Below are positions 1-64,000 of a DNA stretch of 64,000 nucleotides, in pieces (position 1 is the stretch's first letter; every line of letters begins with the position of its first letter). A model generated the notes under the pieces. That model worked only from the letters and a program-made list of their open reading frames with translations. It was not told where the DNA came from and made no database searches. The stretch spans positions 1-64,000 of the forward strand of contig JADBKR010000002.1 in assembly GCA_014896295.1 (NCBI GenBank), in the 5' to 3' direction. This DNA is from Limnochordaceae bacterium. GTDB lineage: Bacteria; Bacillota; Limnochordia; Limnochordales; Geochordaceae. Made by a program: the position numbers and the translations under genes.

Positions 1-323
1 CTCGCTCTGTTTCCCTGGTAGTGGGATTCGACATCGCCTTTGCTCACCCTCGTCGCACCCGTTACAGCGGCCTTCTCCATGCGCTGATCCCCACGGTAAA
101 ATGCCGGCATGGTACGTAGGCCGCGACGCGTTCGTTCCCCGGACCAACTTGTGGCCACGCCATGGCGCGTCCAGGGGTGCGCGCCGAATCAATGGCCGGC
201 CCCCTACAAAGGTGGCCGGCATGCAGGATCCGGCGCCGACGAGAGGGCGGTGACCACGAGAGCCGCGGTGGGGCCTGCCACATTCGCAGGCCTGGTACCC
301 CCCGACCAGACCCCGCTTTCGAC

Positions 324-512
324 CTAACGGGGCACCGCGTTGCGAAGCAGGAAAGCCGCCATGCGCCTGCGGATCGGTGCCCATGCGGGATGGTCCTCAG
401 GTCCGGCCCGGGCGACCGCAAACACCGGTGCGTGCACTGAGCGCGCGACCTCGGCAAGGGTAAGCCCTCGCTCCTGACGGCGAGTCGTGAGCGGTGCATG
501 CCGACGTCTCAC
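324..512 (-). CDS. Small XRE-like helix-turn-helix protein or remnant
   Basis: About 62 residues from a GTG at 512. The segment ERGLTLAEVARSVHAPVFAV has the helix-turn-helix look of XRE-family DNA-binding domains. It resembles the small protein at 1690-1911 on the other strand: both share RGLTL.EVA followed by P.(V)..ARA and a final FLL segment. No convincing ribosome site precedes the GTG, and the frame stays open further upstream with low-complexity Arg-rich sequence that does not look coding. It may be a relic of a duplicated regulator gene. Function is unknown; confidence that it is expressed is low. Confidence 0.25.
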   Translation of the reverse strand: MRRRHAPLTTRRQERGLTLAEVARSVHAPVFAVARAGPEDHPAWAPIRRRMAAFLLRNAVPR

Positions 513-1090
513 GCCGGGCACGTTCGAGCAGTTCTCAGCGACTCCTCCCCGGTCGCCGAGAGCGGCTGCCGGGCTAACGCGGTTGGTGTGGCCGGCCGAT
601 CTAGGGAGGCACCTCAGCGAAAACCGTGGCGCCACCTCGTTTGCCGGGACCGTCGCAAATCGGCACGACACCGTCGCGCCCGTCAGCTCCAGCCGGCAGC
701 GTGCCAGCTCGCGATACATTCGGGGCCGGACAGCGGTGGATTTTCGAGAGGTGGCCGGCTCCACCCTCGGCCGCTCTCTTGCCAGCTCCACTCGCGACTC
801 CTCAGGACTCAGCCCAGCGACCACGGATTGAGAAGTTCGTCCGAAAGCGTGCTGACGCGCTTCTGAGCTTGTCAGGCGACACCCGACGCCCCGGAAACAC
901 CGCATCGCGACGGAGCCAGACGGCGCGCAGTTCGCGTGATGTTCGCGCGCCCCTCCGACCTCCCGCGACTCCTGGAGGCCGGCGCGCCTGGGATACACCT
1001 TCCGGGCGCGCGCCGCCTTACCGGCGGCCGAGCGGCCCAGGAAGACGGTGACGCGGTACTGGCCGGAGGGGAGGTGCTCGATATGTACGG
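513..1090. other. Intergenic stretch with no recognisable gene
   Basis: Several overlapping frames are open here, but none has a ribosome site, a known motif or a natural-looking composition. Their Arg/Ser/Pro-rich translations are what random high-G+C sequence gives. The same applies to bases 1-323. I see no RNA gene or array in it. Confidence 0.5.
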
Positions 1091-1438
1091 CTACCGCTTC
1101 GGCCGCTTAAAGACGAACTCTTGATCGCCATCAATGGTGCCAATGACGGCAACAAGTTCCCAACCGGCTTCCCCGAGATGGTTCAGCCGACTTTCGAGCA
1201 TGCGGGCTTCATAGGCAAACGGAAGGCCGATGTCCTCTTCGACGACGGGTTGCATCGTGACATCGGAGACTGCGATAGCGAACTCTGCACGGGTAGCGAT
1301 CACGAGGTACTCCCACTTCGGGCCGTAGCCTGAGCGCTGCGCTGGGCCAAGCCCGAAGAATGGGGACGCCGCAAGCGCAGTCCCTATGCCCAAGATCAGC
1401 ACAACGCCAAGGCCGAGCCCGATCAGCTTCTTGGACAT
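1091..1438 (-). CDS. Exported small protein with DUF4177-like domain
   Basis: 115 residues. The ATG at 1438 was chosen because AGGAGG lies a few bases upstream; the frame continues upstream but lacks a comparable site. Residues 1-25 form a signal peptide or membrane anchor (MSKK, then a Leu/Gly/Val-rich stretch ending ALAAS). The rest contains WEYLVIATR, LNHLGEAGWELVAVIG and a terminal FVFKRPKR. This WEY...LN.LG.EGWE.V pattern is the core of the DUF4177 family, small beta-rich proteins of unknown role. It stands alone, with no operon partner. The family call is fairly safe; function is not known. Confidence 0.7.
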   Translation of the reverse strand: MSKKLIGLGLGVVLILGIGTALAASPFFGLGPAQRSGYGPKWEYLVIATRAEFAIAVSDVTMQPVVEEDIGLPFAYEARMLESRLNHLGEAGWELVAVIGTIDGDQEFVFKRPKR

Positions 1439-1689
1439 AGCAATGCCTCCTAACGGTAGCCGCAAGGAATGATGGACTATGGCCAAGAGTGAAAGCATTG
1501 CTGATTGGCAACCCTTGTCCACAGCCCGCCGCGTGGCGTGCTCTCTACCTTCAGATCATAGGCAGCCCAGCGGTACCAGGGACCCCAACCTCGCTCCAGA
1601 ACAGGCGCTCGGCACGTTTGGCATGGTCATCCACCCTTCCGCAGGGAGAATACCCCAGCCTCCCGAACCTTCCTGGCGGGGGGGCGACG

Positions 1690-1911
1690 ATGAAGCTTGC
1701 CGACTTACGCCTGAGAAGGATGGAGCGGGGGCTGACCCTACAGGAGGTGGCTGCGAAGACGGACCTCCCCGTGTGGGTGCTAGCGAGGGCGGAGGTCACA
1801 CCTGCATCACATCGCCCGTCGTGCCGAGCACGGGTTAGGATAGCTGTATTCCTTCTGTCCGTCCCGTGGGTTGGACAGGGCGCTGGCCGGGCAGCGCATC
1901 ATACGGTCTAA
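1690..1911 (+). CDS. Small XRE-like helix-turn-helix protein
   Basis: 73 residues from ATG 1690, preceded by a G-rich stretch (GGGGGGGCGACG) that may act as ribosome site. Residues 1-35 contain RRMERGLTLQEVAAKTDLPV, matching helices 2 and 3 of XRE-type DNA-binding domains. The rest is short and ends in a hydrophobic IAVFLLSV stretch. No ligand-binding domain is present. It resembles the minus-strand frame at 324-512. It could be a phage-type or antitoxin-type regulator linked to the island to its right, or a fragment. Target and function are unknown. Confidence 0.4.
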   Translation: MKLADLRLRRMERGLTLQEVAAKTDLPVWVLARAEVTPASHRPSCRARVRIAVFLLSVPWVGQGAGRAAHHTV

Positions 1912-2136
1912 TGCGGCTCTGACGGCCGGGCACCCCTTGCGGTTTGCTCAGACTCCACCATAGCTTCGCAGCGCGCGGTACACGTAGGCAACAAGGGGTG
2001 ACGCCCCCCGCTCTCCGGTCATGGCACTACGACGAAGCCGCCGGACAACAGGTCGCCGGAGTATTGAGAGAGCTCCATCGAGAGTCGTCCCGAAGCGGGG
2101 CCAAGTGTCGAGTTCGGGCTAACTCCTGTGTCCACA

Positions 2137-4833
2137 TCACCGGACCGGTGTGTCGGCAATCAGTCGGTACATGCTCGCGCGTGCATCCGCCAGGATATAG
2201 GCAGCACGCTCTTGGAGCCCTGCCGCTTGCTTTCGCAATTCGGTAGCACGTTGTCTTGCATCGTCCATCAGCCTAGCTATCGCTTCCTGGGTCTCGTCGG
2301 AAGGGACAGGCACTTGGACACTTGCCAGGTGCTCGATGTTCAACTCGGTTTGGCCTGTTGACCCGGACACATAGCGCAGCATCTGAATCTGCCCATACTC
2401 GCTACGCAAGAACTCAACGAGGTATCGAGCGTTGATGCCGTCCTTGACTCGGCAGATAGCAACATGATTGTCGCATATGGCGGGCTCGTCGTATGGGTAT
2501 ATGTCTACCCTGCCTATGGTCCCCTCACCAGTGGACGTGACCAACACATCACCTTTCCGTACGATTCCTCGCTCGCTTTCTTTCCACGTTTCTTCCGTAT
2601 CTGGAGCATAATCCGTATCGGGGTCTATACCCTGCCCTGTGACATTGCGCAGCTTGATAACTGGAATACCCTCTGCTGACTCCTCGGATGGCTTCTTTCC
2701 CCTGACCGGATACCCCTCCTGACAGAGAGACTGAAGAGAGCGGAGCTCAACGGGCATTTTACGCAACGCTTGCATCACGCGGTAGTACGCAGGATGGAAA
2801 AACGTGTAGCTAAAGCGCCCGGTGAGCCGCGGGCGGCGTACTACGTAGCATAAGCGGTCATACAGTAGGCTTGTCCGGTTTACCTCGGGCTCCAACCACG
2901 GTCCAGAGGAGCCATCTGCTTCACGAACGAACTGCACCGTCTCCTCTTCGACCATTTCCAGTTCCAGCTCATCCCACTCTCCAGCTTCGAACTTCCGAAA
3001 CTGATCCCGGATAGATAGCAGGTCGTTTTCCTCAACAGGTTTCCCGGATGGGCTAATGCCGATGTATTCCGCCCTCGCAAAGAATACGTCGCCCTGCTCT
3101 GAGAGGATCGGGTTACCAGGGTCCTTCTTTACCGCGTACATGATACTGGTGCAAGCTGCCCCTTCACTCATCTTAAAGGCATCTTGAGGCAGCCTGATGA
3201 TTGCCTTTACTATACAATGCTCAGTAATATAGTCACGTACGTCTTGATCTTGTTTGTTCGACAGGATGCCCTCGGGTAGGACAATCACCATCCGGCCACC
3301 CGGCCTCAGAAGCCGAATGCACCGTTCGATTAATAGAATCTCCCTCTTTTGGGTCTTTCGCCCCCTACCGAGTTGATAGTAGCCGAGGATGCGGTCCGTG
3401 GAGTCCACCGCTCCAAACGGGGGATTGGTGAGGACAAGATCAAAGATTCCTTCTTCTACAGCTGGTGCCGACGGATAGACCATTCTTCTTTGTGATACTT
3501 TTTGTCGTACCTCCTCTAGGTCAAGAGCATTGGCGTGGTACACGCCTGCATGACCATCACCATGGATGATCATATTCATCTTGCATGTACGCGCGGCCCT
3601 TGGTTCCCAGTCAATTCCGACAAGGCATTGGTTTGCAAGCTCCCGACGTAAGCGCTCTTTCTCTTTGGAAGAGAGCTCCGAAGTCTCGATTTTGTTGCTA
3701 ACCACATCATACGTCCGGATAAGAAACCCGCCTGTTCCGCAAGCCGGGTCAATCACCTTTTCCCCTATTGCCGGATCTGCTAGGTCAACCATGAACCGTA
3801 CGACCTCGCGAGGTGTAAAGTACTGCCCCAGGCCGCCTCCACGATACGTTGCGGCCAGGAACTCCTCGAAGGCCACTCCCTTGACATCAAGGTCCGTCAG
3901 TGTCAGACTGCGATTCTCAAGAATGGCAACGATCTTATCGATCGCTTCCGCTGGAAGTTCGATACCATCGGAGCCCTGTTGATCTGCGAACACCTCGCGA
4001 TACCGGTCCGATGATATTGTGTCTCGCCAGAGGTTTTGGATAATCTCTACTCCCTGCTCTCGCATCTCCTTCACTACTTGCGTTGTGAAACGGTTGACGC
4101 TGCGGCGTCCTTCCTCAACTTCGCGCTCCTCGTACATTTTGCAGAACAGCACCTTGGAAAGCTCATCAAAAGCCTTCGTCGGATCGTACCCCTTAAGATT
4201 ACGAATAACGTCGTGGCAACGACGCATAAGCCGAGATAACTCTCTTGCACTCTCGATTGCAAATAAGGTCCTGGTAGCCTGACGAACCAGAACCGCGCGC
4301 TGGCGTGCCGTTACCCGCCGGCGCTGCTGATCCCCTAGTAATCCGTCATACGTCGGGAGCCCGGGAAGTTGCTGTTTTGTGATTGAGTCATAGACTGCCC
4401 ACGTACCGTTACACAGCGCCGAATATGGAGCGATATCACCCAAGAGTCGGGCATACGATATGACTTGCTCTTTGTCGTTATCGTTGAGGTATTGACGAGG
4501 ATTTTTGGCATCGATGACGATAACCGGAACATCTCGAATGAAGACAACGAGGTCGGCAAAGAGGGTTTTCTTCTCGCGACCCTGGTGTGCGATGATCGGG
4601 TGAGTGAACCTGATGGTGACATGCTTCCCGGGGTCAGTCTCGTTGTAGCCGAGACGCGCCAACTCTGGCAATATCACCTTCGCTACCACGTCTTGTTCAG
4701 AATACAACTCCGGCGGCCGGGCTGCCACGCGGGTGTCGCCTCCCTCCTCGGACAGATAACGTGGTATCACCTGGCCTCGTACGTGTAGGCAGTTCCTATC
4801 CAGATAGTCGCTGTATCGCTCCCATGACGGCAA
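2137..4833 (-). CDS. Single-chain restriction-modification enzyme (nuclease, N6-adenine methylase, specificity domain)
   Basis: 898 residues. Residues 40-150 form an HsdR-N-type PD-(D/E)XK nuclease domain: D94 in LFADLVVF and D108-A-K110 in VIVIDAKNP. Residues 220-480 are the N6-adenine methylase, with DPACGTGGF (motif I, 362-370) and NPPF (motif IV, 470-473), and upstream GQYFTPREV typical of HsdM. Residues from about 660 are one type I-style specificity unit: VIKLRNVTG, GDVLVTSTGEGTIGR, a QTELNIEHLASVQVPVP segment and a terminal helix. There is no SF2 helicase motor, so it should act like a type IIG/type I-and-a-half enzyme that methylates adenine and cuts near its site. It overlaps the EVE gene by about 38 bases. 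Base composition is clearly lower in G+C than the flanks, suggesting transfer. Confidence 0.9.
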   Translation of the reverse strand: MPSWERYSDYLDRNCLHVRGQVIPRYLSEEGGDTRVAARPPELYSEQDVVAKVILPELARLGYNETDPGKHVTIRFTHPIIAHQGREKKTLFADLVVFIRDVPVIVIDAKNPRQYLNDNDKEQVISYARLLGDIAPYSALCNGTWAVYDSITKQQLPGLPTYDGLLGDQQRRRVTARQRAVLVRQATRTLFAIESARELSRLMRRCHDVIRNLKGYDPTKAFDELSKVLFCKMYEEREVEEGRRSVNRFTTQVVKEMREQGVEIIQNLWRDTISSDRYREVFADQQGSDGIELPAEAIDKIVAILENRSLTLTDLDVKGVAFEEFLAATYRGGGLGQYFTPREVVRFMVDLADPAIGEKVIDPACGTGGFLIRTYDVVSNKIETSELSSKEKERLRRELANQCLVGIDWEPRAARTCKMNMIIHGDGHAGVYHANALDLEEVRQKVSQRRMVYPSAPAVEEGIFDLVLTNPPFGAVDSTDRILGYYQLGRGRKTQKREILLIERCIRLLRPGGRMVIVLPEGILSNKQDQDVRDYITEHCIVKAIIRLPQDAFKMSEGAACTSIMYAVKKDPGNPILSEQGDVFFARAEYIGISPSGKPVEENDLLSIRDQFRKFEAGEWDELELEMVEEETVQFVREADGSSGPWLEPEVNRTSLLYDRLCYVVRRPRLTGRFSYTFFHPAYYRVMQALRKMPVELRSLQSLCQEGYPVRGKKPSEESAEGIPVIKLRNVTGQGIDPDTDYAPDTEETWKESERGIVRKGDVLVTSTGEGTIGRVDIYPYDEPAICDNHVAICRVKDGINARYLVEFLRSEYGQIQMLRYVSGSTGQTELNIEHLASVQVPVPSDETQEAIARLMDDARQRATELRKQAAGLQERAAYILADARASMYRLIADTPVR

Positions 4834-5278
4834 CGAAATCGTGTTCGCCTATGCGCACGATGGGCAGCCTCAAGTGCAATCCCCAGTTCCTCTTGTCCTT
4901 AATGAAGTCTAGGCCCGAAAGCAAAGGCTCTATCGGCACGGGCGGTTCAAGTTTGGTGACATCGCGGAATTTGACTTGGTACCGTAAAAACGTGAGACCC
5001 AAGCTTCTTAGAACCTGCCCCTCCGCGTGGCCAATACCGGTAACGCCGCTTCCAAGCGTCGCCCTCGCCACGAAGTACCGTCGCTTCGGGCCAGCCAGGT
5101 AAATCAGTACCTGGTCTCTTTCTGCGAGTCTCCGCAGGTGTGGTGCGGCAGCGGCAAACGCCCAGAAGCCCTTGGCGAGTAGAGTCTCAGCAATTCTGGT
5201 AGCAGATGTACCCATTATGTCATTGGCCACAAAGATAAAACGACCACCTGACTGCTCTTGGCTCATCATCGCCTTCAT
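4796..5278 (-). CDS. EVE-domain (PUA/YTH-like fold) protein
   Basis: About 160 residues from ATG 5278; TTG 5293 and two ATGs a few codons downstream are alternatives, and no start has a strong ribosome site. The sequence RFIFVANDIMG...W AF...RL..RDQVLIYLAG..RYFVARATLGSG, then a C-terminal NWGLHLRLPIVRIGEHDF, matches EVE-domain proteins, which belong to the PUA/YTH-like group. Such domains bind modified bases and are common beside restriction systems. It lies immediately upstream of the restriction-modification gene and overlaps it, so the two are surely co-transcribed. A role in recognising modified DNA or tuning the enzyme is inference. It shares the low G+C of its neighbour. Confidence 0.75.
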   Translation of the reverse strand: MKAMMSQEQSGGRFIFVANDIMGTSATRIAETLLAKGFWAFAAAAPHLRRLAERDQVLIYLAGPKRRYFVARATLGSGVTGIGHAEGQVLRSLGLTFLRYQVKFRDVTKLEPPVPIEPLLSGLDFIKDKRNWGLHLRLPIVRIGEHDFVAVMGAIQRLSG

Positions 5279-5293
5279 CCCATCTATTAGCAA

Positions 5294-5855
5294 TACTGGA
5301 AGACCCTGGCGCCGGCTACCCAGCAGCTAGCCCGGCGTTTCTTTTCGTGCTTGGCCAACAAGCACCTACCGCCACTAGACAACATGTCCGACCGCGCTCC
5401 AGACTGACCCACCCGCTACGGACAGGAGTCCTCCCCATGCCTCTCGACCGTAGCGTCTGTCAGTCGAGCTCGGTGATGCTCGGCGAGATGGCGGGTTACA
5501 AGGCGCTCGGCGCTGTCCCCGAGAGGCGGGATCCTGCCAAACGGGGCACCGGTCACAGCGACCAGCGGCCCCCGACGTACCAACCCCTGTCGGATCCATG
5601 CTCGACCCGCCCGGCGCTCAACGGCCCGGGCGCACGAGCGGGATCAGGAGTTTTCCCTCGATGGATGTCGCATCCGCCAGGGCACCTGTCCTGCTCGCAC
5701 GGAAACGCCCCTCTGAGCCGCGTTCGGCCGTCTCACAAACGCCCGTTCTCGGGGCGTTTCCGCCCGTGTGGCCGCCGGCGGGGGAGGGACGGCTCACACG
5801 AGTACCAGGCGTGAGCGGCGTCGCAAACCCTATAACGGCGCGTCTTCCACGAGAG
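5294..5855. other. Intergenic stretch between the restriction module and the integrase cassette
   Basis: About 560 bases without a credible gene. It separates the minus-strand restriction/EVE pair from the plus-strand RHH-integrase pair and must hold the divergent promoters. The notable structure is the set of GGAAACGCCCC-type repeats at 5701-5761, listed separately. Confidence 0.5.
5701..5761. repeat. Two direct repeats and one inverted copy able to form alternative hairpins
   Basis: GGAAACGCCCC at 5701-5711, AAACGCCC again at 5737-5744, and the inverted copy GGGGCGTTTCC at 5751-5761. The right copy can pair with either left copy, so two mutually exclusive stems are possible: one of 8 bp with a 7-base loop, the other of 11 bp with a long loop. 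No T-run follows, so it is not a plain intrinsic terminator. Confidence 0.5.
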
Positions 5856-5877
5856 CTACTGCAGTTCTACTGCAACG
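5856..5877 (-). repeat. 22-base repeat, left copy (inverted relative to 7338-7359)
   Basis: Read on the minus strand, this is TTGCAGTA, three bases, then CTGCAGTAG. It matches 20 of 22 bases of the copy at 7338-7359, which lies in opposite orientation beyond the integrase gene. Each copy holds two TGCAGTA units one helical turn (11 bases) apart, as expected of arm-type integrase binding sites. The role is inferred from position and form. Confidence 0.6.
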
Positions 5878-5882
5878 CCACT

Positions 5883-5916
5883 TGACCCCGTACAAGGTAC
5901 GGGCGTACCCTTGTAC
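5883..5916 (+). promoter_or_regulatory. Probable promoter with palindromic operator for the RHH-integrase operon
   Basis: TTGACC at 5883-5888 and TACCCT at 5906-5911 are spaced 17 bases apart and give a weak sigma-70-like pair. Overlapping them is an inverted repeat, GTACAAGG (5890-5897) and CCTTGTAC (5909-5916), with an inner GTAC/GTAC echo. The site is 22 bases before the RHH start codon. Autorepression by the RHH protein is the natural reading but is inference. Confidence 0.5.
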
Positions 5917-5938
5917 CGAGAGAGGGGACCTGGAGGCG

Positions 5939-6103
5939 ATGGAGGAGAACCGGCAGTTGAAGGTCGATGTTCCGGCGTCGATGCACGAGTGGCTGAAGAT
6001 CGCCGCGGTGCGGCGCCGCACCACCCTGCGGGCCATCGTGATGCAGGCGCTGCGGGAGTTCATCGAGCGGGAGGAGGCCGGGGCGCGTGGGTCGGCGCGG
6101 TAA
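5939..6103 (+). CDS. Small ribbon-helix-helix DNA-binding protein
   Basis: 54 residues from ATG 5939, preceded by GGAGG at good distance. LKVDVPASMHEWLKIAAVRR, then TTLRAIVMQALREFIERE, is the beta strand-helix-helix of Arc/MetJ-like proteins: alternating hydrophobics in the strand, then two amphipathic helices. Its end overlaps the integrase start by 17 bases, so the two are translationally coupled. A palindrome overlapping the promoter just upstream is the likely binding site. In integrative elements such proteins act as repressor or excisionase-like directionality factor; which of these applies cannot be told from sequence. Confidence 0.75.
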   Translation: MEENRQLKVDVPASMHEWLKIAAVRRRTTLRAIVMQALREFIEREEAGARGSAR

Positions 6104-7271
6104 CGGCGAGGGCACAATCTATCGCCGGAAGGACGGGATGTGGGCGGCGCAGATCGTGGTCGGGCGCAAGCCTGATGGCCGCCTCGACAGGCGCTCCGTG
6201 TACGGCAAGACCCGGGCCGAGGTGGCTGAGAAGCTGGCGAAGCTGCAAACGGCCCGGAGCATGGGGAGCGTCCCGAAGCCGACGAAGCTGAGCGTGGCGG
6301 AGTACCTGGACGCGTGGATCGAAAACCACAAGCGTTTTGGCGGACGTGGCGGCCACGGGCTACGGCCCAACACCTACCTGGGTTACAAGGAAGCTATCGA
6401 CAAGCACATCAAGCCCGTCATCGGCACCATGCGACTAACAGCGGTCGCGCCGGAGCACCTGGAGGCCATATACCGCGGGATGCTGGACAAGAAGCTGTCC
6501 GTCCGCATGGCCGAGATCGCCCACGTCACCCTGCACAAAGCCTTCAAGGATGCGGTGACGAAGGGGCTGCTCCCCGCCAACCCGTGCGACCGGGTGCCGA
6601 GTCCGCCGCGCACCCGCTACCGGGCGTCCGACCGCCCGCGGCTCGCATGGGAGCAGGTGCCCAAGGTGCTCGATGCGGTGCGCGACACCCGTTACTACCT
6701 GCCGATCCTGCTGGCAATGGCGGCGGGGCTCCGGAGGGGCGAGGTGCTGGGGCTGACATGGGAGCACGTGGACTTCTCGAACGGCAAGCTCTATGTCCGC
6801 CAGCAGTGGAACCGCAAGGACGACGGGACCTGGGGCCTCGTCCCCGTGAAGACGAAGGCTTCCGTCCGGGACGTGCCGATTCCGCAAGACGTGGCCGACG
6901 CGCTGGCCGCGCACCAGGTGACGCAGCGGGCGCAGTTCGGCAACCGATGGAGCCCGGCGACACTGGTCTTCGACAGGGGCGACGGGAAGCCCATCAACCC
7001 TGCTGACCTCGACCATGCCTGGGCCGACATCCGTGAGAAGCTGAAGTTGCCGGAGGACCTGCACCTTCACGACCTTCGCGGCAGTTTCGCCACATGGCAC
7101 GCCCAACGGAAGACCGACCTGAAGACCGTCTCGGAGATGCTGGGGCATGCCGACGTGAAGGTGACCCTCGAACTCTACCAGTCGGTGACCGAGACAATGC
7201 GAAAAGAAGCGGCCCAGGCGATCGAGGGGATTACGAAGCTCCGACCGCTGGAGCCGCCCTCCACCGCCTGA
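6087..7271 (+). CDS. Tyrosine site-specific integrase
   Basis: 394 residues from GTG 6087. Residues 5-55 (GEGTIYRRKDGMW...GKTRAEVAEKL) form an AP2-like arm-binding domain as in Tn916-type integrases. Residues 68-165 are the SAM-like core-binding domain. The catalytic domain shows R216 (AGLRRGE), K257 (VKTKASVRD), H328-D-L-R331, H354 (LGHAD) and nucleophile Y364 (LELYQ). All catalytic residues are present, so it should be active. It faces the 3' end of tRNA-Leu 150 bases downstream, the classic arrangement for an element inserted in a tRNA gene. A terminator hairpin and a 22-base repeat follow. Confidence 0.95.
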   Translation: MGRRGNGEGTIYRRKDGMWAAQIVVGRKPDGRLDRRSVYGKTRAEVAEKLAKLQTARSMGSVPKPTKLSVAEYLDAWIENHKRFGGRGGHGLRPNTYLGYKEAIDKHIKPVIGTMRLTAVAPEHLEAIYRGMLDKKLSVRMAEIAHVTLHKAFKDAVTKGLLPANPCDRVPSPPRTRYRASDRPRLAWEQVPKVLDAVRDTRYYLPILLAMAAGLRRGEVLGLTWEHVDFSNGKLYVRQQWNRKDDGTWGLVPVKTKASVRDVPIPQDVADALAAHQVTQRAQFGNRWSPATLVFDRGDGKPINPADLDHAWADIREKLKLPEDLHLHDLRGSFATWHAQRKTDLKTVSEMLGHADVKVTLELYQSVTETMRKEAAQAIEGITKLRPLEPPSTA

Positions 7272-7298
7272 GCCGTCGCTGCACCCTGTCCACGGAGG

Positions 7299-7330
7299 AG
7301 GCCCGGTCACTGCCGGGCCTTCTCTGTTTC
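7299..7330 (+). terminator. Rho-independent terminator after the integrase
   Basis: AGGCCCGG and CCGGGCCT pair perfectly around a 6-base loop (7299-7320), followed by TCTCTGTTTC. It lies 28 bases after the integrase stop codon. Confidence 0.8.
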
Positions 7331-7337
7331 CAGTTCC

Positions 7338-7359
7338 CGTTGCAGTAAAATTGCAGTAG
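7338..7359 (+). repeat. 22-base repeat, right copy
   Basis: Two TTGCAGTA units separated by AAA, so 11 bases apart, between the integrase terminator and tRNA-Leu. It is the partner of the inverted copy at 5856-5877, with two mismatches. It could be an arm-type integrase site or part of an attachment site. Confidence 0.6.
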
Positions 7360-7418
7360 TCGGAGCTGCGTCAAGGTACTTGGGCCTTTGTTCCAGGAGT
7401 CCGAACCCTTGTCACTGT

Positions 7419-7505
7419 TGGTGCCGGCGGCGGGAGTCGAACCCGCATGGGGGGTCACCCCACTCGATTTTGAGTCGAGCGCGTATGCCATTCCGCCACG
7501 CCGGC
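7419..7505 (-). tRNA. tRNA-Leu (anticodon CAA)
   Basis: 87 bases including an encoded CCA. The acceptor stem GCCGGCG pairs with CGCCGGC, the discriminator is A, and the anticodon loop CTCAAAA sits between CTCGA and TCGAG. A long variable arm (TGGGGTGACCCCCA) marks it as class II, and the T arm GCGGG-TTCGACT-CCCGC is intact. Its 3' end points at the integrase gene, making it the probable integration site. Confidence 0.97.
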
Positions 7506-7551
7506 ACACGACGGGAAGCGAGCCCATGATACCAACGGTCGCCGGCAGCCG

Positions 7552-8064
7552 TCAACCGCCCGCGTTGCCCCCGGGCGGTTCTTCGTCGGCGGCAGCCGTT
7601 TCGAGGAACGTGGCAAATGCCAGGAGCTCACCTCTGGCCCGCTCGAAGGCACCCTGTGCGGCATCCGCGAGTTCGCGAATCCGGTCCGGTCGCAACCGAG
7701 TCGTGTAGAGTGCACGCACCACGTGCCGAAAGCCCAGGTACTCTTCGAGCGCAGCCGCGGTCTCCCCGGTGAGCACTGCCGGCCGGACCCCTCTGACAGC
7801 GAGCCGCATCTGCCTGAGAAGCTCACGATGCCAATGGGGTCCGGTCGGGACCGATCCGTCTACCTCTCTTGCGATCGCTTCGAAAACCCGCTCCAGCCCG
7901 GAGTAAAACCCGTGCAGATTGAGCGCCGCACCATCGAGGTAGGGGTCCGGGTCGGACGAGCCAACGGCGACCGCCACGTATCGCTGCGCACGGCCGACCA
8001 GCGGCGCCAATTCCTCGAGTTCCTGGCGAATACGCTCCGCGAGCACCGCATAGCGACCGATCAT
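7552..8064 (-). CDS. HepT-like HEPN-domain protein (putative toxin)
   Basis: 170 residues from ATG 8064, whose ATGA overlaps the stop of the upstream nucleotidyltransferase. It is all-helical, with LNLHGFYSGLERVFEAIARE, WHRELLRQM and EEYLGFRHVVRALYTTRL, and matches HepT-like HEPN proteins. HepT toxins are RNases, blocked by or AMPylated by their MntA partner. The usual catalytic motif is R-X4-H before a Tyr; here the motif reads RHVVRALY, so the expected His position is Ala. The enzyme may therefore be weak or inactive. Its gene order (antitoxin first, then toxin) is the standard one. The pair sits just beyond tRNA-Leu. Confidence 0.8.
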   Translation of the reverse strand: MIGRYAVLAERIRQELEELAPLVGRAQRYVAVAVGSSDPDPYLDGAALNLHGFYSGLERVFEAIAREVDGSVPTGPHWHRELLRQMRLAVRGVRPAVLTGETAAALEEYLGFRHVVRALYTTRLRPDRIRELADAAQGAFERARGELLAFATFLETAAADEEPPGGNAGG

Positions 8065-8444
8065 AGCTCTACCCCGTTCTTCTCGATGGAGTGCAGTAGC
8101 CCTCCGGAGCAGCTCTCCCCGTCGACGAGATCGATGGGAATCTCGGGGTCCATCTCGGCCACTTCGGCCACCGCCCGAAAATAGGCCGCACCCGGAAGGC
8201 CCCAGACCGCGATGTCGACGTCGGACCCGAGCCCGAAACGGCCTTCCTCGACCAAGGAGCCGAAAGCGACGACCCGCGCCGCCCGGTACTTCGTACGCAG
8301 GAGCTGCGCGGCCCGACGGGCCAGATCCCACGCCCTGCGATGCCGCTGCTCGGCGCGCCGCGCCTTGCCGCGCTCGCGCTCCAGAGCCGTCGCTCGATAG
8401 CGTGCAATCTCTTCAGGCGTGAGATCCCGCGCCAGTTTTGGCAT
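8061..8444 (-). CDS. MntA-like minimal nucleotidyltransferase (putative antitoxin)
   Basis: 127 residues from ATG 8444. A Lys/Arg-rich N-terminal helix is followed by the pol-beta nucleotidyltransferase signature VVAFGSLVEEG, then SDVDIAVWG, i.e. GS...D-x-D with both metal-binding Asp residues. MntA proteins neutralise HepT by adding AMP to its tyrosine or by binding it. The gene overlaps the HepT-like gene by four bases, so both are made from one message. The N-terminal extension is longer than in minimal family members. It could also be annotated simply as a nucleotidyltransferase-domain protein. Confidence 0.85.
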   Translation of the reverse strand: MPKLARDLTPEEIARYRATALERERGKARRAEQRHRRAWDLARRAAQLLRTKYRAARVVAFGSLVEEGRFGLGSDVDIAVWGLPGAAYFRAVAEVAEMDPEIPIDLVDGESCSGGLLHSIEKNGVEL

Positions 8445-8525
8445 GAGAGCCGGCCGACCACCTTACCTCCGGGCCAGTATAGCATGCTTCTCCGGGTGGT
8501 CTTCGACCCCCCTTCGGGGTCTGGC

Positions 8526-9544
8526 TCAGCTCGACAGCACCCGCCACAGGTCGTCGACGGGCGGAGCGGTGATGGGTTGCACCTCGCCGCTTACCCGCAC
8601 GACGCGGACACCCTCCGCCACCGGAAGCACCCGCCCGATCACGGCGGCCTCCAGGCCCTCGTCGCGCAGCCCCTGCACCACCGCCCCGTGCGTCGGGAGC
8701 AGCGGCCAGCATCGCCCCCGACGAGATCAGCCGCAGCGGGTCGATGCCGAAGCGCCGGCACACCTGCCGGGTCTCCTCCCGCACGGGCACGGCCGCTTCC
8801 CAGATCTCCACCCCGCACCCGGAGGCCTGGGCCATCTCCCACACCGCCCCCAGGAGCCCGCCCTCCGTCACGTCATGCATGGCGCTCGCACCCAACCGGG
8901 CCGCCACCCGCCCGTCGCGGACCGCGCTGACCTCCGAGAAGAAGCCCCTGGCCCTTTCCAGCCGCTCCGGCCCCGAGCGTCGCCAGCAGCTCTTCCGTCC
9001 GATCGGTGGCCAGAATGGCCGTGCCCTCGAGCCCCACGGGCTTGGTCACCAGCAGCCCGTGCCCGGGCCGGGCGCCTGCCGAGGTGACCAGGTGCTCCCG
9101 TTCCACGACGCCGATGGCCGTCAGGACGATGATCGGCGCACCGACCTTGCTCGTGACCTCGGTATGGCCGCCCATGACCTCGATGCCGAGCTCCTCGGCC
9201 GCGTCGGCCACCTGCCCCATGATGGCCGCAATATCCGCCTCGGTCGTGCCGTCGGGGAGCAGCAGCACGATCTGGACGCCAAGCGGATCCGCCCCCATGG
9301 CGGCCACGTCGTTGCATGCCACGTGGACGCCGAGCCGGCCCATCTCCGCCGACGCGCCCGTGATCGGATCGCTCGACACCACCAGCAGGCGGCCCCCCAG
9401 GTCGGCCACCGCCGAGTCTTCACCGAGGCGGGCATGCACCAGCACCTCGGGACGCATTCGCCCGAGCCGGCTCAAGACCAGCTCCCGCAGCTTCTCCGGG
9501 GGCAGCTTGCCCGCCTTGACCGGCGGTCCGCGCCGCTTCGTCAC
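8526..9544 (-). CDS. AIR synthase-related (PurM/HypE-like) protein, broken by two frameshifts
   Basis: The GTG at 9544 overlaps the stop of the upstream aminotransferase gene. The first frame carries HARLGEDSAVADLGGRLLVV and SDPITGA, the ATP-binding N-half of AIR-synthase proteins, then VMGGHTEVT. Near 8971-8974 (CCCC on the plus strand) the reading moves to a second frame with ERLERARGFFSEV and MHDVTEGGLLGAVWEMA, the C-half hallmark. Near 8695-8712 it moves to a third frame ending VDDLWRVLSS. Removing one base at each point gives a continuous protein of about 338 residues. Members of this family use ATP to activate amide or carbamoyl groups; the substrate here is unknown. Sequence error is as likely as decay. 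Confidence 0.75.
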
Positions 9545-10881
9545 CGTTCGGGCAGCCCCCCATCCCGGCGCATCCGCTCGAGCGCCCGGTCGAAGGCCTG
9601 TGCCGTCGCCTCGAGGTCCGAGAGGGTGTGGGCCGTGGACAAGAACCCGCCATTTCGCATCAGGTCGACCCCCTCGAGCAGCATGGCCCGGCGCAGCCGC
9701 TGCACCAGCCCCTGGGCCGCAAGCTCCGCGCCGGCGCCCGCCGTGGTCAGCGGCCACCACGAGCCGTCGGCCTGCCGCTCTCCCTCTGTGCCGAGGGCGA
9801 CGTGAAACCACGACGAGAGGCCGTACACGAACCCCTTGACCCGCCTGCGCTCCAGCACCTCGTTGAGGGCCGCCACCAGACGGGCGTTGAGTTGGGCCGC
9901 CTGGCGGGTCGGCACGCCCGTCTGCACCTGGCGCAGCATGGCAATCCCGGCGGCCGCGGAGAGCGGGTTGGCGTTGAAGGTCCCGAGGTGGGCCACCTTA
10001 CGGGCGTCTCGCCCCGGGTCCCCCGTGAAGGCCAGCAGGTCGACGATCTCGGCCCGACCGCCGACCGCGCCGCCCGGCAGCCCGCCGCACAGGATCTTGC
10101 CGAGGCAGACGAGGTCCGGCCGTATCCCGTAGTACTGCTGCGCCCCGCCCGGCGCCATCCGGAAGCCCGTGACGACTTCGTCGAAGATGAGCACGACGCC
10201 GTAGCGCTCGGTGAGATCCCGCACGTCGTGCAAGAACTGCGCCCGGACCGGGAGCTCCCCCCACGCCCCGCCGCCGGGCTCGATGATGACCCCGGCCACG
10301 TCGGGATGCGAACGGAGCGCCTCCTCCAGCACCCGCGGCTCATTGGGCGGCACGACCAGCGCCGCCTCCATGACCTCCTCGGGGATGCCCGCCGGGCGAA
10401 CCGCTCCCCCTGCGGCGGCAGTATCGTGCCACCCGTGGAAGTGCCCCTGGAACTTCACGATGCGGGTCCGCCCCGTGTAGGCGCGGGCCAGCCGCATCGC
10501 CAGCTGCGTTGCCTCGGTGCCCGAGTTGGTGAAGCGTATCCGCTCGACCGCCGGCATGAGCGCCTGCACGAGCTCCGCCCACTCCACCTCGAGAGGATGG
10601 CTCGCCCCCAGGTGGGTGCCCCGGGCTACCTGGGCCGTCACCGCCTCCACGAGCGTGGGATGGGCGTGCCCCAACAAGAGCGCCCCGTGGCCCATCCAGT
10701 AATCGATCAACTCGTGGCCGTCCACGTCCCACTTGTGGGCGCCCGCGGCACGGGCCGCGTAAACGGGGAACGGCTCCAGGTAGCGGGCATCGTGGGTCAG
10801 CCCCGAAGGAAAAAGCCGCTGCGCCCTTCCAAAGAGCGCAGCGCTACCCGAAAAACGAGCTCGGTACTCCTCCTCTTGCAA
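9541..10881 (-). CDS. Glutamate-1-semialdehyde aminomutase-like class III aminotransferase
   Basis: 446 residues from TTG 10881, with GGAGGG nine bases upstream; the frame is open further but runs into the neighbouring gene. Class III PLP signatures are clear: RIRFTNSGTEATQLAMRLAR, FQGHFHGWHD, IFDEVVTGFR and the Schiff-base lysine in LGKILCGGLPGG. Closest in pattern to HemL, which moves the amino group of glutamate-1-semialdehyde to make 5-aminolevulinate. However, no other haem gene is nearby, and the partner is an AIR-synthase-like gene overlapped by four bases. A different amino-shuttling role is therefore possible. It lies 53 bases downstream of ald. Confidence 0.8.
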   Translation of the reverse strand: MQEEEYRARFSGSAALFGRAQRLFPSGLTHDARYLEPFPVYAARAAGAHKWDVDGHELIDYWMGHGALLLGHAHPTLVEAVTAQVARGTHLGASHPLEVEWAELVQALMPAVERIRFTNSGTEATQLAMRLARAYTGRTRIVKFQGHFHGWHDTAAAGGAVRPAGIPEEVMEAALVVPPNEPRVLEEALRSHPDVAGVIIEPGGGAWGELPVRAQFLHDVRDLTERYGVVLIFDEVVTGFRMAPGGAQQYYGIRPDLVCLGKILCGGLPGGAVGGRAEIVDLLAFTGDPGRDARKVAHLGTFNANPLSAAAGIAMLRQVQTGVPTRQAAQLNARLVAALNEVLERRRVKGFVYGLSSWFHVALGTEGERQADGSWWPLTTAGAGAELAAQGLVQRLRRAMLLEGVDLMRNGGFLSTAHTLSDLEATAQAFDRALERMRRDGGLPER

Positions 10882-10934
10882 GCCGACGACCCCTCCGTGG
10901 TCGGGCAAGGCCCGGCCCTGCGGCCTGAGCCCCC

Positions 10935-12050
10935 CTACATCGCTTCGGCCAGGGGCACGTATGGCAGGTCGTGCGCTCTGGCCACGGCTTCGTACGTTAC
11001 GCTGCCCTCGAGCAGATTGACACCCAGCGCAAGAGGCCGGCTCGCCCGGACCGCCTCTTTCCAACCCTTGTCCGCCAGCTCCAGCACGTACGGCAGCGTG
11101 CAGTTGGTCAGCGCATAGGTCGAGGTGCGGGGCACGGCGCCGGGGATGTTGGCAACGGCGTAGTGGACGACCCCGTGTTTCACGAAGACCGGGTCATCGT
11201 GGGTCGTGGCGCGGTCCACCGTCTCGATGCACCCGCCCTGGTCGACCGCCACGTCCACGATGACGCTGCCCTCTTTCATGGCCCGCACCATCTCTTCGGT
11301 CACGAGGCGCGGCGCCCTCGCCCCCGGGATCAGCACCGCCCCGATGACCAGGTCGGCGTACCGCACGGCCCGGTCGATGTTGTAACGGTTGGAGACCACC
11401 GTGATGAGGTTGCCCTGGAGCACCTCCTCCAGAAACCGAAGGCGCGACACGTTGGAGTCGATCACCGTCACGTGGGCTCCCATGCCAAGGGCGATGCGGG
11501 CCGCGTTGAACCCCACGGTCCCCCCGCCGAGGATGACCACCTCGGCCCCGGGCACGCCCGGCACTCCGCCCAGCAGGATGCCCCGCCCCCCGTGCACCTT
11601 CTCGAGGAACTGCGCACCGACCTGGACGGACATGCGCCCTGCCACCTCGCTCATCGGCGTCAACAGGGGCAGCGAACCGTCCGGCAGCTGGATGGTCTCG
11701 TACGCGATGCCCACGATCCCGCGCTCGACGAGGGCCACCGTCAGCGCCCGGTCGGCCGCCAGATGCAGGTAGGTGAAGACCACCTGGCCGCGCCGCAACA
11801 GGGGGTACTCCGAAGGCTGCGGCTCCTTGACCTTGAGGATGAGGTCGGCCTCGGCGTAGATCTCCTCTGCCTCCTTGCGCAGGATGGCACCCGCCGAGAG
11901 GAACTCCTCGTCGAGAATCCCGCTGCCTCTCCCCGCGCCCTCCTCGACGAGGACCCGGTGGCCTCGCCGGGTGAGCTCCTCCACCCCGGCCGGGACGATG
12001 GCGACCCGGTTCTCGCCCGGTTTGATCTCCCTGGGAACGCCGATGATCAC
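10935..12050 (-). CDS. ald: Alanine dehydrogenase
   Basis: 371 residues from GTG 12050, the usual family length; GGAGGGG lies about ten bases upstream. It interconverts L-alanine and pyruvate plus ammonia with NAD. The N-terminal domain has IGVPREIKPGENRVAI, with the K and R that hold pyruvate, and YLHLAAD with the catalytic His. The Rossmann motif is VVILGGGTVGFNAARIALGM and the C-terminal domain contains VDVAVDQGGCIET. In spore-formers Ald is used in alanine catabolism during sporulation and germination. It follows pyk on the same strand, so alanine breakdown and pyruvate production sit side by side. Confidence 0.95.
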   Translation of the reverse strand: MIIGVPREIKPGENRVAIVPAGVEELTRRGHRVLVEEGAGRGSGILDEEFLSAGAILRKEAEEIYAEADLILKVKEPQPSEYPLLRRGQVVFTYLHLAADRALTVALVERGIVGIAYETIQLPDGSLPLLTPMSEVAGRMSVQVGAQFLEKVHGGRGILLGGVPGVPGAEVVILGGGTVGFNAARIALGMGAHVTVIDSNVSRLRFLEEVLQGNLITVVSNRYNIDRAVRYADLVIGAVLIPGARAPRLVTEEMVRAMKEGSVIVDVAVDQGGCIETVDRATTHDDPVFVKHGVVHYAVANIPGAVPRTSTYALTNCTLPYVLELADKGWKEAVRASRPLALGVNLLEGSVTYEAVARAHDLPYVPLAEAM

Positions 12051-12105
12051 CGCCGACCCACCCCTCCCCCTGCCATGCTCGCCCCCAACTCTTGTCACGA
12101 ACCGG

Positions 12106-13551
12106 TCACGGCACCTCGTGCACCTGGATCAAGTTGGTCGAACCCGGCATGTCGGTCTTCACGCCGGCCGCCACCGCCACCCGGTCGCCTCGCCGTACGT
12201 ATCCGGTCCGCAAAGCGGCCGTGATGGCCAGGTCCAGCATCTCGTCGATGGTCCGGGCGCGCGGGACCACGACGGGGAAGACTCCCCACACCACTGCGAG
12301 CTGCCGGGCCACTTCCGGCCGCGGCGTGGCCGCAATGATGGGAGCCCGGGGCCGGAAGCTCGCCACCATCCGGGCGGTGGCGCCGGACTGCGTCGAACAG
12401 AGAATGGCCGTTGCGCCCACCTCCGCGGCGATGTGGCACGCAGCCCGGCTGATCGCCCTCGCCACCTTCCCGGGTCGCTCCGGGGCCGCGATCGCGCCGG
12501 GCGCCACGACGGCCTTGTGGTCGTCGAGGGCCTGCTCCGCCGACAGAGCGATCCGGTGCAGCATGCCGATCGCTTCTACGGGGTACTCGCCCACCGCCGT
12601 CTCGCCCGACAGCATGACCGCGTCCGTCCCGTCCAGGATGGCGTTGGCCACGTCCGTCACCTCGGCTCGGGTGGGCGTGGGGCTGTGCACCATGGACTCC
12701 AGCATCTGGGTGGCGGTGATGACCGGCTTGCCGGCCGCGTTGCACCGGCGGATGATCGCCTTTTGCGCGACGGGGACTTCCTCCAGGGAGATGTCCACCC
12801 CGAGGTCGCCTCTCGCCACCATCACTCCGTCCGCTGCCGCCACGATCTCGTCGAGGTTGTCCAGTCCCTCGGCGCTCTCGATCTTGGCGATGACGGGCAC
12901 GTGCTCCGCACCGGCTTTCGCCAGTGCCTCCCGCACCGCCTCGACGTGAGCGCCACGGCGGACGAAGCTTGCCGCCACCAGGTCGACGCCCATCTCCGCC
13001 GCCCACTCCAGGTGGCGTCGGTCGGTCTCCGTGAGGGCGGGAAGATCGACCCGTACGCCCGGCAACGCCACCCCCTTGCGGGAGCGCAAGCTGCCGCTCG
13101 TCTGAGCGACGCACGTGACCCGTTCGCCCTCGACCGCCTCCACCGTGAGTCGCACGACCCCGTCGTCCAGGTAGATGAGGCCGCCCGGGCGCACCGATCG
13201 GGCGAGCCCGGGGTAAACCACGGGTATCGCGCCGGGATCGGCCGGGCTCGAGGGCGTCTCCACCCCTTGGAGGACCAGCCGTTCGCCCTTGCGGAACGTG
13301 CGGGGGGCTTCGAACTCCCCGAGCCGGATCTTGGGCCCCTGGATGTCCAGCATGACCGCCAGGGGCCTCAGCCGCTGGGCGCTCAGGCGACGCAACCGCT
13401 CGAGTCGCCGGGCGTGCTCATCGAGCGTTCCGTGGGAAAGGTTGAGCCGGGCCACGTCCATGCCCGCATCGAGCATCGCGGTGACGACCGTCTCGTCCTC
13501 GGAAGCGGGGCCGATGGTGCAGACCAGCTTGGTGTGGCGAAAGGGTGGCAC
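12106..13551 (-). CDS. pyk: Pyruvate kinase
   Basis: 481 residues from GTG 13551, with GGAGGAG about 12 bases upstream. It converts phosphoenolpyruvate and ADP to pyruvate and ATP, the last step of glycolysis. Signatures are TKLVCTIGPASEDE at the start, LNLSHG, IQGPKIRLG and the metal/substrate site VIAKIESAEGLDNLDEI, then MVARGDLGVD and KPVITATQMLESM. The C-terminal allosteric domain ends STNLIQVHEV; the extra phosphohistidine-like domain of Bacillus Pyk is absent. Its position after accD-accA mirrors the Bacillus accD-accA-pfkA-pyk order, but with pfkA missing. Confidence 0.96.
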   Translation of the reverse strand: MPPFRHTKLVCTIGPASEDETVVTAMLDAGMDVARLNLSHGTLDEHARRLERLRRLSAQRLRPLAVMLDIQGPKIRLGEFEAPRTFRKGERLVLQGVETPSSPADPGAIPVVYPGLARSVRPGGLIYLDDGVVRLTVEAVEGERVTCVAQTSGSLRSRKGVALPGVRVDLPALTETDRRHLEWAAEMGVDLVAASFVRRGAHVEAVREALAKAGAEHVPVIAKIESAEGLDNLDEIVAAADGVMVARGDLGVDISLEEVPVAQKAIIRRCNAAGKPVITATQMLESMVHSPTPTRAEVTDVANAILDGTDAVMLSGETAVGEYPVEAIGMLHRIALSAEQALDDHKAVVAPGAIAAPERPGKVARAISRAACHIAAEVGATAILCSTQSGATARMVASFRPRAPIIAATPRPEVARQLAVVWGVFPVVVPRARTIDEMLDLAITAALRTGYVRRGDRVAVAAGVKTDMPGSTNLIQVHEVP

Positions 13552-13573
13552 AGGTCGTATGGCTCCTCCTGCA

Positions 13574-13598
13574 AAGCCCGCCTGCTCTCAGCGGGCTT
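13574..13598 (-). terminator. Stem-loop between accA and pyk
   Basis: AAGCCCGC and GCGGGCTT form a perfect 8-bp stem around a 9-base loop. The presumed accA stop codon lies in the loop. The following T-run is very short, so it may attenuate rather than fully stop transcription into pyk. Confidence 0.5.
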
Positions 13599-14814
13599 GC
13601 TCCGACGACTCCCCTGCATCCTGCGCCGGCGCGGCTCCCCTGCGGCCCCCGCGCCGGCCCCGCTGGCTGGAACGTTCCTCCTGCGGATCCCCGCCCCCGG
13701 CCGCACCGCCCTCCGCCGGTCCGGCACCGCCGCGCTCCGGCGAGGCAAAGCCCGGGGCCCCCCGGCCTCCCCCGATGAGGTGACGGCGACCGGCTCGCGA
13801 CGTGGCTCCTGCTGCCTCGCTTCCGCCGGAGCACTTGCGGGCTCGGGCTGCTCGGTGGCACCCCAGACCCCCATGTTGCGATACCGGCGGAACCGTTGCT
13901 CCACCAGCGCGTCGACGCTCAGGCGGCCCAGCTCTTCGAGCGCCTCCCGGAGCACGGAGCGGATCGCCTCCGCGGTCCGGGCCCGGTCCCGGTGCGCGCC
14001 CCCCGGAGGCTCCGGTATGACGCCGTCGATCACCCCGAACCTCAACAGATCCTGCGCCGTCAGCTTGAGAATCGCCGCCGCCTCGGCCGCCCTGCTCGAA
14101 TCCCGCCAGAGGATCGTCGCGCACATTTCCGGGGAAATGACCGAGTACCACGCGTGCTCCAGCATGTAGACCCGGTCTCCCACGCCCAATGGCCAGCGCT
14201 CCGCCGCTACCGCCCTCGCCGGTCACGATGACGACGATGGGGGTGCGCAGGGCCGCCATCGCCATGATGTTCTCGGCGATGGCCACGCCCTGACCGCGCT
14301 GCTCCGCCTCGATCCCCGGGAAAGCGCCCACCACGTCGACGAACGAGATGATGGGCCGGCCAAACTTCTCCGCCTGCTTCATCAGGCGCAGCGCCTTGCG
14401 GTACCCCTCCGGATGGGGCAGCCCGAAGTTGCGCTGCAGGTTTTCCTTGGTGTCGCGCCCTTTCTGCGTGCCGATGAGCGTGACCGGGCGGCCGTCGAAA
14501 CGCGCCACGCCCCCGACGAGCGCGCCGTCGTCGCCGGCCTTGCGGTCGCCGTGCAGCTCCACGAAATCCTCGAAAAGGAGGGCCACGTAGTCGAGAAAGG
14601 TGGGGCGCCCGCTGTGGCGGGCCATCATGACGCGCTGCCACGGCGTCAGGTTGCGGTAAATCTCCTCGCGCAGACGCTGGGCACGCCGCTCCAGGAACGC
14701 GATCTCCTGGTGGAGCTCCATCCCGCGCTCGCTGCTGAACGCCTTCAGCTCGGCAAGTCGCCTCTCGAGCTCGACCAGCGGCCGCTCCCACTCGAACACG
14801 CCGTTACTGGGCAT
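13588..14814 (-). CDS. accA: Acetyl-CoA carboxylase carboxyltransferase subunit alpha (frameshifted)
   Basis: It transfers the carboxyl group from biotin-BCCP to acetyl-CoA together with AccD, the first step of fatty acid synthesis. From the ATG at 14814 the frame gives a typical N-terminal coiled region, [34 protein letters not shown] and [13 protein letters not shown]. At 14185-14187 an extra base in ATTGGGCGTG breaks it. The continuation [25 protein letters not shown] is in the next frame. The C-terminal tail probably returns to the first frame around 13751-13765 in a run of G and C, and stops at 13588 inside a hairpin. The start overlaps the accD end by 11 bases. Since AccA is essential, sequence error is the likelier cause. 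Confidence 0.9.
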
Positions 14815-15689
14815 GGCGCCGCTCCTTCCGGGGCGCGTGCAGCGCGAGAAGACGCGCCAGCGTCGGCTTCATCTGGCGGCGATCCACGATCATGTCGATC
14901 ATGCCGTTTCGGAGCGCGAACTCCGACGACTGGAACCCCGGCGGCAGCTTCTGCCGGATCGTCTCCTCGACCACCCGGGGCCCCGCAAACCCGATGAGCG
15001 CCCCCGGCTCGGCCACGATGATGTCGGCCAGGGAGGCGAAGCTCGCGTAGATCCCGCCCATCGTGGGATCGGTCAGAACGGAGATGTACAGTAGCCCCGC
15101 CTCGGAATGTTGGGCGACCGCCTGGCTCGTCTTGACCATCTGCATGAGGGAGAGAATCCCTTCATGCATCCGGGCCCCGCCGCCGCCCGCCGAGAAGAGG
15201 ACCACCGGCAGCCCCAGCTGCACCGCCCGCTCGAAGCCCCGCGCGATCCGCTCCCCTACGACCGAGCCCATGCTCCCGCCCATGAAGCCGAAGTCGATGG
15301 CCCCTACGACGGCGGGCCACTCCCCGATGGTGCCCTGCCCGAGCACCGCTGCCTCGTCCAGCCCCGTGGCCTGGCGGGAGCGGGTCAGCTTCTCCTCGTA
15401 TCCCGGAAACCCCAGGGGGTTGACGCTCCGGATGTCCCGGTCGAAGGGCACGAACTGCTCGGGAGCGTCCAGCACCTGCCTCGAGGCGCTCCCATGCGCC
15501 GATGCGGAAATGGTAGCCGCAGCGCGGGCAGACGCGGAAATGCTTGACCAGCTCTTTGCTGTACAAGATGGCGCCGCACCCGCTGCACTTGGTCCAGAGC
15601 CCGTCGGGCGCCTCGCGCTTGACGGGCATGGTGGCCGGCGGCTTGACCGTGACGTAGCGTGGTTTACCCCGGAACAGGTCTTTCAGCAT
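14804..15689 (-). CDS. accD: Acetyl-CoA carboxylase carboxyltransferase subunit beta (frameshifted)
   Basis: From ATG 15689: a short basic leader, then the N-terminal zinc ribbon with C35, C38, C54 and C57 ([15 protein letters not shown]). After GAWERLE the frame breaks near 15479-15480. One base fewer gives [12 protein letters not shown] and restores a continuous protein. The second frame carries [16 protein letters not shown], the crotonase-fold core with [28 protein letters not shown] and [12 protein letters not shown], and a C-terminal [15 protein letters not shown]. It binds AccA to form the carboxyltransferase. It ends overlapping accA by 11 bases, so expression is coupled. Confidence 0.92.
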
Positions 15690-15704
15690 CCACTGAGCTC
15701 CACT

Positions 15705-15908
15705 TTATTGGGCAAGCGAACGCGTCAGGAGCTCGCTGGCGTCGCGCGCCTCGGAACTCGGCACCAGGAGCTCGATGCTGCCCGTTTCCTCACCTTTCGA
15801 GCCTCCGGCCGGCCGCATCGTCACCAGGAAACCCTCTCTGCGGAGCAAATCCCGCATCATCCTGGCAACGGGTCGGTTGGGCGCAATGTAGACGACCACC
15901 CAACCCAT
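15705..15908 (-). CDS. DUF2007-like small protein
   Basis: 67 residues. WVVVYIAPNRPVARMMRDLL, then REGFLVTMR and a C-terminal IELLVPSSEARDASELL, match the DUF2007 (putative signal-transducing protein) family, a small ferredoxin-like beta-alpha-beta fold of unknown role. It lies 15 bases upstream of accD and 30 bases downstream of mtrB, all on the same strand, so it belongs to the dnaE-acc transcription unit. No catalytic residues can be named. Confidence 0.65.
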   Translation of the reverse strand: MGWVVVYIAPNRPVARMMRDLLRREGFLVTMRPAGGSKGEETGSIELLVPSSEARDASELLTRSLAQ

Positions 15909-15938
15909 GGGAGCCAGCCCCCCTCGGCAGACCCGGAT

Positions 15939-16220
15939 CTACCGACCAGACTCCACCCGCCCATGCCGGGACCAGATCTCCGCCCGCCCGCGGATCTTGA
16001 TGGCCGAGGTGTGGACCGTGAACTGGGCAATCATGACCTCGCCCCGATCCAGCTTCTCCGTGTGATGAAAACGCGTGTCGGGGCCGCGGGTCAGGCCCAT
16101 GACCGTCACGCCATCCTCCAGCGCCTTGATGATCACGAAGTCGCCCAGCACCACTTCGGCTCCTGTCGGGAGTTCCCCTCCCGGCGTGGCTCTGACCTCC
16201 GGACCGGGTGTCACCGCCAC
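15939..16220 (-). CDS. mtrB: Tryptophan RNA-binding attenuation protein (TRAP)
   Basis: 93 residues from GTG 16220, with AGGAGG four bases upstream; a second GTG two codons on is also possible. After a 24-residue N-terminal extension the sequence follows Bacillus MtrB closely: [32 protein letters not shown] and [14 protein letters not shown]. The RNA-contacting residues K37, K56 and R58 of Bacillus correspond to K56, K75 and R77 here, and the tryptophan-contacting Thr25 and Thr30 to T44 and T49. TRAP forms an 11-subunit ring that, with bound tryptophan, wraps GAG/UAG repeats in trp leaders. It is not next to trp genes or folE (mtrA) here. A target site is not visible in this window. Confidence 0.9.
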
Positions 16221-16285
16221 GCCACCTCCTCTTGTCGCTCCTCGTCGCGTCTGCCCGTCCTACCCGCCCCCGCCCGCCGGCACTA

Positions 16286-16801
16286 CTACGACGCCGCCTT
16301 GCCCTCGCCCTCGCTGCCGGCCGCGGCGTCGGCCAGCGTCTGGCGCCGATGGGCGATACGGGCAGCGGCCGCCGCCGCCACCCCCGCCACCAGGTCGTCC
16401 AGGAACGTGTGGACGCCCCCGTCCGCATGGCGGTTGAGCTGGCCGATGATGCCCAGCTTTCGCTTGTCCAGGTACCCGAAGCTCGTCAGCCCTACCGATC
16501 CATACAGATTGGTGATCGCCAGGGCCAACACCTCGTCTATGCCGTAAAGGGGGCTATCCTCCCTCACGGCGCTACGCAGCGGCTCGGGCAGATGCCCCTG
16601 CTCGGCCAGGACGTCGAGCGCAATACCGGTCAGGATGGCGAACTGCGCCTCTCGCTTGTCGACCACCCGCCGGACGCTCGCCAGGCACTCTTCGAGCGTC
16701 AGGTCGGGAAACCGGCCGCCCAGGAGCTCCTGCACCACCCGAGCGATATCCTCGAGCTCCACGCCCCTGGCCCTCAACCACTCGATGACCTGCTCTCTCA
16801 A
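16286..16801 (-). CDS. Phosphatidylglycerophosphatase A-family protein (YutG-like)
   Basis: 171 residues from ATG 16801, overlapping the dnaE stop by four bases. ARGVELEDIARVV, LTLEECLASVRRVVDKREAQ, AILTGIALDVLAEQG, YGIDEVLALAITNLYGSVGL, FGYLDKRKLGIIGQLN and HTFLDDLVAGVAAAAAARIAH match the Bacillus YutG/PgpA-type proteins throughout. In Bacillus this enzyme dephosphorylates phosphatidylglycerophosphate in phospholipid synthesis. It is soluble-looking, unlike the membrane-bound proteobacterial PgpA. A role in membrane lipid supply fits its placement with the fatty acid genes accD and accA. Confidence 0.8.
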   Translation of the reverse strand: MREQVIEWLRARGVELEDIARVVQELLGGRFPDLTLEECLASVRRVVDKREAQFAILTGIALDVLAEQGHLPEPLRSAVREDSPLYGIDEVLALAITNLYGSVGLTSFGYLDKRKLGIIGQLNRHADGGVHTFLDDLVAGVAAAAAARIAHRRQTLADAAAGSEGEGKAAS

Positions 16802-19800
16802 CGACCCGCCCCCTGGCCGGCGGCCACCGCAAGATGCTCCCTCCCGGCAATGCCGCCCCCCTCGGCGGCCGGCCCGGTGCCCCCGCCCTCATCGCCCGCG
16901 CCCTCGAGCAGCTGCGGCGGCCGGCCGGTGATCCCGGCAATCGCCGCGATCAACTCCGGCACCGGATCCACCCACAGCGTCCGGGTCACCGCAGCGAGCT
17001 GGCGCCGGCTGCCGCTCGCCACCTCGATGACGACCGGCGTCTGGCCAGGATGCTCGCGCAGCGCCTCGGCCACCCGCTCCACCAGCTGCTCCGTGGACCG
17101 CCGCCCGCTCTCCGGCTCACGCCCTAATGGTATCACCAGCAGCCGGTCGAGGGGCATGGCCCTGTCTCCGATGATCTTGATCGACCCATCGTCGTCCTGG
17201 CTGATGGTGCCCCATACCAGCGCCGGCATCCCGGCCTGCACGTCGGCGAACTGATCCATGCTGCGAGGGAAGACGAGCACCTCGACACTTCCTGTCTCGT
17301 CTTCCAGCAACACCCGGCGCATCGTGCTCCCCGATCGGGTGCTGACCCGCCGGTCCGACTGCAGCAGGCCGGCCACCGCCACGCCCGCGCCCTCCTGGGC
17401 CAGTTCGCCGAGGTCGGCCATCGGGCTCGAGCGGAAACGGGCCAGGCGCCGGCGCCACTGCTGCGCAGGATGGCCGGAGAGGTAGAAGCCCAGCACCTCG
17501 CGTTCCCAGGCGAGCCGCTCCGGCACCGGAGCCTCGGGCACCAGGGGCAAGAGATCGGCGCCGAAGCCCGGCCCGCCGCCGGCGCCCGCTCCGCTCTCGG
17601 CGAACAGGTCCAGCGACGCCTGGTCCACCTGGGCGGCCGCCGACGACCGGCGCGCCTGGCAGTACTCCCACGCATCCTTCAGGCCGGCCAGCAAGGCGTT
17701 GCGGTTGCCGAACGCATCCAGCGCGCCCGCCTTGATGAGGCTCTCGACGACGCGCTGGTTGAAGGCGCCGGGGGAGGACGCCTCCTGCAGGGTGCGGCCG
17801 CAGAAGTCGCGCAGCCCCTTGAACGGCCCGCCCTGCTTCCTCGCCCGGAGGATGGCCTCTACCGCCGGCTGCCCCACGTGCTTGACCGCCAGCAGGCCGA
17901 AGCGAATGGCGCCGCCCTCCGGCCAGAACTCGCCCCGGCTGTCGTTGACCGAAGGGGGGAGGATGGGCACGCCGGCCTCCCGGGCAGCGTCCAAATACAG
18001 CTTGACCTTGTCGCTGTTGCCCGCCACGCTGGTCAACAGCGCCGCCATGAACTCCACCGGGTAGTGGGCCTTGAGATACGCCGTCTGGTAGCTGATGAGC
18101 GCATAAGCCGCCGAGTGGGCCACGTTGAAAGCGTACTGCGCGAACCGTTCGATTTCGGCAAAGAGTTCCTCGGCCAGGGAGCGCTCGTACCCCTTGCCGA
18201 CCATCCCCTCGATGAACCGCTGCTTTTCCCGGGCCATCTCCTCGGGCTTCTTCTTGCCCATCGCCTTGCGCAGCACGTCCGCCTGCCCCGGCGTGTAGCC
18301 GGCCAGCTGCGTGGCGATGCGCATGACTTGCTCCTGATAGACGATGATCCCGTAGGTCTCCCGCAGGATCGGCTCGAGCGCCGGGTGCGCGTACCGGATC
18401 TCCTGCCGGCCGTGCCGGCGCGCGATGAAGTCCCCCAAAAACTGCAGAGGCCCCGGGCGTCCCAGGGCCAGCGCTGCCACGAGATCGCTGAACTTGTCGG
18501 GCTGAAGGTCCCGCATGACGCCCTTGAACAGGCGGCTTTCGAGCTGGAAGACGCCCTCCGTCTCCCCCTTGCTCAGCATGGCGTACACCGCCGGATCGTC
18601 GAGCGGGAGGTTGTCGACGTCGAGGCGCTTGCCGTGCTGGCGCTCGATGAGGTCCACGGCCGCCCGGATGACGGTCAGGTTACGCAGCCCCAGGAAGTCC
18701 ATCTTGAGCAGGCCCAGCTCTTCCAGGTGCTCCATGGGGAACTGCGTCACCGCCGCCCCGTCGCTCGTGCGGGCAAGCGGCACCATGTCGGCCAGGGGCC
18801 GCGGCGCAATCACCACGCCGGCCGCGTGCATCGAGAGATGGCGCGGGAAACCCTCCACCTGGCGGGCCAGGTCGATGAGGCGCCGCACCGTCGCGTCGGA
18901 CTCGTAGCGCTGCCGCAGCTCTTCAGACTCGGCGAGCGCCTGCTCGAGGGTCACCCCCGGGCCGGACGGCACCAGCTTGGCCAGCCGGTCCACCTCCGCG
19001 TACGGGATCTGCAGCACCCGGCCCACGTCGCGGATGGACGCCCGGGCCGCCATCGTCCCGAAGGTGGCGATCTGCGCCACCCGGTCCTTGCCGTAGCGGC
19101 GCACCACGTACTCGATGACCTCGTCCCGGCGGTCGTCGGCGAAGTCGATGTCGATGTCGGGCATGGAGACCCGCTCCGGGTTGAGGAACCGCTCGAAGAT
19201 CATGCCGTGGTGCAGCGGGTTGATGTTGGTGATGCCGAGGCAGTACCCCACCAGGCTGCCGGCCGCCGACCCTCGCCCCGGGCCGACGGGGATGCCGCTC
19301 CTTCTCGCGTAGTTGACGAAGTCCTGCACGATGAGGAAGTAGCCGGCGAAGCCCGTCTGCTGGATGATGCCCAGCTCGTAGTCGAGGCGCTGGCGCACCT
19401 CGTCGTCCATCTCGCCGAAACGGCGACGGGCCCCCTCGTACGCAAGCTGGCGCAGGTACTCGTCGGCGCTCTCCCCGTGCGGCGTCTCGAAAGCCGGCAG
19501 CTCCGGGCGGCCCAGCTTGAGCTCCACGTTGCACCGCTCGGCCACCTCGAGCGTCCGATCGCACGCCTCGGGGACATCGGCGAAGAGCTGCCGCATCTCG
19601 TCGGGGCTGCGGAAGTAGAACTGGTCGGTGGCGAAGCGCAGCCGATTGGGATCGCTCAAGTACTTGCCGGTCTGGATACAGAGCAAGACGTCGTGGAAGG
19701 CCGCGTCCTCCCGGCGCAGGTAGTGCGTGTCGTTGGTGGCGATCACCGGCAACTTCCACTCCCGGGCCATGGCCACCAGGCGCGCGTTGAGCCCCTCCTG

Positions 19801-20352
19801 GCCGTCGACGCCGTTTCGTTGCAGCTCCACGTAGAAGTGGTCGCGGCCGAAGATGTCGAGATAGCGGCCCAGAGCTGCCCGAGCGCCCTCTTCGTCCCCC
19901 TCGAGCAAGAGCGCGCTCACCTCGGCCGACATGCACCCGGTGGTACCGATGAGGCCCCGAGAGTGCGCGGCGAGCACCTCGTGATCGATGCGCGGCTTGT
20001 AGTAGAAGCCCTCCAGGAAGCCGATGGTGGAGAGCTTCATCAGATTGCGCAGGCCTTCTTCGTTCTCAGCCAGCACCAGCAGGTGGTGTGCGGCGTCGCC
20101 GGGCCCGCCGCTCTTGTCGTGGCGGCTCTTGGGTGCCAGATACAGCTCCGCACCCAGGATCGGCTTGATGCCGGCGGCTTTCGCGGCCTTGTAAAACTCC
20201 ACGAGGCCGTACAGCGCGCCGTGATCCGTGACGGCAACGGCCGGCATCCCGAAAGAGACGGCCTGCTTGACCAATTCGTCGACGCGGCACGCCCCGTCGA
20301 GCAAGCTGTACTGCGTGTGGTTGTGAAGGTGCACGAAAGTGCCGGATGCCAT
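16798..20352 (-). CDS. dnaE: DNA polymerase III subunit alpha (DnaE)
   Basis: 1184 residues from ATG 20352, chosen because the PHP domain begins right there: FVHLHNHTQYSLLDGACRVD and AVAVTDHGALYG. The C-family polymerase core has PVGPGRGSAAGSLVGYCLGI, the catalytic MPDIDIDFADDRRDEVIEYV (two Asp), and VVIAPRPLADMVPL, then an HhH segment and an OB fold (LPLVPEAPVPERLAWEREVL, VAVAGLLQSDRRVSTRSGS). It replicates DNA. The C-terminal 30 residues are Gly/Ala-rich and unusual. It heads the minus-strand unit running into pgpA, mtrB and accDA, and diverges from ytrH with only 53 bases between starts. Confidence 0.97.
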   Translation of the reverse strand: MASGTFVHLHNHTQYSLLDGACRVDELVKQAVSFGMPAVAVTDHGALYGLVEFYKAAKAAGIKPILGAELYLAPKSRHDKSGGPGDAAHHLLVLAENEEGLRNLMKLSTIGFLEGFYYKPRIDHEVLAAHSRGLIGTTGCMSAEVSALLLEGDEEGARAALGRYLDIFGRDHFYVELQRNGVDGQEGLNARLVAMAREWKLPVIATNDTHYLRREDAAFHDVLLCIQTGKYLSDPNRLRFATDQFYFRSPDEMRQLFADVPEACDRTLEVAERCNVELKLGRPELPAFETPHGESADEYLRQLAYEGARRRFGEMDDEVRQRLDYELGIIQQTGFAGYFLIVQDFVNYARRSGIPVGPGRGSAAGSLVGYCLGITNINPLHHGMIFERFLNPERVSMPDIDIDFADDRRDEVIEYVVRRYGKDRVAQIATFGTMAARASIRDVGRVLQIPYAEVDRLAKLVPSGPGVTLEQALAESEELRQRYESDATVRRLIDLARQVEGFPRHLSMHAAGVVIAPRPLADMVPLARTSDGAAVTQFPMEHLEELGLLKMDFLGLRNLTVIRAAVDLIERQHGKRLDVDNLPLDDPAVYAMLSKGETEGVFQLESRLFKGVMRDLQPDKFSDLVAALALGRPGPLQFLGDFIARRHGRQEIRYAHPALEPILRETYGIIVYQEQVMRIATQLAGYTPGQADVLRKAMGKKKPEEMAREKQRFIEGMVGKGYERSLAEELFAEIERFAQYAFNVAHSAAYALISYQTAYLKAHYPVEFMAALLTSVAGNSDKVKLYLDAAREAGVPILPPSVNDSRGEFWPEGGAIRFGLLAVKHVGQPAVEAILRARKQGGPFKGLRDFCGRTLQEASSPGAFNQRVVESLIKAGALDAFGNRNALLAGLKDAWEYCQARRSSAAAQVDQASLDLFAESGAGAGGGPGFGADLLPLVPEAPVPERLAWEREVLGFYLSGHPAQQWRRRLARFRSSPMADLGELAQEGAGVAVAGLLQSDRRVSTRSGSTMRRVLLEDETGSVEVLVFPRSMDQFADVQAGMPALVWGTISQDDDGSIKIIGDRAMPLDRLLVIPLGREPESGRRSTEQLVERVAEALREHPGQTPVVIEVASGSRRQLAAVTRTLWVDPVPELIAAIAGITGRPPQLLEGAGDEGGGTGPAAEGGGIAGREHLAVAAGQGAGR

Positions 20353-20405
20353 CGGTGCGTTCCCATCCTGCCCGTCGATCTCGGCGCATACAGATGGAGC
20401 CAGCC

Positions 20406-20738
20406 ATGACAGGCGACGCACGCCAAACCCTACATCAGGTCGTCACCGCGCTCTTCCTGGCGCTGGGGGTCGTCATCGGCGGCAGCCTCGTGGGCGGCTT
20501 GAGCGCGCTCGCCACCGGACGCCCGCCCATTGCCACCATACAGGAGCTTGCCAGGACGATCAAGCTGTGGGCCATCGTGGTAGCCATCGGGGGCTCCTTT
20601 CCCACCATCCAGGCCATCGAATCCGGCCTCTTCTCGGGACAACCTGGCGTCTTGATGCGCCAGGTGGTCGTGATCCTGGCGAGCCTGGCAGGAGCCCAGC
20701 TCGGCCAGTGGATCGTGGTCACCGTGACGGGCGGATGA
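20406..20738 (+). CDS. ytrH: YtrH-family sporulation protein
   Basis: 110 residues from ATG 20406, preceded by GGAG. Three hydrophobic segments are visible: LFLALGVVIGGSLVGGLSAL, a KLWAIVVAIGGSFPTIQAIE segment, and LMRQVVVILASLAGAQLGQW. The VTALFLALGVVIGGSLVGG start and IGGSF..I..IE motif match YtrH, an inner forespore/mother-cell membrane protein under the mother-cell sporulation factor sigma-E in Bacillus. As in Bacillus, it lies beside dnaE and ahead of ytrI. It is good evidence that the organism forms endospores. Confidence 0.88.
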   Translation: MTGDARQTLHQVVTALFLALGVVIGGSLVGGLSALATGRPPIATIQELARTIKLWAIVVAIGGSFPTIQAIESGLFSGQPGVLMRQVVVILASLAGAQLGQWIVVTVTGG

Positions 20739-20771
20739 GGGGCTCGAGCCGGCGAGAGGGCGTCGAGGACC

Positions 20772-21263
20772 GTGAGCGGTAGCGCCCGGTGGGTCCGCTT
20801 CCACGTGGTCTCCTGGAGGCGTCTTTTGGCGTGGCTCGCCGTCTTCGCGCTGGGGACGACGGCGGGGTCCACGTGGGCCACGGTGCGCATCGGCCACCAG
20901 GTCGACGCACTGGCGCGCCAGCGGGACCTCCTCGAACAGCGCGCCGCGGACCTCGAGGCCCGCATGGAGAAGCTCCAGCAAAGCCTCTCCGAACGCCGCC
21001 TCCGCCCTCTGCGGAGCATCGAGGTGAAGCTGGCGGGCCTCGACCCGGCGGACGAACTCACGCTCGTCCGGGAGATTCGCAAGCTGCTACAGGGCCTGAT
21101 AGGCCGGCCCGTCGACCAGGTCGACCCGGCCCTGGTGGCGCAGATCCTCGACGGGCGCCTCGTGAGCGCGGGCGGCCGCGCCGTGAGCCTGGCCCTGCGC
21201 CAGGTCTGGGTCACCGACAGCTTGACGGTCTGGGTCGACGTGCGGGCCGCCCTGCCGCGGTGA
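20772..21263 (+). CDS. ytrI: YtrI-like sporulation membrane protein
   Basis: 163 residues from GTG 20772, 33 bases after ytrH. One N-terminal transmembrane segment (LLAWLAVFALGTTAGSTWAT) is followed by a coiled coil (residues 40-75, ALARQRDLLEQRAADLEARM). A small globular domain follows: VKLAGLDPADELTLVREIRK, IGRPVDQVDPALVAQILDGR and a closing ALRQVWVTDSLTVWVDVR strand pair. Position, topology and the final domain match YtrI, partner of YtrH in sporulation. Direct sequence similarity to Bacillus YtrI is modest, so the call rests partly on gene order. Confidence 0.75.
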   Translation: MSGSARWVRFHVVSWRRLLAWLAVFALGTTAGSTWATVRIGHQVDALARQRDLLEQRAADLEARMEKLQQSLSERRLRPLRSIEVKLAGLDPADELTLVREIRKLLQGLIGRPVDQVDPALVAQILDGRLVSAGGRAVSLALRQVWVTDSLTVWVDVRAALPR

Positions 21264-21286
21264 ACGGCCGCCCGAGCCTCGGAAGC

Positions 21287-22807
21287 CTAAGGCGAGCCGG
21301 CGAGTTCTTGGGTGATGGGCTCGAAGTCGACGGCCGCATACCCCAGCCGGCGGGCCAGTTCGTCGCCGGTGTCCCGCTGCCCGGAGGCCCATAGTTCCCG
21401 CAGGAAGTCGCCGGCCTCCCGCCGGGTGAACCAGGCGCGGCCGAAGCGGCTTACGAGCCGTTCTCGCAGCATGACCTCGAGCGCCCAGGCGCGCAGGTAC
21501 TCGGCCACGTAAAACCCCGCATCCACGTCGGCCAGGTAGTCGACCCTCCCGTACTGGATGCCCGTGGCCTCGGTCAGGATCGAGTCGTAGCGCCCCGGCA
21601 TGGGACCGAGCGAAGGCGACTGGTGGAGCTCGAGCTCGTAGAGGAGCTTGGCGGCGTACCGGCGCAGGAAGTAGAGCCGGTCGAGGCGCGTGAAGGCCGT
21701 GTACGCCGCGATCTGGGCGGGGGACGCCCCCAGCACCTTCTCCAGCCACTCCGGGTTGGTCGTGAGGTACTCGAAGAGGAAGGCGAAGCACTCGGTCACC
21801 GAATTGTCGCCGAGGTACCGGTACTCCGCCGGGAGATCGGCCCGGGTATGGGCGAAGTGCTCCATGTGCCCGGCCTCGTGGAGCAGGGCGTGGTAGTCGT
21901 CCTGGCCTCCTTGCGGCAGGATCACCAGACGCACGTCGGCCGGCACCCGCACCGGCGCGCAAAAGGCCCGGGGCGACTTTTGAGGGCGGGGCTCGGTATC
22001 GAGGTGCACGTTGGGCTGAGAGCCCAGCGCGATCCCGAGGCCCGCCAGGGTTTGCTCGAGCGCCGGGACCAGCCGCTCCTTGGGAAACATCGGGTCGAAC
22101 GCCGTGGCCCGCAGCATCCAGGCCACGTCGTGCTTGCGGGCGACGCCGAAGCCGACCCCGGCCCGCTCTTCGAGGGCCGGCTCGAAGTGCGTGCGGTAGG
22201 CTTGCTCCGTCCGGGAGAGGAACCGGGTCATCGTTCGCCCGAGGGCTGCAAAGTCGATGCGCTTGAGCTCCTGGTACATGGCCAGGGAGGTGAGGTACCC
22301 CAGGGAACGTACCAGCTCCCGGTGCCGCTCCCATATCGCCTCCCTGTCGGGATTGAGCTCCGCCACGAACGCCTGGCGAGCCTCGTACAGCCGGTCGCGC
22401 CGGGCCCGGTCCGGTTCGTTGGCCAGCCGCACGGAGACCGTCCGAAAGGGCAGCTCCTCGCCGTCGAAACGAATCACGCCCTGGGTCTCCCTGGTGACGA
22501 GGGCGTCGACCATCTCCTTGACGGCGCCCTCGAGATAGCCTGCCACCAGGAAATCCAGAAGGTAGCGCCACCGACGCTGCCGCTCCGCGTCATTGGGCTG
22601 CTGCAGGGCCTTGCGCACCCGCTCCACCGTGGCGACGTCGAACAGATGGGCGAATCGTTCGTAAATCGGGCTCAGCTGCAGCTCCGGCTTGAGGCCGGCC
22701 CCGTTTTGGTAGTACTCTTCGGTGGTCTCGCCGAGGAACGTCTCGACATCCCCGGACAGCGCGTCCAGAGACGGTTGGCCTTCGTCAAACGCTGCCATGC
22801 GCGGCAT
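21287..22807 (-). CDS. M3-like zinc metallopeptidase (oligoendopeptidase-type)
   Basis: 506 residues from ATG 22807; the ATG nine bases on is an alternative and both lie after GGGGAGGG. The zinc site H310-E-A-G-H314, within LLHEAGHMEHFAH, is the HExxH motif of clan MA, with a plausible third ligand at E339 (NSVTECFAFLFEYL). The whole protein is helical, as in M3 and related peptidases. The motif is HEAGH rather than the classical HEFGH of PepF, so it belongs to a divergent M3-like branch. No signal peptide is seen, so it probably cleaves peptides in the cytoplasm. Its end lies 23 bases from the ytrI end (convergent). Confidence 0.85.
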   Translation of the reverse strand: MPRMAAFDEGQPSLDALSGDVETFLGETTEEYYQNGAGLKPELQLSPIYERFAHLFDVATVERVRKALQQPNDAERQRRWRYLLDFLVAGYLEGAVKEMVDALVTRETQGVIRFDGEELPFRTVSVRLANEPDRARRDRLYEARQAFVAELNPDREAIWERHRELVRSLGYLTSLAMYQELKRIDFAALGRTMTRFLSRTEQAYRTHFEPALEERAGVGFGVARKHDVAWMLRATAFDPMFPKERLVPALEQTLAGLGIALGSQPNVHLDTEPRPQKSPRAFCAPVRVPADVRLVILPQGGQDDYHALLHEAGHMEHFAHTRADLPAEYRYLGDNSVTECFAFLFEYLTTNPEWLEKVLGASPAQIAAYTAFTRLDRLYFLRRYAAKLLYELELHQSPSLGPMPGRYDSILTEATGIQYGRVDYLADVDAGFYVAEYLRAWALEVMLRERLVSRFGRAWFTRREAGDFLRELWASGQRDTGDELARRLGYAAVDFEPITQELAGSP

Positions 22808-22821
22808 CGCCCTCCCCGCCG

Positions 22822-24168
22822 CTACGAATGGCGGGCCGGGAGTGGCCTTTCGAAGACGGCGCGCCAGTCTTCGGCGACTCCGCCGTCCGGCACGCGCGTA
22901 CCCGGCTCCCGCCGGATCCGGCCCCCGAGCGCTGCTACCTTCGCCTCGAGTGCTTCGTACCCTCTGTCGATCATTTCGGCGTTTTCGATGCGCGTCTCGC
23001 CCTCGGCGGCGAGCGCCGCCAGGAGCAGCGCAGCCCCACCCCGCAGGTCCGTCGCCTCGACGCGGGCCCCGGTGAGGCGAGGCACGCCCCGGATGATGGC
23101 CGTGTCCCTCTCGACCCGGACGTCCGCGCCCATCCGGCGCAGCTCGTCGACGTAGCGAAACCGATCGAAGATGGTCTCCCGCACCATGCTCGTCCCGTCG
23201 GCGATGGTCAGGAGGGCCGCGAAAGGCTGTTGGAGGTCGGTCGGAAAGCCCGGATAGGGCGCCGTCTCCAGGTCGACGGCATGAGGGCGCGCCAAACCGG
23301 GCGGAGTGGACAGCGCCACCATGTCCGGCGTCTGGCGGATCAGGTAGCCGGCCTCCTTGAGCTTGGCCAGGGGCATGTGCAGGTGCTCGGCGAGCGCCCC
23401 GTGAACCGCCACCTCACCCCCGGTGATGGCCCCGGCGACCAGCCACGTGGCGATCTCGATGCGGTCCGGGATGATGGCGTAGCGGCACCCGTGGAGCCCC
23501 TCGACGCCCTCGATCCGGACGATGGGAGTCCCCGCCCCCCGGATCCGGGCGCCCATGAGGTTGAGCAGCGAGGCGACGTCGACCACTTCGGGCTCGAGCG
23601 CGGCGTTTTCCAGCGTCGTCGTGCCCCGGGCGAGCGACGCCGTCATCATCAACTGGATGGTCGTCCCCACGCTGGGCCGGCTCAACTGGATGCTCGCGCC
23701 TGCCAATCCAGACGGCGCGAGCGCTCGCATGCTGCCGCCCTCGATCTGGATGGCCGCTCCCATCGCTTCGAAGCCGCGCAGATGGTAGTCGACCGGGCGG
23801 GAACCGAGCGCACAGCCGCCGGGCAGGGGTACCGTGGCCTCTTTGGCCCTGGCCAGCAAGAGGCCCGCTACGTAGAAGGATGCCCGCATCCGGCGTACCA
23901 GCGTGTAGGGGGCCTCCGTCGAGCGAAGCTCCCCGCCGTACACCGTGACTCCCCCGGGCTCCGGCCCGATTTCGACGCGGACGCCCAGGCTGCGCAGCAA
24001 CTGGATCATGGTCGCCACGTCCGCGTCGGTAGGCACGTGCTCGAGGTGGACGGGCCCACCATCGGCCAGCGCCGCTGCGACCAAAGCGGGCAACGCGCTG
24101 TTCTTGGCGCCGCTGGCCGTGAGTTGTCCCGAAAGGCGTACGCCGCCTTCAACGATGAGATCCGTCAC
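22822..24168 (-). CDS. murA: UDP-N-acetylglucosamine 1-carboxyvinyltransferase (MurA)
   Basis: 448 residues from ATG 24168. It adds enolpyruvate to UDP-GlcNAc, the first committed step of peptidoglycan synthesis. LIVEGGVRLSGQLTASGAKN carries the conserved KN pair; the catalytic Cys is C119 in LPGGCALGSRPVDYH. Further hallmarks are RPSVGTTIQLMMTASLARG, AGAITGGEVAVHG, PYPGFPTDLQQPFAALL and ETIFDRFRYVDELRRMGADV. The protein is complete. It sits 14 bases upstream of the M3 peptidase gene on the same strand. Confidence 0.96.
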   Translation of the reverse strand: MTDLIVEGGVRLSGQLTASGAKNSALPALVAAALADGGPVHLEHVPTDADVATMIQLLRSLGVRVEIGPEPGGVTVYGGELRSTEAPYTLVRRMRASFYVAGLLLARAKEATVPLPGGCALGSRPVDYHLRGFEAMGAAIQIEGGSMRALAPSGLAGASIQLSRPSVGTTIQLMMTASLARGTTTLENAALEPEVVDVASLLNLMGARIRGAGTPIVRIEGVEGLHGCRYAIIPDRIEIATWLVAGAITGGEVAVHGALAEHLHMPLAKLKEAGYLIRQTPDMVALSTPPGLARPHAVDLETAPYPGFPTDLQQPFAALLTIADGTSMVRETIFDRFRYVDELRRMGADVRVERDTAIIRGVPRLTGARVEATDLRGGAALLLAALAAEGETRIENAEMIDRGYEALEAKVAALGGRIRREPGTRVPDGGVAEDWRAVFERPLPARHS

Positions 24169-24334
24169 GTCCTACTATGATTGGCTCCTTTTCGCCGGAT
24201 GCCTGCTTGCCGGCCGTGTCCCACCCCAATATTCGGAGCCCGGAGAGGCCGGTCCGGCCGCCGGAGGAAGAGCGGCAAGCGTTGCCAGCAACTTCCTGGA
24301 TCCGGCGGCCGCCGGTCGCGGCACTCTAGGGTCG

Positions 24335-24820
24335 TCAGCGGGCGCCCCAATGGATCTGGTACACCCAGTTGTGCCCGTTGTTGTTGTCCCAGTGGTTGGC
24401 GGAATCGCGGAAGCAGAACTCGAGGGTACCGAACCCCTTGGCCTCGAGGTGTGCCTCCCAAAGGGGCGTCTGCCCGATCCAGCCGACCTTCTGCATGGGC
24501 ACGTCGTGCACGTCAGACCATCGCCCCGGGCCGAACCCGTAGTGCAAGAAGACCTGATCGGCACCGTGGCGGGCCAGCAGTCCGGAGTACCAGATGGTGA
24601 CGTCCTGGCCGGAGGTTACCGGAGTGGGCTTGACGTAGACGCCGTCGTCCACCTCGCCGAAAGGACGCTCCCGCTCCTCGGCAACGGCCGAAGCCGCCTC
24701 ATGGCCTTCGCTTGCGCCGATCAGGCCGTACTCCTCGTCGCCGGGCCGACCGGCAGGCGTGGCCTCTCTCGTGGAGGTGCCCGTGAAGGCGCGCCGTAGC
24801 GACTGCAGCAGACCGGCCAC
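24335..24820 (-). CDS. Small protein with a CBM25-type starch-binding module
   Basis: 161 residues from GTG 24820, with AAGGGAGGT seven bases upstream. The first 70 residues are low-complexity and charged. The C-terminal 90 residues read VTSGQDVTIWYSGLLARHGA, VFLHYGFGPGRWSDVHDVPM, LWEAHLEAKGFGTLEFCFRD and SANHWDNNNGHNWVYQIH. This is the CBM25/CBM53-type module that binds starch and glycogen, with its conserved aromatic residues and the terminal WDNN.G.NW. No catalytic domain or signal peptide is present, so it may tether to intracellular glycogen. It stands alone between murA and tRNA-Gln. Confidence 0.75.
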   Translation of the reverse strand: MAGLLQSLRRAFTGTSTREATPAGRPGDEEYGLIGASEGHEAASAVAEERERPFGEVDDGVYVKPTPVTSGQDVTIWYSGLLARHGADQVFLHYGFGPGRWSDVHDVPMQKVGWIGQTPLWEAHLEAKGFGTLEFCFRDSANHWDNNNGHNWVYQIHWGAR

Positions 24821-25032
24821 TCCACCACCTCCCTTCTCTAGGCCTTGCGCTCGCTCCGAGGGTAGAGTGCGCGGCCCGGCCGTCCGCCATGGGGTAAGTC
24901 GCAGGGTCCGTGACCATTCGGTAGCCGCCCAGGCAAGGGTGGCACATCGATCCAGCCCCGCCGGTCGTTGCTCGCCGTTGCCTTGACCCACGGCGGGACG
25001 GATGCTAGAATGCGTTCGGCCCTTCTCCCCGC

Positions 25033-25106
25033 TGGGGGATGGTGTAACGGCAACACGCGTGGCTCTGGACCACGTAATCCAGGTTCGAATCCTGGTCCCC
25101 CAGCCA
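25033..25106 (+). tRNA. tRNA-Gln (anticodon CTG)
   Basis: 74 bases including encoded CCA. The acceptor TGGGGGA pairs with TCCCCCA, the discriminator is G, and the anticodon loop CTCTGGA sits between CGTGG and CCACG. The T arm CCAGG-TTCGAAT-CCTGG is intact. The next gene begins within about 75 bases on the same strand. Confidence 0.96.
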
Positions 25107-25181
25107 ATGCGAGGACTTCCAGACCCGGCCACGAGCGGAGGTCGTCCGCCGTGCAATCACGGAGCGTCGCGCTACACACCC

Positions 25182-25946
25182 GTGTTCCATCCCGCCCGCC
25201 CGGTCGTCTTGCTACACGCGTTCCCCCTCCATGCCGGGATGTGGCAACCTCAGATGCAGGCGTTGGCGGAGCGGGGCTTCTCTGCGGTGGCCGTGGACCT
25301 GCCCGGCTTCGGCTCGAGCCCGCTCCGGGACGAGCAGGACCTGGACGGCTTCGCCGCGCGCGTGCTGGAGGTGCTGGACGGGCTACAGGTGGAGCGCGCC
25401 GCTTTCGTCGGGCTCAGCATGGGCGGTTACGTCCTGTTTCGCTTGTGGCAACAGGCCCCTCACCGCATCGGGGCCCTGGTGCTCGCCGACACCCGGGCCG
25501 AGGCGGACAGCCCCGAGGCTCGGGAGCGCCGGTACGCCCAGGCATCTCAGGTGGCGGTCCTCGGGGTGGAGGCCATCCTGGAGGGGTTCGTGGCCGGCGC
25601 TCTGGGACGGGCGACTCTGGATGGCCGTCCCGGAGTGGTCGAGACCGTGAGACGGCTCGTGCGGGAGGCGCGGCCGGCCGGGGTCGTCAACGCCCTTCGG
25701 GCCATGGCGGTGCGCCCCGACTCCACGCCCCTGCTGCCCCGGATCACCGTACCCACCCTGGTCGTGGTAGGCGAGCAAGACGGCCTCACCCCGCCCGACG
25801 TGGCCCGCCGCATGGCGGCCGCCGTTCCCGGCGCGACGCTTTCGGTGGTGCCGGAAGCAGGGCACCTCTCCAGTTTGGAAGCGCCCGGCACCTTCAACCG
25901 GCAGCTGCTGGACTTCCTGGAAACGAGCGGCTTCTGGAGGGCCTGA
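25182..25946 (+). CDS. Alpha/beta-fold hydrolase
   Basis: About 254 residues from GTG 25182. An in-frame ATG at 25107 abuts the tRNA-Gln CCA and lacks a ribosome site, so the later start is preferred, though its own site is weak. VVLLHAFPLHAGMW holds the oxyanion region and VGLSMGGYVLFRLW the nucleophile elbow G-x-S-M-G. Asp in VVVGEQDGLTPPD and His in VVPEAGHLSSLE complete the triad. These features match the large family that includes haloperoxidase-like and BioH-like esterases; substrate is unknown. It may be read through from the tRNA promoter. Confidence 0.88.
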   Translation: MFHPARPVVLLHAFPLHAGMWQPQMQALAERGFSAVAVDLPGFGSSPLRDEQDLDGFAARVLEVLDGLQVERAAFVGLSMGGYVLFRLWQQAPHRIGALVLADTRAEADSPEARERRYAQASQVAVLGVEAILEGFVAGALGRATLDGRPGVVETVRRLVREARPAGVVNALRAMAVRPDSTPLLPRITVPTLVVVGEQDGLTPPDVARRMAAAVPGATLSVVPEAGHLSSLEAPGTFNRQLLDFLETSGFWRA

Positions 25947-25982
25947 CCGGACAACAGGCCGCGTCCGCCGTCGCCGCAGCGC

Positions 25983-27131
25983 TCAGGCCACCACCCTGGC
26001 CACGAGCTCGCCCGTGCGCTCCGTCGTAAACCCGCCGGCCAGCTCGAGCTGGCGCCGCAGCGCCCGCAGGCTCAGGGTCGCCAGGAGCTGGCGGACCGGC
26101 TCCAGGGTCAACCACTCGTCGGGGATGGCGACGTCGAAGCGGGCCTCCTGCAGCGGCACGAAGTCGAGGGCATAGGCGGCGGCCACCGCCGCGGGCACGA
26201 CGCCGGCGTCGGCCGCGCCTCGAGCCACCTCCCGGGCCACCTCCTGATGGGAGAAGACGACGCGGTCGAGGCCCTGCACGGTTTCACCGGGCACGCCCGC
26301 CGTGCGCAGCGCCTCTTCCAGAAGCGCTCGCGCTCCCGCACCCCTTTCCCGGTTGACCACGCGGACCCCGGGCCGTGCCAGATCCGCGGCCCCCCGCAGC
26401 CCCTTGGGGTTGCCGGGCCAAACCGCCAGCCCCTCCCTCCAGGTCCCGAGGTGGATGAGCGAGACGGCCCGCCCCGGCAAAGCGCGGCGGACGAACGACA
26501 CGTTGTACTCGCCCGTCGCCGGGTCCCGCAGATGCACTCCCGCCACGTGCACGAGGCGTTTGGCGAGCAACTCGAGCGCCTGAGTGCTGTTGGCGTGCAG
26601 CCACTGTACCCGGAGGCCCGGGTGCCGCCGCTCGGCCTCCCTCGCCCACAGACCCAGGGCAGGCGAACACCCTGCGATGACGACCCCGCGCTCCAGGTCC
26701 TCCACGTCGCCGCCGACCAGGCGCACGGCGACCCGACCCTCGTCACCCGCCTCCTCTCCCTCCTCGACCAGGCCGTCCACCGGCACGACCTCCGTGCGGA
26801 AGGCGCGCTCGCCCCCCAGGGGATAAGCCACCCAGCGCCCTCCTACCCGGGCCAGGCTCACGCGGCCCGAAGCAGGCCGCGCCGGGGGCAGGGCCATGAC
26901 GGCCTGTACCCGTGGCACTTCGTCGTCGAGCCAGAAGAGATCCTCGACCCCGGCGCCCAGCACTCGGGCGATCCGCATGGCCACGGCCACCGACGGCTGG
27001 TAGAGCCCGGCTTCGATGCCCCCGATGGTCTGCCGCGTCACCCCGGCCGCCCGGGCCAGCTCCTGCTGGCTGAGGCCCAAGCGGACACGGGCCTCGCGTA
27101 CCCCGTTGCGAAGTGGCCTGGAGCCCTTCAT
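25983..27131 (-). CDS. XRE-family regulator with periplasmic-binding-protein-like ligand domain
   Basis: 382 residues from ATG 27131. Residues 8-65 are an XRE helix-turn-helix: REARVRLGLSQQELARAAGV, TRQTIGGIEAGLYQPSVAVA. From about residue 155 a type II periplasmic-binding-like domain begins: VIAGCSPALGLWAREAERRH, WLHANSTQALELLAKRLVHV, AGVHLRDPATGEYN and GLDRVVFSHQEVAREVARGA. This domain matches the molybdate/tungstate-type sensor found in ModE-like and other single-component regulators. Ligand identity is inference; no transport genes are adjacent. It diverges from argS, with 167 bases between the starts. Confidence 0.82.
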   Translation of the reverse strand: MKGSRPLRNGVREARVRLGLSQQELARAAGVTRQTIGGIEAGLYQPSVAVAMRIARVLGAGVEDLFWLDDEVPRVQAVMALPPARPASGRVSLARVGGRWVAYPLGGERAFRTEVVPVDGLVEEGEEAGDEGRVAVRLVGGDVEDLERGVVIAGCSPALGLWAREAERRHPGLRVQWLHANSTQALELLAKRLVHVAGVHLRDPATGEYNVSFVRRALPGRAVSLIHLGTWREGLAVWPGNPKGLRGAADLARPGVRVVNRERGAGARALLEEALRTAGVPGETVQGLDRVVFSHQEVAREVARGAADAGVVPAAVAAAYALDFVPLQEARFDVAIPDEWLTLEPVRQLLATLSLRALRRQLELAGGFTTERTGELVARVVA

Positions 27132-27298
27132 CGCGCTGGCGCCTCCCGCGTGTCAAACAGGCTTGCGCACGGCGGGTCCATTGTACCGCTCACCGCCTGC
27201 GCCTCCCTGCCCGATGACGTCACCGTCTTGACGCTCCTGGAGGGTCGTGGTAGAGAGAAGGCGGCGCCGACGGGTGCAACCGCCAGAGGAGGACTTCC

Positions 27299-29197
27299 GT
27301 GACGTTACGCAGCCTCATTGCCCGCGAGCTTCACCAGGCCGTCCAACGACTCCTGACCCAGTCCGGCCTCCAGTGGCCCGATGGCCTCGAGCTCCTCGTC
27401 GAGCAACCCGCCCGCGTCGAGCATGGCGACTACACGAGCAACGTGGCGCTTCAGCTCGCCCGCCACCTGCGAAAGCCTCCGATCCAGATCGCTACGCAGC
27501 TGGCCGGCGAGTTGCGGGGTTTGCCGATGGCTTCCAAGGTGGAGGCGGCGCCGCCGGGCTTCGTCAACATCTGGCTCGACTGGCGCTGGTGGGCGTCCCA
27601 CGGCATGACGCGTTGGGATCCGCCCAAAGAGCGCGCCGCCGAGAAGGTCGTGGTCGAGCACACCTCCATCAACCCCAACAAGGCAGCCCACGTCGGGCAC
27701 CTTCGCAACGCCTGCATCGGAGATACCCTCGCCCGGTTGCTGCGCCGCGTCGGCTACCGGGTGGAAGTGCACAACTACATCGACGATCTGGGCAACCAGG
27801 TGGCCGACACGGTCGTGGGGCTCCTGCACGTCCCGGTGAAAGGCCAGTACACCCGCTTCGGGGACTTCTGCTGGGACGTCTACGCCCGGGTCAGCCAGGC
27901 GTACGAGCGGGACGAAGGCCTCAAGGCCCGGCGGGCGGAGGTACTGCACGCGCTCGAGGCGGGAGACAACAACACGGCGTGGTTGGGCAGGCTCGTGGCC
28001 GAACACATCGTGCAGGAGCACGTGGCCGAGATGGGCGCGTTCGGCATCACGTACAATCTGCTGGTCTGGGAGAGCGACATCGTCCGGGAAGGTTTCTGGG
28101 CGGCGGCGTTCGAGAAGCTCAAGCAGTCGCCCCTGTTCGTCAAGGAGACCCAGGGACGCCTTGCCGGGTGCTGGGTGCTCAAGCAGCCCCAGCAGGAGCA
28201 AGAAGGCCCGGCCGAGGCCGCCGCCGGCCGGGAGGAAGAGGCCGACGACGAGCACCTGGCCGACAAGGTGCTGGTGCGTTCCAACGGGGTGCTCACGTAC
28301 ACCGCCAAGGACATCGCCTACCACCTCTGGAAGTTCGGCCTGTTGGGCAAGGAGTTCCGGTACCGGCGGTTCGCCCAAGGCCTTTGGACCACCGCGCCCG
28401 ACGGCACCGGCCGGCCGTTCGCCAGGGCCAGGCGCGTGCTCAACGTCATCGACCGGCGCCAGGAGTACCCGCAGGCCATGGTACGTCTGGCGCTGCAGGC
28501 GCTCGGGTTTCAGGAGGCCGCAGGGGCGCTGCACCACGTCTCGTACGGCGTGGTGAGCTTGAGCCCGGCCACGGCCGGCCGGCTGGGCATGGACACCTCG
28601 GAAGGACGCTCGTCGTACCCCATGTCGGGGCGGCAGGGGATCGGCATCAAGATCCGGGACCTCCTCGACCTCATGGAGGCGTCCATCGACCGGGAGCGCT
28701 CGCGGCGGGCAGGGCTGTCGAGCCGGGCGATTGCGGCGGGCGCCATCCGCTACTTCTTGCTGCGCTACAACCTCGGGACCGAGATCGTCTTCGACATGGA
28801 CAGCGCCCTCGACGTGCACGGCAATACGGGGCCCTACTTGATGTACGCGCACGCCCGGGCGGCGGGAATCTTGCGCAAGGCCGGGCTGGAGAGCCAGGCG
28901 ATGCCGCCGGCGCCGCGCCAGATGCCGGAGGTCTCCGAGGTGGAGCGGGCGCTCTTGCGCCACCTGGCCGACTGGCCGGACACGCTCGAGGCGGCGGCGG
29001 AGGGGTTCAACCCGACGCTGGTGACGGGGTACGCTTACGAGCTGGCGCAGCGTTTCACCGACTTTTACGAAAACTTGCCGGTGCTCAAGGCGCCGGAGGG
29101 CGAGCGGCCGTTCCGGATCTGGCTCGTAGCGCTCTCCCGAGCCGTGCTGGCCGACGCCCTGGGCGTGCTGGGGCTGCCGGCGCCCGAGCGTATGTGA
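27299..29197 (+). CDS. argS: Arginyl-tRNA synthetase
   Basis: 632 residues from GTG 27299, with GAGGAGG well placed upstream. It charges tRNA-Arg. The N-terminal Add-1 domain (residues 1-110) precedes the class I signature, here NPNKAAHVGHLRNACIGDTL (HVGH for HIGH). Further hallmarks are YIDDLGNQVADTVVGLL, GVLTYTAKDIAYHLWKFGLL, and the anticodon-binding end FTDFYENLPVL and RIWLVALSRAVLADALGVLG. Residues 300-325 hold an acidic, Glu/Ala-rich insertion not usual in the family. It lies 27 bases before the methyltransferase gene. Confidence 0.95.
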   Translation: MTLRSLIARELHQAVQRLLTQSGLQWPDGLELLVEQPARVEHGDYTSNVALQLARHLRKPPIQIATQLAGELRGLPMASKVEAAPPGFVNIWLDWRWWASHGMTRWDPPKERAAEKVVVEHTSINPNKAAHVGHLRNACIGDTLARLLRRVGYRVEVHNYIDDLGNQVADTVVGLLHVPVKGQYTRFGDFCWDVYARVSQAYERDEGLKARRAEVLHALEAGDNNTAWLGRLVAEHIVQEHVAEMGAFGITYNLLVWESDIVREGFWAAAFEKLKQSPLFVKETQGRLAGCWVLKQPQQEQEGPAEAAAGREEEADDEHLADKVLVRSNGVLTYTAKDIAYHLWKFGLLGKEFRYRRFAQGLWTTAPDGTGRPFARARRVLNVIDRRQEYPQAMVRLALQALGFQEAAGALHHVSYGVVSLSPATAGRLGMDTSEGRSSYPMSGRQGIGIKIRDLLDLMEASIDRERSRRAGLSSRAIAAGAIRYFLLRYNLGTEIVFDMDSALDVHGNTGPYLMYAHARAAGILRKAGLESQAMPPAPRQMPEVSEVERALLRHLADWPDTLEAAAEGFNPTLVTGYAYELAQRFTDFYENLPVLKAPEGERPFRIWLVALSRAVLADALGVLGLPAPERM

Positions 29198-29224
29198 GCG
29201 TATACCCCTTGGAAACGGCAAACG

Positions 29225-30280
29225 ATGCGTTCAGTGGGTGGGCATCCGGTGCGGCTCCTCGATCGAATCCTCGACGAACTCCACCCGAGGCCGGTCACCT
29301 CCGACGAACTGCTGTACGAGCACATGCCGTCCCAGTCGTTCCGATCGCTGCCCATTCTCTACGTACCGTTCAATCCGGATGACCGCAGCCACTGGGCGGA
29401 CAGGGGCGCCGTCCTCGATTTCGCTGCGGTCATCGGAGGCGGCCACATCCTGGACTTCGGGCCCGGAGACGGCTGGCCTTCGTTGCTCGTGGCGCCCTTC
29501 GTCCGGGGCGTGGTCGGCGTGGATGCCTCCCGGCGCCGGGTGGCCGTCTGCCGGGCAAACGCCCGCCGCCTCGGGATCGCTAACGCGCAGTTCGTTCACG
29601 TGCCGGCGGGAGCGGCGCTCCCGTTCTCGGACGCCAGCTTCGACGGTGCCACGGCCGCCTCGTCCATCGAGCAGTCTCCCAATCCACAGGCCGTCCTGCG
29701 AGAGCTTTACCGGGTGCTGCGCCCCGGGGGGAGGCTCCGCATCTATTATGAAGCGCTCCACCGCTATCGAGGTGGACGGGAGCGCGAGCTTTACGTATGG
29801 GCCCCTTCAGAGCGGGTGACCCACGTGGTGCTCTACGATCGCCAGATCGAGCGTGAGACGGTGGTGCACCTCGGCCTGCGGCTCCAGGCTCCCTCTGAAG
29901 AGGTTCTCCACATGCTGCTCTCCGGCACTCGAAGTGGAGCGCTCACCATTCCGGCCTCCGGCACCACCTTGCCTGCGGATCTCCTCACGGAGGAAGGGTG
30001 GAAACGCATTCGAGGGCTCGTCGCCGAGGCGGTTACCTGTACCCTGGTGCAGCCCGGGTGCCGGACGCTCTGCAGATGGCTCGCGGAGGTTGGGTTTCAC
30101 GGCGTGACTGCCACGCACGGCGGAAGGACGTTTGCCGCCCGGGTGTTCGACGAACTTTCACCTGCCTCCCGCCCCCGCACGCTCCCGGACATCGACGCGT
30201 TCCTCGGCCCGGCCGTACGTGCCGTGGTCCGCATGGAAGCCCCCGAACATCTCCAGGCACCCATCACGGCGATCAAATGA
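29225..30280 (+). CDS. Class I SAM-dependent methyltransferase
   Basis: 351 residues from ATG 29225. HILDFGPGDGWPSLLVAPFV is the SAM-binding motif I, VVGVDASRRRVAVCRANARR the acidic loop, LPFSDASFDGATAASSIEQS motif IV and ELYRVLRPGGRLRIYYEAL motif V/VI, as in type 11 methyltransferases. About 120 residues follow the methylase fold and have no recognisable domain. Substrate is unknown. The stop overlaps the start of a BlaI-like fragment (ATGA), so it heads a run of overlapping genes reaching 31546. Confidence 0.85.
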   Translation: MRSVGGHPVRLLDRILDELHPRPVTSDELLYEHMPSQSFRSLPILYVPFNPDDRSHWADRGAVLDFAAVIGGGHILDFGPGDGWPSLLVAPFVRGVVGVDASRRRVAVCRANARRLGIANAQFVHVPAGAALPFSDASFDGATAASSIEQSPNPQAVLRELYRVLRPGGRLRIYYEALHRYRGGRERELYVWAPSERVTHVVLYDRQIERETVVHLGLRLQAPSEEVLHMLLSGTRSGALTIPASGTTLPADLLTEEGWKRIRGLVAEAVTCTLVQPGCRTLCRWLAEVGFHGVTATHGGRTFAARVFDELSPASRPRTLPDIDAFLGPAVRAVVRMEAPEHLQAPITAIK

Positions 30281-30531
30281 GACGGCTGCCCAAACTGGCC
30301 ACCGGGGATTTGCAGGGTCGTGCCTACGTCTACAGCGCGCGGATCGCCCGCGAGCAGGCCGCCCGGCGCAGCCTCCGAGAGTGGATCCAGCGCTACTGGG
30401 GTGGGGCCGTGGTGCCCGCGGTGAGCATGCTGCTCGGGGGCGAGAAGCTCCGGCGAGAGGACGTGGAGGCGCTGCGCGAGCTGGTCGAACGCCTGGCTCC
30501 CGAGGAGGGTACGCCGCATGACGACCGCTGA
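30277..30531 (+). CDS. BlaI/CopY-like repressor fragment without its DNA-binding domain
   Basis: 84 residues from ATG 30277, overlapping the methyltransferase stop. LQGRAYVYSARIAREQAARR, SLREWIQRYWGGAVVPAVSM and LLGGEKLRREDVEALRELVE match the C-terminal dimerisation half of BlaI/MecI repressors (GRAYVY...S.EEA, FGGS...LL..EKLS.EDL..L). The winged-helix half that should precede it is missing. The protein could dimerise but should not bind DNA alone. The gene after it looks like the beginning of BlaR1, the usual partner, so this is probably the remains of a blaI-blaR1 pair. Confidence 0.6.
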   Translation: MRRLPKLATGDLQGRAYVYSARIAREQAARRSLREWIQRYWGGAVVPAVSMLLGGEKLRREDVEALRELVERLAPEEGTPHDDR

Positions 30532-31024
30532 GGCTTCCACGCTGCTGCTCTGGGTCGGGTCGTTCACCTGGCTCCTGGCCGACACTTTGCTGGTCGTCGG
30601 GGTGGTGGGCCCTTTCAGCCGTCCGAGGACGCGCCAGGTATGGCTGCTGACCCCTCTTACCTTCGCGGTGTTGTCTCCCCTGCTTACGGCCGTGAGGTGG
30701 GTTCCTCGGTCGGTGGCGTCCTGGCTCGCGTTCCTGGCCGAAAGCCCAACAGGCCGCGGAATACGCCGTGAAGGCTCTACTCCGGGCGGTCGGAGACCCG
30801 GCGGTGGGCCGCTCCCTGGTCAAGCTGACCGAGACGCTCGAGGCCCGTGCCGGCATCCCCGTTCCCGAGGAACTCCGCCAGGCAGCGCGAACGCTCGACA
30901 GGCACTATATCCCGCCACGTTACCCGGACGCTTACCCCAGCGGAATGCCGTACGAGTTCTACGATCAGCCGACGGCCTGCGAAGCCCTCGAGAACGCCAG
31001 GCGGATCGCCGCGTTCGTCCGTGA
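30518..31024 (+). CDS. Membrane segment resembling the start of BlaR1, running into a HEPN domain
   Basis: It starts at ATG 30518, overlapping the BlaI-like gene by 14 bases. Only the first 75 residues look natural: two hydrophobic helices, TLLLWVGSFTWLLADTLLVV and VWLLTPLTFAVLSPLLTAV, then ASWLAFLAES. As sequenced, the frame then turns into Arg/Gly-rich nonsense. Removing one C from the CCC at 30745-30747 joins ASWLAFLAES directly to QQAAEYAVKALLRAVG of the downstream HEPN domain. The intact product would therefore be a two-helix membrane anchor fused to a HEPN domain. The BlaR1 resemblance rests on topology and its place after a BlaI-like gene. Confidence 0.45.
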   Translation: MTTAEASTLLLWVGSFTWLLADTLLVVGVVGPFSRPRTRQVWLLTPLTFAVLSPLLTAVRWVPRSVASWLAFLAESPTGRGIRREGSTPGGRRPGGGPLPGQADRDARGPCRHPRSRGTPPGSANARQALYPATLPGRLPQRNAVRVLRSADGLRSPRERQADRRVRP

Positions 31025-31130
31025 CCAGGCTCTGGCGCTGGGGATACCGCCCGCCGATCACCCCTCCAGCCACGGGACGGAGTCGAGCCCGCCGCCCGGG
31101 TCAGGGCAGACAGCGGAAGGAACGCCATGA
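30768..31130 (+). CDS. HEPN-domain protein (C-terminal part, probably fused upstream)
   Basis: As sequenced, a GTG at 30768 opens a 120-residue frame: LLRAVGDPAVGRSLVKLTET, PEELRQAARTLDRHYIPPRY, PDAYPSGMPYEFYDQPTACE, ALENARRIAAFVRDQAL. LDR.YIP.RYPDA..SG.P...Y is the signature of HEPN proteins paired with minimal nucleotidyltransferases. The first HEPN helix is missing from this frame. Its end (QQAAEYAVKAL) lies just upstream in frame, so the true start is earlier and likely in the membrane segment at 30518. A Pro/Ser-rich tail ends the protein. The stop overlaps the nucleotidyltransferase start (ATGA). Confidence 0.75.
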   Translation: MKALLRAVGDPAVGRSLVKLTETLEARAGIPVPEELRQAARTLDRHYIPPRYPDAYPSGMPYEFYDQPTACEALENARRIAAFVRDQALALGIPPADHPSSHGTESSPPPGSGQTAEGTP

Positions 31131-31546
31131 ACGGTGCCGCGACGGTGCATCCGGCGCTGCGGCGGCGCATCGAGGAGCAGGAGCGCCTGCTCGAGGTCGC
31201 CCGGCATTATGCCTGCAAGTTGGCCGAGACCCTGGCAGTGCGATGGGCGGTCGTGGCAGGGTCAGTGGCGCGCGGAGACTTCCACGACGGCTCCGACATC
31301 GACGTGCTGGTGGTGAGTGACGCTTTACCATCGGAGCCCCTGAGGCGCGCGAAGGTGCTGTTTGAGGTCGCCGAGGGCGGAGTGGAGCCCAAAGGCCTGA
31401 CACTGGCAGAGGTGAAGCGCGAGATCCACCGGCGCAATCCTCTCGTGCTCGAGGCCCTTGCCAGCGGTATGGTGGTCTATCCGCAGGGAACCTCGCTCGA
31501 TGAGTTTCGCCGCGACGTGGGGGCGCCCTCGGCCGACGACGCGTGA
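31127..31546 (+). CDS. Minimal nucleotidyltransferase (HEPN partner)
   Basis: 139 residues from ATG 31127, overlapping the HEPN gene by four bases. An N-terminal helix precedes VRWAVVAGSVARGDFHDGSD and IDVLVVSD, the GSxARG...SDIDVL signature of pol-beta-type minimal nucleotidyltransferases with both catalytic Asp residues. The C-terminal half (LTLAEVKREIHRRNPLVLEA) is also typical. In such pairs the transferase acts as antitoxin, modifying or masking the HEPN protein. This is the second HEPN/transferase pair in the window and is not closely similar to the one at 7552-8444. Confidence 0.85.
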   Translation: MNGAATVHPALRRRIEEQERLLEVARHYACKLAETLAVRWAVVAGSVARGDFHDGSDIDVLVVSDALPSEPLRRAKVLFEVAEGGVEPKGLTLAEVKREIHRRNPLVLEALASGMVVYPQGTSLDEFRRDVGAPSADDA

Positions 31547-31677
31547 GGCGAACTGGGCCAGGCGTCGCAGCCTCGCAGAAAGGCACGCTGACTGGAGAGG
31601 CGCGCCTGGCCGGCAGCCGTTGGTCCATGGACGTTATGCCGTTATGCCGTCACCCTGGCTCGTAGAGGGTGACGCTT

Positions 31678-31953
31678 GTGGCCAAAAAGATTACGGCGTA
31701 TGTCGACGAAGCACTCCACCGCCGCTTCAAGGCGGCGGCAAGCTTGCGGGGGCCGTCGTTGTCTGACTTCATGCTGGAGGCAGCTCGCCGCGTTCTAGAA
31801 GCCCCTGACCGCCGGCGGGCGGCCACCCAAATGGACCGGGTGCGCAGCCGTATCCAGGCGACGTTCACGCCCGAAGAGCTCGAACTTGAGATGCCCCAAC
31901 CGGGCCACCACTTCTCGCACGGTGACCCCTTGCGGGCGGGTGACGGGGCCTAA
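31678..31953 (+). CDS. Ribbon-helix-helix protein, antitoxin-like
   Basis: 91 residues. GTG 31678 is preferred over GTG 31669 because the AGAGGG ribosome site then has proper spacing. KKITAYVDEALHRRFKAAAS, then SLSDFMLEAARRVLEA, is a ribbon-helix-helix DNA-binding fold as in DUF1778- or ParD-type antitoxins. A helical and then disordered C-terminal tail follows (FTPEELELEMPQPGHH), which could bind a toxin. No toxin gene follows; the next feature is tRNA-Glu on the other strand. It may be an orphan antitoxin or an independent regulator. Confidence 0.6.
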   Translation: MAKKITAYVDEALHRRFKAAASLRGPSLSDFMLEAARRVLEAPDRRRAATQMDRVRSRIQATFTPEELELEMPQPGHHFSHGDPLRAGDGA

Positions 31954-31992
31954 GCTGGCCAGGGAGGGCCACAGGTGGAAAAACTTGGAGCC

Positions 31993-32068
31993 TGGCACCC
32001 CCACCCGGATTCGAACCGGGGTCTCATGGCTGAGAACCATGTATCCTAGGCCGCTAGACGATGGGGGC
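31993..32068 (-). tRNA. tRNA-Glu (anticodon CTC)
   Basis: 76 bases including encoded CCA. The acceptor GCCCCCA pairs with TGGGGGT (a G-U first pair), the discriminator is G, and the anticodon loop TTCTCAG sits between CATGG and CCATG. The T arm CCCGG-TTCGAAT-CCGGG is intact. Its 3' end points toward the RHH gene. Confidence 0.95.
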
Positions 32069-32131
32069 ACCGCAGGGCCGGACGCGATTATAGCATGGTC
32101 CTGGTATAAGGGAAAGAGGGGGTGCAACGGC

Positions 32132-33010
32132 GTGCAAGCATGGCTCGTCGAACGGGAGGATGCCGCCACCCGGATGCAGTTTCGGGTGCGCCGTGTCCTC
32201 CATCGGGAACGGTCCCCATACCAGACCATCAGCGTGGTGGAGCTCGAGAGCATGGGCCGCGCGCTGGTCCTCGACGACGCCATCCAGGTGACGGAACGAG
32301 ACGCCTTCGTCTACCACGAGATGCTCGTGCACGTCCCGGCGTGCGCGCATCCTCGTCCCCGGCGGGTGCTGGTCGTCGGGGGTGGTGACGGCGGGACCTT
32401 GCTCGAGCTGGCCCGACACCCGGAGGTCGAGCGTATCGACCTCGTGGAGATCGACCGGCGGGTCGTCGAGGTCTCCCGGCGGTTCCTGCCGTGGGCCGAG
32501 GCCGCCTTCTCCGATCCCCGCCTCACCCTCTACTACGCGGACGGGGCTCGGTTCCTGGAGCGGCCTCCGTCCCGCTTCGACCTGATCCTGGTCGACGCGC
32601 CCGACCCCGTCGGCCCGGGCGAGACCCTCTTCGGAGATGCGTTCTACGAGGCAGCGCTGCGGGCGCTCCAGCCTGGCGGGATGCTGGTCACGCAGTCCGG
32701 TTCCATATGGTTCCAGAGCCCTTTGCTGGCGGCCATCAACCGGCGGCTGGCAAGGTGGTTCGGCCGGGTCCACACCTACCTGGCAAGCGTGCCCACCTAC
32801 TCCATCGGGCCGTGGAGCTTCACGGTAGGCTCGAGTGGCCCGGACCCGCGGGCGGTCGACGCCGCCAGGGCGCGCCGCCTGGCCACCCGGTACTATACCG
32901 CGGAGGTGCACCGGGCTGCGTTCGTGTTGCCTCGCTTCGTGCAACAGCAGCTGGACGAGGCGATCCGGGCCACGCCCCGCCCGCTGCGCGCCGCCGGCAC
33001 CGGCGCTTGA
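32132..33010 (+). CDS. speE: Spermidine synthase (polyamine aminopropyltransferase)
   Basis: 292 residues from GTG 32132, with AAAGAGGGGG upstream. It transfers an aminopropyl group from decarboxylated SAM to putrescine, releasing methylthioadenosine. Signatures are SPYQTISVVELESMGRALVL, LDDAIQVTERDAFVYHEMLV and H, RRVLVVGGGDGGTLLELARH, the substrate-site Asp residues in DLVEIDRRVV and FDLILVDAPDPVGPGETLF, and SVPTYSIGPWSFTVGS. The fold is complete. The released methylthioadenosine would be recycled by the mtnP-like and mtnA genes 3 kb away on the other strand. Confidence 0.94.
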   Translation: MQAWLVEREDAATRMQFRVRRVLHRERSPYQTISVVELESMGRALVLDDAIQVTERDAFVYHEMLVHVPACAHPRPRRVLVVGGGDGGTLLELARHPEVERIDLVEIDRRVVEVSRRFLPWAEAAFSDPRLTLYYADGARFLERPPSRFDLILVDAPDPVGPGETLFGDAFYEAALRALQPGGMLVTQSGSIWFQSPLLAAINRRLARWFGRVHTYLASVPTYSIGPWSFTVGSSGPDPRAVDAARARRLATRYYTAEVHRAAFVLPRFVQQQLDEAIRATPRPLRAAGTGA

Positions 33011-33033
33011 CCGCCGTGACAGGCCCTGCCGGG

Positions 33034-33879
33034 CTATAGCAGCGCTGCGGCACCGGCCGCCACCAGGGCTCCGCACGCTGCCCCCAGGGCGTTGACCCCG
33101 TCGTTGTCGAGCCACGCAAGGCCGCCGTGGTACTCGACCGGCCCGGAGCACGTGAGCAGGTGGCGCCGGGGCACCTCCACCGGCCGTCCGCACCGGCGGC
33201 ACTCGAAGCGGGCCTGCAGGGTGGCTCCAAGCCAGCTGTCGACGAACAGCCCCACGACGCCGCCCACCAGCACCGCCGCCGCGACGGCGGCTCCGCCGAA
33301 TGCGGCGCCTGCCAGCGTGGCGATGACGAGCGCCCCTGCCAGCCCCGCGGCCGTGCCGGGACCGGAGACCGCCCCGGACGTGCCCGGCGCCACCACCCGG
33401 CCCCCTATGAGCAGCCTCGGCCGGGCTCCGCTCAACACCCCGATCTCGCTGGCCCAGGTGTCGGCCGTCATGGCGGCCAGGCTCCCGGCCGCCAGCAGGT
33501 CCCAGATGGTGACCCCGGCGCCGGAGCCCGCGGCAGCGCCCACGCGCCACCCTGCAGCGCCAAAGGCCAGCCGCATGAGCCCGGCAAGGGTCGCCACGCC
33601 CCCGTTGGCCAACACCTGGGCGGCATCCCGGCCCACCGCGGGCCGGCCGGCGCGCCCTCTGCGCCAGGCCGTCAGCGCGGAGCCGGAGACGAAGAAAGCG
33701 AGCAAGATGAGCGCCCACGCAAGGCCGCCGGCTGCGAGCATCACCGCCCCGACCACCGCCGCGGCCACGGCCCCCGAGCGGGACAGCGCCCGCGCCCGAA
33801 ACCCGGCAGCCGCCACGGCCGGCCCCAGGATGATGCCGGCTACCGGCCAGACGGGCCCGGCAGGGTCGGCGGGCATCAT
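33034..33879 (-). CDS. DUF92-family membrane protein
   Basis: 281 residues with about six hydrophobic segments, starting at the double ATG at 33879. [63 protein letters not shown] and LGATLQARFECRRCG...H are the conserved DUF92 (TMEM19-like) motifs. Some family members are CTP-dependent phytol/farnesyl phosphate kinases, but the reaction here is not known. A CxxC pair and an HLLTC motif near the C-terminus could bind metal. It converges on speE (23-base gap) and follows gltX on the same strand. Confidence 0.85.
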   Translation of the reverse strand: MMPADPAGPVWPVAGIILGPAVAAAGFRARALSRSGAVAAAVVGAVMLAAGGLAWALILLAFFVSGSALTAWRRGRAGRPAVGRDAAQVLANGGVATLAGLMRLAFGAAGWRVGAAAGSGAGVTIWDLLAAGSLAAMTADTWASEIGVLSGARPRLLIGGRVVAPGTSGAVSGPGTAAGLAGALVIATLAGAAFGGAAVAAAVLVGGVVGLFVDSWLGATLQARFECRRCGRPVEVPRRHLLTCSGPVEYHGGLAWLDNDGVNALGAACGALVAAGAAALL

Positions 33880-33897
33880 GCCCGCATCACGCCCGCA

Positions 33898-35415
33898 TCA
33901 AGCCCGGGGCGTCCCCGCGGGCTGGAGCGCCCCCTGAGCCCACTGCGCCGCCCGCCGCAGCCGCTCGACGCTCGCCTGCCGGCCCACCAGCGCCAGCACC
34001 TCGAACATCCCCGGGCTCACGTCTTTACCCGTCACCGCCACCCGCACCGGCTGCAGCACGTCGCCGAGCTTGAGCCCTCGCTGCTCCACGAGGCGGGTGA
34101 AGTACCCCTCCAGAGCGCCCTCGTCGAACGGCTCCAGCCCCTCGAGCCCGGCCGCCACCTCGTCCAAGAGCGCCGGCACGCCCGGCTTGAGCAGGTGCTT
34201 GCGGGCCGCCTTCTCGTCGTACGCCGCGGGCGGCTCGAAGTAGTAACGCACCCACTCCGGCACGTCGGCCAGGTGGCGCAGGCGGCTCTGGGAGAGTGCG
34301 AGAGCCTTGTGCAGCGTGCGCTCGGCCGCCTCGCCGCCCCGCTCGATGCGCTGCACGAGGCCGGCCTTTTCCAGGAAGGGCCGGCTGCGCCGGGCGAGCT
34401 CGTCGACGGGGAGCTGGCGCACGTAGTAGCCGTTCATCCACTCGAGCTTCTGGATGTCGAAGACGGCCGGGTTCTTCGAGACCCGTTCCAGCGAAAACTT
34501 CTCGATCAGCTCCGGGATGGAGAAGATCTGCTGCTCGGCGTCGTAGCCCCAGCCCAACAGCGCCAGGTAGTTGAGGATCGCCTCCGGCAAGTACCCCATC
34601 TCCCGGAACGCATCCACCGACTGCGCGCCGTGGCGCTTGGAGAGCTTCGACCGGTCGGGAGCCAGCAAGATGGACAGGTGCGCGAACGCCGGCGGCTCGA
34701 CCCCGAGCGCCCGGTACACCTGCACCTGGCGGGGCGTGTTGGAGAGGTGCTCGTCGCCCCGGATGACGTGGGTGATGTGCATCTCGAGGTCGTCGACCAC
34801 CACGGCGAAGTTGTACGTCGGCAGCCCGTCCGACTTCATGATGACGAAGTCGTCCAGCAGCGCGTTTTCGAAGCGCACCTCGCCGCGCACCAGGTCGTGG
34901 ACGACGGTTTCGCCCTCGTCGTCCATGAGGAAGCGCAGCGCCTCGGGGCGGCCCTCCTCCTTGAGGCGGCGCCGCTCTGCCTCGCTCAGGTGCAGGCAGT
35001 GCCGGTCGTACTTGGGCGCCTCGCCGCGCCGCAGCGCCTCCTGGCGGCGCGCCTGCAGCTCCTCCGGTGTGCAGTAACACGGATAAGCCCGGCCCATCTC
35101 GACGAGGCGGCGGGCGTAGGCCCGGTAGAGCTCCTGGCGCTGGGTCTGGCGGTAGGGCCCGTAGGGCCCCCCCACGTCGGGGCCCTCGTCCCAGTCGAGC
35201 CCCAGCCAGCGCAGGCCGTCGATCATGGCCCGGGCCGACTCCTCCGTCGAGCGGGCCTGGTCCGTATCTTCCAGCCGCAGCACGAAGCGCCCCCCGTGGT
35301 GGCGGGCGAACAGCCAGTTGTACAGGGCCGTGCGCACGCCGCCGACGTGGGGATAGCCGGTGGGGCTGGGCGCGTAGCGCACCCGCACCGCGCTGGAAGC
35401 CCTGGCGTCGTTCAC
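33898..35415 (-). CDS. gltX: Glutamyl-tRNA synthetase
   Basis: 505 residues from GTG 35415, with GGAGG ten bases upstream; the start overlaps the mtnA stop (GTGA). VRVRYAPSPTGYPHVGGVRT holds the HIGH-type motif, FARHHGGRFVLRLEDTDQAR the GluRS hallmark, YPCYCTPEELQARRQEALRR the connective region, VIRGDEHLSNTPRQVQVYRA and RSKLSKRHGA the KMSKS-type loop. A helical anticodon-binding domain ends the protein. gatCAB in the same window means GltX probably also mischarges tRNA-Gln, and a tRNA-Gln gene lies at 25033. Whether a GlnRS exists elsewhere is not known. Confidence 0.96.
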   Translation of the reverse strand: MNDARASSAVRVRYAPSPTGYPHVGGVRTALYNWLFARHHGGRFVLRLEDTDQARSTEESARAMIDGLRWLGLDWDEGPDVGGPYGPYRQTQRQELYRAYARRLVEMGRAYPCYCTPEELQARRQEALRRGEAPKYDRHCLHLSEAERRRLKEEGRPEALRFLMDDEGETVVHDLVRGEVRFENALLDDFVIMKSDGLPTYNFAVVVDDLEMHITHVIRGDEHLSNTPRQVQVYRALGVEPPAFAHLSILLAPDRSKLSKRHGAQSVDAFREMGYLPEAILNYLALLGWGYDAEQQIFSIPELIEKFSLERVSKNPAVFDIQKLEWMNGYYVRQLPVDELARRSRPFLEKAGLVQRIERGGEAAERTLHKALALSQSRLRHLADVPEWVRYYFEPPAAYDEKAARKHLLKPGVPALLDEVAAGLEGLEPFDEGALEGYFTRLVEQRGLKLGDVLQPVRVAVTGKDVSPGMFEVLALVGRQASVERLRRAAQWAQGALQPAGTPRA

Positions 35416-36554
35416 GACGATGGCACCCTCCGTTCTGACGGGCGGGCCGGGGGCACGGCGGCTGCTCGGGCGAGCGAACTCTCGTACGGCGGCCGCAGGA
35501 CGCCCCGGTCCGTGACGATGGCGGTGATGAGACGGGCCGGCGTCACGTCGAACGCCGGGTGCAGGGCGCGCGCCTGCGGCGGCGCGACGGGGATGCCGGC
35601 CAGATGGGTCACTTCCTCGGGCGAACGCTCCTCGATGGGGATGGCGGCGCCGGACGACACGGAGAGGTCCACCGTCGAGTACGGCGCCGCCACGTAAAAC
35701 GGGATGCCGTGCGCGGCGGCGAGGACGGCGAGCGCGTACGTGCCGACCTTGTTGGCAGTGTCCCCGTTGGCCGCGATCCGGTCGGCACCCACCACGACCG
35801 CCTGGACGAACCCTTGCTGCATCACGTATCCGGCCATGTTGTCCGTGATCAGCGTCACGTCGAGGCCGTCTCGGATGAGCTCCCAGGCGGTCAGGCGCGC
35901 ACCCTGGAGGTAAGGGCGGGTCTCGGTGGCGTAGATGCGCAGGCTGTGCCCGCGGGCCACCGCCCGCCGCAGGATCCCTGCCGCGGTGCCGATGCCGGCC
36001 GTCGCCAGGGCGCCCGTGTTGCAGTGGGTCAGGACGCCCCCATGCTCGGGCATGAGAGGGGCGCCGGCCTCCCCGATGGCCCAGCAGCTCGCCTCGTCCT
36101 CGGATGCGATGGCCCGGGCCTCCTCTTCGGCGATGCGGGCCAGGACATCCGGCGCAACGGCCGTGGCGGCGGCAGCGGCGGCCCCCCGGCTGCCGGCAGG
36201 CTCCGGCGAGAGGGCCTCTCGCAGGCGGCGCATCACCCGCTCGACGGCCCACGCCAGGTTGACGGCGGTGGGACGCGCCGCCTTCAGGGTACCCGCCGCC
36301 TGCTCGAGCGACGACACGAGCCGGTCGCCTGAAGGGGCGCCGTCCGGAAAAGCGCCACCTGCCGCCTCTTTCGCCGCAAGGGCGACGCCGTAGGCGGCAG
36401 CCACCCCGATCAGGGGCGCTCCCCGCACGATCATGGAGCGGATGGCGGATGCAACCTCACCGGCCGACCCGCAGCGGACCCAGACCTCTTCGGCCGGCAG
36501 CCGGCGCTGGTCGAGCAACCAAAGCGACGATCCATCCCAGCGGTAGGCACGCAC
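35412..36554 (-). CDS. mtnA: Methylthioribose-1-phosphate isomerase
   Basis: 380 residues from GTG 36554; a TTG one codon upstream is an alternative, and AGGAGG precedes both. It converts 5-methylthioribose-1-phosphate to methylthioribulose-1-phosphate in methionine salvage. SMIVRGAPLIGVAAAYGVAL, LTHCNTGALATAGIGTAAGI (catalytic Cys), YATETRPYLQGARLTAWEL, IADNMAGY-type LITDNMAGYVMQQGFVQ and VVGADRIAANGDTANKVGTY (catalytic Asp) match MtnA and the related eIF2B family. It lies 31 bases downstream of the mtnP-like gene and overlaps gltX by four bases. Confidence 0.95.
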   Translation of the reverse strand: MRAYRWDGSSLWLLDQRRLPAEEVWVRCGSAGEVASAIRSMIVRGAPLIGVAAAYGVALAAKEAAGGAFPDGAPSGDRLVSSLEQAAGTLKAARPTAVNLAWAVERVMRRLREALSPEPAGSRGAAAAAATAVAPDVLARIAEEEARAIASEDEASCWAIGEAGAPLMPEHGGVLTHCNTGALATAGIGTAAGILRRAVARGHSLRIYATETRPYLQGARLTAWELIRDGLDVTLITDNMAGYVMQQGFVQAVVVGADRIAANGDTANKVGTYALAVLAAAHGIPFYVAAPYSTVDLSVSSGAAIPIEERSPEEVTHLAGIPVAPPQARALHPAFDVTPARLITAIVTDRGVLRPPYESSLARAAAVPPARPSERRVPSS

Positions 36555-36585
36555 CAACGGAAGCCCTGACCTCCTGCGCCCCAGT

Positions 36586-37386
36586 CTACCACACCGGGGG
36601 CCGGCCGTCGGCCCGGATGCGGCTGCACGGGCACGCCCGGGCCTCGGGCAGGGAGGTCAGGGCCTCCAGCATCAGGCGCAGGACGTCCGCGCGCCTCCGG
36701 CCCATCACGTCGCCCACCTCGGCGTGCGAGAGCTCCCTTTGGGCGATGCCGGCCCCGAGGTTGGTCACCACGGCGACCACGGCCATGCACATCCCGGCCT
36801 CCCGGGCCAGGATCGCCTCGGGCATGCCCGTCATGCCCACCACGTCGCCTCCGAGCAGGGCGAGGGTGCGCACCTCGGCAGCCGTCTCGTAGCGAGGCCC
36901 CTCGAGCACGGCGTACGTGCCCGCCGGCTCCACCGAAAGTCCCTGCCGCCCGGCGGCCCGCAGGAGCGCCTCCCGCACCTCCGGGCAGTAGGGCTCCGTG
37001 AAGTCGGTGTGCACCACGGCCTCGTCGTAAAAGGTGCCCGGCCTCGAGCGGGTGAAGTCCAGCACCTGATCGGGGATGAGCAGCGTGCCGGGAGCAAGGG
37101 TGGCCCGGAGCGACCCCACGGCGGCCGTCGCCACGATGCGCTCGACCCCGGCCCGGGCCAGGGCCGCGAAGTTGGCCCGGTAGTCGATGCGGTGCGGCGG
37201 CACCCCATGCGCGGCGCCGTGCCTCGGCAGAAACGCTACCACGGTGCCCGGATCTCCCCCGACGCGGTAAAACGACAGGGCCACCTGCCCGAACCGCGTG
37301 ACCACGCGCTCGACGGCCACCGGAGCACCGAGGAGCCCCGGATCGTCGAACCCCGTGCCCCCCACGACGGCGAGCCTGGCTCGCAT
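36586..37386 (-). CDS. mtnP: Methylthioadenosine/methylthioinosine phosphorylase
   Basis: 266 residues from ATG 37386. LAVVGGTGFDDPGLLGAPV opens a nucleoside phosphorylase fold, followed by FLPRHGAAHGVPPHRIDYRA, IVATAAVGSLRATLAPGTLL, VLEGPRYETAAEVRTLALLG and VVGMTGMPEAILAREAGMC. It splits the 5'-methylthio-nucleoside with phosphate, giving methylthioribose-1-phosphate for MtnA. The MTGMPEA motif resembles methylthioinosine phosphorylases, while methylthioadenosine enzymes usually have MTTVPE; substrate choice is therefore open. A hairpin at 37400-37416 overlaps the ribosome-site region. It heads the mtnP-mtnA-gltX-DUF92 run. Confidence 0.88.
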   Translation of the reverse strand: MRARLAVVGGTGFDDPGLLGAPVAVERVVTRFGQVALSFYRVGGDPGTVVAFLPRHGAAHGVPPHRIDYRANFAALARAGVERIVATAAVGSLRATLAPGTLLIPDQVLDFTRSRPGTFYDEAVVHTDFTEPYCPEVREALLRAAGRQGLSVEPAGTYAVLEGPRYETAAEVRTLALLGGDVVGMTGMPEAILAREAGMCMAVVAVVTNLGAGIAQRELSHAEVGDVMGRRRADVLRLMLEALTSLPEARACPCSRIRADGRPPVW

Positions 37387-37399
37387 CGCGGCCTCGCCC

Positions 37400-37416
37400 C
37401 CTTCGGCTGCCGAAGG
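37400..37416 (-). promoter_or_regulatory. Hairpin overlapping the mtnP ribosome-site region
   Basis: CCTTCGGC and GCCGAAGG form an 8-bp stem with a one-base loop, 14 bases before the mtnP start. On the mRNA its 3' arm touches the GAAGGGGGCGAGG ribosome site. Translational control is possible but unproven. Confidence 0.4.
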
Positions 37417-37615
37417 AGGGCTTTTCGTGGCCGCATGGCGGCCTTCCTGCCCTGGCCGCCTCGGGGCGGGCGCCAGGCTAGAGGAGCCGCCGCTCGGGTT
37501 GGGTGTCTGGTCGACTTCCGGTGGGTGCGCACCCCACCATCCCCTTCCGGCGGGCCGGGAGTGGCCCGTGCTCATAGGCTGCTCCGGGCAGGAGCTTCGT
37601 AGGCGCCGGCCGCCA

Positions 37616-37650
37616 CGGAGGGTCCCGTGAAGCAGGAAGGGGACCCTCCG
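37616..37650. repeat. Perfect 11-bp inverted repeat in the mtnP-lacI intergenic region
   Basis: CGGAGGGTCCC (37616-37626) and GGGACCCTCCG (37640-37650) are perfect reverse complements around a 13-base loop. No T-run follows on either strand. It lies between divergent genes, so it could be an operator or a leader hairpin. Confidence 0.6.
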
Positions 37651-37663
37651 CGTCGTATCTCTA

Positions 37664-37672
37664 AAACGGTTT
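37664..37672. promoter_or_regulatory. Candidate LacI-family operator
   Basis: AAAC-G-GTTT is a short palindrome with a CG-containing centre, similar in kind to LacI-family operators. It lies 31 bases before the chosen lacI start codon. Autoregulation is inference. Confidence 0.35.
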
Positions 37673-37703
37673 CTCAATGCTTGATCCGGTCGTATCGCGC
37701 AAT

Positions 37704-38803
37704 ATGGACACCGAAGCCAGGCGCTCTCGGGCCTCTGTCCACAAACGTTTAAGCTCCACGGGTGCCCGGCGCGTGACGTTACGCGACGTAGCGGCCTACG
37801 TGGGGCTGTCGGTCGCGGCCGTCTCCCGGGCGCTCAACGGGCACCCGGACGTGAGCGAGGCGACCCGCCGGCGCATCCTTCGAGCGGCCCGCCGGCTCGG
37901 CTACCAGCCCAACGCCGCCGCCAAGACGCTGGTCACCCGGCGGAGCCACCTCATTGGCGTCTACTTTCTGCCCGGGGCGACACCCTCCCGGTTTTCGGAG
38001 CCTTTCGTCTCTCAGGTCGTGGACGGCCTGCTCGAGGGCCTCTCCCGGGCGGGATACGACCTGCTCTTCTTCGGCGCCGGCACCGCAGACGGAGCGCCCT
38101 CGTTCCTGGAGCTCGCCTCCCGCCGGGAGGTGGATGGCGCCGTCTTTCTCGGCCTGCGGACCGACGACCCCCGATGGGAGGAGCTCCGCCGCTTCCCCAT
38201 CCCCTCGGTGAGCCTGGACGTGCCCATCCCCGCCTCCCGCGCGGTCTGCGTCGGGAGCGACCATCTGCAAGGAAGCGCGGCCGTCGCCGAGCACCTGCTC
38301 TCCCTCGGGCACACCGCCATCGCCATGATCAACGGCCACACGGCGGCGCCCGTGAGCTGGGAGCGCCTCACCGGCTTTTCGGCCCGCTTGCAGCAGGTCG
38401 GGGTGCACCTGCGGCCCGAGTGGGTCGTCTCCGGCGACTTCACCGAGGAGGGCGGCTACCAGGCGGCGAGACGGCTGCTCTCGTCAGCCGTGCGTCCGAC
38501 CGCCATCTTCGCGGCGTCGGACCTGATGGCCCTCGGGGCCCTGAGGGCGGCTCGAGAGCTGGGGGTGCGGGTGCCGGAGGAGCTCAGCATCGCCGGCTAC
38601 GACGACATCGACGATGCGGCTCGGGCGGTACCGGCGCTCACGACCGTGCACCAGGATCGCCGGGCGATCGGCATGACGGCCGCTTCGGCGGCGGTCCAGC
38701 TCATCGAAGCGCCGGATCATCCCCCGCGTCGCGGCTTCTCTTGCGGCCGGAGCTGGTCGTACGGGAGTCGACCGGGCCGGCTCGCTCGCAGGGAAGGGGG
38801 TGA
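37704..38803 (+). CDS. LacI-family transcriptional regulator (C-terminal frameshift)
   Basis: About 365 residues from ATG 37704; ATG 37677 is also in frame but nearly overlaps the palindrome at 37664, and neither has a clear ribosome site. VTLRDVAAYVGLSVAAVSRA is the LacI helix-turn-helix, followed by the hinge (RAARRLGYQPNAAAKTLVTR) and a periplasmic-binding-like sugar domain (LIGVYFLPGA, VDGAVFLGLR, IFAASDLMALGALRAARELG, IAGYDDIDDAARAVPALTTV). Around 38721-38735 the frame is lost; the true end LLLRPELVVREST is in another frame, stopping at 38803. It probably controls the sugar importer that follows. Confidence 0.88.
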
Positions 38804-38952
38804 CGGGCCCGCCGGGCGGAGGAGCGACGGGTAGGGAGAGGGACCGGCGGGCAGGCAGAGGGATCGGCTCGCAGGTGAGGCCAACCGGTCTCCGATGGTG
38901 GCAGGCGTAGACGGGAGCGATGGCAACGGCATCGGAAAGGAGTGGCTGTCGC

Positions 38953-40215
38953 GTGCGCAGGAGCATCGGGTCGCGTCTCGTCCTGGCGTGGATCGTGGTC
39001 GCGCTGCTGGCCTCCCCCACCCTGGCCGCTACCGTGGTGCGGGTTTCCGGGTGGGGCGGCACGGACATCGCCATCGTCGAGGAGCTCATCAGCCGCTTCG
39101 TCAAGCCGGTCGTGGAGAAGGAAGGCATCGAGGTCAAGTACGAGCCCATCGCGGAGGACTTCGCGGGCTTCCTCACCAACAGCCTCTCGGCGGGCACGGC
39201 CCCGGATCTCTTCTACATGGACATCTTCTGGGCCGAGCCACTGATCGCGGCAGGCCGCATCGAGCCTCTCGACGACTACCTCGCCCGCTCCAAGGTGCTC
39301 CACAAGCAGGACATCCTGCCCAATTTGCTCCAGGCGTTCACGTACAAGGGCAAGGTGTACGGCATCCCCAAAGACTTCAACACCCTCGCGCTGTTCTACA
39401 ACAAGGATCTCTTCGATGACGCCGGGGTCGCTTACCCGGACGAGACGGACACCTGGGACACGCTGGTCGCCAAGTTGCGCAAGCTGAGCCGGCCGCAGGA
39501 GGGGATCTACGGCGTGGCGGCAACGCCGGAGTTCGCGAGGTTTGGCGCGTTCGCGCTACGCGGCCGGTTTCAAGTTGTTCGACGAGAAGGGCAGGAGCGA
39601 CCTCTCCCAGCCCGGGTTCGTGGAGGCGTTCCGCTGGTACACCGGCCTGGTACGCGACAAGGTGGGCGTGCTCCCGGCCGACCTCGGCCAGGGCTGGGGC
39701 GGTGGGGCCCTGGCCACCGAGAAGGTAGGGGCCGCCTTTGAAGGGCGCCTGGATCCTCGGCTTCCTCAGGGATCAGGCTCCCAACCTGCGGTATGGAGCC
39801 ACGCTGCTTCCCAAGCACCCCACGACCAAGCAGCGGGGCAACTTCATCTACACCGTCTCGTGGTCCATCAACGCCGCATCCAAGGTGAAGCAGGCCGCGT
39901 TCAAGGTGCTCGAGGCCCTCACCAGCCCTGAGGCGCAGCAGTGGGTCCTGCGGCGTGGCCTCGGCCCTGCCGAGCCGTGCGGCGCTGCTCGACGACCCGT
40001 ACTTCCAGCAAAAGAGCCCGGAGGCCGAGGCCAACCTCATCGTCTTCCGGGGAGCCTCGGACGGCAACGTGCAGCCGTTCAAGTTCGGCAAGTACGGGGA
40101 TGCCTGGATGCGGCCGGTCAACGAGGCGCTGTCGGGCGTCATGACGGGCGAGCTGACGGTGGAGAAGGCGCTCCAGCAGGCGCAAAAGGCGCTGGACGAG
40201 GTCACGAGCCGCTAG
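38953..40215 (+). CDS. Sugar ABC transporter substrate-binding protein (three frameshifts)
   Basis: The GTG at 38953 follows AAGGAG and starts a signal peptide (LVLAWIVVALLASPTLAA). The mature part is a family 1 extracellular sugar-binding protein: VVRVSGWGGTDIAIVEELIS, APDLFYMDIFWAEPLIAAGR, YGIPKDFNTLALFYNKDLFD. The frame shifts near 39549-39556 (to YAAGFKLFDEKGRSDLSQPG), at GGG 39743-39745 (to GAWILGFLRDQAPNLRYGAT) and near 39963 (to ALPSRAALLDDPYFQQKSPE). Each is repaired by removing one base, giving about 419 residues. It delivers sugar to the permeases that follow. Three equal errors in one gene suggest sequencing trouble rather than decay. Confidence 0.88.
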
Positions 40216-40350
40216 CCCGGGATCCGCCCCGCTCACGGGGGAGCCGGGGAGCGGCCGGTGTGGCCCGTAGGGGCTTCGCAGGGCGCACGCCCCGGCTCCC
40301 TCCACCCGTCATGGCGATGGGTACCGGCAAAACGGCAGGAGGTGAGCAGA

Positions 40351-41493
40351 TTGGCGGCACGAGCGGCGCCGGCCGGCCGGCGGGGGGCGCTTCGCCGGCC
40401 GCTGTTGACGGAGCGGGCACAGGAGGCTTTGACCGCTTACGCCTTCCTCGCTCCCTTCCTCTTCGGGCTCGTGGTCTTCTTCGCTTACGCGTTCGTCCGG
40501 ACGGTCTACTTCAGCTTCACCCGTTACGACCTCTTCCACCCGCCGCAGTGGGTGGGGTTGGACAACTACCTGGCCATCTTCCAGGAGCCGCGCTTTCTCA
40601 CGGCGCTTGCCAACTCGCTCACGTTCGCCGCCGTCGTGACCACGGCCCAGACCGTCTTCGCCCTCATGCTGGCCCTGGTGCTCAACCAGAAGCTGAAGGG
40701 CATCACCTTCTTCCGGGCCGCCTATTACATGCCGAGCGTGACCTCCAGCATCGTCATCACGCTCATCTTCATCTGGCTCTTCCAGCGAACGGGGGTCATG
40801 AACTACCTCCTCACCCTGGCGGCGACGTACTGGCAGATGCTGCTGGCGTTCTTGGCCCTCACGGCCCTGGTGCAGGCGGGACTCGTCATTGCCGAGCGGC
40901 GGCGCCATCTCCCTGCCTCGGTGCTCGAGCCGAGCCTGCTCGTCGTCGCCATGATGGTGGCCGCCGCAGCGACGGCCGGGCTGGCCGCCGCGGGGGTCGT
41001 GCGGGCGGCTCCCCAACAGGAGCCGGTCATCATCACCTGGCTCAACACCCGCCGGCGCTTTCCCGACTGGGGCGCGCCCATCCCGCTGGAAGCCATCATG
41101 ATGCTCAATACGTGGACGACGGCGCCGACCTTCATGCTGCTCTACCTGGCGGGGCTGCAGGATATCCCCAGGGAGCTCTATGAGGCGGCCTCGGTGGACG
41201 GCGCCACGCCCTGGCAGCAGTTCCGGCACATCACCGTGCCGCAGCTGCGCCACGTGAGCTTCCTGGTGGTCACGCTGGGGCTCATCGGGACGCTCCAGAT
41301 GTTCGACCAGGTGGCCATCATCGGCGACCAGGCGCCGCTCGAGTCCGTCATCACCCTGGCCTACTACGTGTACAACAACGTCTTCCCGGGAGGGGCGCTT
41401 CCGCGGATCGGCGCAGCCTCCGCAGGGGCGGTCATCCTGGCGGTGCTCACGCTGGTCGTGGTGCTGATCCAGCGAAAGGTGGTGGAGCGCTGA
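40351..41493 (+). CDS. Sugar ABC transporter permease (MalF type) with an internal extension
   Basis: 380 residues from TTG 40351, with AGGAGGTGA correctly spaced. YAFLAPFLFGLVVFFAYAFV is the first membrane helix and YAFVRTVYFSFTRYDLFHPP typical of MalF/UgpA permeases. The ATPase-coupling EAA loop reads DIPRELYEAASVDGATPWQQ, F..ITVPQL. Between the third helix and this loop sits an extra segment of about 100 residues with added hydrophobic helices (MLLAFLALTALVQAGLVIAE, LLVVAMMVAAAATAGLAAAG) and a polar loop. The normal family length is about 300. It lies two bases before the next permease; no ATPase gene is in the operon. Confidence 0.9.
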   Translation: MAARAAPAGRRGALRRPLLTERAQEALTAYAFLAPFLFGLVVFFAYAFVRTVYFSFTRYDLFHPPQWVGLDNYLAIFQEPRFLTALANSLTFAAVVTTAQTVFALMLALVLNQKLKGITFFRAAYYMPSVTSSIVITLIFIWLFQRTGVMNYLLTLAATYWQMLLAFLALTALVQAGLVIAERRRHLPASVLEPSLLVVAMMVAAAATAGLAAAGVVRAAPQQEPVIITWLNTRRRFPDWGAPIPLEAIMMLNTWTTAPTFMLLYLAGLQDIPRELYEAASVDGATPWQQFRHITVPQLRHVSFLVVTLGLIGTLQMFDQVAIIGDQAPLESVITLAYYVYNNVFPGGALPRIGAASAGAVILAVLTLVVVLIQRKVVER

Positions 41494-41495
41494 CC

Positions 41496-42870
41496 ATGCC
41501 GTCGCCCGATGCAGCCGCCCTGGCCCGCCGCCGCTGGGCCCGAGCCGGAGCGGTCTACCTGCTGCTTCTCGCCTTTTCGCTCCTTTTCATCGGGCCCTTC
41601 CTCTTTGCCGTGCTCTCCAGCCTCAAGGACAACCCCACCGAATGGCCGCCGCGGCTCGACCCGCCCCAGCTCGAGCCGCGCAACTGGGCTGCGGCCTATC
41701 GCCTGGGCAAGCTCGGCGGAGGCAGCGGGTGGTTTGGCGCCTTCGCACCCGGCGCCGTCGTGCCGTTCGAAGTGACCTATCGCGTAACGCCCGAGGCGGC
41801 CGCACGAGGTATCACGGCGCCGGATGTCCGCGTGCCCCGCCGGGTGCCGGGAGCGGGAGCGGGGGCGGTGAGGTTGGGGCCGTTCGCCTCCGACTTTGCC
41901 GAGGTGAGCCTGCCCGAGGTGGCTTCGCGGCTGGTGCACACCGACGGCAGCGTGGTGGTCACGTGGCGCTTCACGGTCCGGCCACACGGGCGACCAGACC
42001 GTGGACCGGCTGCCGCTCGACGTGCTGGTGCCGCGGGGGTACGAGTTCGTCGGGGCCACGCTTTCGCCCAACCGGGTGGAGCGCTTGGGGCGGGTGCAGA
42101 GCTGGAACAGCATCACGCCGGGCGTGATCCCGTACGTGCTCTACAACTACACCCGGGTCTTCCGGGAAAATTACAGCCGCACCACGGGCAAGAACCTCTT
42201 CCTCACCTGGATCGGCAACTCCCTCTGGATCGCCGTGGTCAAGGTGCTCACGACGCTTGCGTTCGCGTCGCTCGCCGGGTACGCGCTGGCCCGCCTGCGC
42301 TTCCCCGGGCGGCAGGCCGTCTTCCTGGTCATGCTCTTCTCGATGATGGTACCGGGGCAGGTGACCTTCATCTCCAACTACCTGGTGCTGCGGGACGGGA
42401 TCTTCGGGCTGTCGAGGCTGTGGGGGATGCCGACGCTGCTCAACAGCTTCACGGGGCTGATCCTGTCCGGGCTCGTCGGGGCGAGCGCCGTGTTCATCAT
42501 GAAGCAGTTCTTCGAGTCGCTGCCCAGGGAACTCGACGAGGCAGCGCGCATCGACGGCGCAAGCCCGCTCGTGACGTTCTACCGGGTGGTGCTGCCGCTC
42601 GCAAGGCCTGCGCTCGGGGCGCTCACCATCCTGACGTTCCAGGGGGTGTGGAACGAGTTCTTCTGGCCCCTGGTCGTGCTCACATCGCCCCAGGACAAGT
42701 TCACGCTGCCGGTGGGGCTCCTCATGTTCCGGCGGACGTACGGGGTGGCCTTCGACTGGGGGCCGCTCCTGGCCGGGGCGGTGGTCTCGGCGCTGCCGAT
42801 CGTGGTGCTCTTCGTGGTCTTCCAGCGCTACTTCGTGGAGGGCATCTCGTTCAGCGGGTTGAAGGGGTAG
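41496..42870 (+). CDS. Sugar ABC transporter permease (MalG type) with a large extracytoplasmic insert (frameshifted)
   Basis: From ATG 41496: helix VYLLLLAFSLLFIGPFLFAV and LSSLKDNPTEWPP as in MalG-type permeases. An insert of about 150 residues follows, before NYTRVFRENYSRTT, where helix 2 should soon begin. It is beta-rich and polar (VPFEVTYRVTPEAAARGITA, LPLDVLVPRGYEFVGATLSP). The frame breaks near 41975-41976 inside the insert and one base fewer restores it. After that WIGNSLWIAVVKVLTTLAFA and the EAA loop SLPRELDEAARIDGASPLVT are standard. Corrected length is about 457 residues against the usual 280. The insert may contact the binding protein. Confidence 0.88.
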
Positions 42871-42977
42871 TCCGGCCGTCGGTCACGCCCCTCCTTGCGG
42901 CGCCGGCGGCAACGCTCGGCGGCCCTCCGGCGCTGCCCGGCCGTCGCCGCCCGCCCTGCGCCGGCCCCCGAGTGGCG

Positions 42978-43415
42978 TCAGCGATCCCGCCCCGCCGCCC
43001 GGCACTCGGGGCAGTAGCCGGTGAAGTGGAGCGAATGGTCGACCACCCGGAAGCCCGTCTCCGCCTCGATCCGCCGCTCGAGCGGCTCGAGGAGGTCCTC
43101 CTTGAACTCGAAGATCCGGCCGCAGCCGAGGCAGATCAGGTGGTGGTGGTAGTGCCCCTTTTCGAGCCCGAACTCGAACCGGTCCTCCTCTTCGCCCACG
43201 TTGAGCCGGTTGGCGACGCCCGCCTGCTCCAGCAGCGGCAGCGTCCGGTAGACGGTGGCGAGCCCCAGGTCCGGGTGCGCCCGGCGGGCGTTCTCGTACA
43301 GCTCGAGCGCGCTGAAGTGGCGGTCCGGGTGCGCCGCCAGCACCTCCACCACCGCCAGCCGTTGCGGCGTCACCCGCACCCCCGATGCCTCGAGCCTGCG
43401 CCGGGCAGCCTGCAC
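42978..43415 (-). CDS. Fur-family metal-dependent regulator
   Basis: 145 residues. SGVRVTPQRLAVVEVLAAHP and DLGLATVYRTLPLLEQAGVA form the winged-helix DNA-binding domain. The C-terminal dimerisation domain has HYHHHLICLGCGRIFEF and TGYCPEC, giving the two CxxC pairs of the structural zinc site and the His-rich regulatory metal site. Whether it senses iron (Fur), peroxide (PerR) or zinc (Zur) cannot be settled; the two CxxC pairs are common to Fur and PerR of Firmicutes. It is followed downstream by no obvious target in the window. Confidence 0.9.
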   Translation of the reverse strand: MQAARRRLEASGVRVTPQRLAVVEVLAAHPDRHFSALELYENARRAHPDLGLATVYRTLPLLEQAGVANRLNVGEEEDRFEFGLEKGHYHHHLICLGCGRIFEFKEDLLEPLERRIEAETGFRVVDHSLHFTGYCPECRAAGRDR

Positions 43416-43509
43416 CCGCCCCTCCGCTCCGGAGCCCCCGGGCGTCTGCCCGTGGCGCCGTCGCGGCAGCCGCGCCGCCCCGGTGCCTCCCGGCTGCGCT
43501 CGAGCAGGG

Positions 43510-45039
43510 TCACGAGGAGGAAGTCCCAGGCTCTCCCAGCTCCCGCCTCATCAACTCGCCGACCGTCTTGGGGTTGGCCTTGCCTTTCGAGAGCTTCATG
43601 ACCTGGCCCACCAGGAACCCGGCCGCCTGCGCCTTGCCCGCGCGGTAAGAAGCCACCGCGTCAGGATTGGCCTCGATGGCCTGCCGCACCCAGGCGAGCA
43701 GCTGCGCTTCGTCGCCGACCTGCTCCAGGCCCCGGGCCCGCACGATCTCCTCGGGAGCGCGGCCGCTCTTGAAACTCTCCTCCAGCACCTCTTTCCCGAC
43801 GTTGGCGGAGATCCGCCCGGCCGAGACCAGACGCAGCACCTCGACGAGGTGCTCCACCCACTCGGGGCGCCCGGCGAGCACCCCCGGCTCCTCGCCGGAG
43901 GCGCCCAGGATCCGCAGCACCTCGCCCATCACCCAGTTGCTCACGGTCTTGCCGTCTTTCCAGCGCGACGCCGCCTGCTCGAAGAAGCCGGCCAGCGCCG
44001 GGTGCTGGCAGATGACCCAGGCGTCGTAGGCGGGCAGCTGCCACTGCTCCATGAGCCGCCGGCGCCGGGCCGCGGGGAGCTCCGGCAGGCTCTGGCGCAC
44101 CCGCTCCACGTACGCTTCGTCCAGCGCCAGCGGCGGGATGTCCGGCTCGGGGAAGTAGCGGTAGTCCTGCACCGTCTCTTTGCTGCGCATGGGGATGGTG
44201 GTGCCGCTCGCCTCGTCCCATCCCCGGGTCTCCTGGACGATCCGGCCCCCGTCCTCCAGGACGGCCGCTTGCCGGTAAGCTTCGTAGCGCAGCGCCCGCT
44301 CGACGGCCCGCAGCGAGTTGATGTTTTTCACCTCGGTCTTGGTGCCGAGGCGAGTCTCGCCGGGCCGGCGCAGCGAGATGTTGGCGTCGCAGCGGAGCGA
44401 CCCTTCTTCCATCTTGACGTCGGAGACGCCGAGGTACTGCATGACGCTGCGCAGCTCCTCGAGGAAAAGGCGCGCCTCCTCGGGCGTGCGCAGGTCGGGT
44501 TGGGTCACGATCTCGATGAGGGGCACGCCGCTCCGGTTGTAGTCGACCAGCGAGTAGCGGCTCCCGGCGATGGTGGCCGTCGAGTGCACCAGCTTGCCGG
44601 TCTCCTCCTCCAGGTGCACCCGGATGATGCCGACGCGCCGCGTCCTCCCCCCGACCTCCACCTCGAGGTAGCCGTCCCGGCACAGCGGCAGGTCGTACTG
44701 CGAGATCTGGTACGCCTTGGGCAGGTCGGGATAGAAGTAGTTTTTGCGGTCGAACTTGGCGTACGGCGCGATCCGGCAGTGGAGCGCCAGCCCCGCCCGC
44801 ACCGCGTACTCCACCGCCTTTTCGTTGAGCACCGGCAGGCTCCCGGGAAGCCCCAGGCAGACGGGGCAAACCTGCGTGTTGGGCGGCGCTCCGAAGCGCG
44901 TGCTGCACCCGCAGTAGATCTTGGACTCGGTCGCGAGCTCCACGTGGATCTCGAGGCCGATGACCGCCTCCCACCCCGGCGGCACGCTCGGGGCGGCCTG
45001 CGCCTGCGCCGTCGCCTGGGCCGGCATCTGGGCCTTCAT
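43510..45039 (-). CDS. gatB: Asp-tRNA(Asn)/Glu-tRNA(Gln) amidotransferase subunit B
   Basis: 509 residues from ATG 45039, overlapping the gatA stop (ATGA). [27 protein letters not shown] and [15 protein letters not shown] carry the zinc-binding cysteines and the kinase-like core that activates the misacylated t[23 protein letters not shown] and [11 protein letters not shown] follow, and the tail domain ends in a YqeY-like helical bundle ([18 protein letters not shown]). With GatA and GatC it turns Glu-tRNA-Gln into Gln-tRNA-Gln. The order gatC-gatA-gatB is standard. Confidence 0.97.
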
Positions 45040-46580
45040 CGTGCATCCCCCACCGCTACCCGGGGCCTTGCTCCCCGTACGCCGCTGGTCTCTTCCACCG
45101 CCCGGGCGACGCGCAGGATCTGCGGCTCCCCGAAAGCGGGCCCGATCACCTGCAGCCCGATGGGCAGGCCCTGCGACGAGAAGCCGCACGGCACCGAGAC
45201 GCCCGGCAGCCCCGCCAGGTTGACGCTGAGCGTGTAGATGTCGGTCAGGTACATCTGCAGGGGGTCCTCCACCTTCTCCCCCATGCGAAACGCCACCGTC
45301 GGCGCCACCGGGGTGATCAGGGCGTCGACCCTGGCGAACGCCGCCTCGAAGTCGCGCCGGATGAGCGTGCGCACCTTCTGCGCCTTGAGGTAAAACGCCT
45401 CGTAGTACCCGGCGCTCAAGGCGTACGTACCGAGCATGATGCGCCGTTTCACCTCGGGGCCGAACCCCTCTCGCCGGGTCTTCGAGAACTGCTGGACGAT
45501 GTCGTCGCCCGGCACCCGCAGCCCGTAGCGCACCCCGTCGTAGCGGGCCAGGTTGGAACTCGCCTCCGAGGGGGCGATGATGTAGTAGACGGGCAGCGCG
45601 TACGCGAGGTGCGGGATGCGCACCTCGACGATCTGGGCCCCTTCCCTCTCCAGGCGCCGGACGGCGCCCATGACCGCCTCCCGCACCTCGCCGTCGAGCC
45701 CTTCGCCGAAGTAGTCGGGCGAAAGGCCCAGCCGCAGCCCCTTCACGCCCTCTTCGAGGGTGCGGAGCACGGGCTCGGGGGGCCGGGGCGCCGACGTGGA
45801 GTCCAGGGGATCATGCCCGGCGATGGCTTCGTAGACCAGCGCGGCGTCCTCCACCGTCCGGGCCAGCGGGCCGACCTGGTCGAGCGAGGAGGCGAAGGCG
45901 ATGAGCCCGTACCGGGAGACCGACCCGTAGGTCGGCTTGAGGCCCACGACCCCGCAATACGCCGCCGGCAGCCGCACGGAGCCCCCCGTGTCGGAGCCGA
46001 GTGAAAAGACCGCCTCTCCTGCGGCCACCGCCGCCGCCGACCCCCCGCTCGAGCCGCCCGGCACCCGGCTCAGGTCCCACGGGTTGCGGGTGACGCCCAG
46101 GGCGGAGTTTTCGGTCGACGAGCCCATGGCGAACTCGTCCATGTTGACCTTGCCCAGCATGACCGCCCCGCGCTCGTCGAGGCGCCGGACGGCCGTCGCG
46201 CTGTACGGCGGCACGAATTGCTCCAGCATCTTCGAGCCGCACGTCGTGCGCACGCCGGCGGTGCACAGGACGTCCTTGCACGCCCACGGGATCCCGAGCA
46301 GCAGCTCGGGCCCGCCGGCCGAGCCCTGCAAGCCGGACGGGCTCGAGGTGGTCTGCGAGCGAGGCTCCTGCCGCAGCCGCCGCAGCTGCTCGTCGGCGGC
46401 GCCGGCCTGGGCCAGCGCCCGGTCGGCGACCACGGTCAGATAAGCGCCGACCGACGGGTCGACCCGCTCGATCTGGCGCAGGTGCGCTTCGGCCAGCTCC
46501 CGGGCCGTGACCTCGCCCCGGCGGAGCAGCCCGGCGAGCTCCCGGATACTGGCGAAGACCAGCGACGATGGATCGGCCAT
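45036..46580 (-). CDS. gatA: Asp-tRNA(Asn)/Glu-tRNA(Gln) amidotransferase subunit A
   Basis: 514 residues from ATG 46580. It is an amidase-signature protein that frees ammonia from glutamine for GatB. The Ser-cisSer-Lys triad lies in [11 protein letters not shown] (Lys), [20 protein letters not shown] (cis-Ser region) and [20 protein letters not shown] (nucleophile Ser). ALAGLPG-like [15 protein letters not shown] and [12 protein letters not shown] close the domain. An extra loop at residues 65-85 ([20 protein letters not shown]) is not usual. It follows gatC by nine bases and overlaps gatB by four. Confidence 0.97.
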
Positions 46581-46589
46581 GGATGCGTA

Positions 46590-46886
46590 CTACCCTTCTT
46601 CGATGATGCGGGGCACCCGGAACATGTCCTGCTCCGGCTCGGGCGCGTTGGCCAGGACCTTCTCCCGGGGCATCGACGGCCGCACCGCGTCCGGCCGCAT
46701 GACGTTTTGCAGCGGGAGCGGGTAGAAGGTCGGGTCGACCCCTTCGGTGTCGAGCTCCCCGAGGCGAGCCGCAGCGCTCAGGATGTCGCCCAGCTGGCGG
46801 GCGTAGCGCTCCACCTCTTCATCCGTCAGCTCGAGCCTCGCAAGACGCGCCACGTGGCGCACCTCGTCCGGCGTGATGCCAGCCAT
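46590..46886 (-). CDS. gatC: Asp-tRNA(Asn)/Glu-tRNA(Gln) amidotransferase subunit C
   Basis: 98 residues, the usual length. ITPDEVRHVARLARLELTDE, EVERYARQLGDILSAAARLG, ELDTEGVDPTFYPLPLQNVM and RPDAVRPSMPREKVLANAPE, ending FRVPRIIEE, match GatC from end to end. It wraps around GatA and stabilises the GatA-GatB complex. It lies 23 bases downstream of ligA and nine bases upstream of gatA, so ligA-gatCAB forms one minus-strand run. Confidence 0.96.
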   Translation of the reverse strand: MAGITPDEVRHVARLARLELTDEEVERYARQLGDILSAAARLGELDTEGVDPTFYPLPLQNVMRPDAVRPSMPREKVLANAPEPEQDMFRVPRIIEEG

Positions 46887-46909
46887 GTCTCGGCCTTTCC
46901 CGCCTTTCG

Positions 46910-50370
<3,461 letters not shown>

Positions 50371-50816
50371 GCCGCTGCTCCGGCGACCCCGGCGCCGGCG
50401 TATCCCCCAGGAAGGGTCGTTCCTACCTGTCTGGGGTCCCAAGACTCAAGACCTATGCGCGTGTAACCTTCCTCTCGATCCCATGGCGCTCCTTGTCTGG
50501 TCTGGAGGAAGCTTACTGAAACTGTCGAATCGTACCAACGTCCGGGGTAGGGGGTGGGTAGGATATCGACCAACAGCCCGAGCCACGCATCTTAGCCTGC
50601 TGGACAGCCAGGCCCGGTACCGTCGGAAGCTCCGGGGCGAAGGCTGCGCGGGCATCGCCGCAAGGCAGTCGAGCCTTCACTCGCTCTCGTCTCGCACTCT
50701 CCTGCCGCGTCGGCAGGTGACGGTGCGCCCGCACGAGTGGACTCGCCGTGCGGGATTCTCCTTCCCTCGCCTTACCTCGGCATGGGGGACTACCGGCCGA
50801 AGGGAGGCCTGCGGCG
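50371..50816. other. Intergenic stretch upstream of the crp-pilus cluster
   Basis: About 445 bases between the carboxypeptidase stop and the Crp start, with no credible gene. It probably holds the promoter for the Crp-like gene. I looked for a c-di-GMP riboswitch because pili follow, and found no convincing match to its conserved core. Confidence 0.5.
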
Positions 50817-51564
50817 GTGCAGGAAGCGTCAGGGTCGCACGCATCCGCGGCGTTCGGACGGCGGGCTGCGGCGGTCACCAGGGTTGTCCCGTTTCGGTGC
50901 CTTGCCGGCTCCACCCGAGAAGCGATGGCGCGTGCGCTGGAGCCCAGGGAGTTGCCGGCGCGCGAGCGACTGTTCACCCAGGGGATCCGGGCCGACGCCC
51001 TGTACCTGGTCGACTCCGGGCTGGTCCAGCTGATTCGCGAGGAGTCGCCGGGCGAGCTTCGCGTCGCCGGCCTGGTGGGCCCCGGTTGGGTGCTCGCAGC
51101 GGGCGAGGTGGTGGACGGCCTTCCCTATCGTACGAGCTGCCGCTCGGTGGGACAGGCCCTCGTGTGGAGGCTCGAGCGGCGGGTGGTACTGGAGCTGGTG
51201 GAGCGCGATCCGCGGCTGCGGCTGGCGCTCGCCCTCCTCGTCCGGTCGCTCTCCGCACGGGGCCCCGGCCACGCCGGGCTTGCTCCCGGACGTCGCCGCC
51301 GACCCGGCGCGTGAGGCGCAACGGGTCGCCGAAGCGGTCCTGCACCTGGCTCGGGTCGCCGGCAAACTCGACGGGTCCGGCCTGCTGCTCTTGCCGGCAG
51401 GCCCGGAGGATCTGGCCTGTCTTGCAGGCGCCAGCGCCGCCGTGGTGCGCGAGGCCCTGGCTCGACTCGAGCGCCGGAAGGTGCTGGTCGCCCGAGACCC
51501 GGCAGGCCTGCGGTTCGATCCTACACGGCTGGCAGAAGCGGAGACAGAGCAGCAACCCCCTTGA
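50817..51564 (+). CDS. Crp/Fnr-family transcriptional regulator (frameshifted)
   Basis: From GTG 50817, with AGGGAGG nine bases upstream. The cyclic-nucleotide-binding domain reads ALEPRELPARERLFTQGIRA, DALYLVDSGLVQLIREES, LVGPGWVLAAGEVVDGLPYR. At CCCC 51263-51266 the frame breaks; with one base fewer it continues as GLLPDVAADPAREAQRVAEA, VLHLARVAGK and a Crp-type helix-turn-helix (LACLAGASAAVVREALARLE, KVLVARDPAGLRFDPTRL). Corrected length is 248 residues. No Cys cluster for an iron-sulfur centre is seen. Its place just ahead of the pilin gene suggests it controls pili, but this is inference. Confidence 0.85.
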
Positions 51565-51675
51565 GGGATGGGAGGAGGCGTTGAAGCCGCTCGGGATTCA
51601 AACTCGATGCCTCACAAGAGTGGGCCGGCAGACGTGAGCCTCTGAGCTCGTGATAGTTCGAAAGGAGGGCTTCTC

Positions 51676-52149
51676 GTGAGCCTGTTGCGGAGCCGCTGGC
51701 GGAAGTTGCTCAAGTCCCTTCGAAACGACGAAGGCTTCACGCTGATGGAGCTCATGGTGGTCGTCGCCATCATCGCCATCTTGGCCACCGGGGGGTTTGT
51801 GGCATATGGTCAGTTCGTTCAGCGGGCGGTGGACAGCTCCGCACAGCAGTTTGCGGCCGCACTCCGTACCGCGGTACAGTTTTACGAACTGGAGAACAAC
51901 GCGAGCCCTGCCGTCGCCTCAAAAGCGACCACCAAGCAACACCTCTCTGAGGTTGGGCTGGATACAGCGGAGTTGACCCTGTTGCCCAGCAACGACCCTG
52001 CTGGATCCGACGCAGGCTTCTATGTAAACTGCCCTTCCAGTAACAGTGCGACTTGGAAAGTCACCGCTGTGCGAAGTGGCCGTACAAGTACCGAGGTCAC
52101 GGTGACAACGGGCATTAAGCCGACGGCAGACGGTTGTACCAATGACTAG
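51676..52149 (+). CDS. pilA: Type IV pilin (major pilin candidate)
   Basis: 157 residues from GTG 51676, with AAAGGAGGG ideally spaced. A 19-residue basic leader ends at the prepilin-peptidase site G/F in NDEGFTLMELMVVVAIIAIL, with E5 of the mature protein present (FTLME). The hydrophobic helix is followed by a polar head with two cysteines, one in VNCPSSN and one in DGCTND near the C-terminus, which can form the usual D-region disulfide. The lower G+C and Thr/Ser-rich head are typical of exposed, fast-changing pilins. A stem-loop follows directly. It is the first pilus gene of the cluster. Confidence 0.93.
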   Translation: MSLLRSRWRKLLKSLRNDEGFTLMELMVVVAIIAILATGGFVAYGQFVQRAVDSSAQQFAAALRTAVQFYELENNASPAVASKATTKQHLSEVGLDTAELTLLPSNDPAGSDAGFYVNCPSSNSATWKVTAVRSGRTSTEVTVTTGIKPTADGCTND

Positions 52150-52156
52150 GGCGCCG

Positions 52157-52190
52157 GAAGGCGCTTATAGTACTGAGAACTAGCGCCTTC
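52157..52190 (+). terminator. Stem-loop just after the pilin gene
   Basis: GAAGGCGCT and AGCGCCTTC pair perfectly (9 bp) around a 16-base loop that can extend the stem further. It starts eight bases after the pilin stop codon. There is no T-run, so partial termination or message protection, keeping pilin mRNA above the downstream genes, is the likely effect. Confidence 0.55.
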
Positions 52191-52233
52191 TAACTGCCGC
52201 AGATGGGAAGTTCGAGCGGCAAGGAGCACGGGG

Positions 52234-54033
52234 ATGCGCAACGCGGTGCGGATCACGGGGCGTAGAGGCCTGGGAGATACCCTGGTCGACCAGGGCCTCG
52301 TCACCCCGGAGCAGCTGCAGGAGGCCGTGGCCGAGCAGCGGCGGACGGGCAAGAGCATCGTGCGGGCGCTGCTCGACCTCGAGCTCGTGAGCCCCGGCCA
52401 GATGGCCGACGCGCTGTCCGCGTACCTCGGCATCCCGCGTGTTCGATGGGACCAGGTGGAACTCCGCCCCGAGCTCGCCCGCCTGCTGCCCGAGCGGTTC
52501 TTGAAAGAAGGGGTGCTGCCCGTGCGGGTGGAGGGCAGCACCCTCTTCCTCGCCATGGTCGACCCCATGGACGTCATGCTCCTCGACGACGTGCAGGCGG
52601 CCACCGGCATGCACGTCGTGCCGCTGGTGGCCACGGAGCCGGAGATCGAGGTGGCGCGGGGGCAGGTCTTCAGCCTGGCCCTCTCCACCGAGGAAGTCGT
52701 CGAGCAAATCGAGCCCGAGGAAGAGCCTCTCAACGAGCAGGAGCTCATCGACCCCAACTCCCCGGCCGTCCGCATGGTCAACCTCATCCTGGCCGACGCC
52801 GTCCAGCGGCGGGCCAGCGACGTCCACCTGGAACCGCAAAGAGACCGCCTGCGCGTGCGCTTTCGCATCGACGGCCTGCTGCGAGACGTCAGCACGATTC
52901 CCCGCCAGCTCATGCCGAGCGTCGTCTCCCGGGTGAAGGTCATGGCCGGCCTCGACATCGCCGAGCACCGGCGCCCGCAGGACGGCCAGATCCAGATGCG
53001 GATCGGCGAGGCGCAGGTCGACATGCGAGTCTCCGTCATGCCGACCATCCACGGCGAGAAGGCCGTGGTGCGGCTGCTCAACCGGAGCGCCGGGCTCATC
53101 ACGCTCGACCAGTTGGGCTTCCTGCCCGAGGCGCGCCGCCAGGTCGACGAGATGCTGCGCCAGCGCCAGGGCCTCATCTTGCTCACGGGGCCCACCGGGA
53201 GCGGCAAGTCGACGACCCTTTACGCCTTCTTGCAGGCGCTCAACACGCCCGAGCGCAACATCATCACGGTCGAAGATCCGGTGGAGTACCACGTGGACGG
53301 CATCACGCAGGTGCAGATCAATCCCCGGGCCGGCATCACCTTCGCCAATACGCTGCGCAGCGTGCTCCGCCAGGACCCCGACGTGCTCATGGTCGGGGAG
53401 ATCCGGGATCAGGAGACCGCGCAGATCGCGGTGCGGGCAGCCCTCACCGGGCACCTGGTGCTTTCGACGCTGCACACCAACTCGGCGCCCGGCAGCGTGG
53501 TGCGGCTCATGGACATGGGGGTCGAGCCGTACTTGCTGAGCGCCACCCTGGTGGGGGTCGTCGCGCAGCGCCTGGTGCGGGCCGTCTGCCGCGACTGCCG
53601 GACGACGGGCGTGCCGGAGCTCACGCCGGCCGAACGGAGCTTCCTCGGCCCCGCCTATCACGGCGAGCCCCTCGCCTGGGGGCGCGGCTGCCAGGTGTGC
53701 GAAGGCACGGGCTTTCGCGGCCGGGTCCTGATCGAGGAGGTGCTCCTGGTGGACCGGGCCATCCGCGATCACATCGCCGGGCAGCCCTCCGAGGATACCT
53801 TGCGGCAGCTCGCCATGAGGGCGGGCATGAAGACGCTCAAGGAAAGCGGCATCGCCAAGGCGCTGATGGGAATCACCACCGTGGGCGAGGTCTTCCGGGC
53901 GCTGTACAGCCTCGACGAGTGGAACGGCAAGGAACCATGGCAAACCGGCGGCACGGGCAAGGCCGCGGCCGCGCTCGCCACCGCAGGGACTGAGCAACCT
54001 TCGAGTCTCGAGGCCGAAGAGGTGCGCCCATGA
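52234..54033 (+). CDS. pilB: Type IV pilus assembly ATPase PilB
   Basis: 599 residues from ATG 52234, with AAGGAG upstream. Residues 10-150 form an MshEN-type N-terminal domain (LGDTLVDQGLVTPEQLQEAV, ADALSAYLGIPRVRWDQVEL), often a c-di-GMP or regulatory site in PilB. The ATPase core has Walker A GPTGSGKSTTLYAFLQALN (near residue 320), Asp box ITVEDPVEYHVDGITQVQIN, Walker B DPDVLMVGEIRDQETAQIAV and His box LSTLHTNSAPGSVVR. A CxxC pair (CRDC, CQVC) forms the zinc site. It powers pilus extension. It overlaps pilT by four bases. Confidence 0.97.
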   Translation: MRNAVRITGRRGLGDTLVDQGLVTPEQLQEAVAEQRRTGKSIVRALLDLELVSPGQMADALSAYLGIPRVRWDQVELRPELARLLPERFLKEGVLPVRVEGSTLFLAMVDPMDVMLLDDVQAATGMHVVPLVATEPEIEVARGQVFSLALSTEEVVEQIEPEEEPLNEQELIDPNSPAVRMVNLILADAVQRRASDVHLEPQRDRLRVRFRIDGLLRDVSTIPRQLMPSVVSRVKVMAGLDIAEHRRPQDGQIQMRIGEAQVDMRVSVMPTIHGEKAVVRLLNRSAGLITLDQLGFLPEARRQVDEMLRQRQGLILLTGPTGSGKSTTLYAFLQALNTPERNIITVEDPVEYHVDGITQVQINPRAGITFANTLRSVLRQDPDVLMVGEIRDQETAQIAVRAALTGHLVLSTLHTNSAPGSVVRLMDMGVEPYLLSATLVGVVAQRLVRAVCRDCRTTGVPELTPAERSFLGPAYHGEPLAWGRGCQVCEGTGFRGRVLIEEVLLVDRAIRDHIAGQPSEDTLRQLAMRAGMKTLKESGIAKALMGITTVGEVFRALYSLDEWNGKEPWQTGGTGKAAAALATAGTEQPSSLEAEEVRP

Positions 54034-55064
54034 ACGAGACGCTGGATACGTTGCTGCGGATCACGGTGGAGCGACACGCCTCGGATCTCCACCTGACCTC
54101 GGGCGTGCCACCCATGCTGCGCATCCACGGGCGGCTCGAACCGCTCGACGGGTACAAGGTCCTGATGCCGGCGGACCTGGAGGGGCTCATCCGGCCCATC
54201 CTCAACGAGGGGTTGTTGCGCACGTTCGAGCAACAGGGGCAGGTGGATCTGTCGCACGGGGTGCCGGGGGTCGGGCGGTTCCGGTGCAACGTCTTTCGCC
54301 AGCGGGGTTCGTGGGGCATGGCCGCCCGGGTGATCCCGGCCGAGGTCCCGTCGCTCGACCAGCTCGGGCTGCCCCCGGTGGTCGCCGACCTTTGCGGGCG
54401 GGTCGACGGGCTCATCCTGGTGACCGGGCCCACCGGCAGCGGCAAGTCGACGACGCTCGCCGCCATGATCGATCACATCAACCAGCACCGCAAGGCCGTC
54501 ATCATCACGCTGGAGGACCCCATCGAGTACCTGCACCGCCACAAGATGAGCGTCATCAACCAGCGGGAGATCGGCACCGACACGACGTCGTTCGCAGCGG
54601 CGCTGCGGGGAGCGCTCAGGGCCGACCCCGACGTGGTGCTGGTCGGGGAGATGCGGGACCTGGATACGGTCGCCACGGCCCTGCGGGCGGCCGAGACAGG
54701 GCACCTGGTGCTTTCGACGCTTCACACCCGGGGCGCGGCGGAGACGGTGGAGCGGGTCATCGACATGTTTCCGCCCGAACAGCAGCGCCAAATCCAGCTG
54801 CAGTTCGCCTCGACCATCCAGGCGGTCATCTCGCAGCGGCTGCTCCCCAGGGCGGACGGGCAGGGGCGGGTGCTGGCCTGCGAGGTGATGGTGGCCACGC
54901 CGGCCATCCGCACCATGATCCGGGAGAGCAAGTGGCACCAGATCCCGGCCGCCATCGAGACGGGGGTGCGATTCGGGATGCGCACGCTGGAGGCCTCCAT
55001 GCGGGCGTTGCTGGAGCGGGGGCTCATCGACCCCGAGGAGATGCTGGCGCTCAAGCGGGAGTAG
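54030..55064 (+). CDS. pilT: Type IV pilus retraction ATPase PilT
   Basis: 344 residues from ATG 54030, overlapping the pilB stop. LLRITVERHASDLHLTSGVP is the PilT N-terminal PAS-like motif. Walker A is TGPTGSGKSTTLAAMIDHIN (near residue 133), the Asp box ITLEDPIEYLHRHKMSVINQ, Walker B DPDVVLVGEMRDLDTVATAL and the His box LSTLHTRGAAETVERVIDMF. The AIRNLIRE-like C-terminal box reads AIRTMIRESKWHQIPAAIET. It depolymerises pili, giving retraction and twitching or DNA uptake. Confidence 0.97.
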   Translation: MNETLDTLLRITVERHASDLHLTSGVPPMLRIHGRLEPLDGYKVLMPADLEGLIRPILNEGLLRTFEQQGQVDLSHGVPGVGRFRCNVFRQRGSWGMAARVIPAEVPSLDQLGLPPVVADLCGRVDGLILVTGPTGSGKSTTLAAMIDHINQHRKAVIITLEDPIEYLHRHKMSVINQREIGTDTTSFAAALRGALRADPDVVLVGEMRDLDTVATALRAAETGHLVLSTLHTRGAAETVERVIDMFPPEQQRQIQLQFASTIQAVISQRLLPRADGQGRVLACEVMVATPAIRTMIRESKWHQIPAAIETGVRFGMRTLEASMRALLERGLIDPEEMLALKRE

Positions 55065-55103
55065 CGGCACGGCAAGCAGGGGCAGGCGCCGGGAGGGGTT
55101 GGG

Positions 55104-56357
55104 GTGTCCGTTCCCTTCGAGTACAGGGCGAGGGACAAGACCGGGCGGGCGGTCAGCGGCGTCATCGACGCCGAGGACAGCGCGGCGGCGGTACGGCGGC
55201 TGCGCCAGGAAGGGCTCTACGTCTCGTCGGTGCGGCCTGCTTCCAGAGCCGGCGCCAGAGGGGCGGCCGGGCGCGGGGCGGGCGCCGGGGCCGGGGCGTT
55301 GGGCGCCCTGGGCCGGGGGCGCAGGCCCTCGGCAGCCGACGTGGCGCTGATGTGCAGCCAGTTCGCCATGATGCTCAGGGCGGGGCTGACGGCGGCCGAC
55401 GGGCTGCGGCTGCTCGTGCAGCAGACCTCCAACCGCAGGCTGCGCGAGGCGCTCGAGGCAGTGCGCCGGGACGTCTCCACCGGGTCGTCGCTCGCCAGGA
55501 GCTTCGGGCGGCACGGCGACGTCTTCCCCCAGCTGCTCGTGCAGATGGTCGAAGTCGGCGAGGTGACGGGCGCCCTCGAGGAAGTGCTCAACCGCACCGG
55601 CGCGTACTACCAGCGGGAGCACGAACTGCGGGCCAAAGTGCGGGAGGCCCTCGCCTACCCCACCCTCGTCGCCATCGTGGCGCTGGTCGTGATCAACGTC
55701 TTGCTGCTGTTCGTGCTGCCGACCTTCGTGGGGTTCTTCCGGCAGGCGGGGATGCCGCTGCCCCTGCCGACCCGCGTGCTGCTCGGGGTGCAGGAGTTCA
55801 CGTCGCGGTGGTGGTGGGCCGTCGCAGCGGCGGTCGTCGCCGCAGCCACGGCCTTGCGCCAGTACGTGCGCACCCCTCGCGGCCGCCTGGAGCGGGACCG
55901 CTTCCTGCTGCGGGCGCCCATCTTCGGAGGGCTCGTGACCCGCACGGTGCTCGCCCGCCTCACCCGCACCCTGGGGCTCGGGCTGCGCAGCGGGATTTCC
56001 ATGGTCGAGGCGCTGCGCGCGGCGCAGCGGGTGGTGGGCAACGAGGCGATGGCCCAGGCGATGGCCGGCGTCATCGCCGGCGTCGAGAAAGGCCAGAGCG
56101 TCGCGAAGGCGATGGCGGCCCAGAAGCTCTTCCCCGAACTGCTCGTCCAGATGGTCGCCGTGGGCGAGACCACGGGCAGCGTGGAGGAGATGATGGAGCA
56201 CCTGGCCACCCGCTACGACGGCGAGGTGGAGCGGGCGGTCAAGACCCTCATCTCGCTGCTCGAACCCGCCATCATCATCGTGCTGGCCGGCGTGGTGCTG
56301 CTCATCGTGGCGTCGGTGATGCTGCCGCTGTTCCAGTCGGCGGGGCTCGTCCAGTAG
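55104..56357 (+). CDS. pilC: Type IV pilus inner-membrane platform protein PilC
   Basis: 417 residues from GTG 55104, after GGGAGGGG. FEYRARDKTGRAVSGVIDAE and DSAAAVRRLRQEGLYV start the protein, as in all PilC/GspF. Two T2SF domains follow: MCSQFAMMLRAGLTAADGLR...VSTGSSLARSF and RLTRTLGLGLRSGISMVEAL...VEKGQSVAKAM, each ending in hydrophobic helices (ALVVINVLLLFVLPTFVGFF, IIIVLAGVVLLIVASVMLPL). A Gly/Ala-rich linker lies at residues 50-75. It connects the ATPases to the growing pilus. Confidence 0.96.
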   Translation: MSVPFEYRARDKTGRAVSGVIDAEDSAAAVRRLRQEGLYVSSVRPASRAGARGAAGRGAGAGAGALGALGRGRRPSAADVALMCSQFAMMLRAGLTAADGLRLLVQQTSNRRLREALEAVRRDVSTGSSLARSFGRHGDVFPQLLVQMVEVGEVTGALEEVLNRTGAYYQREHELRAKVREALAYPTLVAIVALVVINVLLLFVLPTFVGFFRQAGMPLPLPTRVLLGVQEFTSRWWWAVAAAVVAAATALRQYVRTPRGRLERDRFLLRAPIFGGLVTRTVLARLTRTLGLGLRSGISMVEALRAAQRVVGNEAMAQAMAGVIAGVEKGQSVAKAMAAQKLFPELLVQMVAVGETTGSVEEMMEHLATRYDGEVERAVKTLISLLEPAIIIVLAGVVLLIVASVMLPLFQSAGLVQ

Positions 56358-56369
56358 GGGGCCGGCGAG

Positions 56370-57419
56370 GTGGCGCAACTGGCGGTCGGCATCGACCTCG
56401 GGCACAAAGAGGTGAAGGTTGCGCAGCTGCGGCGCCGCCGGCGCTCGCACCGGGTGGAACGCCTGCTGCGCATCCCCGTACCGGCCCAGGCCATCGCCCA
56501 GGGCCGTATCGAGGCGCGCGAGAGGTTGAGGGATGCGCTCAGGCCCGCGTTCGGCGGGCTGCGCCTGGAGCAGCTCCATGCCGTCGTGGCCATGAAGAGC
56601 CCCGAGTTCCTGGTGCGAACGCTGACCCTGCCGCCCATGCCCCCTGGCGAACTGCGCGAGGCGGCCCGCTGGGAGATGGTCGACCTGTTGCAGCTTCCGC
56701 GAGAACAGGCCGATGACCTCCTGGTCGACTGCGAGGTGCTCGAGCAGCCGGCGGACGGCGAGGCCCGGGTCGGCGTGGTCGCGACCCGGAGGCCCGTCGT
56801 CCGGGAGGTCGTCCAGCTCCTGAAAGAGCTGCGGCTTCCGCCGGAGGTGCTGGAGGTCAACGCCTTCGCCCTGGAACGGGCGGTGCGGCGGCCCGGGCAC
56901 GTCTGCTACCTCGACGTGGGCGACGCGTTCACCGAGGTGTACGTGGCGTCGGACGGGCGCTACGAGCTCTACCGGCTGCTGCCGATGGGTTTGGACCGCG
57001 TCACGGCGGCGCTCGCCGAGGTGCTGGGAACCTCCCGGGAGCAGGCCGAGGCGGCCCGGCAAAGCGAGGAGCTGGGGACGCTCTTGGAGCGTTCCGGCAG
57101 CCACCCGGCGCTTCGCCGGACGGTCCAGGCGCTCCTGGACGCCCTGGCCCAGACGCTCGAGTACGTGCGCACTCAGGGAGCACAGGCGGCGGGGCCGGGC
57201 GACGGGGCCGTCGACGCGATCGTGCTCTCCGGGGGCGGGGCGCTCCAGCCGGGCATGGCGGCCCTGCTCCACGAGGAGCTGGGGTATCCCGTGGAGGCGG
57301 CCGACCCGCTCCAGGGCCTGGAGCTTGCCCCGCAGGCCGAAGAAGCCGTGGGTGAGGGGCTGGCGCCGCTTTTCGCGCCGGCCGTGGGGTTGGCACTCCG
57401 GGGGGTGGAGGGGCCGTGA
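56370..57419 (+). CDS. pilM: Type IV pilus assembly protein PilM
   Basis: 349 residues from GTG 56370. LAVGIDLGHKEVKVAQLRRR is the phosphate-1 motif of the actin-like ATPase fold, CYLDVGDAFTEVYVASDGRY phosphate-2, and AIVLSGGGALQPGMAALLHE the adenosine motif. PVPAQAIAQGRIEARERLRD and MPPGELREAARWEMVDLLQL match PilM. It forms a cytoplasmic ring that binds the N-terminus of PilN and links to PilB. It overlaps pilN by four bases (GTGA). Confidence 0.94.
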   Translation: MAQLAVGIDLGHKEVKVAQLRRRRRSHRVERLLRIPVPAQAIAQGRIEARERLRDALRPAFGGLRLEQLHAVVAMKSPEFLVRTLTLPPMPPGELREAARWEMVDLLQLPREQADDLLVDCEVLEQPADGEARVGVVATRRPVVREVVQLLKELRLPPEVLEVNAFALERAVRRPGHVCYLDVGDAFTEVYVASDGRYELYRLLPMGLDRVTAALAEVLGTSREQAEAARQSEELGTLLERSGSHPALRRTVQALLDALAQTLEYVRTQGAQAAGPGDGAVDAIVLSGGGALQPGMAALLHEELGYPVEAADPLQGLELAPQAEEAVGEGLAPLFAPAVGLALRGVEGP

Positions 57420-58027
57420 GAGTCAACCTCATTCCCCCGGAGGACCGGGCCAAGCAGGGCCTGGTGCCGCTGGAGCCGATCCTCGGGGTGGTCGGGGCGT
57501 TCTTGGTGACGGTGGCCGTCGTGCTGGGCAACTTCAACCAGCAGCAGCTGGCAGAGGCCGAACGGCGGGTCACGTCGCTGCGGCGGGTGGTGGCGGAGCT
57601 CGAGCCGTACCAGAAGGAGCTCGCCCGGGTGCGAGACGAGACGCGGCGGGTCGAAGAGGCGCTGAAGGCGGGCGCAAGGCAAGGCGAGGCACAAGCCGGG
57701 GTCAGGCCCCTCTCGGAGCTGGCGCGGCGAATGGCCGACGCCGCCCGGCGGTCGGGCACGGTGTGGCTGACCCGGCTCGCCTGGTCGCAAGGGCGCGTCC
57801 AGGTCGAGGGGCTTGCGACGGATGCGGCTTCCGTGACCACCTTCCTGACGCAGCTGACGGCGGACGGCGTCCTGCGGCAAACCCAGGGCAGCGTCAGCCC
57901 CGAGGGAGCGGCCGGCGGGGTCGTGAGGTTTTCGTGCGAACTGGCGGTGAGCGCCGTCGGTGAGGCCGCGCCGGGCGCAGCGCCGGGCAGCTCTACCGGG
58001 AGCACGCCGGCGGGTGAGCGACGTTGA
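57416..58027 (+). CDS. pilN: Type IV pilus assembly protein PilN
   Basis: 203 residues from GTG 57416. The N-terminal MRVNLIPPEDRAKQ is the PilN motif that docks into PilM. One transmembrane helix (ILGVVGAFLVTVAVVLGNFN) is followed by a coiled coil (residues 45-85) and a ferredoxin-like periplasmic domain (TVWLTRLAWSQGRVQVEGLA). It pairs with PilO to form the alignment complex. The stop overlaps the TTG start of the pilO-like gene (TTGA). Confidence 0.92.
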   Translation: MRVNLIPPEDRAKQGLVPLEPILGVVGAFLVTVAVVLGNFNQQQLAEAERRVTSLRRVVAELEPYQKELARVRDETRRVEEALKAGARQGEAQAGVRPLSELARRMADAARRSGTVWLTRLAWSQGRVQVEGLATDAASVTTFLTQLTADGVLRQTQGSVSPEGAAGGVVRFSCELAVSAVGEAAPGAAPGSSTGSTPAGERR

Positions 58028-59266
58028 ACTTGCGTGCCGGAGTGCGCCTCGGCGGGCGCGTGCCGCTCGCCCCGGCGATGGCGGTCGCCCTCCTCCTGGG
58101 CGGCGGCGCTCTGCTACCTCGCATGGTACCGGCCCGTGTCGATTCGGACGGCGGCCATGCTGGCCGAGGCGGGCCGCCTCGAGGCAGAGGTGCAGGTCCT
58201 GAGCCGGGCCCGCCTGGCGCTGCCGGAGGCGGAGCGGGCGCTCCAGGCGCTTCGCGCGCGCCAGGCGAGAGCGGTCGAACGCACGCCGCGGGTGGAGGAC
58301 CTGCCGCGCGGTGCGGGATTCGTGTCGAGGGCGGCGGAGGTCGCCGGATTGCGCCCGCTGCGCGTGACGTACTCGCTGCAGGGGCCGGCCGCCGCTCCCC
58401 CGGACGCCAAAGCAGCCGCGGCCGGCGGATCGGTGCGGTTCGACGTGGAGGTGGAAGGGCCCTACGGCGGGCTCGTGAGCCTCGTCGAGACGATAGAGCG
58501 AGCGTTCGAGGGGGTGCAGTTCATCTCCCTCGCCGTGTCGCCGGCGCCACCGCCGGAACCAGCGCACCTCGCGGCCCGTGCGCCGTCCCAGGCGCAGGCC
58601 CAGGCCAACGTCCCGCTCTCGCCGCCGCTCGGGCAGGCCGCGGGGCAAGCCCCGGGCGGGACGCAGCCGGGTGTGACGGCAGGCCCCGGGGCCGGGAGTG
58701 ACGCGCCGCCCTCCGACCGGCTCTCGCAGGTGGCCGCGCTCTTCTCCTACCTGCAGATGCTGGCGATGCAGCAGTCGGGTGCCGTGAGCGGCGTCCCGGT
58801 GGGGCAGCCGGGCGATCAGACGGGTCTCCTCTCCCCCTCCGCCGCCTCCGGCTCTCCGGCTCCGAAGGTGGCCGGCTCGCCGGCCGTCCGCGCGTCCTTG
58901 AGCTTCACGGTGGCGGTGCGGGCAGCGAACGACCCGGCCTCCCGGCCGGTGGCGTGGAAGGCGCTTCCCCTGCCCGCAGCGAGTGCGACGGGCAGGACGT
59001 CCAACCCCTTCGAGCCGGCCGACAAGGCCGCCGTCGAAGCCAGGCTGGCGCAGGCGCCGAGCCCGGAGGTCCCGGCTCTGCGGGTGACGGGCATCGCCCG
59101 GGGCTCCGACGGCTTCGTGGCCGTGCTCGTCGTCGACGAACGCAGCCACCTGGTGCGTGACGGCACCCGCCTCGGACGGCTCACGGTGCGTGCCGTTCGC
59201 GCCGGCGGGGTGGACGTGCAGGTAGAGGGCCGGCGGGTGTTCGTTCCCCTGCGCGTGGAGCCGTGA
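58024..59266 (+). CDS. pilO: PilO-like protein fused to a PilP-like domain (frameshifted)
   Basis: From TTG 58024 the first frame gives a short cytoplasmic start and the helix VPLAPAMAVALLLGGGA. Near 58098-58109 one extra base breaks it; the rest, LCYLAWYRPVSIRTAAMLAE, is in the next frame. A coiled coil (residues 45-85) and a PilO-like ferredoxin fold (FDVEVEGPYGGLVSLVETIE) follow. Then comes a Pro/Ala/Gln-rich linker of about 120 residues and a C-terminal VPALRVTGIARGSDGFVAVL..RLGRLTVRAVR segment resembling PilP. Corrected length is about 413 residues, twice a normal PilO. It would join PilN in the membrane and reach toward the secretin. Confidence 0.82.
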
Positions 59267-59316
59267 CGGCTCGTGGAAGAGCTTGCGGGAAAACGGCAGA
59301 AGAGGAGACCGGCAAG

Positions 59317-60555
59317 ATGCGAAGATCGGGAAGGTTGGCCATCATCTCGCTGGCGTGGGCCCTCGCTCTCGCGGCGGCGATCCTGAGCACCGCAAGTGGT
59401 TTGGTAGCCGAGGCCGCGGCGCCGGCAGGCCCGCCGGGCTCGCCCCCGACAAACGGTGCCAGGACGCCTGCTCCCACCCCCGCCGGCCGGGGCGAGCTCG
59501 TCGACATGGCCTTCCAGAAGGCCGACGTGGCCGACGTCTTCCAGGTGCTCGGGGAGCTGGCCGGGCTCAACGTGCTGGTCGACCCGTCGGCGAGCGGCCA
59601 GGTGACGTTCTTCCTGCACCGGATCCCCGCCATGGACGCCATCGACCTGGTGGCCCGGGCGAGCGGGTTGGGCTACAAGATCGTCGACGGGACGCTCATC
59701 GTGGCGGCGCCGCAGCGGCTGCAGGCACAGTTCGCCCGGGAGGCGGTGGCGACGGTGGCGCTGCGCTACCTGGCCCCCGCCGACGCCGAACGGCTGGTCA
59801 AGACCGTCGTACCGGGCATCCAGACGGTCGTCGACACCCGGTCGTCGGCCATCGTGATGCGGGGAAGCGAAGAGGACGTCGCCCGGGCCAAGCAACTCCT
59901 CGCCCGCCACGACGTGGCCGCCATCCCGGAGCTGCAGTTCGACGCCGCTCCCGTGGCAACGGTGCTGCTGGCCCTGGCGAAGGCCGGCGGCATGAGCCTC
60001 GTCGTCGAGGGCCAGCTGGCCGGGACGGTCACGCTCTACCTGCGGCCCGGCACGGCGGTGAAGGACGCGCTCGACATCGTGGCCCGTCAGACGGGGATTA
60101 CCTATCGCATCGGCGAGGACGACCTCCTGGTGGTCACTCCTCCGGGCCCGCAGGCGCTGCAACCCCAGAGCGCTCCTGCGGCGCAGGCCCGGGCCTACGA
60201 GCTTCACTTCATCCCCGTCGAGACCGCGACGGGGCTCCTGGCAGCGGCGCTGCCCGACGTGAAGGCCCAGAGCGTGCCCGGCACGAGCGTGCTGATGCTG
60301 CAGGGCACTCCGGCGCAGATGCAGCGGGCAGAGGCCCTGCTGAGGTCGTTCGACCGGCCGTCCGTGCGGGTGGCCGGCATCATGCAGGTCGGCGAGGAGC
60401 TGCGAGCGCTGGTCGAGATCGGCGGCCGCAGCCACGTGGTGCGGGAGGGAAGCCGGGTCGGGCCGCTGGTCGTCACGAGCATCACCAAGGAAGGGGTCAC
60501 CCTGGCCCTCGACGGGCAGGAGATCGTGGCCCCGGCGGGTGGTGCGCTGCGATGA
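59317..60555 (+). CDS. Secretin N-domain (STN/N1) protein with PilP-like tail
   Basis: 412 residues from ATG 59317, after AAGAGGAG; a GTG at 59263 overlapping pilO is an alternative. A signal peptide (LAIISLAWALALAAAILSTA) precedes two similar halves. Each has an STN-type domain (MAFQKADVADVFQVLGELAG; LQFDAAPVATVLLALAKAGG) and an N1-type domain (RYLAPADAERLVKTVVPGIQ; HFIPVETATGLLAAALPDVK). The last 70 residues (VRVAGIMQVGEELRALVEIG, RSHVVREGSRVGPLVV) resemble the PilP-like tail of the preceding gene. No secretin pore domain is present. It looks like a periplasmic vestibule subunit working with the full secretin that follows. Confidence 0.75.
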   Translation: MRRSGRLAIISLAWALALAAAILSTASGLVAEAAAPAGPPGSPPTNGARTPAPTPAGRGELVDMAFQKADVADVFQVLGELAGLNVLVDPSASGQVTFFLHRIPAMDAIDLVARASGLGYKIVDGTLIVAAPQRLQAQFAREAVATVALRYLAPADAERLVKTVVPGIQTVVDTRSSAIVMRGSEEDVARAKQLLARHDVAAIPELQFDAAPVATVLLALAKAGGMSLVVEGQLAGTVTLYLRPGTAVKDALDIVARQTGITYRIGEDDLLVVTPPGPQALQPQSAPAAQARAYELHFIPVETATGLLAAALPDVKAQSVPGTSVLMLQGTPAQMQRAEALLRSFDRPSVRVAGIMQVGEELRALVEIGGRSHVVREGSRVGPLVVTSITKEGVTLALDGQEIVAPAGGALR

Positions 60556-62396
60556 GCGGCACCGTGCCGGCTGGTAAGTGGTCCCGCCTCGCCGTGGCCG
60601 GTCTGGCCGTACTCGGGCTCGCCGTGGCTGCGGCGACCGGGGCCCTGGCGGCAGCGCCGGCATCGGGCGCGGGGGCCTCCGGCGAGGGGCAGGAGACGCA
60701 GGTATCGCTCGCCTTTCAAGACGCGGACGTACGGGAGATCTTCGCGTCGCTGGCCGACGCGGCCGGATGGAACTTCGTCGCGCTGCCCGACCTCACGGGC
60801 AAGGCGACGCTCGCCATCAAGGGCCTGAGCGTGGAGCAGGCCGTCGACATGGTGGCCCGGGCAACGGGGTTCGCGTACGTGCTGTCGGCCAACACGCTGG
60901 TGGTGGGCGCCCGATCCTCGCTGGAAGCCCGCTTCGACCCGGAGGGCGTGCGGCCCGAGCGGCCGGTGGCGCCGAGGCCTGCTCCACCGGCGGAAGAGAC
61001 GGTTACCGAGTTCGTACGGCTCAACTACGTGCGGGCGGCGGCCATGAAGCAGCTCGCCACGATGGTTCTGCCGGAGGGGGCCATCCGCGTCGACGAGGCC
61101 AGCAACCTGCTGGTGGTGCAAGGCACGGCGCAGCAGCTGGATGCGCTGCGCCGGCTCGCCGCCGAGTACGACCGGCCGCCGGCGCAGGTGCTCATCGAGG
61201 CCCGGGTCGAGGAGGTGCTGGGCAACGCCACGGAGGACCTGGGTCTGGCGTGGCAGCTGCCGGGGGTCGGGGTGTCGCTGGCCCCGCGGTTCGGCTCGGT
61301 CAGGCTCGACCCGGAGGAATTGCTGGCCACGTTGCACGCCCTCGAGGAGCAGGGACGGAGCCGGCTGCTCGCCCGTCCCCAGGTGACGACCATCAACGGG
61401 CAGGCGGCCACCATCTTCATCGGCGACGAGATCCCCATCATCCTCAAGGGGCAGGGCGACGCCCCGGACACGCTGCAGACCATCACAGCGGGCGTGCGGC
61501 TGGAGATCACGCCGTTCGTGGGGAGCGACGGCACCATCACGGCCGACGTGAAGCCGGAGGTGAGCACCATCGCCGGCTACCGCGTGGCCGGCGACCAACA
61601 GCTGCCCCAGATCCGGACGCGCAAGGCTCAGACCCGGATCCGGGTCAAGGACGGCGAGCCCATCGTCATCGGCGGGCTCATCAACCAGCAGGAGAGCGAG
61701 ACGGTGTCGGGCCTGCCGGTGCTCAAGGAGTTTCCGGTGCTGGGCGGCCTCTTCTCCACAACCCGCACCGACCAGCAGCAGAGCGAGATGCTCATCTTCC
61801 TCATTCCCAGGGTCCTGCCGGGCGAGGGGGTGACAGCGAAAGCCGACCAGGGCCAGGCAGGCTCCAACGGGACGGCGCCTCCGGGAAGTCCGGAGCAAGG
61901 GTCGAACGCCGGCGGACGCATCAGGTGGCGGATGCCCTCTTTCGAGCGTCCGCAGCAGTGGGCCATCCGGCTCGATGCCGCCGGCGCCCAGGAGTCGGCG
62001 TGGGAGATCGGGGTCGAACGGCCCGTGGGCACGGCACAAACGGCGACCACCAGCCTCGTCCTGACTCCGGTCTCGGCGGGTAGCGAAAGAGCAAGTGCCT
62101 GGGGCCTGGGTCTCGGCTGGCGCTGGTATTACCCGTCGTCCCTGGGCGGCGCGTGGTTGGGGCTGGGGGGCGAGGTGATCTGGCCCAACGCCCGGGTGGG
62201 CTCGGTGGCAGCTGGCACAGGCCTGACCGTCGTGAACATCGAGGCGGGAGCGCGTACGCCCGTCGAGCGGGTACCGTTGTTCCTGGAGCCGTTCGTGCGG
62301 TGGGTGCCGGCGGTATGGGGCGATGCGGCGCTCGTGGAGCTGCCCCGCAGGACGCCGGGCCTGTGGTTGGGTCTCAACGTGGGGTGGGCGTTTTGA
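60552..62396 (+). CDS. pilQ: Secretin PilQ with C-terminal beta-barrel-like extension
   Basis: 614 residues from ATG 60552, overlapping the previous stop (ATGA). A signal peptide (LAVLGLAVAAATGALAAAPA) is followed by an STN domain (50-120), an N1 domain (150-210) and the secretin pore (212-422): PPAQVLIEARVEEVLGNATE, LARPQVTTINGQAATIFIGD, VRLEITPFVGSDGTITADVK, KDGEPIVIGGLINQQESETV, VPVLG-type FPVLGGLFSTTRTDQQQSEM. After a flexible linker, residues 465-614 alternate polar and aromatic residues (GLGLGWRWYYP, GAWLGLGGEVIWP, LWLGLNVGWAF) and end in Phe, like outer-membrane barrels. It lets the pilus cross an outer membrane. Confidence 0.92.
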   Translation: MSGTVPAGKWSRLAVAGLAVLGLAVAAATGALAAAPASGAGASGEGQETQVSLAFQDADVREIFASLADAAGWNFVALPDLTGKATLAIKGLSVEQAVDMVARATGFAYVLSANTLVVGARSSLEARFDPEGVRPERPVAPRPAPPAEETVTEFVRLNYVRAAAMKQLATMVLPEGAIRVDEASNLLVVQGTAQQLDALRRLAAEYDRPPAQVLIEARVEEVLGNATEDLGLAWQLPGVGVSLAPRFGSVRLDPEELLATLHALEEQGRSRLLARPQVTTINGQAATIFIGDEIPIILKGQGDAPDTLQTITAGVRLEITPFVGSDGTITADVKPEVSTIAGYRVAGDQQLPQIRTRKAQTRIRVKDGEPIVIGGLINQQESETVSGLPVLKEFPVLGGLFSTTRTDQQQSEMLIFLIPRVLPGEGVTAKADQGQAGSNGTAPPGSPEQGSNAGGRIRWRMPSFERPQQWAIRLDAAGAQESAWEIGVERPVGTAQTATTSLVLTPVSAGSERASAWGLGLGWRWYYPSSLGGAWLGLGGEVIWPNARVGSVAAGTGLTVVNIEAGARTPVERVPLFLEPFVRWVPAVWGDAALVELPRRTPGLWLGLNVGWAF

Positions 62397-62443
62397 ACGC
62401 GGCCCTGTTTGACCGGGACTCGCAGGAAGAGGGGTGAATCCCC

Positions 62444-63751
62444 ATGCGTGGCCTGTGGGACAGGCAGACCCTGAGCCAAGCCTCGTCGTCCGTCGATCGG
62501 GCCAGTGGTCGGCCCGGCGAGGAGGGCTACTTCCTGGTCATGGCCCTCATCCTCACGACGGCGGTGATGGTAATGGCGAGCGGCCTAGCCCTGGTGAGCA
62601 CGGCATCTCTCCGGGCCGCCCAACATGCCCTCGACCGCGCTCGCGCCCTCTACGCCGCCGAGTCGGGGATGAACGCCGCCATCCACGCCGTGGAGACAGG
62701 TGCCATCGGCGACGCTCCCTGGAACGCGGAGGTCCCGGGCTGGTACAGGGTGACAGTCAACGGGAAGGACGGCGAGCGGTGCCCGGATATCGCTCGAACA
62801 GTCTATGCAGACGGGTGGAGCGGCAGCGTTCACCGTAGGTTCAGCGGTAGAGTGCGTCTCATTACCAGGCCTTTCCCGGGCGAGCCGAATCCGCTCATCA
62901 CCGGCCCATGCGGAGCGGACTTGGTCGATCCGCGCCTGGCCCTCAAGCCAATCGATGAGCTGTTTCCCCCGGACCAACAGACGTCGTGGCCGGGAAGACA
63001 ACAAGGAAACGTCTTTCGATCCGCTACCCCGGTCACCGCTCCCCCAGGCAACTCTCTGGTCAGGGGGAATCTCTACCTCGGCCCCGGGACCGTGGTCTCC
63101 GTGCCGCCGGATAGCGAAGTCAACTTGTTCATCACCGGTGACCTCCTAATCGACCATGACGTCACCTTCGACGTCTCCCCCAGGGCCAAGGTGAACATCT
63201 ATACTTACGGCAGTCTTTATCTCGGGGTGAATCAGTTCTGGGCACTTGTGCTGGGAAGCAGGCTGACTGTCAAGAGCGGCGAATACGTGACTTTCCACGT
63301 CCGAGACAGGCTAGTAACGAGCGCAGGGTCCTCCATCGATGTCGCACCTGTGGAAGGCCGGACCGGCGCCGCGGTCTTCCTGGTATCGGACGCATCGGCG
63401 GATTCTATTCAAATCTCTTCTAGCGACAACATCCTGGCGGAAATCATCGACTGGCTGGGGTTGTGCAAGTGGATACCATCTTGGTGTCCTGGCCCCAGCA
63501 AGATGGGTGTTTATGCTCCGACGCGACAACTCACCACGGTATCGGTCCTCTGGATGGATCCGGCCCTGAAGGGAGCGCTGGTTAACACCGCTATCACCAG
63601 TAAGTGCCTTAGGACGGGACTCGAATGGCTTCTTGGCCCATGCACCCCGGGTTACGTGCTTGAGTACGACGACGCTTTGGGAAGTTTTCCGTTCGGTAGA
63701 CTGTCTCGTCTTGTGCCGCGCTCGTGGCGAGAGGAACCCGTCGCTCCATGA
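62444..63751 (+). CDS. PilX-like minor pilus protein with a beta-rich C-terminal domain
   Basis: 435 residues from ATG 62444. GEEGYFLVMALILTTAVMVM is a pilin-like hydrophobic helix after a short leader, followed by LRAAQHALDRARALYAAESG, the PilX-N motif. The remainder is unusual: a long series of short beta strands (LYLGPGTVVSVPPDSEVNLF, ITGDLLIDHDVTFDVSPRAK, VNIYTYGSLYLGVNQF) that suggests a beta-helix or bactofilin-like stack. Four cysteines cluster near the C-terminus (GLCKWIPSWCPG, KCLRTG, GPCTPG). Probably a tip or priming subunit; adhesion is inference. The stop overlaps the next gene (ATGA). Confidence 0.75.
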   Translation: MRGLWDRQTLSQASSSVDRASGRPGEEGYFLVMALILTTAVMVMASGLALVSTASLRAAQHALDRARALYAAESGMNAAIHAVETGAIGDAPWNAEVPGWYRVTVNGKDGERCPDIARTVYADGWSGSVHRRFSGRVRLITRPFPGEPNPLITGPCGADLVDPRLALKPIDELFPPDQQTSWPGRQQGNVFRSATPVTAPPGNSLVRGNLYLGPGTVVSVPPDSEVNLFITGDLLIDHDVTFDVSPRAKVNIYTYGSLYLGVNQFWALVLGSRLTVKSGEYVTFHVRDRLVTSAGSSIDVAPVEGRTGAAVFLVSDASADSIQISSSDNILAEIIDWLGLCKWIPSWCPGPSKMGVYAPTRQLTTVSVLWMDPALKGALVNTAITSKCLRTGLEWLLGPCTPGYVLEYDDALGSFPFGRLSRLVPRSWREEPVAP

Positions 63752-64000
63752 CTTCCCGTAGTCAGAAGCGGCGTGACACGCACGAGGCGAGGACAACCGG
63801 CTTTACGCTGATCGAGGTGCTGGCCGGAATCACGGTCGTGGCCGTTGCGCTCGCCGGCCTTTTCATGCTTTACACCACGCTCACGCGGGTTGAAGCGCAC
63901 CGGCGACAGTTGACTCAGGCCACGGCAGCGCTGACATCCACCGTCGAGCAGGTCAAAGCCATGCCCTGGAGCCAACTGATTGCCGGGTTTACGGGCGGGG
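63748..64000 (+). CDS. PilV/GspI-like minor prepilin (cut by window edge)
   Basis: The first 84 residues are visible from ATG 63748. A basic leader ends at the prepilin-peptidase site in TTGFTLIEVLAGITVVAVAL, with E5 present, then AGLFMLYTTLTRVEAHRRQL and a helical stretch. This pattern (FTLIEVL..I.V) is that of PilV/GspI minor prepilins that prime pilus assembly. The gene runs off the end of the window. Confidence 0.85.
   Translation, partial: MTSRSQKRRDTHEARTTGFTLIEVLAGITVVAVALAGLFMLYTTLTRVEAHRRQLTQATAALTSTVEQVKAMPWSQLIAGFTGG

Follow-up and report, generated by a model that had tools for sequence, protein, structure and literature searches.

The window, a stretch of 64,000 nucleotides from a Limnochordaceae bacterium, starts at position 1 of contig C2. 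Near this end, two genes on the reverse strand, encoding a single-chain restriction–modification (R–M) enzyme and, upstream of it, a small EVE-fold protein, lie within the right part of an integrative element. The features of the locus are as follows.

1–7417, no strand assigned: right part of the integrative element, from comparison with G245 and G000:C6
2137–4728, minus strand: single-chain R∼M∼S enzyme, 863 aa from GTG 4728
2140–2811, minus strand: single target-recognition domain (TRD) of the enzyme, from a Pfam Methylase_S match (residues 711–834) and a C-terminal long helix in the predicted model
2983–4251, minus strand: N6-adenine (gamma) methyltransferase domain, residues 160–582, from Pfam N6_Mtase, motifs, and predicted fold
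4324–4728, minus strand: N-terminal HsdR-N-like PD-(D/E)XK nuclease domain, residues 1–135, from HSDR_N and HSDR_N_2 matches and aligned motifs
4739–4749, minus strand: strong ribosome-binding-site-like sequence GAGGAGGGAGG preceding GTG 4728, within the gap 4729–4795
4796–5278, minus strand: divergent EVE-fold gene, 160 aa from ATG 5278, upstream of the enzyme gene
6087–7271, plus strand: tyrosine integrase of the element (Pfam Phage_integrase, E 4.2e-25)
7418–7474, no strand assigned: attR, a 57-bp direct repeat formed by the 3′ part of tRNA-Leu; the other copy is at G000:C6:14771–14827
7419–7505, minus strand: tRNA-Leu (CAA), the integration target

A complete genome of the same species (G245) matches the window only from position 7418 on, that is, from the 3′ end of the tRNA-Leu gene, and the left flank of the site in G245 matches contig C6 of G000. 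The 57-bp repeat marks both ends of the element. Hence, these match limits, the flank on C6, and the repeat define a tRNA-Leu element of at least 22 kb, which is present here and absent from G245, where the site is empty. At least 14.77 kb more of the element lies on C6, which an unsequenced gap separates from C2. Contig C6 ends at a DDE transposase gene (G000:C6:86–1744), which probably caused the assembly to break within the element.

The EVE and enzyme genes have a G+C content of 0.54–0.55, compared with 0.70 in the flank, and a GC3 of 0.58–0.61, compared with 0.87 in the integrase gene of the element; they are cargo that differs in composition from this integrase. A sequence-only reading of the locus had pointed to the lower G+C and taken it as a sign of recent arrival. 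The composition is as described there, and recent arrival is directly supported by the att repeat and the empty site in G245.

The open reading frame of the enzyme (2137–4833, minus strand) is uninterrupted and would encode 898 aa if TTG 4833, the start of the longest mechanical frame, were used. Pfam matches to the enzyme include N6_Mtase (E 1.7e-41), one Methylase_S unit (E about 1.5e-10), and, at the N terminus, HSDR_N (E about 2e-4) and HSDR_N_2 (E 2e-3), the latter two both under the cut-off; no helicase domain or ATP-dependent motor is among these matches. HSDR_N_2 matches five of the six full-length family members that were aligned, the best relative with an E value of 7.8e-13. In the alignment, all catalytic residues of the window nuclease are intact (D59, D73-x-K75, and Q88-xxx-Y92), and this motif, with D or E at position 73, is kept in 9/9 subfamily members. 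The methylase motifs DPACGTGGF and NPPF (family pattern DPxCGTGGF/NPPF) are intact as well. These domains and motifs agree with the earlier description of the protein as an HsdR-N-type nuclease, an HsdM-type methylase, and one specificity unit without a helicase.

The predicted model of the enzyme has a mean pLDDT of 73.6, with low values in the TRD, which ends with a long helix (residues 811–859). The nuclease and methylase parts together (residues 7–582) align with BsaXI with a Z-score of 30.8 and an rmsd of 18.9, the latter being taken across a multidomain span, whereas the values for the methylase part by itself are Z 29.2 and rmsd 3.9. Matches to BsaXI and HsdM chains fall in the range of Z 29–31, and the Z-score to DrdV is about 21. 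A PD-(D/E)XK nuclease, a gamma N6 methylase in the same chain, a C-terminal TRD, and the lack of a motor are the features of type IIG and IIB enzymes. Judged from its sequence, the protein is a type IIG/IIB-like R∼M∼S enzyme of a known kind, effectively one half of a type I system that lacks its motor.

Type IIG enzymes with one TRD combine a nuclease, a gamma N6 methylase, and one specificity unit in a single motorless chain (PMC3874165). BpuSI, DrdV, MmeI, and HaeIV, a probable homodimer, share this single-chain R∼M∼S layout with the window enzyme, but the nuclease of BpuSI is FokI-like (PMC3874165) and that of the window enzyme is HsdR-N-like with a QxxxY motif. The type IIB enzymes BsaXI and BcgI have a fused R∼M like that of the window enzyme, whereas their specificity subunit is a separate protein. 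In type I systems (HsdR/M/S), to which the nuclease, methylase, and TRD are akin, the subunits are separate and use an ATP motor, unlike the single chain found here. A fusion of nuclease, M, and half-S has been proposed by Bower et al. (2018; PMC6158711) as a route from type I to type IIG, and the window enzyme is a natural case of this proposed step. The best NCBIfam match of the methylase is MAD2 of the MADS system (MAD2/MAD5). Membership in MADS was rejected, since the score of 276 bits compares with a MAD2 cut-off of 720 bits; no other MADS genes were found with the window methylase.

The strongest similarity of the enzyme is to HsdM, which, together with the unsequenced C6–C2 gap, would suit a methylase that no longer cuts or one that needs a helicase subunit in trans, as in a true type I system that has been split up. 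We consider this very improbable: the nuclease residues are kept in all nine subfamily members, the frames that were scanned in the sequenced portions of the element include no HsdR-like gene, and relatives stand alone in phages and in IS-rich sites.

The sequence-only reading, which is right for the most part, had the EVE gene overlapping the start of the enzyme gene. Such an overlap requires a start at TTG 4833, far upstream. The two nearest relatives (L027 and L028, 64–65% identity) start just before ELYSEQDV, that is, at residue ∼36 and later of the 898-aa frame, and the ELYSEQDV start corresponds to GTG 4728 in the window, 10 nt after GAGGAGGGAGG. With the EVE stop at 4796 and the enzyme start at GTG 4728, a gap of 67 nt (4729–4795) separates the two genes. 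A similar purine-rich stretch occurs at the same place in L107, before the R–M gene downstream of its EVE gene. Because of the homologue starts, the ribosome-binding-site-like sequence, and the similar site in L107, the overlap was rejected and is probably an artifact of start-codon choice, most likely that of taking the longest frame. A promoter and terminator scan of 1900–6100 gave results close to chance.

The HsdR_N∼M∼S family, with 32–65% identity, includes members from Chloroflexi, Acidobacteria, Longimicrobiales, Prevotella, an archaeon, and phage contigs. Nine distinct members were compared (the window enzyme, L027, L028, L029, L030, L031, L095, which equals L099 and L101, L096, and L097/L100); a distant tenth, L098, on a 3.6-kb contig, was left out. 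The family is rare beyond its known carriers: searches of 347, 393, and 395 genomes gave one new carrier each (a distant one among the 393), and samples of 301 and 299 genomes gave none. A tblastn search with the enzyme in plasmids (E 1e-50) gave no match. Several members adjoin transposases or an integrase, or sit inside phage structural genes. At L095/L101, the enzyme gene resembles a moron: genes for phage capsid, protease, and portal proteins surround it, and it is carried on the other strand.

Neighborhoods of the nine members were surveyed with a profile built from few EVE sequences, which may miss distant EVE neighbors. Only two of the nine, the window enzyme and archaeal L031, have an EVE gene next to them, and the L031 protein is a canonical EVE (58.9 bits) that differs from that of the window; the two closest relatives, L027 and L028, lack an EVE neighbor. 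The idea of a conserved enzyme–EVE pair is therefore not supported, and EVE was rejected as a regular partner of the family.

That an EVE-domain gene stands beside the enzyme was confirmed, although the domain is divergent. The window protein scores 17.1 bits against Pfam EVE (PF01878; E 0.0057), with a gathering cut-off of 23 bits, whereas two relatives of the same subfamily exceed the cut-off (L108, 27.5 bits; L109, 23.9 bits). A search of its own genome with the Pfam EVE model gave nothing above threshold, and the window EVE is thus missed by the standard model. Its sequence matches MJECL36 with an E value of 2.4e-4, and a four-sequence EVE profile does so with 1.3e-20. The predicted fold (mean pLDDT 72.7) has a Z-score of 15.8 to the UPF0310 EVE proteins PH1033 and MJECL36, 13.4 to VcaM4I, and 12.5 to the m6A-reading YTH domain of YTHDF2, in agreement with Foldseek. 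On the predicted model, the upstream gene product is an EVE-fold protein with a PUA-like barrel. Candidate base-pocket residues are W39, present in 6/6 subfamily members, and Y68 (Y/F) and W132 (W/Y), each in 5/6.

Relatives of the window EVE (n = 5) were found by sequence alone in a survey that covered part of the phylum of the window. The sample is small and not blind, because the seed profile contained the window and L014. Four of the five lie immediately next to another defence system that methylates adenine, on the same strand and with gaps of roughly 13–90 nt. Two lie directly downstream of BrxL of BREX systems (L014:2–8066, where PglX and PglZ are also present, and L108:5792–6535). The L109 gene is next to a type I R–M system (HsdR-M-S), and at L107:2931–6052 (G108:C20) the EVE gene is directly upstream of a gene for an 845-aa M∼R fusion of a methylase and a BsuBI/PstI endonuclease. 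The partners do not track EVE similarity: the window and L107 proteins are the closest pair for the window EVE (42% identical), yet their R–M types are unrelated, and those of L108 and L109 are 55% identical, yet one accompanies BREX and the other a type I system. This is partner-switching, and the sequences support a link between the EVE subfamily and adenine-methylating defence systems in general. No match was obtained with tblastn of two EVE proteins in plasmids or of the L109 EVE in phages, and EVE queries found no relative in viral_contigs. At L107, a tyrosine integrase gene lies about 4.5 kb away. At L110:7954–11858 (G056:C23), the gene of the fifth relative, a longer EVE protein that carries a coiled-coil extension, is followed by one for a 981-aa protein without a Pfam or PADLOC match.

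The EVE gene could be an unlinked passenger, since defence cargo gathers in mobile elements, and the two genes would then not cooperate. Its absence next to seven of the nine family enzymes fits such an origin, as does the occurrence of the subfamily beside unrelated systems, and we count against a joint reading of the two genes that the nearest enzyme relatives lack an EVE neighbor, that the EVE score is under the Pfam cut-off, and that a passenger would give the same picture in this one genome. However, the operon-like distance and shared strand in four of the five relatives exceed what loose clustering predicts, and the EVE gene shares its base composition with the enzyme gene. On balance, we regard a passenger as unlikely. 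We give about even chances to the reading that a tRNA-Leu element carries a two-gene defence cargo made up of a motorless type IIG/IIB-like R–M enzyme and a partner-switching EVE accessory, a likely reader of modified DNA.

Standalone EVE genes beside R–M systems, mainly of type I, were described by Bell, Wolf, and Koonin (2020; PMC7641849), who proposed that they target modified DNA. The window pair likewise consists of a small EVE gene adjoining an adenine-methylating R–M gene, but its partner is a single-chain IIG-like enzyme, and related EVE genes are found next to a BsuBI/PstI M∼R fusion and next to BREX, a word that is absent from the main text of that article. The association of EVE with R–M is thus already known; the window pair extends it to a single-chain IIG-like enzyme, and the related genes extend it to the BsuBI/PstI fusion and to BREX. 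The EVE domain of VcaM4I, a different EVE from the window subfamily, flips and reads 5mC and 5hmC (PMC7897488).

For the two-gene cargo, we propose the following mechanism. As each enzyme chain has one TRD, two chains would pair and read an interrupted palindrome, along the lines proposed for HaeIV; the dimer would methylate adenine in both half-sites and cleave close to sites that lack methylation. This scheme draws on the type IIG/IIB precedent (PMC3874165) and on the dimerization of engineered M∼half-S fusions (PMC6158711). The small upstream gene encodes a member of a subfamily that accompanies many defence systems with adenine methylation. This protein probably recognizes DNA that carries chemical modifications, most likely by binding a modified base, and may widen or license the neighboring system, for example against phages that escape ordinary restriction through their base modifications. 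This role draws on Bell et al. (PMC7641849) and on VcaM4I (PMC7897488). We infer co-expression of the two genes, as well as the dimer, the motif, cutting, the EVE ligand, and any contact of the two proteins.

Instead of foreign modified cytosine, the EVE protein might read the N6-methyladenine mark of its own system, or the absence of this mark, and tune the enzyme or its expression for self-protection or control. The partners identified for the EVE relatives are, in all four cases, adenine-methylating systems, as is the window enzyme, and the fold also aligns with m6A-reading YTH domains. Still, the adenine pattern discriminates weakly because m6A is in any case the mark of most type I, IIG, and BREX systems, and the fold is nearer to EVE than to YTH; we consider own-mark reading improbable for the window pair. 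A broader version, which we judge quite improbable, makes the divergent subfamily an exchangeable accessory common to adenine-marking systems (type I, IIG, BsuBI/PstI-type, and BREX) that reads N6-methyladenine as the mark of its host system and not foreign modified cytosine.

The main interest of the locus is the partner-switching of the EVE subfamily. If the EVE protein is indeed a reader that plugs into many defence systems, one short gene could broaden or regulate several systems of unrelated type, and the base that it reads is directly testable.

Two further sets of small frames lie near these genes. Within the element, frames at 324–998 (minus strand) and 1489–1911 (plus strand) have, by eye, similar helix-turn-helix-like stretches (RGLTLAEVA and RGLTLQEVA). 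Just outside it, within the stretch common to G245, 7552–8444 (minus strand) contains a Pol-beta-type nucleotidyltransferase frame (8061–8444) and, next to it, another small frame; the two may be an MNT/HEPN-type pair.
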